A stretch of 33,925 bases of DNA. It comes from Chitinophagaceae bacterium. Lineage in GTDB: Bacteria; Bacteroidota; Bacteroidia; Chitinophagales; Chitinophagaceae. Shown one piece after another: positions 1-33,925 of the stretch. The first letter of the stretch is position 1; each line of letters starts with the position of its first letter. The position numbers were made by a program, and so were the translations under genes. A model generated the notes under the pieces. The model ran no database searches, was not told the DNA's origin, and was given only the letters and a program-made list of their open reading frames with translations. The DNA lies in contig JAHEZD010000049.1 of the NCBI GenBank assembly GCA_023251255.1, forward strand, positions 7,304 through 41,228, given 5' to 3'.

Positions 1-459
1 TCCGTATGAGAACCCATAAGACATGCTATAGTTCCTATTGGCAACAGCATCCAATAGTTCCCAACCAATATGTGTTGCCCATTTACCTGCGGTCAATTTA
101 ACCTTGTCCGAGATGGCATAGCTCAAGTACAATTGCTTAACAATGGCCAATGAACCTACGTCATTGTAGGAGAATTCGGCGGCCCTCCTTCCGAAGCCCA
201 AATCTGCAGTGGCCGATACTTTACCAATGGAATGGTCCAACCTAACTGAGGCCATCCCCAACTCGAACGAATTCTGCGAATTGGTGAAGCTGGTGAGGTT
301 GTTTGTGGCACCTTTAGGGTCCGCAAAATTGTAACGGTAATAAGCATCCACGGAGCCGGAAATTAAAACCGGGGCTGCTTTTTTGGTGGAATCCTGAGCA
401 TTGACTGTTCCAGCAAGTAACGAAAAAGCGATTCCCGTTACAGAGATTTTCTTTAACAT
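1..459 (-). CDS. Outer-membrane beta-barrel porin, BBP2/OmpL-like (5' part only)
   Basis: The gene runs off the left edge of the window, so only the first 153 codons are present. The start at 459 gives MLKKISVTGIAFSLLAG..., a Sec signal peptide ending near VNAQD. After it come alternating strands of an outer-membrane barrel (SGSVDAYYRYNF, then a GKWATHIGWELLD segment followed by NRNYSMSYGFSYG). This opening resembles the putative beta-barrel porin-2 (BBP2, OmpL-like) family, which in Bacteroidetes is often found beside ammonium transporter genes. Here it lies directly downstream of amtB on the same strand, behind a hairpin at 489-538, so it may be a lower-level read-through product of the amtB transcript. 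A role in letting small nitrogen compounds cross the outer membrane is inference from this context. The family call is fairly firm; the substrate is unknown. Confidence 0.75.
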   Translation of the reverse strand, partial: MLKKISVTGIAFSLLAGTVNAQDSTKKAAPVLISGSVDAYYRYNFADPKGATNNLTSFTNSQNSFELGMASVRLDHSIGKVSATADLGFGRRAAEFSYNDVGSLAIVKQLYLSYAISDKVKLTAGKWATHIGWELLDAVANRNYSMSYGFSYG

Positions 460-488
460 TGTTTTGGTTTTAGGTTTAAAAATGAAAG

Positions 489-538
489 GGTATAGCCATT
501 AACCAGTGTGCGAAACTGGTTTTACATATGGCTATACC
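489..538 (-). terminator. Nested hairpin between amtB and the porin gene
   Basis: The outer arms GGTATAGCCAT (489-499) and ATGGCTATACC (528-538) are perfect complements. An inner stem AACCAGT (501-507) / ACTGGTT (515-521) lies inside them. Read on the minus strand, the stem is followed by a U-rich run (CTTTCATTTTT). It sits 58 nt after the amtB stop codon and 30 nt before the porin start, so it fits a partial terminator or a 5' processing and stability structure that sets the amtB:porin ratio. Confidence 0.6.
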
Positions 539-595
539 TTTTCTACTATAATGAAATCGTTATATGAAATTTAGGAAATGGGAGCTGGCTACTTG

Positions 596-1987
596 TTAAT
601 GGGCAGGTTCCTCCACCAATACCCCACCTTTTTTTACCAATAGAGTACCTTGTGTGTAGCTTTCATCATGCTGGGATGCATCCAGGCCTTCTGCCTCATC
701 CTCCTCGCTTACCCTAACAGGTACAATAAACCCAATGAACTTGAATATAAGCCATGAAACAGTGAAACTATAGGCAACCACTATTGCCAAAGCCTTGACT
801 TGCGTAAAGAAGAAAGCAGCATTCCCATAAGCCAATCCATTATTGCCAGCAACATTTACCGCTTTTGTAGCAAAAACGCCTGTCAATAACATTCCGACCA
901 TGCCACCAATACCATGGCAGGGGAATACATCCAATGTATCGTCCAATTTGGTTTTGCTTTTGATCATAACGGCAATATTGGAGACAATTGCAGCAAATAC
1001 ACCAATGAAAATACTTTGGGGAATGGCTACAAACCCTGCCCCGGGTGTAATGGCAACCAAACCAACAACTGCACCGATGCAAAATCCCACAACAGAAGGT
1101 TTCTTACCTTTTAGCACCTCAAAAAACATCCAGCTTAACCCAGCAGCAGCAGCAGCAGTATTGGTAGTGGCAAATGCAGAAACGGAAAGGGCGTTGGCAC
1201 CCAATGCAGAGCCTGCATTGAAACCAAACCAACCAAACCACAGCAAGCCTGTACCAATTAATACATAAGGAATATTGGCAGGAACGGTTTCCTTGCCGAT
1301 GAACCAGGATTTCCTGGGCTTCAGCACCAAGGCACCTGCCAATGCTGCACAGCCTGCGGAAATATGCACAACCGTTCCACCTGCAAAATCCAGAACCCCC
1401 ATTTTAAGCAGGAAGCCGTTGGGATGCCAGCTCCAGTGGGCCAATGGTGCGTAAACCAATAGGGAAAACAATACCGTAAAAAGAAGATAAGCAGTAAACC
1501 TCATTCTTTCAGCAACTGCACCAACAACCAGTCCTGGTGTAATAACTGCAAACATTAACTGAAAAAGGGAAAACAGCAGTAGCGGGATGGTCATAGCAGC
1601 GCCACCCTGCAATATAGGCGCACCGGATATTACGTTCTTAAAAAAAAGAAAGGTCTTAGGGTTACCAATAATGCCACCTATGCTATCACCAAAGCAAAGG
1701 CTGAAACCTACCACCACCCATAAAATACTAACGATTCCTGCTGCAACCACACTTTTCATCATAGTTGATAGTACATTTTTACGGTGTACCATGCCCCCGT
1801 AAAAAAAAGCCAGACCAGGTGTCATTAAAAAAACCAGCGCAGTGGCAACAATGATCCAGGCAATATCAGCCGGAACATATTCTTTGGTACCATCGTAAAT
1901 AGGAACAGATTTAATAAAAAGAGCAGCAATGGCAATTGCAACCAATACCAGGAAGGGTGCTACCGACTTAAAAGACAATTTGCTCAT
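596..1987 (-). CDS. amtB: Ammonium transporter AmtB
   Basis: This 463-residue inner-membrane protein of the Amt/MEP/Rh family moves ammonium across the cytoplasmic membrane. The conserved pore histidine pair is visible as H208 in FAGGTVVHISAG and H358 in DVFPCHGIGG. The family hallmarks FFYGGMVHRKN near residue 65 and GFNAGSALGAN near 257 are also present. About eleven hydrophobic segments follow an N-terminal hydrophobic stretch that may act as a signal or extra helix. The hydrophilic C-terminal tail (about residues 425-463, acidic EEDEAEGLDASQ) is longer than in E. coli AmtB; in the family this tail contacts the PII protein GlnK. No glnK/glnB gene is next to it here. A BBP2-type porin gene follows on the same strand. 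Confidence 0.96.
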   Translation of the reverse strand: MSKLSFKSVAPFLVLVAIAIAALFIKSVPIYDGTKEYVPADIAWIIVATALVFLMTPGLAFFYGGMVHRKNVLSTMMKSVVAAGIVSILWVVVGFSLCFGDSIGGIIGNPKTFLFFKNVISGAPILQGGAAMTIPLLLFSLFQLMFAVITPGLVVGAVAERMRFTAYLLFTVLFSLLVYAPLAHWSWHPNGFLLKMGVLDFAGGTVVHISAGCAALAGALVLKPRKSWFIGKETVPANIPYVLIGTGLLWFGWFGFNAGSALGANALSVSAFATTNTAAAAAGLSWMFFEVLKGKKPSVVGFCIGAVVGLVAITPGAGFVAIPQSIFIGVFAAIVSNIAVMIKSKTKLDDTLDVFPCHGIGGMVGMLLTGVFATKAVNVAGNNGLAYGNAAFFFTQVKALAIVVAYSFTVSWLIFKFIGFIVPVRVSEEDEAEGLDASQHDESYTQGTLLVKKGGVLVEEPAH

Positions 1988-2255
1988 AATCTGTTAGGTT
2001 TAAAATTAAAAAATTAAATATTCAAGCTTTACAAGCACAAAATATTTAAAAAAACGATTCAACCTTTCAAATTTTTCAAATTTTATTTTTAATCATATCT
2101 AATTGAAATTAAACGAACACCTTTATGCACAAACCATTATCCTTCATTTTATTTTTTTTAACGCTACAAATTAATTTTAGAATATGTCTAAAATACACAA
2201 CCAAAGCTTAATTATTTACTAATAGTTATTATTGAATCTGTTATATTTTCAAACT
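1988..2255. other. AT-rich intergenic leader upstream of amtB
   Basis: This very AT-rich stretch lies between the ppc terminator hairpin and the amtB start and should hold the amtB promoter on the minus strand. I see no convincing TAnnTTTG box and no sigma-54 signature (TGGCAC-N5-TTGC), only short AT palindromes such as TTTTAG-N7-CTAAAA near 2176. No open frame with coding character is visible on either strand. Confidence 0.5.
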
Positions 2256-2299
2256 CCAAACAAAGCGGCCAAACCATAAGGTTTGGCCGCTTTGTTTGG
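2256..2299 (-). terminator. Strong hairpin terminator after ppc
   Basis: A perfect 19-bp stem has arms CCAAACAAAGCGGCCAAAC (2256-2274) and its exact complement at 2281-2299, with a 6-nt loop CATAAG. It starts 48 nt beyond the ppc stop on the minus strand. A clear U-tract is missing, so termination may be of the hairpin-only type common in Bacteroidetes. Confidence 0.75.
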
Positions 2300-2346
2300 G
2301 CAGAATAAATATAAAGTTACTGTTGCAAATTTCAAATCATCATTTC

Positions 2347-4938
2347 CTAAGCTGAGTTCCTGCCTGCGTTGATTATACCAAAGGAACAACGCATCACCAG
2401 TTTTTCATAGGACGATTTTACAGGAGAATTATGCACTATCTGTTCTTCCAGTTCCCTTACACGTGTAATGGCATATTGCTGGATGGTGATCAGGGGCAAT
2501 ACAATTTTCTCCCTCATTTGTATGGACATCTGGTCTATTGGGTAATCTGCCATTAATTCACTGCTTCCTGTTAATAAACCTATATAGCGTTTGGTGCGTT
2601 CATATTCCTCAAACATCATGTTCCAGATTTCCCCATAGGTTGGGTGATCGGAAAGGAAGGCTGTTAGGGGGAAAAAGCATTTTTTCATGGCCATTTCACA
2701 ATTATCCATCAGGGTCTTGAAAAACAGGGATTCCTGATAAAGTTTTTTCACTTCGTTCCATTTGCCCTCGTTGGCTATTTTCTCCATGGCCATCCCAACC
2801 CCATAATAACCGGTCACATTCTGCTTCAACTGGCTCCATGCACCTACAAAGGGTATGGCACGCAAATCTTTCAATTGCAATTTGGAAGTGCTCCCACGCT
2901 TGGCAGGCCTTGACCCTATATTGGTTTCTGCATAGAACCTCAAGGGGCTAGCGTGCAGCAAATAATCGGTAAAATAAGGATGTTCCTTCAGTGCCATATA
3001 TGCTTTGTGGCCTTCTTCTGCCAAAGCTTGTATCAATGATTGCTGCTCATCCGATAGGCCTTCCACTTTTTTGGTAGAAATAACATCATTGGAAATACCA
3101 GCATGCAGCAACTGTTCAATATTGTACTGTGCTGAATCAATGGTACCGAAGTTGGAGCTCACAGTCTGTCCCTGAACAGTCAATTGTATTTCCTTGCTGG
3201 AAATATTCTTGCCGAGCGACGCATAGAAATTATGCGTCTTACCCCCTCCCCTTGCTGGCGGGCCACCACGTCCATCAAAGAAAACCACATCCACGCCATA
3301 TTCTTTGGAAATTGCCGTAAGCTCTTCCTTGGCCTTGTAAATGCTCCAGTTAGCCATTAAATAGCCTCCATCCTTTGTGCCGTCACTGAACCCAAGCATA
3401 ATGGTCTGCTTATTGCCCCTCCGTAAAAGATGTTCCTTATAGGCTCCATTTTCGTACAACTGCTTCATGATGGCAGCAGCTTCCTGCAAATCATCAATTG
3501 TTTCGAACAGCGGGATGATATCCACGCTCAATTCCTCTTTTCTCCATCCACTCAATAGGAACAGGCCAAACACTTCCATAGCGTTCAGGGCACTGTTGCA
3601 CTGGCTGATGATATAACGGTTACAGCCTGCCTCCCCGTTCAGCCGTTGTATGTTTTTTACTGCCTGCATGGCTTCGAGCACATCTTTCTGCACATCGTCT
3701 TTCAGGCCATTGATATCAAAATTTGAAACTGGTTGCGTAACCAGTACCTCTATTTTCTCCCCAGCAGAAAGTGAAGCATAATCCTTTGGCAGAACATTGC
3801 CAATCTCTGCAATCGCCTCCAATGTTTTGCCATGGATGGTGCTTTCCTGCCTAATATCCAATGAAGCAAAATGCAATCCGAACACTTCAACCTTGTTGAT
3901 CAGACTTTCCACTTGCTGAACGAACAAACTGTTGTGGTCATATATCAATTGGTAGCGAATGTTCTGCAAGGCTTTTACAATTTCATCCTTGGTCAAATCA
4001 AATGAATGCCCCGGAATGAACAAATGGTCGTACAATTTTTTCTCCAAAGCAGTCAACGCAATATCCACACCCTTGAAAGTCAGCCTGCGCTTAAGCTTAC
4101 GGATATCCAAGTAATAACATTTTATGGCAGAACCCCGCAGTGCATTGGCCACTTGCAAGGTAGTGGAAGCATTTACAAAGGGGTTACCGTCCCTATCACC
4201 GCCTGGCCAGAAGCCCATCTTGATAATCGGATTATTGGGGTTCAGCAAATCGCCAAAACGGCTCTTGAAAAAGGTGGCAATCCTGCCCGCAGCCGGGTAG
4301 AAGATATTTTCCAGGTACCAGATCAAGCTTACCGCCTCATCATAAGGTGTAGGTTTCTGCTGCTGGAAAAAGGGTGTCCTGCCCAGTTGCTGTAAATAGG
4401 TATAAATCTGGTTCTCATTGTTACTATGTACAGCGGAAGAAATATCATGTATGATGCCCAGCACGGCACCCCGGTAAAACTGTGTTGGGTGGGCTGTAAG
4501 TACCAGTTGGATGGTAAAGTCTTTCAATTTTTCTTTCAGTTCCGCTTCCTTGTGCTGCGACTGGACATCCAAAGCCAATTGTTTCAAGGTACCGGTCCCT
4601 CCAAGGTCATGTATCTTTTGAAAGGACGAATCTTCCAGCGCATCAAAAAGCACCACCTGCCTTTCTATGTATTGCACAAAACGGAAAAGCAGATCTATCT
4701 TCTCCTCTTCCTTGAGAAAGTTTGTCTGCTTGCTGAAGAATTCCTCGATTATTTCTACAGGGCTTTGGTTCTTTTTATAGCCTTCCTCACAATTGATCAA
4801 CAACATGGAAACAAGGATGCCCGTTTTCTCGATCCTGTGGAAGGGCAGTGAAGTAAACAAGCTATTGTACAACTGGAACTTGATGCCTACCAAATTCTTG
4901 AACTGTTGCAATGCTGCACCATTGTGTGTATTACTCAT
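2347..4938 (-). CDS. ppc: Phosphoenolpyruvate carboxylase
   Basis: This 863-residue cytoplasmic enzyme adds bicarbonate to phosphoenolpyruvate to give oxaloacetate, refilling the TCA cycle. The catalytic histidine H150 is in LVLTAHPTQFYR. Other signatures are FWPGGDRDGNPFV (substrate and metal region), SLDIRQES, GFSDGTKDGGYL (catalytic lysine loop), the glycine-rich GRGGPPARGGGKTH, and ETNIGSRPAKR. The length is close to that of other bacterial PEPCs (about 880-900). An oddity is the C-terminus, which ends GRNSA where most PEPCs end in (Q/R)NTG, so the terminal glycine that packs into the active site is replaced by alanine. The ATG at 4938 was chosen because the reading (MSNTHNGAALQQFKNLVG) leads straight into the family's N-terminal helix. 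It stands alone, with its own terminator. Confidence 0.96.
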   Translation of the reverse strand: MSNTHNGAALQQFKNLVGIKFQLYNSLFTSLPFHRIEKTGILVSMLLINCEEGYKKNQSPVEIIEEFFSKQTNFLKEEEKIDLLFRFVQYIERQVVLFDALEDSSFQKIHDLGGTGTLKQLALDVQSQHKEAELKEKLKDFTIQLVLTAHPTQFYRGAVLGIIHDISSAVHSNNENQIYTYLQQLGRTPFFQQQKPTPYDEAVSLIWYLENIFYPAAGRIATFFKSRFGDLLNPNNPIIKMGFWPGGDRDGNPFVNASTTLQVANALRGSAIKCYYLDIRKLKRRLTFKGVDIALTALEKKLYDHLFIPGHSFDLTKDEIVKALQNIRYQLIYDHNSLFVQQVESLINKVEVFGLHFASLDIRQESTIHGKTLEAIAEIGNVLPKDYASLSAGEKIEVLVTQPVSNFDINGLKDDVQKDVLEAMQAVKNIQRLNGEAGCNRYIISQCNSALNAMEVFGLFLLSGWRKEELSVDIIPLFETIDDLQEAAAIMKQLYENGAYKEHLLRRGNKQTIMLGFSDGTKDGGYLMANWSIYKAKEELTAISKEYGVDVVFFDGRGGPPARGGGKTHNFYASLGKNISSKEIQLTVQGQTVSSNFGTIDSAQYNIEQLLHAGISNDVISTKKVEGLSDEQQSLIQALAEEGHKAYMALKEHPYFTDYLLHASPLRFYAETNIGSRPAKRGSTSKLQLKDLRAIPFVGAWSQLKQNVTGYYGVGMAMEKIANEGKWNEVKKLYQESLFFKTLMDNCEMAMKKCFFPLTAFLSDHPTYGEIWNMMFEEYERTKRYIGLLTGSSELMADYPIDQMSIQMREKIVLPLITIQQYAITRVRELEEQIVHNSPVKSSYEKLVMRCSFGIINAGRNSA

Positions 4939-5183
4939 AATTAGATTTTGTTCAGGCAGGCAACCTTAGAGGCTCTAAAAATAAGGCAGAATATGGAAGT
5001 GGGAGCAGATTTTTATATTCCCAACACCAGGATTATACGGCATCGTTTCCGGTAGGTTCACGCCCACGGAAAACCTAACAGGGTCCGTTTATGGTTGGTA
5101 CCGTGTTCTGTTTGATAGGGTGTTCAATTACCCCAGCTTGCCGCTGATTATCAAGTAATGCGTTATTACGTATTCCCATTGAC

Positions 5184-5191
5184 TATTTTTG
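5184..5191 (+). promoter_or_regulatory. Bacteroidetes-type -7 box before the CYTH gene
   Basis: TATTTTTG matches the TAnnTTTG consensus exactly. No clear TTG lies 18-21 nt upstream. Transcription would begin near 5198, which makes the ATG at 5212 usable and excludes the in-frame ATG at 5158. Confidence 0.45.
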
Positions 5192-5211
5192 GCGTCCATA
5201 ACCACATTAAA

Positions 5212-5736
5212 ATGTCCATTCTCAATGTTGAATTCAAAGCAAGGGCCAATAACCTTTTTCAGTTGGAAAACAAACTACTCGAACTTGACCCTGTTTATAT
5301 GGGCGAGGACCACCAAATAGATACTTATTTCAATGTAGCGAGGGGAAGGTTGAAATTGCGGGAAGGCAATATTGAAAATGCACTGATCTATTATGAAAGG
5401 GAAAACACCACAGCGGCCAAGCAATCGGACATTTTGCTCTACCAGCACAAACCAGATAGGCAATTGAAGGGCATCCTTTCCAAAGTGAACGGGATAAAAG
5501 CCATTGTTGACAAGAAACGCAAAATCTATTTTATCGGCAATGTAAAATTCCACTTTGACCACGTACAGCAACTGGGCACTTTTGTGGAAGTGGAAGCCAT
5601 TGACAAGGATGGCAGCATTGACGTTGACAAACTCAAGGAACAGTGCAATTTCTACGCAACTCTTTTCGGCATCCAATCATCGGATTACATCGCTTTTTCC
5701 TACAGCGACCTGCTTATGGAATCCTTGAAGGAATAA
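5212..5736 (+). CDS. CYTH-domain protein (class IV adenylate cyclase / triphosphatase-like)
   Basis: The 174-residue product is a single CYTH domain, the triphosphate tunnel fold shared by CyaB-type adenylate cyclases, thiamine triphosphatases and inorganic triphosphatases. Visible features are the N-terminal strand NVEFKAR, a charged QIDTYFNVARGRLKLREG segment, YYERE, and TFVEVEAID, where alternating acidic and basic residues would line the tunnel and bind the triphosphate and metal. The N-terminal signature is EFK rather than the strict ExExK. It is cytoplasmic. The start at 5212 is preferred over an in-frame ATG at 5158 because the domain begins right after it and a promoter-like box lies between the two. 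The true substrate cannot be told from sequence; a signalling cyclase role is possible but a phosphatase role is equally likely. Confidence 0.85.
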   Translation: MSILNVEFKARANNLFQLENKLLELDPVYMGEDHQIDTYFNVARGRLKLREGNIENALIYYERENTTAAKQSDILLYQHKPDRQLKGILSKVNGIKAIVDKKRKIYFIGNVKFHFDHVQQLGTFVEVEAIDKDGSIDVDKLKEQCNFYATLFGIQSSDYIAFSYSDLLMESLKE

Positions 5737-5845
5737 TCCTACTTGGAAACTTAGAAGCTGCCATCAAACAGCATTTTTGAAGCTGCTTGTGTCATATACT
5801 TGGGGCATATTGCGAATCGTTTTATCTTACAGCATATTCATCTAC

Positions 5846-6595
5846 ATGAAAAAAGTATTTTCCTATTTCTTCTTGGTTGCTATCGCATTTTCTGGTTGCA
5901 AAAAAAATGAGGACGTTTCACTTATACCTTTCACCGATTTATACCCATTGCAGGCTGGTAAGGTTTTCTATTACCGTTTGGACTCAACTGTTGTAAGTAA
6001 TTCAAGGCTCCAATTACTGAAGGTTAGCTACAATGCCAAGGACAGTGTGGACATCGAGTTCCTGGACAACCTCGGAAGGAAATCCTTCCGCATTTTCCGT
6101 TATTTGAGGGATACGCTTACCCCTATCAGCAACAATTCCAATTGGAAGTACACAGCTACTTATTATACCAGTTTCGATGAGAACAGGTTGGAGTATGTGG
6201 ATAACAATTTACGTTTTGTTCCTTTGACCAATCCGGTAGCGGAAGGCTCCCAATGGAACGGGACACAGTACATCAACACTTCGGGCGGCACTTCCAATCC
6301 AAATGTTTTTTATGACAACTGGAAGTTTACATACCAAAACACAGGTCAAAGTTATGTCGTGAAGAAAGGAACCATTCAGGATACTTATACCATTGCGCAG
6401 ATTGATGAACTGACACCTGATGCCCCATTTGATCCAACAAACTACCAACAGAAAAATTATTCCGTTGAAGTGTATGCAAAAGGCATTGGATTGATTTATA
6501 AGGACTTTGTGCATTGGGTGTATAATGTAAATCCAACAACGGGTTATGCATTGGAAAGTTTTGGTATCAGGTTAAGCCTAATTGATTACAAGTAA
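5846..6595 (+). CDS. Secreted lipoprotein of unknown function
   Basis: The 249-residue product starts MKKVFSYFFLVAIAFSGC, a signal peptide with a lipobox-like FSGC ending at C18, followed by KKNED. It is therefore probably a lipoprotein anchored in the envelope. The rest is rich in aromatic residues and predicted beta strands (DLYPLQAGKVFYYRLDSTV, then a YYTSFDENRLEYVDNNL segment) and has no motif that I recognise. The ATG at 5846 was chosen because it opens the signal peptide; an in-frame ATG at 5777 would add 23 residues upstream of it. It lies between a CYTH gene and a subtilisin gene on the same strand, with gaps above 100 nt, so co-transcription is uncertain. I do not assign a function. 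Confidence 0.75.
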   Translation: MKKVFSYFFLVAIAFSGCKKNEDVSLIPFTDLYPLQAGKVFYYRLDSTVVSNSRLQLLKVSYNAKDSVDIEFLDNLGRKSFRIFRYLRDTLTPISNNSNWKYTATYYTSFDENRLEYVDNNLRFVPLTNPVAEGSQWNGTQYINTSGGTSNPNVFYDNWKFTYQNTGQSYVVKKGTIQDTYTIAQIDELTPDAPFDPTNYQQKNYSVEVYAKGIGLIYKDFVHWVYNVNPTTGYALESFGIRLSLIDYK

Positions 6596-6676
6596 TATAA
6601 ACAGAACATTTGACCACATAACTGTACAGCCTATCATGTTTCGATGCAAAGACTGACAGCAACTTGCAGTAATGGC

Positions 6677-6684
6677 TAATTTTG
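6677..6684 (+). promoter_or_regulatory. -7 box before the subtilisin gene
   Basis: TAATTTTG matches TAnnTTTG exactly and lies 29 nt before the chosen ATG at 6714. It sits just downstream of an in-frame ATG at 6672, which supports the later start. No good TTG is found at -33. Confidence 0.4.
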
Positions 6685-6713
6685 ATTTTGCCACTGTTCT
6701 CAAAAAATATTCG

Positions 6714-8066
6714 ATGAAAAAAAATATACTCTTCGTTTTCTTGCTGCTTCTTATTGGAGATGGATTAAGCGCACAGTTCACCAGGTACATCATCAAGTTC
6801 AAGAACAAAGGAACCAGTCCGTACAGTATTGCCACACCATCAACCTACCTGTCCAGCAAAGCCATTGCTAGAAGAACGGCCTACAGCATTGCCATTGACA
6901 GTGCCGACCTGCCCATCACACCAAGGTATATTGACAGCGTTAGGCTTGCTGGTACCGTAACCATTTTGAATGCATCCAAATGGCTCAACCAGGTTTCCAT
7001 ACAAACCAGCGATGCTGCCGCCCTGAACAAAATAAGCAGTTTGACCTTTGTACAAAGTGTTACAGGTATTGCTGCAAGAACAGCGACCCCCAATGCCGAA
7101 CCAACAATTGGCCTTGGACCAGTACAGGAAAAATTTGCCTTGGAAAGAAGATTAAACCAAAGTGGACCTCTTCAACGTACCGATAATACGGCCGCTGATT
7201 TCTACAGCTATGGCAATACTTACAATGAAATCCATTTGCACAATGGGGAGTTCCTGCACAATATAGGTATGCGCGGGCAAAACATGCTCATAGCGGTGCT
7301 TGATGCGGGCTTCTACCATTACACCACATTGTCAGCATTTGACAGTATCAATACCAATAACCAAGTACTGCAAACCTGGGACTTTGTAGCAAGGGAAGCC
7401 AGTGTGATTGAAGATGACAGCCATGGCATGAGCTGCTTCTCGGCCATTGGTGGAAATATCCCCGGAACATTTGTAGGCACTTCGCCCAAGGCAAATTTTG
7501 TACTGTACAGAACGGAGGACACAAACAGTGAATACCCCATTGAGGAACATAACTGGGCCAGTGGTGCAGAACGTGCAGACAGTATTGGTGCGGACATTAT
7601 TTCGTCGTCATTGGGTTACAACACATTTGACAATTCATCGCTTGACCATACCTATGCCGACATGAACGGCAGAACGAACATGAGCAGCAGGGCGGCAGTG
7701 ATGGCGAGCAGGAAGGGGCTGCTTTCGTTCATCGCACAGGGTAATGACGGGGGGGATTCTTGGCATTATGTTGCTTCCCCAGCCGATGCAGACAGTATCG
7801 TGGCTGTTGGTGCAGTAACCACCAGCGGATCAGTGGGCAGTTTTTCCAGTTATGGTCCTTCTTATGACGGAAGGATAAAACCAGAAGTGGCTGCTGTGGG
7901 TGTCAATGCATTTGTGCAGAACCCAAACAATACCATTGGCTCCGGTAATGGCACTTCCTACGCTACACCAAAGATGGCAGGGCTCGGGACCTGTTTGTGG
8001 CAAGCATTCCCTGAATTCAATAATATGTCCATCAGGGATGCACTGATCAAATCGGGCAATATATAA
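6714..8066 (+). CDS. Secreted S8 subtilisin-like protease, N-terminal part ending at an in-frame TAA
   Basis: The 450-residue product has a signal peptide (MKKNILFVFLLLLIGDGLSAQ), a prodomain-like region and a peptidase S8 domain. The catalytic triad is visible: D197 in LIAVLDAGFYH, H237 in DDSHGMS and S415 in GNGTSYATPKMAG; the oxyanion asparagine lies in AQGNDGG. It would be exported and act on proteins outside the cell. The frame stops at TAA (8064-8066), right after LIKSGNI. The same frame stays open beyond it to 8771 and encodes the expected remainder, including NDRTGYGVPDIKKAF, typical of the end of these catalytic domains, and a T9SS sorting domain. The stop therefore cuts off the sorting signal. 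If real, the gene is damaged or makes a shortened, unsorted protease; a base-calling error is also possible. Confidence 0.85.
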   Translation: MKKNILFVFLLLLIGDGLSAQFTRYIIKFKNKGTSPYSIATPSTYLSSKAIARRTAYSIAIDSADLPITPRYIDSVRLAGTVTILNASKWLNQVSIQTSDAAALNKISSLTFVQSVTGIAARTATPNAEPTIGLGPVQEKFALERRLNQSGPLQRTDNTAADFYSYGNTYNEIHLHNGEFLHNIGMRGQNMLIAVLDAGFYHYTTLSAFDSINTNNQVLQTWDFVAREASVIEDDSHGMSCFSAIGGNIPGTFVGTSPKANFVLYRTEDTNSEYPIEEHNWASGAERADSIGADIISSSLGYNTFDNSSLDHTYADMNGRTNMSSRAAVMASRKGLLSFIAQGNDGGDSWHYVASPADADSIVAVGAVTTSGSVGSFSSYGPSYDGRIKPEVAAVGVNAFVQNPNNTIGSGNGTSYATPKMAGLGTCLWQAFPEFNNMSIRDALIKSGNI

Positions 8067-8771
8067 ACAACGCCAAATGACAGGACCGGATATGGCGTTC
8101 CTGACATAAAAAAGGCATTTATTGTGCTGTTGAACAAATATGCAAAAATCACTTCATCCAGCAATACCAATTGCAGGACAACGCTCAACTGGAAGAGCAA
8201 GGATGTGAGCAGCATGAAATATGAAATTGAAAGGAAACTTCCGTTGGAAACTGCCTATGCAAAAGTGGGTGAACTGCAAGGTACTGGCACCATTTTATCC
8301 AACAAAACAGGTTTGCAGTTTATAGACAACAGCATTGCAAATGGAACAGTTGGAACCATATGGTACAGGATCAAACAGGTTATAGATACCAGTGCAGCAG
8401 GATTGGCAAGTACCTACTTTGATTCTGTTTCAGTCATCATTGCCACACCATGTATTTTATTGAGCCTACCAACACCCACACCAACGCCTACACCAATTGT
8501 AAACATTACCGTTGACAGGATCATTGTGATGCCCACGCCTGTATCCACGCCACAGTTTACCTTGAGGGTTGAAACACCTTATGCAGTAAACAACCTGACT
8601 ATATGCATCACGGATATGAAAGGCAGCTTGATGAACCAATTGAAGAAATCAAAAGTTGCTGGACGCACTGATTTTGTAGTTGATATTAGCAGGCTTGACA
8701 AGGGCACTTACGTTGTATCAGTTTATAACGAAAGTATATTGATTGGGAACGGAAGATTGGTTAAACTGTAA
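8067..8771 (+). pseudogene. C-terminal remainder of the S8 protease (linker and T9SS sorting domain)
   Basis: This is in the same reading frame as the protease, immediately after its TAA. It begins TTPNDRTGYGVPDIKKAF, which continues the S8 fold. A fibronectin-like segment follows (LNWKSKDVSSMKYEIERKL), then a Pro-Thr linker (PTPTPTPTP), and last a beta-rich tail ending GTYVVSVYNESILIGNGRL. That tail has the look of a T9SS type A C-terminal sorting domain. The first internal start would be the GTG at 8124, but nothing suggests it is translated alone, and a separate product would lack a signal peptide. The last 11 bases overlap the convergent methyltransferase gene. It is best read as the 3' part of one interrupted gene spanning 6714-8771. 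Confidence 0.8.
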
Positions 8772-9954
8772 CCTTTTTCAACAAGGCCCCAAACATCGTA
8801 TCGGCCTTCTTATCGTAACCCTTTAAATTTTCCATTTTGATTAGTTCAAGCTGGAAGTTACCCTTGATGAATTCAACCACTTCCTCATTTTCTTTTTTAA
8901 AGGCAGAACAGGTGATATACAATAAGTAACCATTTGTTTTTAAGCTAGGAATAACATTGCTTACAATCTCTTTCTGTTTGGCAGTATATTCTTCAATCAT
9001 GTTTGGCGTAAAAGATTGCAACTGCTCAGGCGTCCTGCTCCAAGTACCGGAACCAGTGCAAGGCACATCGGCTATAATGAAATCGAAGCCCCCTGTTTTG
9101 TCAAATGCAGGTTTCTCCTGGACCAGGTCAACCACCTCGAATTTCCAGTTGCGGATGTTGGCTGCATCCAATCTGGGTTTGAGTTGATGGAGCATGGATT
9201 CCCTTACATCAGTTAAAAACAGTTCATTTTTTGGGTGCACATCATGCAGCAGCAACGTTTTGCCACCACTGGCAGTGCAGCAGTCCCACAGCTTCCATGT
9301 AGATTGCCAATCAAGTTCCACCAATGCTGGCGTGATGAAACCAGCAATGGCCTGTGAATTCAGGTCCTGCACCACCACTTCCCTATTGATTTCCAGCACA
9401 CCATCCAATTTTGTTCCATTGGCCAATGCCAATGTTGTTGATGTTATTTTCTGGAAGGATAGGCCTGTGTCCCTCAATCTTTGTACAACCGTTTGTTCAT
9501 GGCCAGGTCTTATGCGCAGGAACAGGAAAGGCTGGATAAGGTGCGACAATGAAAATTGCTTTCCATCAATGCCCGCACTTAGTTCATCCTGCCAAGGGAA
9601 TATTTTTTCAGGAACAAAATCCATGGCCTGTTGCTGAATAAAAACAATCCTTCCGTCCACATCCCTGCTCCAATTGTTCAACCATGTTCCATCAAACAGC
9701 ACAGCCCAGTGCCCCGCTTCGTCATTGCACAGGAACAGGGCCAGCTTCAATTTTTCCTCCATGGTCAATCCATTGACCGAATGTCCCAAACGATAGTAAC
9801 AGTAACATATATGACTGATGAATTTCCTGTCCTTGCTACCATGCTTCTTGTACTGGGAAAAATAATGCTTCAGGTGGTGTACCAATGGCATGGAACCATC
9901 ATAGGTGTTGATAAGTAAGGTTGCAGTATTTAAGTAAGAAAGGAATCGCATCAA
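8761..9954 (-). CDS. RsmB/NOL1-NOP2-type RNA cytosine-5 methyltransferase
   Basis: The 397-residue product is a SAM-dependent methyltransferase of the NOL1/NOP2/Sun class, which makes 5-methylcytosine in rRNA or tRNA. Motif I appears as WDCCTASGGKT (usually D-C-A-A-P-G-G-K-T), motif IV as DVPCTGSGTWSRTPE with its conserved PC, and motif VI as YITCSAFKKENEEV with the catalytic TCS cysteine. The N-terminal third (about residues 1-170) is helical with no obvious motif; it is in the place of the NusB-like domain of RsmB but is not clearly that domain. The 3' end overlaps the convergent protease frame by 11 nt. Which RNA position it modifies cannot be told. Confidence 0.88.
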   Translation of the reverse strand: MMRFLSYLNTATLLINTYDGSMPLVHHLKHYFSQYKKHGSKDRKFISHICYCYYRLGHSVNGLTMEEKLKLALFLCNDEAGHWAVLFDGTWLNNWSRDVDGRIVFIQQQAMDFVPEKIFPWQDELSAGIDGKQFSLSHLIQPFLFLRIRPGHEQTVVQRLRDTGLSFQKITSTTLALANGTKLDGVLEINREVVVQDLNSQAIAGFITPALVELDWQSTWKLWDCCTASGGKTLLLHDVHPKNELFLTDVRESMLHQLKPRLDAANIRNWKFEVVDLVQEKPAFDKTGGFDFIIADVPCTGSGTWSRTPEQLQSFTPNMIEEYTAKQKEIVSNVIPSLKTNGYLLYITCSAFKKENEEVVEFIKGNFQLELIKMENLKGYDKKADTMFGALLKKVTV

Positions 9955-10016
9955 CTAAACTATTGAAATCGTTATAACAGGAGTATTGAAGTTCAGGCAT
10001 CCATTGAACATTATTT

Positions 10017-10187
10017 ACTGATGTTACGCAAAATGTCAAATACTGATGTCAGCGCCTGCCCCGATTTTTCATCGGGGTTGAGCCTGCCTGCCGGCAAAGG
10101 CAGGCTTGTCGAAACCTGTTTGGGAACCAGATCGCCTTCGAGGGCCTCAGGCTGACATTATTCCCACAACCTTTGCGTAACATCAGT
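10017..10187. repeat. Interspersed palindromic element, copy 1
   Basis: A 171-bp intergenic element has perfect 16-bp terminal inverted repeats, ACTGATGTTACGCAAA (10017-10032) and its complement (10172-10187). Inside is a core opening GATGTCAG (10045) and closing with CTGACATTA (from 10152). The core holds two further small palindromes, CCCCGAT-N5-ATCGGGG (10059-10077) and GCCTGCC...GGCAGGC (10082-10105). Related copies are at 30411-30536 (without the two small palindromes) and, inverted, at 18545-18740. It encodes no protein. It occupies the gap between the methyltransferase and odhB; the rest of 9955-10293 shows nothing else. Confidence 0.7.
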
Positions 10188-10293
10188 TATTTATTGAGCA
10201 TTAGACATCCACCTTAAAAAAAATGAGCGTTAAAATATTCAATTTTCAACGCTCAATGTTCAGTATTCAAATTGTACAATAATCCAACAGAAC

Positions 10294-11517
10294 CTACAGC
10301 TCCAGCAAGCTCTTCACAGGGTCCTTGCCCATCAATAATAAAGCAGGGTTTTCCAATAGTTCCTTCACCCGCACCAAGAAGCTTACGCTTTCCCTTCCAT
10401 CAATGATCCTATGGTCGTAGCTCAATGCCAAATACATCATTTGCCTAACTTCCACTTTGCCATTGATGACCATTGCCCTTTCCTGTATTTTGTGCATACC
10501 CAAAATGGCACTCTGTGGTATATTGATAATGGGTGTGCTCATCAAGCTACCAAATACACCACCATTGGTAATGGTGAAGGTACCGCCCGTTAAATCTTCG
10601 GCAGTCAGTTTACTGTCCCTTGCCTTTCCTGCCAGCACCACTACTGCTTTTTCTATATCGGCCATACTCAGGCTTTCCACATTCCTGATTACAGGAACCG
10701 TTAGGCCGCGGGGCGTACTAACAGCAATGCTGATATCGGCATAGTCATGATAGATAAGTTCATCACCATCAATATAGGCATTAACGGTAGGCCATTCACT
10801 TAACGCTATGGCACAGGCTTTTGCAAAGAAGCTCATGAAGCCAAGGTTCACACCATGTGCTTCCTTGAACTTGTCCTTGTGCTGCTTGCGTATATCCATG
10901 ATCGGCCCCATGTCCACTTCATTGAAAGTGGTAAGCATGGCCGTGGTATTCTTGGCTTCCACCAAACGCTTGGCAATGGTCTTGCGCAGGTTGCTCATCT
11001 TTTCCTTACGGGAATTCCTGCTGAACAAATCTGCTCCAGGAAAGGTTTTCTTACCGGGATTTGATAGGGCATTCAGGACATCGCTCTTCATGATCTTGCC
11101 ACCAAAGCCACTTGGCTCAATACTCTTTACATCCACTTTTTTATCGGCAATAATGGCACTTGCCACTGGTGTAGCTTTTACATCGTTTGGAACAGATGTT
11201 ACCGGTGCAGCAGGAACCGCAGGTTGGCTGGTGGTTACAGGCTTTGCTTCTTCCACTTTCGGGCTTGCCGTTTCCGGTTTCGCTGCAGTTTCATCAATTT
11301 GGGCCAATATGCTTCCAATTAAAATGGTGTCCCCTTCTGTGGCCAACTGTTTCAAGGTTCCCGCCTTTTCAGCATTCACTTCAAATGTAGCTTTTTCGCT
11401 TTCCAGTTCTGCTATCACTTCATCACGCTCCACATAACTGCCTTCTTTCTTGGTCCATTTCAACAAGGTAACTTCTGTAATAGATTCTCCAACCGTAGGA
11501 ACTTTAATATCAATCAT
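10294..11517 (-). CDS. odhB: 2-oxoglutarate dehydrogenase E2, dihydrolipoyl succinyltransferase
   Basis: The 407-residue E2 component moves the succinyl group from lipoamide to CoA in the 2-oxoglutarate dehydrogenase complex of the TCA cycle. Domains in order: lipoyl domain (residues 1-75, lipoylated lysine K42 in [11 protein letters not shown], opening [11 protein letters not shown] as in SucB/OdhB rather than pyruvate E2); an Ala/Pro/Val-rich linker (about 76-115); a peripheral-subunit-binding domain ending [15 protein letters not shown]; and the acyltransferase domain with the catalytic pair H369 and D373 in [12 protein letters not shown]. It is cytoplasmic, forming a 24-mer core in known members. 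The E1 gene, often adjacent in Bacteroidetes, is not beside it; the upstream neighbour is a divergent kinase gene. Confidence 0.95.
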
Positions 11518-11745
11518 AAAAAATGTTTCGTAAAATGTTTTATTATTTTTATTATATTGTCCGCCTGTCCATTCAGGCAGATTATTTCAGTTTGGTAGCA
11601 GTTCGTTGCGCCCCTCAGGTCTATATCATTGTCCATCAACGCCTATGCATACAGGTTCCTTAAAAAGCACGGCAAATCTCGGTGAAAAAAACTAAAAAAA
11701 ATCCACCACTTTTCTCCATGTCCATTTTACTATACATTTACCCTG

Positions 11746-14700
11746 ATGATGCAGCCCAGAACCATTGTGCTTATTGCTTTCTGCTGTTTGATGCTTAACC
11801 GTTCAAATGGGCAAATTTCATCTACCTATAATTTCAAGTTCAAAAACTATACGACCCAAAACGGGCTGGTGCACAATTTCACCAAGAAATGCAGGATGGA
11901 CAGTAAAGGCTTCCTCTGGATCATTACACAAAATGGCCTGAGCAGGTTTGATGGGGCAAACTTCAAAAATTTCCAGAACAACCTGGCCGACCCCACTTCA
12001 CTGCCTTACAATGATTTGACCGATATTGACATTGACAAATACGACAGGATATGGCTGGCCTATGGCAAGGGGCTTTGCTTCTTTGATCAAAGGAAGCATG
12101 AATTTGTTACCATCCATTCACCATTGAACACGGAAGCGGTTTCATTGGTGTATGATGCAAGAAGGGATATCATTTGGTACAATACCAATAAAGGCCTATT
12201 TAAAATCAATGCTGCCCAATTGGCTATTGCAGCAAGTAAACAACAAGCAGATTACAACCAAAGACCCTATACAACAACCATAGATACCAAAGGGCAAATA
12301 TGGACTGCTGTTGAACGCTTGGGCTACTATGTGTACAACATCAACAATGACACCTATAAATATTACAACTGCAATTGCTGGCCAAGAAGTTTTGATGAGG
12401 ATAACGAAGGCAATATGTGGATGAGTGGATGGCAATCAGGTTTGCAATTATTGAGCAATAATGATGTAAGTGGAAACACACAGGTATATGATGTACCACA
12501 TGAAAACAATTTTGATGGCACCATTTTCCAGAATATTGCCCAGTCTGTCGCATTAACTGGCAGTAATATACTTTGGGTTCTTACGCATACAGATGGTATT
12601 GACCTGTTTGATAAAAAAGAAAGAAAATTTGTGAAGCAGATAAAATACGATCCTGCTGCAAAGTCCGGCCTGCTCAGTAATTTCAGTACAAGTATATATG
12701 CAGATAAAAATGGCGTGGTTTGGGTCTGCAGTTGGCGTGGGCTATCCAAAATAAACAAGCAGGAGCAGCAGTTCCAATCTGCCGATATCCCTGCATTGGA
12801 AACAAACTTTTACAATTTACTGGCGGGGATAGAAGATGACCCTTACGATAAAAACATTTCCTGGATGGCTGTTCATGGTTCAGGGATTGTTAAGTACGAT
12901 AAAGCAAAAAACAAGATAGCCCAGCGTTACTTCTACATTTCCAATTCGCAACCAGTTGATGGATTCTATAACTGGCGCTGGGTATCATCCATACATCGGG
13001 ACCTTAAAAAAAGATTGTGGCTCCCTACTTATGGCGGCGCCATCTGCATTGATAAGGGCAAGGTGATAACAGTGCCTGCCAATTGGGACCTATCAGAAAG
13101 CTTTACCTATGATGGTAGCGTTTTGGAAGATGGGAATTTCTGGTCCTTCACCAAGAATGGCCTTGCAAAACTGAATACCGATACAAGGCAGTACACTTTT
13201 TATAAAAATAAAAAAGGCAACGAAGGAGATGTATTGGCCAACCATATTTATCAAGCAGTATTTATTGATTCCTCAACATTATTTTGTGGCACCGCAGATG
13301 GCTTGTACACTTTTGATTTGCCCCATCAAACCTTCAAAAAAATAGTCATCACCTTAAAAGATACCTCCAATGGCCAGTGGAAACGTTTTACTACAGTTCA
13401 AAAAATAAACAACAAGGTCTATTGCGGTGGGGAGTCTGGCCTGTTAGAATACGACCTAACAACACAGCAGTTTGAAGTAAAAGGCAAGGAGCAGGAAATT
13501 TTCAAACTTGAATTATGCTCACTGAAAAAAGATTCGCTGAACAAACTATGGATATATACGTTGCATGGGCTGTTCAGGTATGACCCGTTGAAGGACGAGT
13601 TCAAGAAATTCACCTCATCAGATGGCATCTATGACAACTCAACCGACCCCGTGCAGTTATTTGAGTACAATAGCAATATGTACATTGGCTACCGCATGGC
13701 CTATACCATGTTCAATCCACGTGAGGTGGATGCCAATAACAATAAGGTAAAGCCATACATAACTGAAATAAAGGTTAACAATCAACCGCAGAAGGTTCCA
13801 ATAGACAGTTTCAGTAATGCAGCACTCAATTTAAGCTATACGCAAAACAATATTGTTTTTGATTTTACGGGCATTGATTATACCACCAGTGAACGCATCA
13901 CCTTTGCACACAAACTGGAAGGTTTCGATAAGGATTGGGTATATGATGGCACCAGAAGAACGGCTACTTATTCCAACCTCAATGGCGACCATTATGTTTT
14001 CAAAGTGAAAGCCTGTAACAGCAGTGGCAAATGGAACAACGAGGAAGCTGTTTTCAAACTGTATATCCACCCACCCTTCTGGCAAAGATGGTGGTTCAAA
14101 TTATTGATAATGGCAGCCTTCGTTTCCACCGTTATTTTAATTGCAAGGAAAAGGGTCAACACCATCCGCAGCAAGGAAGAAGAAAAAACCTCCGTGAACA
14201 AAATGATGGCAGAATTGGAGATGAAGGCATTGAAAAGCCAGATGAATCCCCATTTTATTTTCAACTCACTCAACTCCATCCAGAAATACATCTGGGACAA
14301 CAAACAAGAAGATGCCAGTGAGTACCTGACCAAGTTTTCCAAATTGATCAGGATCATTCTCAACAATTCCATGCACAAACTGGTTACATTGGAAGACGAA
14401 CTCATTTCTTTGCAACTGTATATTGAACTGGAGCATAGGCGCTGCAATAACAAGTTCGATTATGAGATACATGTAAACAGTTCAATTGCCACCAATCAAG
14501 TGCTGGTGGCACCCATGCTCATGCAGCCCTATATTGAAAATGCCATTTGGCATGGATTGCTGCAGAAGGAAGACAGGGGGAAACTAAGCATCAACATTAC
14601 ACAGCCCAACAATTCCATCTTGGTATGTATAATAGAAGATAATGGCATTGGCAGGAAAAAAGCGGAGCAGTTGAAGAACAGGAAAGAAAACAAATCCGTA

Positions 14701-14859
14701 TCTTATGGTATGCAGATTACGCAGCAGCGGCTGGACCTATTGGAAACAGACGGCGCCATTGGCAGGGTAACAGTAGAAGACCTGATGGATGGCGACAAAC
14801 CTGCGGGCACGAGGATAATATTGGAAATACCGGTAGAAACTTTTCAAAAAATTGGCTAA
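11746..14859 (+). CDS. Propeller-type sensor histidine kinase (LytS-like HisKA domain)
   Basis: The 1037-residue product is an inner-membrane sensor. A signal peptide (MMQPRTIVLIAFCCLMLN...NGQ) is followed by about thirteen two-component-regulator-propeller repeats (for example DSKGFLWIITQNGLSRFDG and DKNGVVWVCSWRGLSKIN), enough for two seven-bladed propellers in the periplasm. A YYY-type beta domain (about 660-775) comes next, then one membrane helix near 784-802. The cytoplasmic His_kinase domain has the phospho-acceptor H836 in LKSQMNPHFIFNSLNS and an ATPase N-box in MQPYIENAIWHGLLQ. The stop codon overlaps the ATG of the LytTR regulator gene, so the two are translationally coupled partners. 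A TACATTTA box at 11733-11740 might be its promoter. In other Bacteroidetes such kinases often sense saccharides, but the ligand here is unknown. Confidence 0.93.
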   Translation: MMQPRTIVLIAFCCLMLNRSNGQISSTYNFKFKNYTTQNGLVHNFTKKCRMDSKGFLWIITQNGLSRFDGANFKNFQNNLADPTSLPYNDLTDIDIDKYDRIWLAYGKGLCFFDQRKHEFVTIHSPLNTEAVSLVYDARRDIIWYNTNKGLFKINAAQLAIAASKQQADYNQRPYTTTIDTKGQIWTAVERLGYYVYNINNDTYKYYNCNCWPRSFDEDNEGNMWMSGWQSGLQLLSNNDVSGNTQVYDVPHENNFDGTIFQNIAQSVALTGSNILWVLTHTDGIDLFDKKERKFVKQIKYDPAAKSGLLSNFSTSIYADKNGVVWVCSWRGLSKINKQEQQFQSADIPALETNFYNLLAGIEDDPYDKNISWMAVHGSGIVKYDKAKNKIAQRYFYISNSQPVDGFYNWRWVSSIHRDLKKRLWLPTYGGAICIDKGKVITVPANWDLSESFTYDGSVLEDGNFWSFTKNGLAKLNTDTRQYTFYKNKKGNEGDVLANHIYQAVFIDSSTLFCGTADGLYTFDLPHQTFKKIVITLKDTSNGQWKRFTTVQKINNKVYCGGESGLLEYDLTTQQFEVKGKEQEIFKLELCSLKKDSLNKLWIYTLHGLFRYDPLKDEFKKFTSSDGIYDNSTDPVQLFEYNSNMYIGYRMAYTMFNPREVDANNNKVKPYITEIKVNNQPQKVPIDSFSNAALNLSYTQNNIVFDFTGIDYTTSERITFAHKLEGFDKDWVYDGTRRTATYSNLNGDHYVFKVKACNSSGKWNNEEAVFKLYIHPPFWQRWWFKLLIMAAFVSTVILIARKRVNTIRSKEEEKTSVNKMMAELEMKALKSQMNPHFIFNSLNSIQKYIWDNKQEDASEYLTKFSKLIRIILNNSMHKLVTLEDELISLQLYIELEHRRCNNKFDYEIHVNSSIATNQVLVAPMLMQPYIENAIWHGLLQKEDRGKLSINITQPNNSILVCIIEDNGIGRKKAEQLKNRKENKSVSYGMQITQQRLDLLETDGAIGRVTVEDLMDGDKPAGTRIILEIPVETFQKIG

Positions 14860-15602
14860 TGCTTAAAGCAATCATCATTGACGACGAACAGAGCTGTGTG
14901 GAAACCCTGCAGTTGATGCTCACCAAAAAGTTTACGGCCCAAGTGGAAATTGTTGCCACCACCTCCACACCAAGTGAAGGCATTGCCCTGATCAATGAAC
15001 ATGAACCAGATATCCTTTTCCTGGATGTGGAGATGCCCGAGATGACCGGCATTGAACTGCTGCAATCACTACCGCATATTCATTTCAATGTAATATTCAC
15101 CACAGCACACCAACACTATGCACTGCAGGCCATCAAGCTGAATGCATTGGATTATTTAACTAAACCTATCTCTTTAGATGAGCTGACTGTGGCTGTAAAT
15201 AAATGTATCAGCAAGCAAAAGAAAGAAGACAACCTGCTCATCAACAATTTCCTGCACCAATTAAAAAGCAATGCGGTAAAAAAGATTGCCATACCCACAG
15301 GCACCACTACCCAATTTGTTCCAGTGAACGAAATTGTGAGGGTGGAATCTGCCAGTAATTACTCCATCATCTATTTCATCAACCGTCCCAAGCAAACCGT
15401 CACCAAGACCCTGAAGGACCTGGAGGAACAATTAACCCCGCACAACTTCTTACGTGTGCACCACTCCCATTTAGTGAATCTGGACCATGTAATCGGCTTC
15501 AAGAACCAGGACAGTGGCTATGTCATTGTACATGGCAATGAAGTCATAGAAATTTCCAGGAGGAAGAAGCAAGAAGTAATGGAAAGGCTGAATGCCATTT
15601 AG
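14859..15602 (+). CDS. LytTR-family response regulator
   Basis: This 247-residue cytoplasmic transcription factor has a receiver domain (1-120) with acidic residues D8/D9, phospho-acceptor D56 in DILFLDVEMPEMTG, the switch threonine in IFTTAHQHYA and the lysine in DYLTKPIS. A LytTR DNA-binding domain follows (about 140-245), with the usual IVRVESASNYSIIYF, FLRVHHSHLVNLDHV and EISRRKKQEV segments. It overlaps the kinase gene by 1 nt (TAATG), marking it as the cognate regulator. LytTR domains bind paired 9-bp direct repeats separated by 12-13 bp. Exactly such a pair begins 10 nt after this gene's stop codon, and a second lies before the operon at 18881. I infer that it controls both; the sequence shows no direct proof of binding. 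Confidence 0.94.
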   Translation: MLKAIIIDDEQSCVETLQLMLTKKFTAQVEIVATTSTPSEGIALINEHEPDILFLDVEMPEMTGIELLQSLPHIHFNVIFTTAHQHYALQAIKLNALDYLTKPISLDELTVAVNKCISKQKKEDNLLINNFLHQLKSNAVKKIAIPTGTTTQFVPVNEIVRVESASNYSIIYFINRPKQTVTKTLKDLEEQLTPHNFLRVHHSHLVNLDHVIGFKNQDSGYVIVHGNEVIEISRRKKQEVMERLNAI

Positions 15603-15605
15603 CTT

Positions 15606-15677
15606 TACCAGTTACTCAAATGATGTTGCCACTTACTCAAAAGAACCGATACAGGTTGGGATTGCTGGCTATGTTTA
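15606..15677 (+). promoter_or_regulatory. Putative LytTR operator and promoter, site A
   Basis: The direct repeats TTACTCAAA (15612-15620) and TTACTCAAA (15633-15641) have a 21-bp period (9-12-9). After a 28-nt gap (15642-15669) comes the box TATGTTTA (15670-15677), and the CocE start codon is 20 nt further on. The 36 bases 15606-15641 match 31 of 36 bases of site B (18788-18823), and the 28-nt gap is identical. The repeat period fits known LytTR sites. The lack of a good -33 TTG suggests an activator-dependent promoter. Confidence 0.7.
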
Positions 15678-15697
15678 TGCCTACAACCATCAACTAC

Positions 15698-17953
15698 ATG
15701 AAACAGCTACTTTTTGTAAGCCTGATTTTAATTGCCCTTCATTCCTCGGCGCAAAACTTCTACTTTTCCAAAGAAAACTATACAGATAGCGCAGCACTAG
15801 GCAAAGCCATGCCCATACTGGCAAAACAGCTAATCAGCAATAACAAAGAAAAAAACAGGCTCAGTTTCTTCTACAACCAGTTACGTTACCAAATTGTAGC
15901 GGAAGAATACAAAGCATCCATTGAATCACTGGATTCGTGCAAGGAAATAAACAAGTCACAAGGTGATGCAATAAAAGCCTTGCGTTTCCAATTTGAAACC
16001 TTTGCAGTAACCAAGGAACTGCAAAAAACAGATAACCGCCCCTTCGATAAATTGTACGTTAGCTGCTTCAATAAATTATATGCTGCCTTACCCGAGAAAG
16101 CAACCTTAACTGTGGATGATTATTTTTATGAAGAAGTTCCTGCCTTGTATAAAAAACTGAAAAAAGTACTGGATGATTGCCAACAAAAAAACAAGGACAG
16201 CATCGATTTGGATGATGCAAAGAAACTATGCCTGGCATACAGTTTCTACCATGTTTACAAGCATATAAAGCACTTAGCTGCACCATTACTGGAGCAAGCC
16301 ACCAACAGCAAGTACATCATTCAGGATAGTGTGCTCATTACCATGAAAGATGGGGGCCAGTTAACCGCTTGTATAGTAAGAAAGAAAAGCAATCCAGAAC
16401 CGCTGCCAGCCGTTATCATGTACAATATTTATGCAGATGGATTTGCAGTGCTAGATGCACGTGACATTGCCAATGAAGGGTTTGTAGGCATCATAGTCAA
16501 TACAAGGGGCAAGAAATTGAGCAAGCAGGCTATTGAACCTTTTGAACACGATGCCAATGATGCCTATGAAATGCTGGACTGGATAAGCAAGCAGCCTTGG
16601 TGCAATGGCAAGATAGGCATGTACGGTGGCAGCTATTTGGGTTTCGGACAATGGAGCGCAGTAAGGAAAATGCATCCAGCGTTGAAGACCATCGTACCGC
16701 AAGTAGCCGTTGCGCCCGGCATTGATTACCCCAATCCCAATGGTGTGTTCATGAGCTATATGCTCCGCTGGATACATTATGTAAGCAATAACAAACTAAG
16801 TGACTATGACGAGTTCGGCAACATGAGCAAATGGGACAGCGTCTTCAATAAATGGTATGTGACCGGTAAATCTTTCAGAAGCCTTGATAGCCTTGAAGGC
16901 AGGCCCAATGCTATTTTCCAACGGTGGTTGGCACATCCTGCTCACGATGGTTACTGGCAGAACATGGTGCCTTACCAAAAGGAATTTGCCAACATAAACA
17001 TACCCGTGCTAACAACCACTGGTTATTATGATGCCGATCAACGTGGCGCGTTCTATTACTTCAACCAGCACCACCAATACAACAAGAACGCCAACCATTA
17101 TTTATTGATAGGACCTTATGACCACGGTGGGGCACAACGGGCACCCAAGCCTGTACTGGAAGGCTACACCATTGATTCCGTTGCCAACATCAGTATCACC
17201 AACCTGGTATTCGAATGGTTCAACTATATTTTGAAGGACAGTGCAAAGCCTGCCATTTTAAAGGACAGGGTCAACTATGAAGTAATGGGCACCAATGAAT
17301 GGAAGCATGCACCATCGCTCAGCAAAATGAACAACGACACGTTAACTTTCTACCTGAGCAATGTGAAAAGCAAGACCTATTACCAGCTCCAGAACAAGAA
17401 GCCTGTTACCAATGAATATATTTCCCAGGAAATAAACCTTGCTGACAGGACCGATGCAAAGGATTATGCTGAAACCCTCATCTTGGATAGCGTTCTGAGA
17501 ATAAAGGAATTTGTTGCTTATGCAAGTGCGCCGCTGGAAAAAACAGTTACCATGAATGGATCTTTCCTTGCCGAAATAAATACCGTCATCAACAAGAAAG
17601 ACATGGACCTGACCGTGCAACTTTTTGAGCAGTTGCCCAATGGCCAATACTTTGCATTGGGCAATGATTATAACATAGTACGTGCCAGCTATGCAAAAAA
17701 CAGGAACCAACGGCAATTGCTGCAACCCGGCAAGCTGGAAAAAATATGCATGAACAATACCTATTTTGTTTGCAGGCAACTGAGCAAGGGCAGCCGCATC
17801 ATAGCATTGGTGGGCATCAATAAAAACAGGGACTGGCAAATTAACTATGGCACTGGAAAGGATGTAAGCGATGAAACAATAGCAGATGGCAAAATTCCGC
17901 TGCAGATAAAATGGATGAACAGCAGTTGCATCAAACTGCCCATTCAGCAGTAG
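15698..17953 (+). CDS. Secreted CocE/NonD-family serine hydrolase (X-Pro peptidase S15-like)
   Basis: The 751-residue product has a signal peptide (MKQLLFVSLILIALHSSAQN). An N-terminal helical region of about 180 residues is specific to this subgroup. The alpha/beta-hydrolase fold of the CocE/peptidase S15 class follows, with nucleophile S312 in MYGGSYLGFGQW, probable acid D445 in TTTGYYDADQRG and H476 in IGPYDHGGAQR, and last a C-terminal jelly-roll-like domain (from about 560). Known relatives release X-Pro dipeptides or hydrolyse esters and amides such as glutaryl-7-ACA; the substrate here is unknown. An in-frame ATG at 15620 would add 26 residues before the signal peptide and lies inside the operator region, so 15698 is the chosen start. 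No T9SS sorting domain is seen, so a periplasmic location is likely. It is transcribed from site A, just behind the LytTR regulator. Confidence 0.88.
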   Translation: MKQLLFVSLILIALHSSAQNFYFSKENYTDSAALGKAMPILAKQLISNNKEKNRLSFFYNQLRYQIVAEEYKASIESLDSCKEINKSQGDAIKALRFQFETFAVTKELQKTDNRPFDKLYVSCFNKLYAALPEKATLTVDDYFYEEVPALYKKLKKVLDDCQQKNKDSIDLDDAKKLCLAYSFYHVYKHIKHLAAPLLEQATNSKYIIQDSVLITMKDGGQLTACIVRKKSNPEPLPAVIMYNIYADGFAVLDARDIANEGFVGIIVNTRGKKLSKQAIEPFEHDANDAYEMLDWISKQPWCNGKIGMYGGSYLGFGQWSAVRKMHPALKTIVPQVAVAPGIDYPNPNGVFMSYMLRWIHYVSNNKLSDYDEFGNMSKWDSVFNKWYVTGKSFRSLDSLEGRPNAIFQRWLAHPAHDGYWQNMVPYQKEFANINIPVLTTTGYYDADQRGAFYYFNQHHQYNKNANHYLLIGPYDHGGAQRAPKPVLEGYTIDSVANISITNLVFEWFNYILKDSAKPAILKDRVNYEVMGTNEWKHAPSLSKMNNDTLTFYLSNVKSKTYYQLQNKKPVTNEYISQEINLADRTDAKDYAETLILDSVLRIKEFVAYASAPLEKTVTMNGSFLAEINTVINKKDMDLTVQLFEQLPNGQYFALGNDYNIVRASYAKNRNQRQLLQPGKLEKICMNNTYFVCRQLSKGSRIIALVGINKNRDWQINYGTGKDVSDETIADGKIPLQIKWMNSSCIKLPIQQ

Positions 17954-18191
17954 TCACGCTATTTCTGCAACAATACACTGAGCTACAAATACACCTGTAA
18001 ACCAAGAGAATTTGAGGCAGAGGAAAAGTACTTTATGCACGGTTCCAACGATTCCCTTCAAAACAAAAAATACATTAAAAGGCAAAACCAACAGCCTATC
18101 AGCCCTGCCAAAAGCCACAGATTTCCGAATTAAGTTAATTCATCACCATCCCCACGTACATTATTGGGCAATCTAAAAAAATGCTCAATCG
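17954..18191. other. Non-coding start of the 927-bp intergenic region
   Basis: This stretch lies between the CocE stop codon and the structured repeats. I see no gene, no clear terminator hairpin with a T-tract and no promoter box. The only symmetrical item is a short AATTAAGTTAATT palindrome near 18128. The whole gap to 18880 is non-coding, and its remaining parts are listed separately. Confidence 0.5.
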
Positions 18192-18218
18192 TTTACCAGC
18201 AAAGGGTTTTCTGGTAAA
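18192..18218. repeat. Stem-loop TTTACCAG / CTGGTAAA
   Basis: Perfect 8-bp arms (18192-18199 and 18211-18218) surround an 11-nt loop, 14 nt before the half-site array. It could be an isolated operator or a weak terminator for the CocE transcript; no U-tract follows on the plus strand. Confidence 0.4.
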
Positions 18219-18232
18219 AATATCCGTAAAGC

Positions 18233-18348
18233 TGTAGCAAAAAATAAAGGCAGATTTAAATTGCTACAAAAGTGTAGCAATTTAAATTCAGCTTTTTATT
18301 TTGTTACACTTCTGTAACAATTTGATTTTCACTTTTTATTTTGCTACA
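18233..18348. repeat. Regular array of inverted half-sites: three 36-bp units, 40-bp period
   Basis: Half-site TGTAGCAA (or TGTAACAA) begins at 18233, 18273 and 18313; its inverse TTGCTACA (or TTGTTACA) begins at 18261, 18301 and 18341. The spacing alternates 28, 12, 28, 12, 28. This gives three 36-bp units with 8-bp inverted ends (18233-18268, 18273-18308, 18313-18348) joined by 4-nt linkers (AAAG, CTTC). The 20-nt interiors are AT-rich; those of units 2 and 3 resemble each other, and that of unit 1 resembles them only when reverse-complemented. Viewed the other way, the array holds two full palindromes, TTGCTACA-N4-TGTAGCAA (18261-18280) and TTGTTACA-N4-TGTAACAA (18301-18320), flanked by single half-sites. 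It may be a multi-site operator or a small tandemly inserted palindromic element. Confidence 0.8.
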
Positions 18349-18416
18349 AATGCAATGCTCCTATAAAGACCAGTATTGATACCCATGCAGAAAAAGTTGG
18401 GAGTATTTTTTAGGAG

Positions 18417-18505
18417 CTGTCGAAATTCATTTCAATGGTTAATACCTGCCGATTTTCGGCTGTCCCGCATTTTACGGGCTTGGATTTTCGCCTCAGGCTT
18501 TACGG
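18417..18505. repeat. Degenerate copy of the interspersed palindromic element
   Basis: The sequence carries GAGCTGTCGAAA near the start and TCGCCTCAGGCTTTAC near the end, which match the GAGCCTGTCGAAA and CGCCTTCG...CCTCAGGCTTGAC parts of the copy at 30411-30536. Between them are two short hairpins, GCCGATTTTCGGC and CCCGCATTTTACGGG. It looks like an older, rearranged copy. Confidence 0.4.
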
Positions 18506-18544
18506 TTGGCATAATAGTCATCCATACCGCACAGTAAGTTTGTT

Positions 18545-18740
18545 GGTAGTGCATCATTTTGAATATCTTTCTTGCAAATAAATGTCAGCCTGGTCATAGT
18601 GAGCTTGACGAACTACTGTCGAAGGCGTTTTCCATCGCAATGCTAATCGGTTTCAACAGGCTTGCCTACCGGCAGGCAGGCTCAACCCCGATAAGAAATC
18701 GGGGCAGGCTGTGACAAGAAATTCAAACTGATGCACTGCC
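18545..18740. repeat. Interspersed palindromic element, copy 3 (inverted)
   Basis: A 196-bp element has 20-bp imperfect terminal inverted repeats (18545-18564 against 18721-18740, 18 of 20 pairing). Its core, read on the minus strand, matches copy 1: CCTGCCCCGATT...ATCGGGG, then GTTGAGCCTG, CCTGCCGG and finally AGGCTGACATTTA. The outer arms differ from those of copy 1 yet are complementary to each other. It ends 47 nt before site B. Confidence 0.65.
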
Positions 18741-18787
18741 AGTTTATTGGATTGAAAACGGATACTCACCATAATCCCTACTGCGGT

Positions 18788-18859
18788 TACCACTTACTCA
18801 AATCATCCTGCCACTTTCTCAAAGTCTATTGCCGTAGCAGCAGGCAGTAACTAGGTTTA
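18788..18859 (+). promoter_or_regulatory. Putative LytTR operator and promoter, site B
   Basis: The direct repeats TTACTCAAA (18794-18802) and TTTCTCAAA (18815-18823) have a 21-bp period. They are followed by a 28-nt gap (18824-18851) and the box TAGGTTTA (18852-18859). The start codon of the first operon gene is 21 nt further on. The layout copies site A base for base in spacing, while the 28-nt gap itself differs in sequence. That points to selection for the protein-to-polymerase distance. Confidence 0.7.
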
Positions 18860-18880
18860 CATTACTAACTGCAAGGAACA

Positions 18881-19114
18881 ATGACGGAAGCCGCTAACAT
18901 CACTATCCAGCCCAATGCACAACTGAATGTTTTCATCAAATTAATTGATGAACTAAAAGCTCCATTTGCAACCATCATTACCAACAATGGTGAAGCAGTG
19001 GAACACCTGATACTACAGCAAGGAAACAATACCATCAATATAACACCATACCTGTATAAGAACTACGCCATCCGCGTGGTGAACGGTAAAAACGTAACTG
19101 TACAAAAGATATGA
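18881..19114 (+). CDS. Small stand-alone T9SS sorting-domain-like protein
   Basis: The 77-residue product has no signal peptide. Its sequence (PNAQLNVFIKLIDEL, then ATIITNNGEAVEHLILQQG, NNTINITPYLY and YAIRVVNGKNVTVQKI) follows the strand pattern of T9SS type A C-terminal sorting domains, in which a tail such as L..G.Y.VKV.NGK...QKI closes large secreted proteins. Here that domain stands alone. An in-frame TAA four codons upstream excludes a longer protein, and AAGGA lies 5 nt before the ATG. The stop overlaps the next gene's start (ATGA), so translation is coupled to the barrel gene. It is the first gene behind site B. It could be a cytoplasmic regulator or chaperone-like partner, or a beta-sandwich of other origin; the function is unknown. 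Confidence 0.65.
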   Translation: MTEAANITIQPNAQLNVFIKLIDELKAPFATIITNNGEAVEHLILQQGNNTINITPYLYKNYAIRVVNGKNVTVQKI

Positions 19115-20796
19115 GACGATTACTTCCATACGCCTTCGCGTTATTGCTGCTGCACCAAACTGCATCGGCACAGGATATCGAACAAAGCACCAAACAGAGC
19201 CCGGTAAGCATCAACGGCAGCATAGACCTGCGTGGCATTGCTTACTCCGTCACTGGTATACCCGAAAGGAGGAAACCATTCTCCTATATACTTTGTGGCA
19301 ATACCAACCTGGTACTCTATGGGCTGGAAATACCATTGAGCTTTGTGGTAAGCGAACAGGACAGGAACTTCAGCCAGCCATTCAACCAGTTTGGTTTGAG
19401 CCCAAAGTACAAATGGCTGACACTTCATGCGGGTTACAGGAACCTCAGCTTCTCACCTTATACCCTGGATGGTTACACCATGCTTGGTGCAGGCATTGAA
19501 ATAAAGCCAAAGGGGTTCCAACTATGTGCCATGTATGGCAGGATGAACAGGGCCACAGCCATTGATACCACATTGGGTACCCTGCAGCCGTTCAGTTTTT
19601 CCAGGACCGGCCTTGCCATTAAGCTCGGTGTCGGTGACGAAAAAAACAACTTCATCATCAGCGTGCTCCGTGCGAAGGATGATAGTTCAAGTGTAGGTAT
19701 CATTGATCCCGTAACCAAGCAGCTTGTACGCCCGGCCGCTAACACGGTGGGTTCAGCAGCATTCAGGAACCAGTTTGGCAAGCACCTCTTTGTGGAAGCT
19801 GATGCGGGTGCCAGCTTATGGACCAATGATATTGGCAGCACTTATGCCGTAACGGATTCCACCAACCAATGGGTGGATAAAATAAGGAAAATAATGCCGG
19901 TGAACGGCACCACCGAATTTTATTATGCCTACAGGGCGGCAACTGGTTTTACCAGCAATGCCTTTTCCTTGAAATTTGAATACAAGTATGTGGACCCGCA
20001 GTTCAGGAGCATGGGCGTTTATTATTTCAACAACGACATAAAGAGTTACACGGTTTCACCTTCATTCAATTTATTCAAGAACAGGTTCAGGTTAAGCGGC
20101 AGCATTGGCAAACAGGATGACAATGTACGTGACCAGAAGGAAGCCACCACCAGCAGGACCATTGGTATGGCCAACCTTAGCTGGGACATTACACAACAGT
20201 TTGGGGTAGATGCGGGCTTCACCAACTTTTCTTCCAACTCAAAACCAACAGTGGTGCTTGTTCAGAACAAATATTTGTTGGCCCAAAGCAATAGCAATAT
20301 ATCCTTTACACCAAGGTATGTATTTGCCAACAGCAGGCATTCGCATGTGGTAATTGCGTCCTATAATCGTTCTTCTTTGGTAGATGACAATTCAATAACA
20401 CAAACAGTCAACAACATCACCACGGAAATCATCTTGCTCAACTATACTTATACTATGGTTAAAAGAGCGCTTAGTATAACTGGTGCAATCAACAGGGCAA
20501 CCAATGAACTGGTCACTGGCAAGTTTGAGAACATGAGCTACACTTTGGCACTGAACAAAAACTGGTTCAAGGGCAAGCTCATTGCAGCATTGAACAATAC
20601 TTACACAACAAGCAAAGGGCCATTGGGAGAAACGGGCATCTACAATTTAATGGTCAATGCAAACTATCAACCATCTAGGCATCACCGTTTCAATTTACGT
20701 TATACTTTATTGAACAACAAACCAGAAAACGCAAGCAACACACAAATAAAATTTGCAGAAAATACCACCGAGATCGGTTACACCTTAAGTTTCTAA
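19111..20796 (+). CDS. Outer-membrane beta-barrel protein of unknown function
   Basis: The 561-residue product has a signal peptide (MRRLLPYAFALLLLHQTASAQ). From about residue 35 to the end it consists of alternating amphipathic strands, ending in the aromatic TTEIGYTLSF typical of outer-membrane barrels. A conserved-looking N-terminal stretch reads FSQPFNQFGLSPKYKWLTLHAG. There is no TonB box and no plug domain, so it is not a TonB-dependent receptor. It overlaps the preceding small gene by 4 nt and is followed after 10 nt by the giant TANFOR-like gene. A likely role is an outer-membrane anchor or export pore for the two large secreted proteins of the operon, but that is inference from gene order only. 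Confidence 0.8.
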   Translation: MRRLLPYAFALLLLHQTASAQDIEQSTKQSPVSINGSIDLRGIAYSVTGIPERRKPFSYILCGNTNLVLYGLEIPLSFVVSEQDRNFSQPFNQFGLSPKYKWLTLHAGYRNLSFSPYTLDGYTMLGAGIEIKPKGFQLCAMYGRMNRATAIDTTLGTLQPFSFSRTGLAIKLGVGDEKNNFIISVLRAKDDSSSVGIIDPVTKQLVRPAANTVGSAAFRNQFGKHLFVEADAGASLWTNDIGSTYAVTDSTNQWVDKIRKIMPVNGTTEFYYAYRAATGFTSNAFSLKFEYKYVDPQFRSMGVYYFNNDIKSYTVSPSFNLFKNRFRLSGSIGKQDDNVRDQKEATTSRTIGMANLSWDITQQFGVDAGFTNFSSNSKPTVVLVQNKYLLAQSNSNISFTPRYVFANSRHSHVVIASYNRSSLVDDNSITQTVNNITTEIILLNYTYTMVKRALSITGAINRATNELVTGKFENMSYTLALNKNWFKGKLIAALNNTYTTSKGPLGETGIYNLMVNANYQPSRHHRFNLRYTLLNNKPENASNTQIKFAENTTEIGYTLSF

Positions 20797-20806
20797 ACAC
20801 ATCATT

Positions 20807-23800
20807 ATGAAAAGAAAATTACTACCATTTTTACTGCTCATGCTGCTGGCCTATGCACACACATTGCAGGCACAGGTAACCGTTACCACCAACATTGCAC
20901 CACCTTACTCCAGCAAGTTGAGCGACTATGCCAGTACACCGGGCAAAGTGTTCATTACGCTTACCAATACTTCGCCCAGTGGCAGCATGAAAGTGTACTT
21001 GCGTGCAACAATAACCGGCACCAACAACAACGTAAAGATTGCTACCAAATCAAATTTCCGCCCTACTCAGCCATTGATTTTGCAGGCTGGCATCCCTTAC
21101 ATGGTAGACCTTCAAACACTCACCACTTTATTTGATGTGAATTCATTTGACCTGCAGAACATTACCGCTTCCCAGATATTCTTAAAGAATGGCTTGCCAG
21201 AAGGTGATTACAGTTTCTGTGTAAGGGCGTACAATTTTGATTTGCCCACACTGCCAGTTTCATCAGGCAGTCCATTTGGCTGTACCAATGTCAGGCTTAC
21301 GCAATTGGAGCCGCCCATACTCATCAAGCCCTTTGACAAGGAAACAAAATTTTCCAACAGCAATACCAATGTGCAGAACATCATTTTCAATTGGGGCATA
21401 CCAGCAGGTGCTGAACCAGGGACGCAATATGTTTTGAGGATCATTGAAATGCTTGACCCGAGCAAGAACCCCAATGATGCCATGAACTCCAAAACAACAC
21501 CTGCTTTTTTTGAAACAACGACTTCAGCAAATATTGTTCTGTATGGCCCTGCCCAACCAGCATTGGTAGAAGGGAGGAAATATGCTTGGGCAGTAACTGC
21601 ATTGCCTGGTATACAGGGCACAGCTTACAAGAACAATGGCAGAAGTGAAGTAAGAAGTTTTACTTACAATCAGCCTCCATTGCCGCCACCTCCCCCTCCA
21701 AAACCTGCCAACTTGGTACAGTTGACTTATCCAGCCAATAACGAAATCGTAAAACCATATTTGGATACATTTTTCTTTACCCCACAAAAGAAAACATACC
21801 TAACATGGGATTTTGATAAAAGCATTAATGCATCCAATCAGCAAGTAATTGTTGTACTTATAAAAAATGGGCAAACCCCAGAACAGGCCATTAAGAGCAA
21901 CCCGAACGTGATATCAACCAAAGAACCTTCAAAATCTGCTTTTTTTGATGTAGGTATATACGAGGGAGAAAAACTAGCTTGGCAAGTAAATATTACTGAT
22001 GTCAAAGGCAAACTTTATTCTAGTGACGTTCAAACTTTTTCCGTTACACCTGCAAGCGTTACACTCATTTATCCAAAAGATAAAGATTTTGTACCCGATG
22101 CTGTCATTCATTTTCAATGGGTAAATAGTGCATCGCTTTATAAAGGTCAGAATGGAAAGGAATATGTACTTACACAAAAACCAACTATCGTTGAAATCAA
22201 AAAGGGACAAACGCCTGCCGATGCCATAAAGCAAAACACCAATCTTTATACGAATGGAGAACAAGGCTGGAACCTAACTGATATAGACCTTAGTGCCTAC
22301 TCAGGTAAACGCATGGCATGGAAGGCAGAATCATGGAGGGACGGAAAATCGGCCACTAGCAGCATCGACACTTTTACAGTAATCGATTTTGACAAATCAC
22401 TTAAAAATTTCACTACTTTCAATCTATGTGGTTATCCAATCACTGTAACTTCTATCAGCAATACGCAAGGCTTTAATTATAAAGGCACAGGTACAACTAC
22501 ATTGTATAAAAACGGCCCTATTGTGCAGGTTGCTTTTAGCGAACTAACCATCCAGCCATTTGGTTCAGTAAAAAACAATAGTGGAAAGGTAACAGCCTAT
22601 ACTGATTGGAAAGCTACGATGGTATTGGATTCCGTGAAGGCAGTCAATTTCAAGAAACAAAGCATCAATCTTAGTATCATACAAAAAAACATATCCGGCA
22701 GCTTTACTTTTGAAGCAAGCAAGCTTGTGTTTGCGCCTTCCATTATAACTCATTGGGACAACACTGAAGGACATTTTATTGATGTAGTAAAATTCATCAA
22801 TCCCAACCTTACAGATGCTGACTATGCACCAAATATTGTTGGTAAATTCAAATGGGTTTCAGAGTTTCTCAATAAGGATGACAAAGGTGCAATCAAGATG
22901 GCAGAATTCACTTCCCAAGATGACCAGACCTTCAAATTTGATTACAATCAAAAGATTCCAGCAGGTACAGAAAGTGGATCGCTCATATTGAATGGTGATG
23001 TAACTGTTTTGCTAAAACCAGCCATGCAAGCAAATACAGAAATAGCGTTGAGTGCATTCTTGAAAATGGACAAGAACCTGCAAGCAAACTTTACTATGGC
23101 TGGCTGGTACAAAATAATTTGCCCAGCCGATTCAAAGAAAACTATTAATGTAGATTTCTACGATAAATCAGAAATGGAATTTGACAGGTCTTATGATGCA
23201 GGTTGGAACATCGCTCTAAATAAAGATGCATCCTGCAATGCCTTGTTTAATACAGTTCATTTGAATTTATCAAACAATCCAAACAAGATATTTGGTATAA
23301 CCATTCCCCAAATGAAAGTGGTAATCAATGACCACTCCAACCTTAAGCAGCATCCTGAATTTATTTTTACCTCAGTTCCTGTTAACGGAACAGATGGCAT
23401 CAAACTAAATGAAAGCAGGAACATTGCAGCAGCAAATCAGAACATACAGTTCTATGGTTTTGATTTAATACTGAAAAAAATCACCTGCAACATCAACAAG
23501 TCGGAACTAGCACAGTTTAAAATGGAAGGCAGCTATACCATTCCTTTCATCAATCAAAAATCCACCTATACATTTATCATTGACAAGAACAGTCTCGGTA
23601 ACGCAAACCTGTCGTTTGACAATGTACAGACCAACACCTTATATAACGATCCTGACAAAGGCGACAAGTGCACATTCAAACCAACATTTGCCTCCATGGA
23701 GTTTACAAAAATTGCACTGAACGGCAATTTCAATTTTAGCAATAAAGTAGCAGGTAAACACCTGAATGTATCAGGCATTGCTTCACCCAAATTTGCTATT

Positions 23801-25216
23801 AGTCCGGATGGAATATTATCCATGTATGATGCTTATTCACCTGATATGGGAAATACAGCAACCAATCCTGCTGGTGATTTCAATGGCTTCAAATTCACGC
23901 CATACAAAATGACCATGGGCAAGTACCTTACTCAGTCAACTTATGTTTTAAAACTCAGTGGCATCATGGTTTTGGCAGATAACTTCTCTTCCAAGAACAG
24001 CACCAACAATTTCACTACAGAAGTAACATTTGATGCCAATACAATTACTACAGGCGGGGTTGCTTACAGCAGGAAGGATTTTGCCACTTTCAAGGAATAC
24101 CATCATTATATAAAAGGCCTGGATAATAAATCCGTTTCATTTACATCCCAAGCAGATGCGGGGAGCGACAATGAATCTTCTTCTTTCACAGGTGCCAAGC
24201 TCACCTACTACGATAGTGACGGTACTTACGGCACTGGCTTCAAGGCAGAGCTGGGCTTCAGCTTAAAGTCGCCTGTAGACCCCACACAGCCCACCCAAAG
24301 CGTTAATGCCATTTTGTGGGTGGGGCATAAACAAGAAGGCTATAATTATTGGTTCCTGGAGGCTGGGCAAAAGAATGTGGTTACCATTCAGACAGGTATT
24401 CTTGACCTCGCCATTAATGGCTTCAAAGGAAGGATTTTCTACCACATGCGGCATGATGGGGACAATATCAACAATTCAAAATACTATCCAGATAATAGCA
24501 AGTTCATGGGTGTGTATGCACAGGTAAACCTGATAACATCCACAGATAAAGGCATTAAGTTCTGGGGTGATGTTGCCATGGAGGTGCTCACCAATAACAG
24601 TGGTCTGGAAAGTATCAAATTGTTGGGTAACGGAACGTTCATCAGTCAAGGTGAAGGAACAGATGGCATCATAAAGGCCAAGGACTGCAAGTTGAATTTA
24701 TACTGGAGCCCAAAGAAAGCCACTGGTGATTTTAATGTGGAGCTGAATGCAGCTTCCCAAATAACCATTAGTGCAAATGCTGGTTTTGAAATTGGTGATG
24801 GCATATTCCATATTTGGGGCAGTGGCTCGGGCAGTATGTTTGGCCAACCTGCACCTGCAACATGCGGTTTTGATCTGGACAAGGAACAAATCAGGGTATA
24901 TGGTGACTTTAAAATGATTGACATCAACTGGCATAACGGGGGCCTTTTCTGTGATGATGATATTGTGGTGAACTCCGGTGTAAAAATGGATGCATCCTTC
25001 CACTACAAACCTTTCCAATTTACAGGTAGTGGCACATTCTATGGCAATGCCAAAGTGCAGGAATGTGGTGTAACCGTTTTCTCCATTGGCTTGAGTTTAA
25101 ATGCCCAGCTTCAATTTCCAAGCCCGACTTGTGTTAGTGCAGGGCTCTCCATTTTTGGTTTTGACTTTGATGCAGGTATAAGAAACGGGGGACTCATTTT
25201 TGAAAAATGCTTTTAA
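20807..25216 (+). CDS. Giant secreted TANFOR-like surface protein
   Basis: The 1469-residue product has a signal peptide (MKRKLLPFLLLMLLAYAHTLQAQ). Residues of about 24-175 fit the TANFOR domain described in Bacteroidetes (IAPPYSSKLSDYAS, FITLTNTSPSGSMKVYLRAT, GLPEGDYSFCVRAYNF, then PPIL). Three related beta modules follow, with the signatures KNPNDAMNSKTTPAF (~218), GQTPEQAIKSNPNV (~354) and GQTPADAIKQNTNLY (~466), plus a poly-proline linker PPLPPPPPPKP near 289. The rest (about 540-1469) is beta-rich, contains few cysteines, and ends GLIFEKCF with no T9SS sorting domain. It is the third gene of the operon, 10 nt after the barrel gene and 9 nt before the FnIII gene. It is probably surface-exposed or periplasmic and structural or adhesive. 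The TANFOR name is from memory of the family pattern; the function is unknown. Confidence 0.72.
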   Translation: MKRKLLPFLLLMLLAYAHTLQAQVTVTTNIAPPYSSKLSDYASTPGKVFITLTNTSPSGSMKVYLRATITGTNNNVKIATKSNFRPTQPLILQAGIPYMVDLQTLTTLFDVNSFDLQNITASQIFLKNGLPEGDYSFCVRAYNFDLPTLPVSSGSPFGCTNVRLTQLEPPILIKPFDKETKFSNSNTNVQNIIFNWGIPAGAEPGTQYVLRIIEMLDPSKNPNDAMNSKTTPAFFETTTSANIVLYGPAQPALVEGRKYAWAVTALPGIQGTAYKNNGRSEVRSFTYNQPPLPPPPPPKPANLVQLTYPANNEIVKPYLDTFFFTPQKKTYLTWDFDKSINASNQQVIVVLIKNGQTPEQAIKSNPNVISTKEPSKSAFFDVGIYEGEKLAWQVNITDVKGKLYSSDVQTFSVTPASVTLIYPKDKDFVPDAVIHFQWVNSASLYKGQNGKEYVLTQKPTIVEIKKGQTPADAIKQNTNLYTNGEQGWNLTDIDLSAYSGKRMAWKAESWRDGKSATSSIDTFTVIDFDKSLKNFTTFNLCGYPITVTSISNTQGFNYKGTGTTTLYKNGPIVQVAFSELTIQPFGSVKNNSGKVTAYTDWKATMVLDSVKAVNFKKQSINLSIIQKNISGSFTFEASKLVFAPSIITHWDNTEGHFIDVVKFINPNLTDADYAPNIVGKFKWVSEFLNKDDKGAIKMAEFTSQDDQTFKFDYNQKIPAGTESGSLILNGDVTVLLKPAMQANTEIALSAFLKMDKNLQANFTMAGWYKIICPADSKKTINVDFYDKSEMEFDRSYDAGWNIALNKDASCNALFNTVHLNLSNNPNKIFGITIPQMKVVINDHSNLKQHPEFIFTSVPVNGTDGIKLNESRNIAAANQNIQFYGFDLILKKITCNINKSELAQFKMEGSYTIPFINQKSTYTFIIDKNSLGNANLSFDNVQTNTLYNDPDKGDKCTFKPTFASMEFTKIALNGNFNFSNKVAGKHLNVSGIASPKFAISPDGILSMYDAYSPDMGNTATNPAGDFNGFKFTPYKMTMGKYLTQSTYVLKLSGIMVLADNFSSKNSTNNFTTEVTFDANTITTGGVAYSRKDFATFKEYHHYIKGLDNKSVSFTSQADAGSDNESSSFTGAKLTYYDSDGTYGTGFKAELGFSLKSPVDPTQPTQSVNAILWVGHKQEGYNYWFLEAGQKNVVTIQTGILDLAINGFKGRIFYHMRHDGDNINNSKYYPDNSKFMGVYAQVNLITSTDKGIKFWGDVAMEVLTNNSGLESIKLLGNGTFISQGEGTDGIIKAKDCKLNLYWSPKKATGDFNVELNAASQITISANAGFEIGDGIFHIWGSGSGSMFGQPAPATCGFDLDKEQIRVYGDFKMIDINWHNGGLFCDDDIVVNSGVKMDASFHYKPFQFTGSGTFYGNAKVQECGVTVFSIGLSLNAQLQFPSPTCVSAGLSIFGFDFDAGIRNGGLIFEKCF

Positions 25217-25225
25217 ACAACAACA

Positions 25226-27205
25226 ATGAAAAAGATAATAAACATACTTGTACTAACCGCAGCCATTAATTGCAGTTGCATTGGACTGAATGCACAAAGC
25301 TTGAAATTGGCTGCCAGTGCATCTACTGATAAAACCTCACAAAAAATGACAGTGAAGATGAAATTCATTGACACCGTAAACGTGGTGAGCCAATACCGTA
25401 TCAATGTATTTAGAAGGGAAAGCAATGGCAATTGGGTTAAATTGACCGCTGAGCCAATTACAAAAACAATAGTGGCTGCTGGTGAAAACTACAGTGACAA
25501 AGACCAGAGCTTTAAACGCTATGCAAACTTTATGTTGCGTAAGCCCAATACCGACAAGGAAAAGAACCTCAAAGGTTTTGCTGGCTTGATGTTGTTGAAC
25601 GATAATAAAATGGCAGAGTATGCAGGTTGCTATTTTGAAGACAACACTGTTACGGCAGGTAAGATCTATGAATACAAATTAGCTGATGCAGATAAAAACG
25701 ATGCTGATATTTCTACCCCCATAAAGGTCAGTACATCTACGAATGCACAAATAGCAGTAAGTGGCTTGAGTTTCATGCAGCAGGATCAAAATATTTTATT
25801 GAACTGGAAAAAGGAAGAACAGCATTATGCTTATAAAGTTTATAGAAAATCATCTTCTACGGCAACGCCTACATTGGTAACAACAAAACCATTGCTTCCA
25901 GCCACCGTTAAAGGAGAAGTGGCCAATGCTTTCAAGTATGCCGATACAGGATTAAAAGCAGGGAGCACTTATTATTACCAAGTAGCAGCAATGGATATAC
26001 TCAACAATGAAACTGCGTTAAGTGAGCCCTTGAAAATAACAGTGAAAGATTTGACGCTCCCCAAAGTTGTGACCAACCTTATCAATGAAAGGAAGAAGAA
26101 AACTTTTGAACTGAGATGGCAGGCAACAAAAGACAAGAACTGCACTGGCTACAATGTTTACAGGAACAGTGAGGCAGATGTTTCGTTCAAAAAAATAAAC
26201 AAGCAACTGTTGGTTCCTACAGCAACTAGTTTCATTGACAGTAACGTTGCAGAAAAAAATGCTTATGCCTATTATGTTGAAAGCATTAGTCCAGCAGGAG
26301 TGAAAGCAAATAGCATCGTTACAAAAGCTGTGATGCCAGACGTTACACCGCCAGCCAAACCAAGCGGTGTAAGGGGCATATCAGCCCCAGGCATGACCCA
26401 TATTACCTGGAATGCCAACAAGGAAAATGATGTAAAGGGTTACTGGGTTTACCGCTCCACCAATAAAAGCAAGGATTACTTCAACCTAGTTACTGAAAAA
26501 CCGGTTACCTCCACTTCGTTTACGGATTCATTACCAGTTACCTCCAAGAACGATTACGTTTACCGTATCCAGGCTATTGATGAAAGCTACAATAAAAGTG
26601 AAATGAGCGATACAGTTATCTTATTGCTGCCCGATGTTACTGCTCCACTGCCTGTACAAATGGTAGATGCTTCATTAACGGAGAAAGCTGTTACTGTTTC
26701 ATGGCAGAAAGCCGCCGATGAAGATGTGGTAGGTTATGATGTGTTCCGCTCGGTGGAAGGCCCAACTGAAAAGTATGAGCAATTGAACAAGCAACCGTTA
26801 ACACAATTGAATTTTGTGGACAGGGACAGCCTGCACCAAGGCAGTACCATTACTTATTACATAACAGCCATGGACAGGAGCAACAATAAATCTATGCCAT
26901 CAAAACCAGCTTTGATTGTGGTTCCCATTGATTCAGCTTCTATGAAACCAGTTGAGAACCTGACCATCTCCAAAAATGAAAAGGACAGCAGTGCCAATAT
27001 AACATGGCGCAGCGGTGCACAGAATGTAAGTGGCTATATTGTTTTCCGCAAAAGCAGTAGCCAGGATAATTTTGTGGCCATCTCCCCCCTTCTTTCCAGC
27101 AGCAGTTTCAAAGATGAAAATGTGGTAACTGGTGAAACCTATGAATATTATGTGCGTACCTACTTCTCCAATAACAGTTTCAAGAACTCAATAGCGGGCA
27201 AATAA
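25226..27205 (+). CDS. Secreted protein with five fibronectin type III modules
   Basis: The 659-residue product has a signal peptide (MKKIINILVLTAAINCSCIGLNAQ) and an N-terminal domain to about residue 175 that is itself beta-rich. Five FnIII-like modules then begin near residues 179, 278, 375, 474 and 573, a period of 97-99. Each shows the pattern W...(V/N)xGYxVYR(S/N) ... YYYxVxAxDxxxNxS, for example DVKGYWVYRS and DVVGYDVFRS. No sorting domain, enzyme motif or membrane helix is seen at the C-terminus (SFKNSIAGK). It is the last gene of the operon that begins at 18881 and is followed at once by a terminator. A rod-like extracellular partner of the TANFOR-like protein is a reasonable inference. 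Confidence 0.85.
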   Translation: MKKIINILVLTAAINCSCIGLNAQSLKLAASASTDKTSQKMTVKMKFIDTVNVVSQYRINVFRRESNGNWVKLTAEPITKTIVAAGENYSDKDQSFKRYANFMLRKPNTDKEKNLKGFAGLMLLNDNKMAEYAGCYFEDNTVTAGKIYEYKLADADKNDADISTPIKVSTSTNAQIAVSGLSFMQQDQNILLNWKKEEQHYAYKVYRKSSSTATPTLVTTKPLLPATVKGEVANAFKYADTGLKAGSTYYYQVAAMDILNNETALSEPLKITVKDLTLPKVVTNLINERKKKTFELRWQATKDKNCTGYNVYRNSEADVSFKKINKQLLVPTATSFIDSNVAEKNAYAYYVESISPAGVKANSIVTKAVMPDVTPPAKPSGVRGISAPGMTHITWNANKENDVKGYWVYRSTNKSKDYFNLVTEKPVTSTSFTDSLPVTSKNDYVYRIQAIDESYNKSEMSDTVILLLPDVTAPLPVQMVDASLTEKAVTVSWQKAADEDVVGYDVFRSVEGPTEKYEQLNKQPLTQLNFVDRDSLHQGSTITYYITAMDRSNNKSMPSKPALIVVPIDSASMKPVENLTISKNEKDSSANITWRSGAQNVSGYIVFRKSSSQDNFVAISPLLSSSSFKDENVVTGETYEYYVRTYFSNNSFKNSIAGK

Positions 27206-27232
27206 AAAGAAGCGGCCTGCCGCTTCTTTTTA
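27203..27232 (+). terminator. Bidirectional terminator at the end of the four-gene operon
   Basis: The arms TAAAAAGAAGCGGC (27203-27216) and GCCGCTTCTTTTTA (27219-27232) are perfect complements with a T-tract on the plus strand. On the minus strand the same hairpin ends in TTCTTTTTATTTG, so it can also stop the convergent Fe-S carrier transcript. Confidence 0.85.
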
Positions 27233-27266
27233 TAATAATATGCTCCATCAATTTGTTAAAAGTAAT

Positions 27267-27611
27267 CTATACACTAAAAGAAGTGCCGCAGCCACAAGTT
27301 TTGCTTGCATTGGGATTACTGAAAGTAAACCCCCTACTGTTCAGGCCATCCTGCCAATCCACTTCCATCCCAAACAAATAAAGGCCATGGCTCTTGTTCA
27401 TGATGAAGCTTAACCCTTCAAAATCATGCACTTCATCTTCAGCCTCCTGTTTGTCAAAACCGAGCACATAGGTCAGTCCACTGCATCCCCCACCCTTCAC
27501 GCCAATCCTTAAATGCAGGGCCGTATCAAAGCTTTCTTCATTCATCAACCGCTTTATTTCAGTGATGGCATTCTCCGTAAACGACACTGGCGACTTAACT
27601 GCTGTTTCCAT
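27267..27611 (-). CDS. A-type iron-sulfur carrier (HesB/IscA/ErpA family)
   Basis: The 114-residue cytoplasmic protein assembles or delivers Fe-S clusters. The three conserved cysteines are C43 in VKGGGCSGLTY and C106/C108 in KTCGCGTSFSV. The length and the GFTFSNPNA segment before the C-terminal CGCG motif are typical of the family. Family members IscA, SufA and ErpA cannot be told apart here because no suf or isc genes are nearby. The ATG at 27611 gives the usual short N-terminus. It is transcribed toward the FnIII operon and shares the terminator at 27203-27232. Confidence 0.93.
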   Translation of the reverse strand: METAVKSPVSFTENAITEIKRLMNEESFDTALHLRIGVKGGGCSGLTYVLGFDKQEAEDEVHDFEGLSFIMNKSHGLYLFGMEVDWQDGLNSRGFTFSNPNASKTCGCGTSFSV

Positions 27612-27679
27612 TCTTTCAATTATTTACGCTGTAAAAGTAAAACAGAATGGCTGAAGCCTACCTACGATAAGTGGAAATA

Positions 27680-27708
27680 TTGAACATTGTGCCAGCAGGT
27701 TATATTTG
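27680..27708 (+). promoter_or_regulatory. Bacteroidetes promoter (TTG - N18 - TATATTTG)
   Basis: TTG (27680-27682), an 18-nt spacer and TATATTTG (27701-27708) fit the TTG / TAnnTTTG promoter of Bacteroidetes. Transcription would begin near 27715, about 8 nt before the ATG at 27723, giving a nearly leaderless mRNA. It excludes an upstream GTG at 27687, which would lie inside the promoter. Confidence 0.65.
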
Positions 27709-27722
27709 CACAAATATTTACA

Positions 27723-28241
27723 ATGGAGAAAATGGATACAATGAGCATATTCTTTGCCTGCGCAATGGTTATTTTCTTGGGCGGTTCCTTTTACGTGCTT
27801 TATAGGGAATACAAAAAAAGGCAACTGAAAAAGCAGGCTGCGGGAGGAACAAGCACTTTGCAGATGCAATTGCAGGCGTATGAAAGGTTGACTTTATTGG
27901 TGGACAGGATTGCCCTGCCCAACCTGATTTCCCGCGTAGGTACCCAACTGGGGTTTACAGCAAGGGACATGCAATTGCTGCTTACACAAAACATCAAGCA
28001 GGAATACGAATACAATATTACCCAGCAGATCTATGTAAGTGCCGATGCCTGGACTTCCATTAAAAACTTGAAGGACCAGAACATCAATATCGTTAACCAG
28101 ATTACCAATATCCTACCAGAGGAAGCTACAGGCATTGACCTATGCAAACTCATCATTGAATTTTTGATGAATGATAGAAAAGGTACCTTACCAGACGTGG
28201 TGAACGAAGTGCTGAGCTTTGAAGCGAAGAAATTGATGTAG
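27723..28241 (+). CDS. Membrane-anchored hypothetical protein
   Basis: The 172-residue product has one N-terminal membrane helix (about residues 7-24, SIFFACAMVIFLGGSFYVLY), then a basic stop-transfer segment (REYKKRQLKKQ). A helical cytoplasmic part follows, with LQMQLQAYERLTLLVDRIALPNLISR and later QEYEYNITQQIYVSADAWTSIKNLK. The pattern matches a conserved hypothetical protein that I have seen near methylmalonyl-CoA mutase genes in Chitinophagaceae, but I cannot name a function. The start at 27723 is set by the promoter just upstream; in-frame ATGs at 27732 and 27741 are possible too. The mutase gene begins 83 nt downstream on the same strand, so co-transcription is possible. Confidence 0.7.
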   Translation: MEKMDTMSIFFACAMVIFLGGSFYVLYREYKKRQLKKQAAGGTSTLQMQLQAYERLTLLVDRIALPNLISRVGTQLGFTARDMQLLLTQNIKQEYEYNITQQIYVSADAWTSIKNLKDQNINIVNQITNILPEEATGIDLCKLIIEFLMNDRKGTLPDVVNEVLSFEAKKLM

Positions 28242-28247
28242 CAGATA

Positions 28248-28308
28248 GTTCATAGGTCATAGTTAGGCGTAAGCTCTTCGCTTGAACCATCACCTATCAA
28301 CCATGAAC
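28248..28308. repeat. Imperfect inverted repeat in the gap before the mutase gene
   Basis: GTTCATAGGTCATAGTTAGG (28248-28267) is partly complementary to CCATCACCTATCAACCATGAAC (28287-28308), giving an interrupted stem. Such CATAG/CATGAAC-rich palindromes are frequent between genes in Bacteroidetes. Support is weak. Confidence 0.3.
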
Positions 28309-28324
28309 CAACCAAACGATTGCT

Positions 28325-29884
28325 ATGAATGAAAACAAGAAATACACAGACAGTGGCATAGAAATAAAGCAATTATACACTGCTGATGATTCTGCTTCCA
28401 CCAATAGGGAGCTTCCCGGCCAGTTCCCCTATACAAGGGGCGTACAAGCAGATATGTACAGGGGCAAGCTGTGGACCATGCGCCAGTATGCAGGGTTCTC
28501 CACCGCAGAAGAGAGCAACAAACGCTACCATTACCTATTGAGCCAAGGGGTAATGGGGCTAAGTGTAGCTTTTGACCTGCCTACGCAAATTGGTTATGAT
28601 AGCAGCCACGACCTATCGGAAGGCGAAGTGGGCAAAGTGGGCGTGGCCATAGACAGTATGGAAGACATGGAACGTTTGTTTGATGGCATCAACCTGGAAA
28701 ATGTTTCCACTTCCATGACCATCAATGCGACAGGTTTTATCCTATTGGCTTTTTACGTGGCACTGGCCAAAAAGCAGGGTGCTGACCTGAAGAAAATTTC
28801 AGGCACCATACAGAACGATATTTTAAAGGAATATGCAGCTAGGGGCACTTATATCTATCCCCCCAAGCCTTCCATGCGCATCATCACCGATATTTTTGAA
28901 TGGTGCGCCAAGGACCTGCCCAAATGGAATACCATTTCCATTTCCGGCTACCATATCCGTGAAGCAGGAAGCACAGCAGTGCAGGAAATTGCCTTCACCT
29001 TGAGCAATGGCAAGGCCTACGTACAAGCTGCATTAGCAAAAGGGCTGGATATCAATGTTTTTGGCAAACGCCTCTCCTTCTTCTTCAATGCACACAATAA
29101 CCTGTTTGAGGAGATAGCCAAGTTCCGTGCAGCCAGGAGGATGTGGGCCAAGATGATGAAGGACCTTGGGGCCACAGATGAAAAAGCCATGATGCTGCGC
29201 TTCCACACACAAACCGGTGGGGCCACATTAACCGCACAGCAGCCTTTGAACAACATCAGCCGTGTTACCATACAAACGCTTGCCGCAACACTTGGGGGCA
29301 CGCAGAGCCTGCATACCAATGGTTATGATGAGGCATTGAGCCTACCTACAGAAGAAGCGGCACGTATTGCTTTGCGTACCCAGCAAGTGGTGGCTTTCGA
29401 AAGCGGCATTGCAGATACCGTGGACCCATTGGCCGGCAGTTATTTTGTGGAGAACCTTACCAATGAGGTGGAGCAGAAAGCTTGGGAACTGGTCAATAAG
29501 ATTGATGTAATGGGCGGCAGCGTCAGTGCCATTGAACAGGGTTTCATGCAGGATGAAATTGCAAGAAGTGCCTACGACTACCAGCGCAATATTGAAAACG
29601 GCAGCAAGATCATTGTAGGCGTAAACAAGTTTACTGTTGACAAGGAAACACCCATACCCGGCTTCAAGATCGATGACAGCATCAGGCAATTGCAAATAGA
29701 TAAACTCAATGCCCTGAAAGCCAAAAGGGACCAAACAAAAGTAACTGCCTGCTTAGCAGCCATTGAGGCTGCAGCAAAGTCGACAGATAACCTGATGCCA
29801 TTGGTAATCGATGCTGTGGAGAATTATTGCACCCTTGGCGAAGTGAGCGACTGCTTGAGGAAAGTGTTTGGGGAGTACAAGTAA
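28325..29884 (+). CDS. Methylmalonyl-CoA mutase large subunit (catalytic domain without B12 domain)
   Basis: The 519-residue product is the TIM-barrel catalytic part of an acyl-CoA mutase, which converts succinyl-CoA and methylmalonyl-CoA using adenosylcobalamin. The substrate-deciding residues are those of true methylmalonyl-CoA mutase: Y55 in TMRQYAGF and R173 in [11 protein letters not shown]; isobutyryl-CoA mutase has F and Q at these places. Y209 and H210 in [11 protein letters not shown] are also kept, as are [10 protein letters not shown] and GGTQSLHTN. The C-terminal cobalamin-binding domain is missing and the protein ends [14 protein letters not shown], so a separate small B12-binding subunit is needed, and none is in this window. 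A separate large subunit of this size is known from archaea and some bacteria. It lies downstream of a small membrane protein gene on the same strand. Confidence 0.93.
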
Positions 29885-29960
29885 GCTGGCTAGCAAATAA
29901 ACAGGGTTTAGTAGGGCCACAAAAAAGCAAGCTAGGATCTCTAACTTCAAAAATAGGGAA

Positions 29961-30392
29961 ATGAACACAGAACCAATTGTGCTGGAGCGCACATTCAATG
30001 CTCCCATTGCCAAAGTCTGGAAAGCCATTACCGATAAGGACGAAATGAAAAGCTGGTATTTTGACCTTGCAGAATTCAAGGCAGAAGTAGGTTTCCAGTT
30101 CCAGTTTTCCGCAGGCGAAAGACCGGAAAAACAGTTCCTGCATTTATGTGAGGTAACGGAAGTGGTTCCTGAAAAGAGGCTTACCTATAGCTGGCGCTAT
30201 GATGGTTATGAAGGCAACTCCTTAGTAACATTTGAACTGTTTGAGCAAGGCGATAGTACATTGTTGAGACTGACACATATGGGCCTTGAATCCTTCCCAC
30301 AAGCGACAAACGATTTTGCAAGGGAGAATTTTGTTGCTGGCTGGAACCATATCATCAATATCTCATTGAAGGAATACTTAGAAAACAAATAA
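29961..30392 (+). CDS. SRPBCC (AHSA1-like) domain protein
   Basis: The 143-residue cytoplasmic product is a single START/Bet v1-like SRPBCC domain of the AHSA1 (activator of Hsp90 ATPase homologue 1) subgroup. It opens IVLERTFNAPIAKVWKAITD, and contains MKSWYFDLAEFKAEVG, KRLTYSWRYDGYEGNSLVTFEL and a C-terminal helix AGWNHIINISLKEYLE. These proteins form a hydrophobic pocket for small ligands; in bacteria most have no assigned function, and the Hsp90 link is not shown for this type. The gap to the mutase stop is 76 nt, with no clear promoter, so it may be read from the mutase transcript. Confidence 0.88.
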   Translation: MNTEPIVLERTFNAPIAKVWKAITDKDEMKSWYFDLAEFKAEVGFQFQFSAGERPEKQFLHLCEVTEVVPEKRLTYSWRYDGYEGNSLVTFELFEQGDSTLLRLTHMGLESFPQATNDFARENFVAGWNHIINISLKEYLENK

Positions 30393-30410
30393 CCGACAGC
30401 CTGCTAATTA

Positions 30411-30536
30411 ACGTTAGCAAACTTTAATTACGGATGTCAGGTTGAGCCTGTCGAAACCCCTTTTTGGAAACTAAATCGCCTTCGCGGGCCTCAGGCTTGA
30501 CATTACTCCCATAGTTGTTTGTATAACATCAGTTAT
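30411..30536. repeat. Interspersed palindromic element, copy 2 (short form)
   Basis: The core GATGTCAG (30433) ... TAACATCAGTTAT (from 30523) matches copy 1 at 10017-10187, including GTTGAGCCTG, TCGAAACC, ATCGCCTTCG and GGCCTCAGGCT. Two small palindromes present in copies 1 and 3 are absent, as if neatly excised or never inserted. The outer arms (near ACGTTAGCAAAC and GTTTGTATAACATC) pair imperfectly. Confidence 0.65.
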
Positions 30537-30549
30537 TGGCTAATATGAT

Positions 30550-30596
30550 AAAAGAAAGAGGGACTGATTTGATATATTTCAGTCCCTCTTTCTTTT
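30550..30596 (-). terminator. Bidirectional terminator after parC
   Basis: An 18-bp perfect stem (30550-30567 against 30579-30596) encloses an 11-nt loop, with AAAAGAAAGAGGGACTGA as the left arm. The hairpin ends in T-rich runs on both strands. The parC stop codon is directly next to it at 30597, so it serves parC and the convergent SRPBCC gene. Confidence 0.85.
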
Positions 30597-33119
30597 TTAT
30601 TCAAACAATTCTGTTTGATTGGTAGGCTCTTCCTTGGGCCGCTCTTCCCAGCTCATTTCAACAGTTTTGCTATAGTCCATCAGTTTTGCGCCCACTGCTT
30701 TCCAGCCCATCACTTCCACCATCTTGGCAATCTTGAACTTGGCTTTCCGTACGGTGGTACCGCGACCAGTTTGTACTGCCAATATTGGTTCCTCGTCGGT
30801 AGTGGCAGCTTCCAGCACATTGCCATTGCCTTCCTTGATGAAAAGGAACCTTGATTTCAACGTGGAAGTCTCAATTTTGAAACGCTTCACATTGTACTGG
30901 CCCTTGTCATTGTCCAGATAAACTGCCGTAATGATTTTCTCCGGATTGAACTTTTCAATCAGCAATATTTTCTCCGCATCAAAACGCTGGGTCAGTTCCG
31001 TATCCGTTATTTCGTAATTGCCATCGGTGTACAGTACCAGTAGCTTATCATCTTCAAACATGCCGAGGTATTGCCCCCTCTCCTCATGGTTCAAACGTCC
31101 ATACACATCATCAAACCAGAGTTTCACACCGCTCAAAGTACTTCTTCCTGCTTCTTTGAAGCGGACCTGCTTGATAGGGTATTTGGTAGCAATATTTCCC
31201 TGTGAACTCCTCCCCTTGATTTCCATCTCCTCAAAATAAAAATCCAGCTCTTTCTTTTTGGCAGAACAGTTAGGGCTCAGTGTAATCTTCACCACTTCGG
31301 CTTCACCATTGGCGTTGGAAGAGAAGTAATGGACCTTGCTTTTATCTGCTCCCTTGGTCAGGTCATATTCCTTGTCCCTGGTGATGCCTGTTACATTGAA
31401 ACGCTTGGCATAGCTATTGCCACTGGCAGCATCCACATAAATCATATTGTAGGTGGTACGTTCATCATTCTTCTTGAAGATGGCCGCATGGATAATGTCC
31501 TTACCAATAAACATCTTGTCGCCTACCTTCACCACTTTCATGATGCCACGCTTGGTAAACACAATGATATCGTCAATATCGCTGCACTCAAACAGCAGTT
31601 CGTCCTTCTTCAAGCTTGTTCCCACAAACCCCTCTTCACGATTGACATACAATTTGGTATTGGCAATGGCAATCTGCTGTACTTTAATGGTGTCGAACAG
31701 TTTGATTTCCGTTTTGCGTTCCCTGCCCTTGCCATATTTCTTGAGCAATGTTTCAAAGTAAGCAATCGCAAACTCCGTCAAGTGTTCCAGGTCATAGTTC
31801 ACCTGGTTGATGTCTGCTTCAATGCCCTTGATCTGCTCATTCAAATCATCAATATCCAGTTTGTAGATCCGCCTAACGGGTTTCTCTGTCAACTTCAGGA
31901 TATCTTCACGGGTAATGGCCTTGCGTTTCAGTTTCTTGATAAAAGGTTGGAAAGCTTTGTCTATGGCTTCCAGTACCTTTTCCCAGTTCTCATGGCGCTG
32001 CTCCAGCTCCTTGTATATCTTCTCCTCAAAGAATATTTTCTCCAAAGATGTATAGTGCCATTTGTCTTCCAGTTCGCCCAGCTTGATTTCCAGTTCACGC
32101 TGCAGCAAATGCTTTGTCCTGTCCACAGAAATCTTCAGCAGTTCCTGTACACCTACAAACTTGGGTTTATGGTCTTCAATGATACAGGCATTGGGGCTGA
32201 TGCTCACTTCACAATCCGTGAAGGCATACAGTGCATCAATGGTAATATCACTGCTCATGCCCGGCGTCAGGTCCACCTGTATCTCCACGTTCTTACCTGT
32301 AAACTCCGTAAGCTTCTTGATTTTTATTTTGCCCGCATCGTTGGCCTTGGTGATGCTTTCACAAAGCTGTGAAACCGTTACACCATATGGCACATCACGG
32401 ATAATCAAGCTCTTCTTGTCAAGTTCCTCAATGATGCAGCGGACCTTTACTTTACCGCTACGCTTTCCTTCATTGTAGTTGGTCACATCCACCATGCCAC
32501 CTGTTTGGAAATCAGGGTACAGTTCAAACTTCCTGCCCTTCAAATATTTGATGGCTGCATCAATGACCTCACAGAAATTATGCGGCAATATCTTGGTGCT
32601 CAAGCCCACGGCTATACCATCGGCACCCTGTGCCAATAGCAGGGGGAACTTCATGGGCAGGGTAACAGGCTCGTTCTTCCTGCCATCATAGCTCAATTGC
32701 CATTCGGTGGTCTTGCCGTTGAATGCCACGTCCAAAGCAAACTTGCTGAGCCTTGCTTCAATATAACGGGGGGCAGCCGCATCGTCACCCGTCCTTATAT
32801 CGCCCCAGTTACCCTGTGCTTCAATGAGCAGGTCTTTCTGGCCCATGTTCACCAGCGCATCACCAATACTTGCATCACCATGTGGATGGTACTGCATGGC
32901 CTGGCCAATGATATTGGCCACTTTGCTGAAACGGCCATCGTCCATTTCCTTCATGGCATGGAGTATCCTGCGCTGCACGGGCTTCAGGCCATCTTCAATG
33001 GCTGGCACCGCACGTTCCAGAATCACATAAGAAGCATAATCCAGGAACCAGTTCTTGTACTGGCCCTGTACACCACTTTCATTTTCGTAAACCCTGTTTT
33101 CAATTTTCTCTTTTGCCAT
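30597..33119 (-). CDS. parC: DNA topoisomerase IV subunit A (ParC/GyrA family)
   Basis: The 840-residue product is the DNA-breaking subunit of a type IIA topoisomerase, acting with a ParE-type ATPase to unlink chromosomes. The catalytic tyrosine is Y119 in DDAAAPRYIEARL. The quinolone-region helix reads YHPHGDASIGDALVNMGQ (about 77-94). A coiled-coil tower segment lies near 330-480 and a beta-pinwheel C-terminal domain from about 500. The DNA-wrapping GyrA box QRRGGKG is not present in that form; a degenerate KGRSSQGN occurs where it would be expected, which favours ParC over GyrA. The length is close to that of Bacteroidetes ParC. No parE gene is adjacent; upstream on the same strand is a YaeR-type gene beyond a compound hairpin. 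Confidence 0.9.
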   Translation of the reverse strand: MAKEKIENRVYENESGVQGQYKNWFLDYASYVILERAVPAIEDGLKPVQRRILHAMKEMDDGRFSKVANIIGQAMQYHPHGDASIGDALVNMGQKDLLIEAQGNWGDIRTGDDAAAPRYIEARLSKFALDVAFNGKTTEWQLSYDGRKNEPVTLPMKFPLLLAQGADGIAVGLSTKILPHNFCEVIDAAIKYLKGRKFELYPDFQTGGMVDVTNYNEGKRSGKVKVRCIIEELDKKSLIIRDVPYGVTVSQLCESITKANDAGKIKIKKLTEFTGKNVEIQVDLTPGMSSDITIDALYAFTDCEVSISPNACIIEDHKPKFVGVQELLKISVDRTKHLLQRELEIKLGELEDKWHYTSLEKIFFEEKIYKELEQRHENWEKVLEAIDKAFQPFIKKLKRKAITREDILKLTEKPVRRIYKLDIDDLNEQIKGIEADINQVNYDLEHLTEFAIAYFETLLKKYGKGRERKTEIKLFDTIKVQQIAIANTKLYVNREEGFVGTSLKKDELLFECSDIDDIIVFTKRGIMKVVKVGDKMFIGKDIIHAAIFKKNDERTTYNMIYVDAASGNSYAKRFNVTGITRDKEYDLTKGADKSKVHYFSSNANGEAEVVKITLSPNCSAKKKELDFYFEEMEIKGRSSQGNIATKYPIKQVRFKEAGRSTLSGVKLWFDDVYGRLNHEERGQYLGMFEDDKLLVLYTDGNYEITDTELTQRFDAEKILLIEKFNPEKIITAVYLDNDKGQYNVKRFKIETSTLKSRFLFIKEGNGNVLEAATTDEEPILAVQTGRGTTVRKAKFKIAKMVEVMGWKAVGAKLMDYSKTVEMSWEERPKEEPTNQTELFE

Positions 33120-33256
33120 ACCTATCCTTTTAAAGGACTATTAGTTTATTTAAAAATCATTTCTTTTTTGGTGACCAGCAGCAGCACATAAATGAACTGC
33201 AGTGGCGTCGCACTCTTGTACGACATAACATTATTGAGCTTTATCGAAGCGTATGA

Positions 33257-33349
33257 TTTAACACATAGGTTAAGCAAAGAAACAAAGGACACATAGTTTT
33301 AATCGAACACTCTATGTGTCCTTTGTCCCTTATATACCTATGTGTTTAA
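33257..33349. repeat. Compound hairpin, CACATAG palindrome family
   Basis: The outer arms TTTAACACATAGGT (33257-33270) and ACCTATGTGTTTAA (33336-33349) pair at 13 of 14 positions. Inside is a perfect 15-bp stem ACAAAGGACACATAG (33282-33296) / CTATGTGTCCTTTGT (33312-33326) with a 15-nt loop. It starts 3 nt after the YaeR-type stop on the minus strand, so it may act as its terminator. Bacteroidetes genomes carry many such CATAG-rich palindromes. Confidence 0.65.
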
Positions 33350-33352
33350 TTT

Positions 33353-33742
33353 TCATATCTCGTAGAACTCCAATGGCTGCCCATTAGGGTCGTAGAAAAA
33401 CAAAAAACGCTTGCCTGTAAATTCATCAATCCTCACTTCCTGCACATCCACATTTTTACTTTTCAAATAAGCATAGGCTGCATCCACATCCTTCACAGCG
33501 AAAGCCAAATGCCTCAATCCCTTTGCTTCCGGAAAAGATGCCCTTTCACGGAACTCAGGAAAGGAAAACAGTTCAATTTGATAAACACCATTCACACTTA
33601 AATCCAATTTGTATGATTGCCTTTCTTCCCTATAAACTTCTGCTATAATCTCAAAACCCAACACTTCTGTATAGAACTGTTTGCTCAGTTCATAGTTATC
33701 TGTTAGGATAGCTACATGGTGTATGTGTTGAATGTTCAGCAT
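33353..33742 (-). CDS. yaeR: YaeR-type VOC (glyoxalase I-like) metalloprotein
   Basis: The 129-residue cytoplasmic product closely follows the E. coli YaeR / SMU1112c pattern: IHHVAILTDNYELSKQFY, LGFEIIAEVYREERQSYK, NGVYQIELFSFPEF, GLRHLAFAV and FYDPNGQPLEFYEI. Two beta-alpha-beta-beta-beta repeats of the VOC fold are visible. Probable metal ligands are H8 (IHHV), the E of IELFSF, the H of LRHLAF and E125 (PLEFYE). Homologues are glyoxalase I-like, but methylglyoxal activity is not established for the YaeR group. It is followed on the minus strand by a compound hairpin and then parC. Confidence 0.88.
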   Translation of the reverse strand: MLNIQHIHHVAILTDNYELSKQFYTEVLGFEIIAEVYREERQSYKLDLSVNGVYQIELFSFPEFRERASFPEAKGLRHLAFAVKDVDAAYAYLKSKNVDVQEVRIDEFTGKRFLFFYDPNGQPLEFYEI

Positions 33743-33841
33743 TATACTTTTAAGTTCTACAATTTAGTGTGTTTCATTTCAGTTAGGTTGTCAGCCTGAG
33801 TAACCCATGTTTGCTCCGCAAGCAAGCACATTGAAAATGAC

Positions 33842-33925
33842 ACCCGATAGCCATCGGGTTTACCACCAAGACTCAAAGGCACTAAGTTTAAAAAAACGAA
33901 GTTTTTTTCCTTCGTGTCTTGGTGC
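33842..33925. repeat. Palindromic repeat cut by the window's right edge
   Basis: The small hairpin ACCCGAT-N4-ATCGGGT (33842-33859) is followed by a larger inverted repeat, CACCAAGAC (33864-33872) and GTCTTGGTG (33916-33924). Nested inside the latter is AAAAAAAC-GAA-GTTTTTTT (33891-33909). It resembles the CACCAAGACACGAAGG class of intergenic palindromes in Bacteroidetes. Just upstream, TGTCAGCCTGAGTAA near 33790 may be a fragment of the element family at 10017. No gene is seen from 33743 to the end. Confidence 0.5.

What the first reader, a model, noticed from the sequence alone, without database searches (positions are those of the whole stretch)
15606..18859. Two promoters share a LytTR-type direct-repeat operator with identical 28-nt spacing to the -7 box
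Seen: TTACTCAAA/TTACTCAAA (15612, 15633) and TTACTCAAA/TTTCTCAAA (18794, 18815) both have a 21-bp period. Both are followed by exactly 28 nt and then TATGTTTA or TAGGTTTA, and both sit 20-21 nt before the start codon. The operator blocks match at 31 of 36 bases while the 28-nt gaps do not resemble each other, so the spacing rather than the sequence is kept. Known: LytTR domains bind two 9-bp direct repeats separated by 12-13 bp. The LytTR regulator gene (14859-15602) ends 9 nt before the first repeat. Inference: the local kinase and regulator activate both the CocE hydrolase and the 18881-27205 operon. I found no third site in the window.
Basis: partly seen in the sequence, partly recalled or inferred. 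Interest (0 to 1): 0.82.

Follow-up and report, generated by a model that had tools for sequence, protein, structure and literature searches.

The report
Paired LytTR operator at two promoters
Two promoters in a Chitinophagaceae bacterium carry the same standard docking site for the neighbouring regulator at a fixed distance from the start signal; relatives keep the site before one operon, and a gene found here but not in the nearest relative has its own copy.

Summary
Both sites read as canonical LytTR operators. Many published LytTR promoters have their -10 at 32-33 nt (PMC6193735, passages; my sum of their columns).

Six of 394 family genomes hold an orthologue of the regulator at 59% identity or more. 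All six carry such an operator 33 or 32 nt before a TAnnTTT box, upstream of a 70-84-codon ORF: 7 promoters, plus the window's CocE promoter. In one genome that ORF lies beyond the kinase; another has a second copy on a different contig. So the operator follows the target gene, not the regulator's 3' end.

In the nearest relative one operator sits right behind the regulator and serves the small-ORF/barrel/TANFOR operon, without CocE. CocE looks like a lineage-specific arrival with a second operator. Binding, activation and transcription starts are untested. New member of a known kind; the shared 32-33-nt geometry and a solitary T9SS-tail-like first gene are the interesting parts.

The parts
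11746..14859 (+). Sensor histidine kinase: Reg_prop, Y_Y_Y and His_kinase (PF06580) domains
   Evidence: 74% identical in G001
14859..15602 (+). REC-LytTR response regulator
   Evidence: orthologues 59-87% in 5 other genomes
15607..15641 (+). Operator 1: ACCAGTTAC 15607-15615 and GCCACTTAC 15628-15636, each followed by TCAAA
15670..15677 (+). -7-like box TATGTTTA of the CocE promoter, 33 nt after the second 9-mer
15698..17953 (+). CocE/NonD family hydrolase (Peptidase_S15, PepX_C), N-terminus looks like a signal peptide by eye
   Evidence: no match in G001
17954..18788 (.). Non-coding stretch with dispersed repeats of this genome
18789..18823 (+). Operator 2: ACCACTTAC 18789-18797 and GCCACTTTC 18810-18818, each followed by TCAAA
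   Evidence: half-sites 28 of 28 identical in G001
18852..18859 (+). -7-like box TAGGTTTA of the operon promoter, 33 nt after the second 9-mer
   Evidence: 8 of 8 identical in G001
18881..19114 (+). 77-aa free-standing T9SS-tail-like protein, first gene of the operon
19111..20796 (+). 561-aa barrel-like protein of unknown family; start overlaps the previous stop (ATGA)
20807..25216 (+). 1469-aa TANFOR-like protein (below the family's cut-off)
25226..27205 (+). 659-aa Fn3 protein

Best explanation
The two sites are LytTR operators. The neighbouring propeller-type histidine kinase would phosphorylate the LytTR regulator, which would bind the two half-sites 21 bp apart, on one face of the helix, and help RNA polymerase at the -7 box 32-33 nt downstream. 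It would switch on (a) the small-ORF/barrel/TANFOR/Fn3 operon, the target shared with relatives, and (b) in this lineage also a CocE-type hydrolase whose promoter has a near-copy of the operator at the same distance. Shown: the sites, their conservation, spacing, and co-occurrence with the regulator and the small ORF. Inferred: phosphorelay, binding, positive control, transcription starts, and that operator 1 arose by duplication when the CocE segment arrived.
For: The regulator has REC and LytTR domains. Half-sites and the 12-bp spacer equal entries of a published LytTR table. Six of 6 genomes with an orthologue of 59% or more carry the operator before the small ORF: 7 such promoters plus CocE, box at 33 nt in 6 of 8 and 32 nt in 2 of 8. 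Scored with a consensus from the two window sites alone, the 6 promoters of other genomes reach 21-28 of 28; 2,000 shuffles each reached the score 0, 0, 1, 0, 0 and 0 times, and period 21 was the best of periods 14-28 in all 6. In all DNA then held (1.17 Mb counting both strands, with overlapping loci) 58 places score 20 or more; each one with a TAnnTTT box at 24-32 nt is one of these 8 promoters. G412, where no operator stands behind the regulator, was a test: its small ORF lies beyond the kinase and carries the operator. G005 has a second target set on another contig. Operator 2 against G001: half-sites 28 of 28, linker 3 of 7, spacer 16 of 28, box 8 of 8.
Against: No binding or expression data. 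Only 2 of 8 boxes are a perfect TAnnTTTG; 5 are TAnnTTTA and G142 has TAATTTTT with its ATG 74 nt away. In G412 the box overlaps the first ATG of the ORF, so a later start must be assumed (a GTG 20 nt after the box, by my reading). The genome has 24 LytTR genes, so another could bind. The orthologue search scored only 6 candidates a genome. Operator 2 and G001's operator are orthologous, and operators 1 and 2 are related, so the 8 promoters are not all independent.
Confidence: 0.85

Rival explanations
1. The operators are real LytTR sites but the local regulator represses there, or a different one of the genome's LytTR proteins uses them.
For: 24 LytTR genes in the genome. A site beside another LytTR gene (L070) has a related half-site at an equivalent distance by eye.
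Against: Regulator orthologue and free-standing small ORF occur in the same 6 of 394 genomes, each time with the operator. The operator lies upstream of the box, where published LytTR activators sit.
Confidence: 0.1
2. Only the operon site works; the CocE site is an inert remnant of the event that inserted CocE at the operator.
For: Operator 1 stands where the relative's only operator stands, directly behind the regulator; CocE control is seen in one genome only.
Against: Operator 1 keeps 26 of 28 half-site bases while the linker has 4 of 7 and the spacer 4 of 28 in common with operator 2, and a TAnnTTTA box stands at the same 33 nt and 20 nt from the ATG although the spacers are unlike.
Confidence: 0.15
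3. Chance repeats without function.
For: Weak matches (2-3 mismatches) are as common as in the reversed control.
Against: 0 of 100 window shuffles gave two matches; conservation in six genomes.
Confidence: 0.01

Closest known systems
LytTR-family direct repeats of Streptococcus mutans HdrR/BrsR and other LytTR Regulatory Systems (PMC6193735; passages and Tables 2-3 as shown by two find calls, 58 and 62)
   Same: Half-sites such as ACCACTTAC-12 bp-ACCACTTAC just upstream of the promoter; in many entries 10 + 6 + 16 or 17 bp puts the -10 at 32-33 nt from the repeat, as here (my sum)
   Different: Partner here is a histidine kinase, not a membrane inhibitor; no operator before the kinase/regulator genes; box of Bacteroidota type. 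Not all entries fit: BrsR sums to 31, SMU_294 to 27, and the two Bacteroides entries use 11-mers, an 11-bp spacer and 34 bp
SilA of streptococci (PMC2766830, abstract and passages)
   Same: LytTR regulator, two repeats with 11-bp spacer (10-bp repeats, period 21), exact repeat spacing needed for activity
   Different: Peptide-quorum system of Firmicutes
VirR regulon (PMC2838878, passages)
   Same: Two direct repeats in a fixed place and helical phase relative to the promoter; regulon gains and losses of targets
   Different: Different repeat, 7-8 nt apart as defined there, upstream of a -35
BtsR-type response regulators
   Same: Best NCBIfam match of the regulator by E-value (135.5 bits)
   Different: Far below that model's cut-off of 246

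Membership tests
LytTR-type response regulator with direct-repeat operator | Receiver plus LytTR DNA-binding domain | tested here: met
   PF00072 81.3 bits and PF04397 59 bits, both above cut-off
LytTR-type response regulator with direct-repeat operator | Two 9-bp repeats separated by 11-13 bp, ACCACTTAC-like | tested here: met
   9-12-9 in 8 of 8 promoters; list
LytTR-type response regulator with direct-repeat operator | Regulator binds the repeats | not testable with these tools
   needs gel shift or footprint
LytTR Regulatory System (LRS) | Regulator paired with an inhibitory membrane protein | tested here: not met
   the neighbour is a histidine kinase and the regulator has a receiver domain
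LytTR Regulatory System (LRS) | Repeats upstream of its own operon (autoregulation) | tested here: not met
   only two sites in the window at up to 3 mismatches, none before 11746
Bacteroidota sigma-A promoter | -7 box TAnnTTTG | tested here: inconclusive
   perfect in 2 of 8, TAnnTTTA in 5, TAATTTTT in 1
Bacteroidota sigma-A promoter | -33 element | not tested
   no count was made
CocE/NonD hydrolase | TIGR00976 above cut-off | tested here: met
   182.1 bits, cut-off 66.3
TANFOR protein | TIGR02542 above cut-off at the N-terminus | tested here: inconclusive
   residues 22-143, E 9.4e-14, 51.6 bits, cut-off 67
T9SS C-terminal sorting domain (Por_Secre_tail) | C-terminal position on a larger protein | tested here: not met
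   free-standing 77-aa ORF
T9SS C-terminal sorting domain (Por_Secre_tail) | Sequence match to PF18962 | tested here: inconclusive
   window protein no match; 2 of 5 members match weakly, best E 0.025; the profile of the five finds C-terminal tails of long ORFs (20 of 20 read), and 5 of 5 tails tested match PF18962

The most novel reading that the evidence does not exclude
LytTR activation geometry is held across phyla: the second half-site ends 32-33 nt before the promoter's TA, whether the promoter is a Firmicutes -35/-10 pair or a Bacteroidota -7 box. LytTR regulons of Bacteroidota would then be predictable from sequence, and a newly arrived gene (CocE) joined the regulon by gaining an operator copy at exactly that distance although the rest of its promoter is unrelated.
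Probability: 0.35. Interest if true: 0.6.

Novelty: new member of a known kind. Interest (0 to 1): 0.45.

Why it matters
This genome alone has 24 LytTR genes. My searches of the held library (listings only, none of those hits opened) brought up no operator for such a regulator in Chitinophagaceae; the one Bacteroidota example I saw is the two Bacteroides entries of PMC6193735. A defined operator at a fixed distance from the -7 box gives a testable way to assign targets, ties this kinase to a TANFOR operon, and offers a case of a gene joining a regulon through an operator copy.

Tried and rejected
Invariant 28-nt gap: rejected; 2 of 8 promoters have 27 in that register. One search had listed several registers for G005:C134; the one consistent with the others gives 27.

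A rule for all LytTR genes: not shown. Among 23 other LytTR loci of this genome a blind scan found one site, L070. Among 78 LytTR loci of other organisms there was no excess at period 21 (4 of 31 cells, all from two near-identical loci, against 7 at period 16 and 6 at period 27), and a second scan of 101 loci gave 2 at period 21 among 9 over periods 15-27. Period counts were noisy (14 at period 21, 32 at period 14, both strands counted) and are not used.

Family-wide pattern, 33-nt gap: 2 matches in 2 of 294 genomes, 0 in the reversed control. With a free gap of 20-46 nt: 8 matches in 7 of 294 genomes against 11 in the reversed control, so no overall excess; 3 of the 8 lie at 32-33 nt (about 0.6 expected, binomial P 0.017). 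Of these three, one is right behind another HK-LytTR pair; two have no LytTR match in their 3-kb locus. None of the six orthologue promoters of other genomes could be re-found by these two scans (not in the sample or not fitting the strict pattern), so they are fresh but few.

Genus scan of the repeat pair at up to 1 mismatch (10 genomes): 5 places in 4 genomes against 6 in the reversed control; only the window's two and the G001 place lie at this locus.

Repeats before the barrel genes L045 and L046: not kept between the two; rejected. L057 (G224) looks LytTR-like with TACATTCA at an equivalent distance by eye; left open. CocE relatives: none of the 11 other loci showed this operator among the period 20-22 repeats of the 600 bp before the gene. 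Fold search of the 77-aa model: no PDB match at E 0.001 or better.
Full report
Observation. The pair of repeats is found twice in the window, 0.09 expected, and nowhere else in the 6.1-Mb genome at 0-1 mismatch. The two blocks align over 37 bp with 5 mismatches, while the following 28 nt match at 4 positions.

Proteins. The upstream pair is a propeller-type sensor kinase (His_kinase, Y_Y_Y, Reg_prop) and a REC-LytTR regulator. Downstream of site 1 is a CocE/NonD hydrolase. Downstream of site 2 are a 77-aa ORF, a 561-aa barrel-like protein without a Pfam or NCBIfam match, a 1469-aa TANFOR-like protein and an Fn3 protein. The first two overlap by ATGA.

Register. The published half-site is ACCACTTAC-like, the spacer mostly 12 bp, and the repeats most often stand 10 bp before the -35 (PMC6193735, passages and tables). 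In the canonical register the box begins 33 nt after the repeat. Adding the published columns (10 + 6 + 16 or 17) gives 32-33 nt to the -10 for many entries; that sum is mine. Not all fit: BrsR sums to 31, SMU_294 to 27, and the two Bacteroides entries use 11-mers, an 11-bp spacer and 34 bp to TATCTTTG.

Orthologues. Searching 394 family genomes for the regulator gave 11 genomes at E 1e-62 or better; six including the own one have 59-100% identity, after which identity falls to 47% and below; at most 6 candidates were scored in a genome. In five of the six, including the own genome, the operator stands within about 40 nt behind the regulator gene; in G412 no period 20-22 repeat was found there. 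The small ORF as a free-standing gene (open frame of 90 aa or less) occurs in the same six genomes of 394, seven copies. In G412 the small ORF is beyond the kinase, and the operator stands before it, box TATGTTTA at 33 nt. In G005 a second small-ORF/barrel/TANFOR set lies on another contig; it has its own operator, box at 32 nt, and the genome's only regulator match at E 1e-62 is elsewhere. So the site follows the target. From contig length and place, G001 is Chitinophagaceae bacterium UBA1930 and G075 is isolate 337R_metabinner_11; the window's genome is in G001's genus.

Statistics. With a consensus taken only from the two window sites, the other promoters score G001 28, G075 24, G142 23, G005 22 and 21, G412 21 of 28. 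Of 2,000 dinucleotide shuffles each, one (for the G005 second copy) or none reached the score, and period 21 was the best of periods 14-28 in all six. G001's site and operator 2 are orthologous, and operators 1 and 2 are related, so these are not eight independent cases.

Weak points among the eight. Two boxes are perfect TAnnTTTG, five TAnnTTTA, one TAATTTTT. In G142 the ATG is 74 nt from the box. In G412 the box overlaps the first ATG; a GTG 20 nt after the box is a possible start (my reading).

Origin of the second site. In G001 the operator and the promoter of the small ORF stand immediately behind the regulator, with no CocE between. The window's operator 2, spacer (16 of 28) and box (8 of 8) match that promoter, whereas operator 1 stands where G001's operator stands relative to the regulator gene. 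CocE relatives at E 1e-30 or better occur in 8 of 147 other genomes searched, not in G001. The stretch after CocE holds dispersed repeats: 45 further matches in the genome, some of them within the stretch itself, only 40 of 195 candidates scored. A segment with CocE has most likely been inserted at the operator, which is now present twice; how is not resolved. Two of 11 other CocE loci also lie directly behind other LytTR genes, without this operator.

Beyond this group of regulators. A different LytTR locus of the same genome (L070) has CATCACTTA repeats with 21-bp period and TAGGTTTG, and two near-identical loci from other families (L183, L193) have repeats with TACTTTTG, all at an equivalent distance by my alignment of the half-sites. 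A family-wide pattern found one further HK-LytTR locus with an exact 33-nt site (L220). Against this, blind scans showed no general excess at period 21, and the free-gap scan had 8 matches against 11 in its control, although 3 of the 8 fell at 32-33 nt. The wide rule is a lead, not a result.

Small ORF. Besides the 7 free-standing copies its profile matched 31 places; loci were given for 24, of which 4 at contig edges were skipped, and in 20 of 20 the match ends within 20 residues of the stop of a longer ORF. Five of 5 tails tested are Por_Secre_tail. The window protein itself has no Pfam match at E 1. The model (three sequences, mean pLDDT 77.5, strands only) found no solved relative at E 0.001. 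It is a free-standing T9SS-tail-like protein of unknown role. TANFOR genes are reported to be linked with T9SS tails and Fn3 proteins, and many TANFOR proteins to carry toxin domains (PMC7073777, start of abstract and passages); no toxin domain was recognised in the window's protein.

Verdict. Known in kind, well supported as a LytTR operator pair: the shared target is the TANFOR operon, and the second target is a hydrolase gene missing from the nearest relative.

Noticed in passing
window 18881-19114: Free-standing 77-aa protein resembling a T9SS C-terminal sorting domain, first gene of the operon, found in the same six genomes as the regulator orthologue.
   Followed up: partly
L220 1501-1571 (G298): LytTR-type operator with TACTTTTG at 33 nt directly behind another HK-LytTR pair; no ORF follows on that strand nearby, but by eye a hairpin and T-run come within about 100 nt: perhaps a small RNA.
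   Followed up: no
L090 and L095: CocE-type hydrolases directly downstream of other HK-LytTR pairs (regulators 32-34% identical), without this operator.
   Followed up: partly
L070, reverse strand, about 1984-2060 (genome contig C92): Another LytTR locus of this genome with CATCACTTA repeats at 21-bp period and TAGGTTTG, before a gene for a protein with a signal-peptide-like start.
   Followed up: partly
L224, about 1500-1569 after reversing (G318): Near-perfect ACCAAATACTCAT repeats at 21-bp period with TATATTTG at 32 nt; no LytTR match in the 3-kb locus and no clear ORF after it.
   Followed up: no
window 17954-18788: Stretch made in large part of repeats dispersed over the genome.
   Followed up: no
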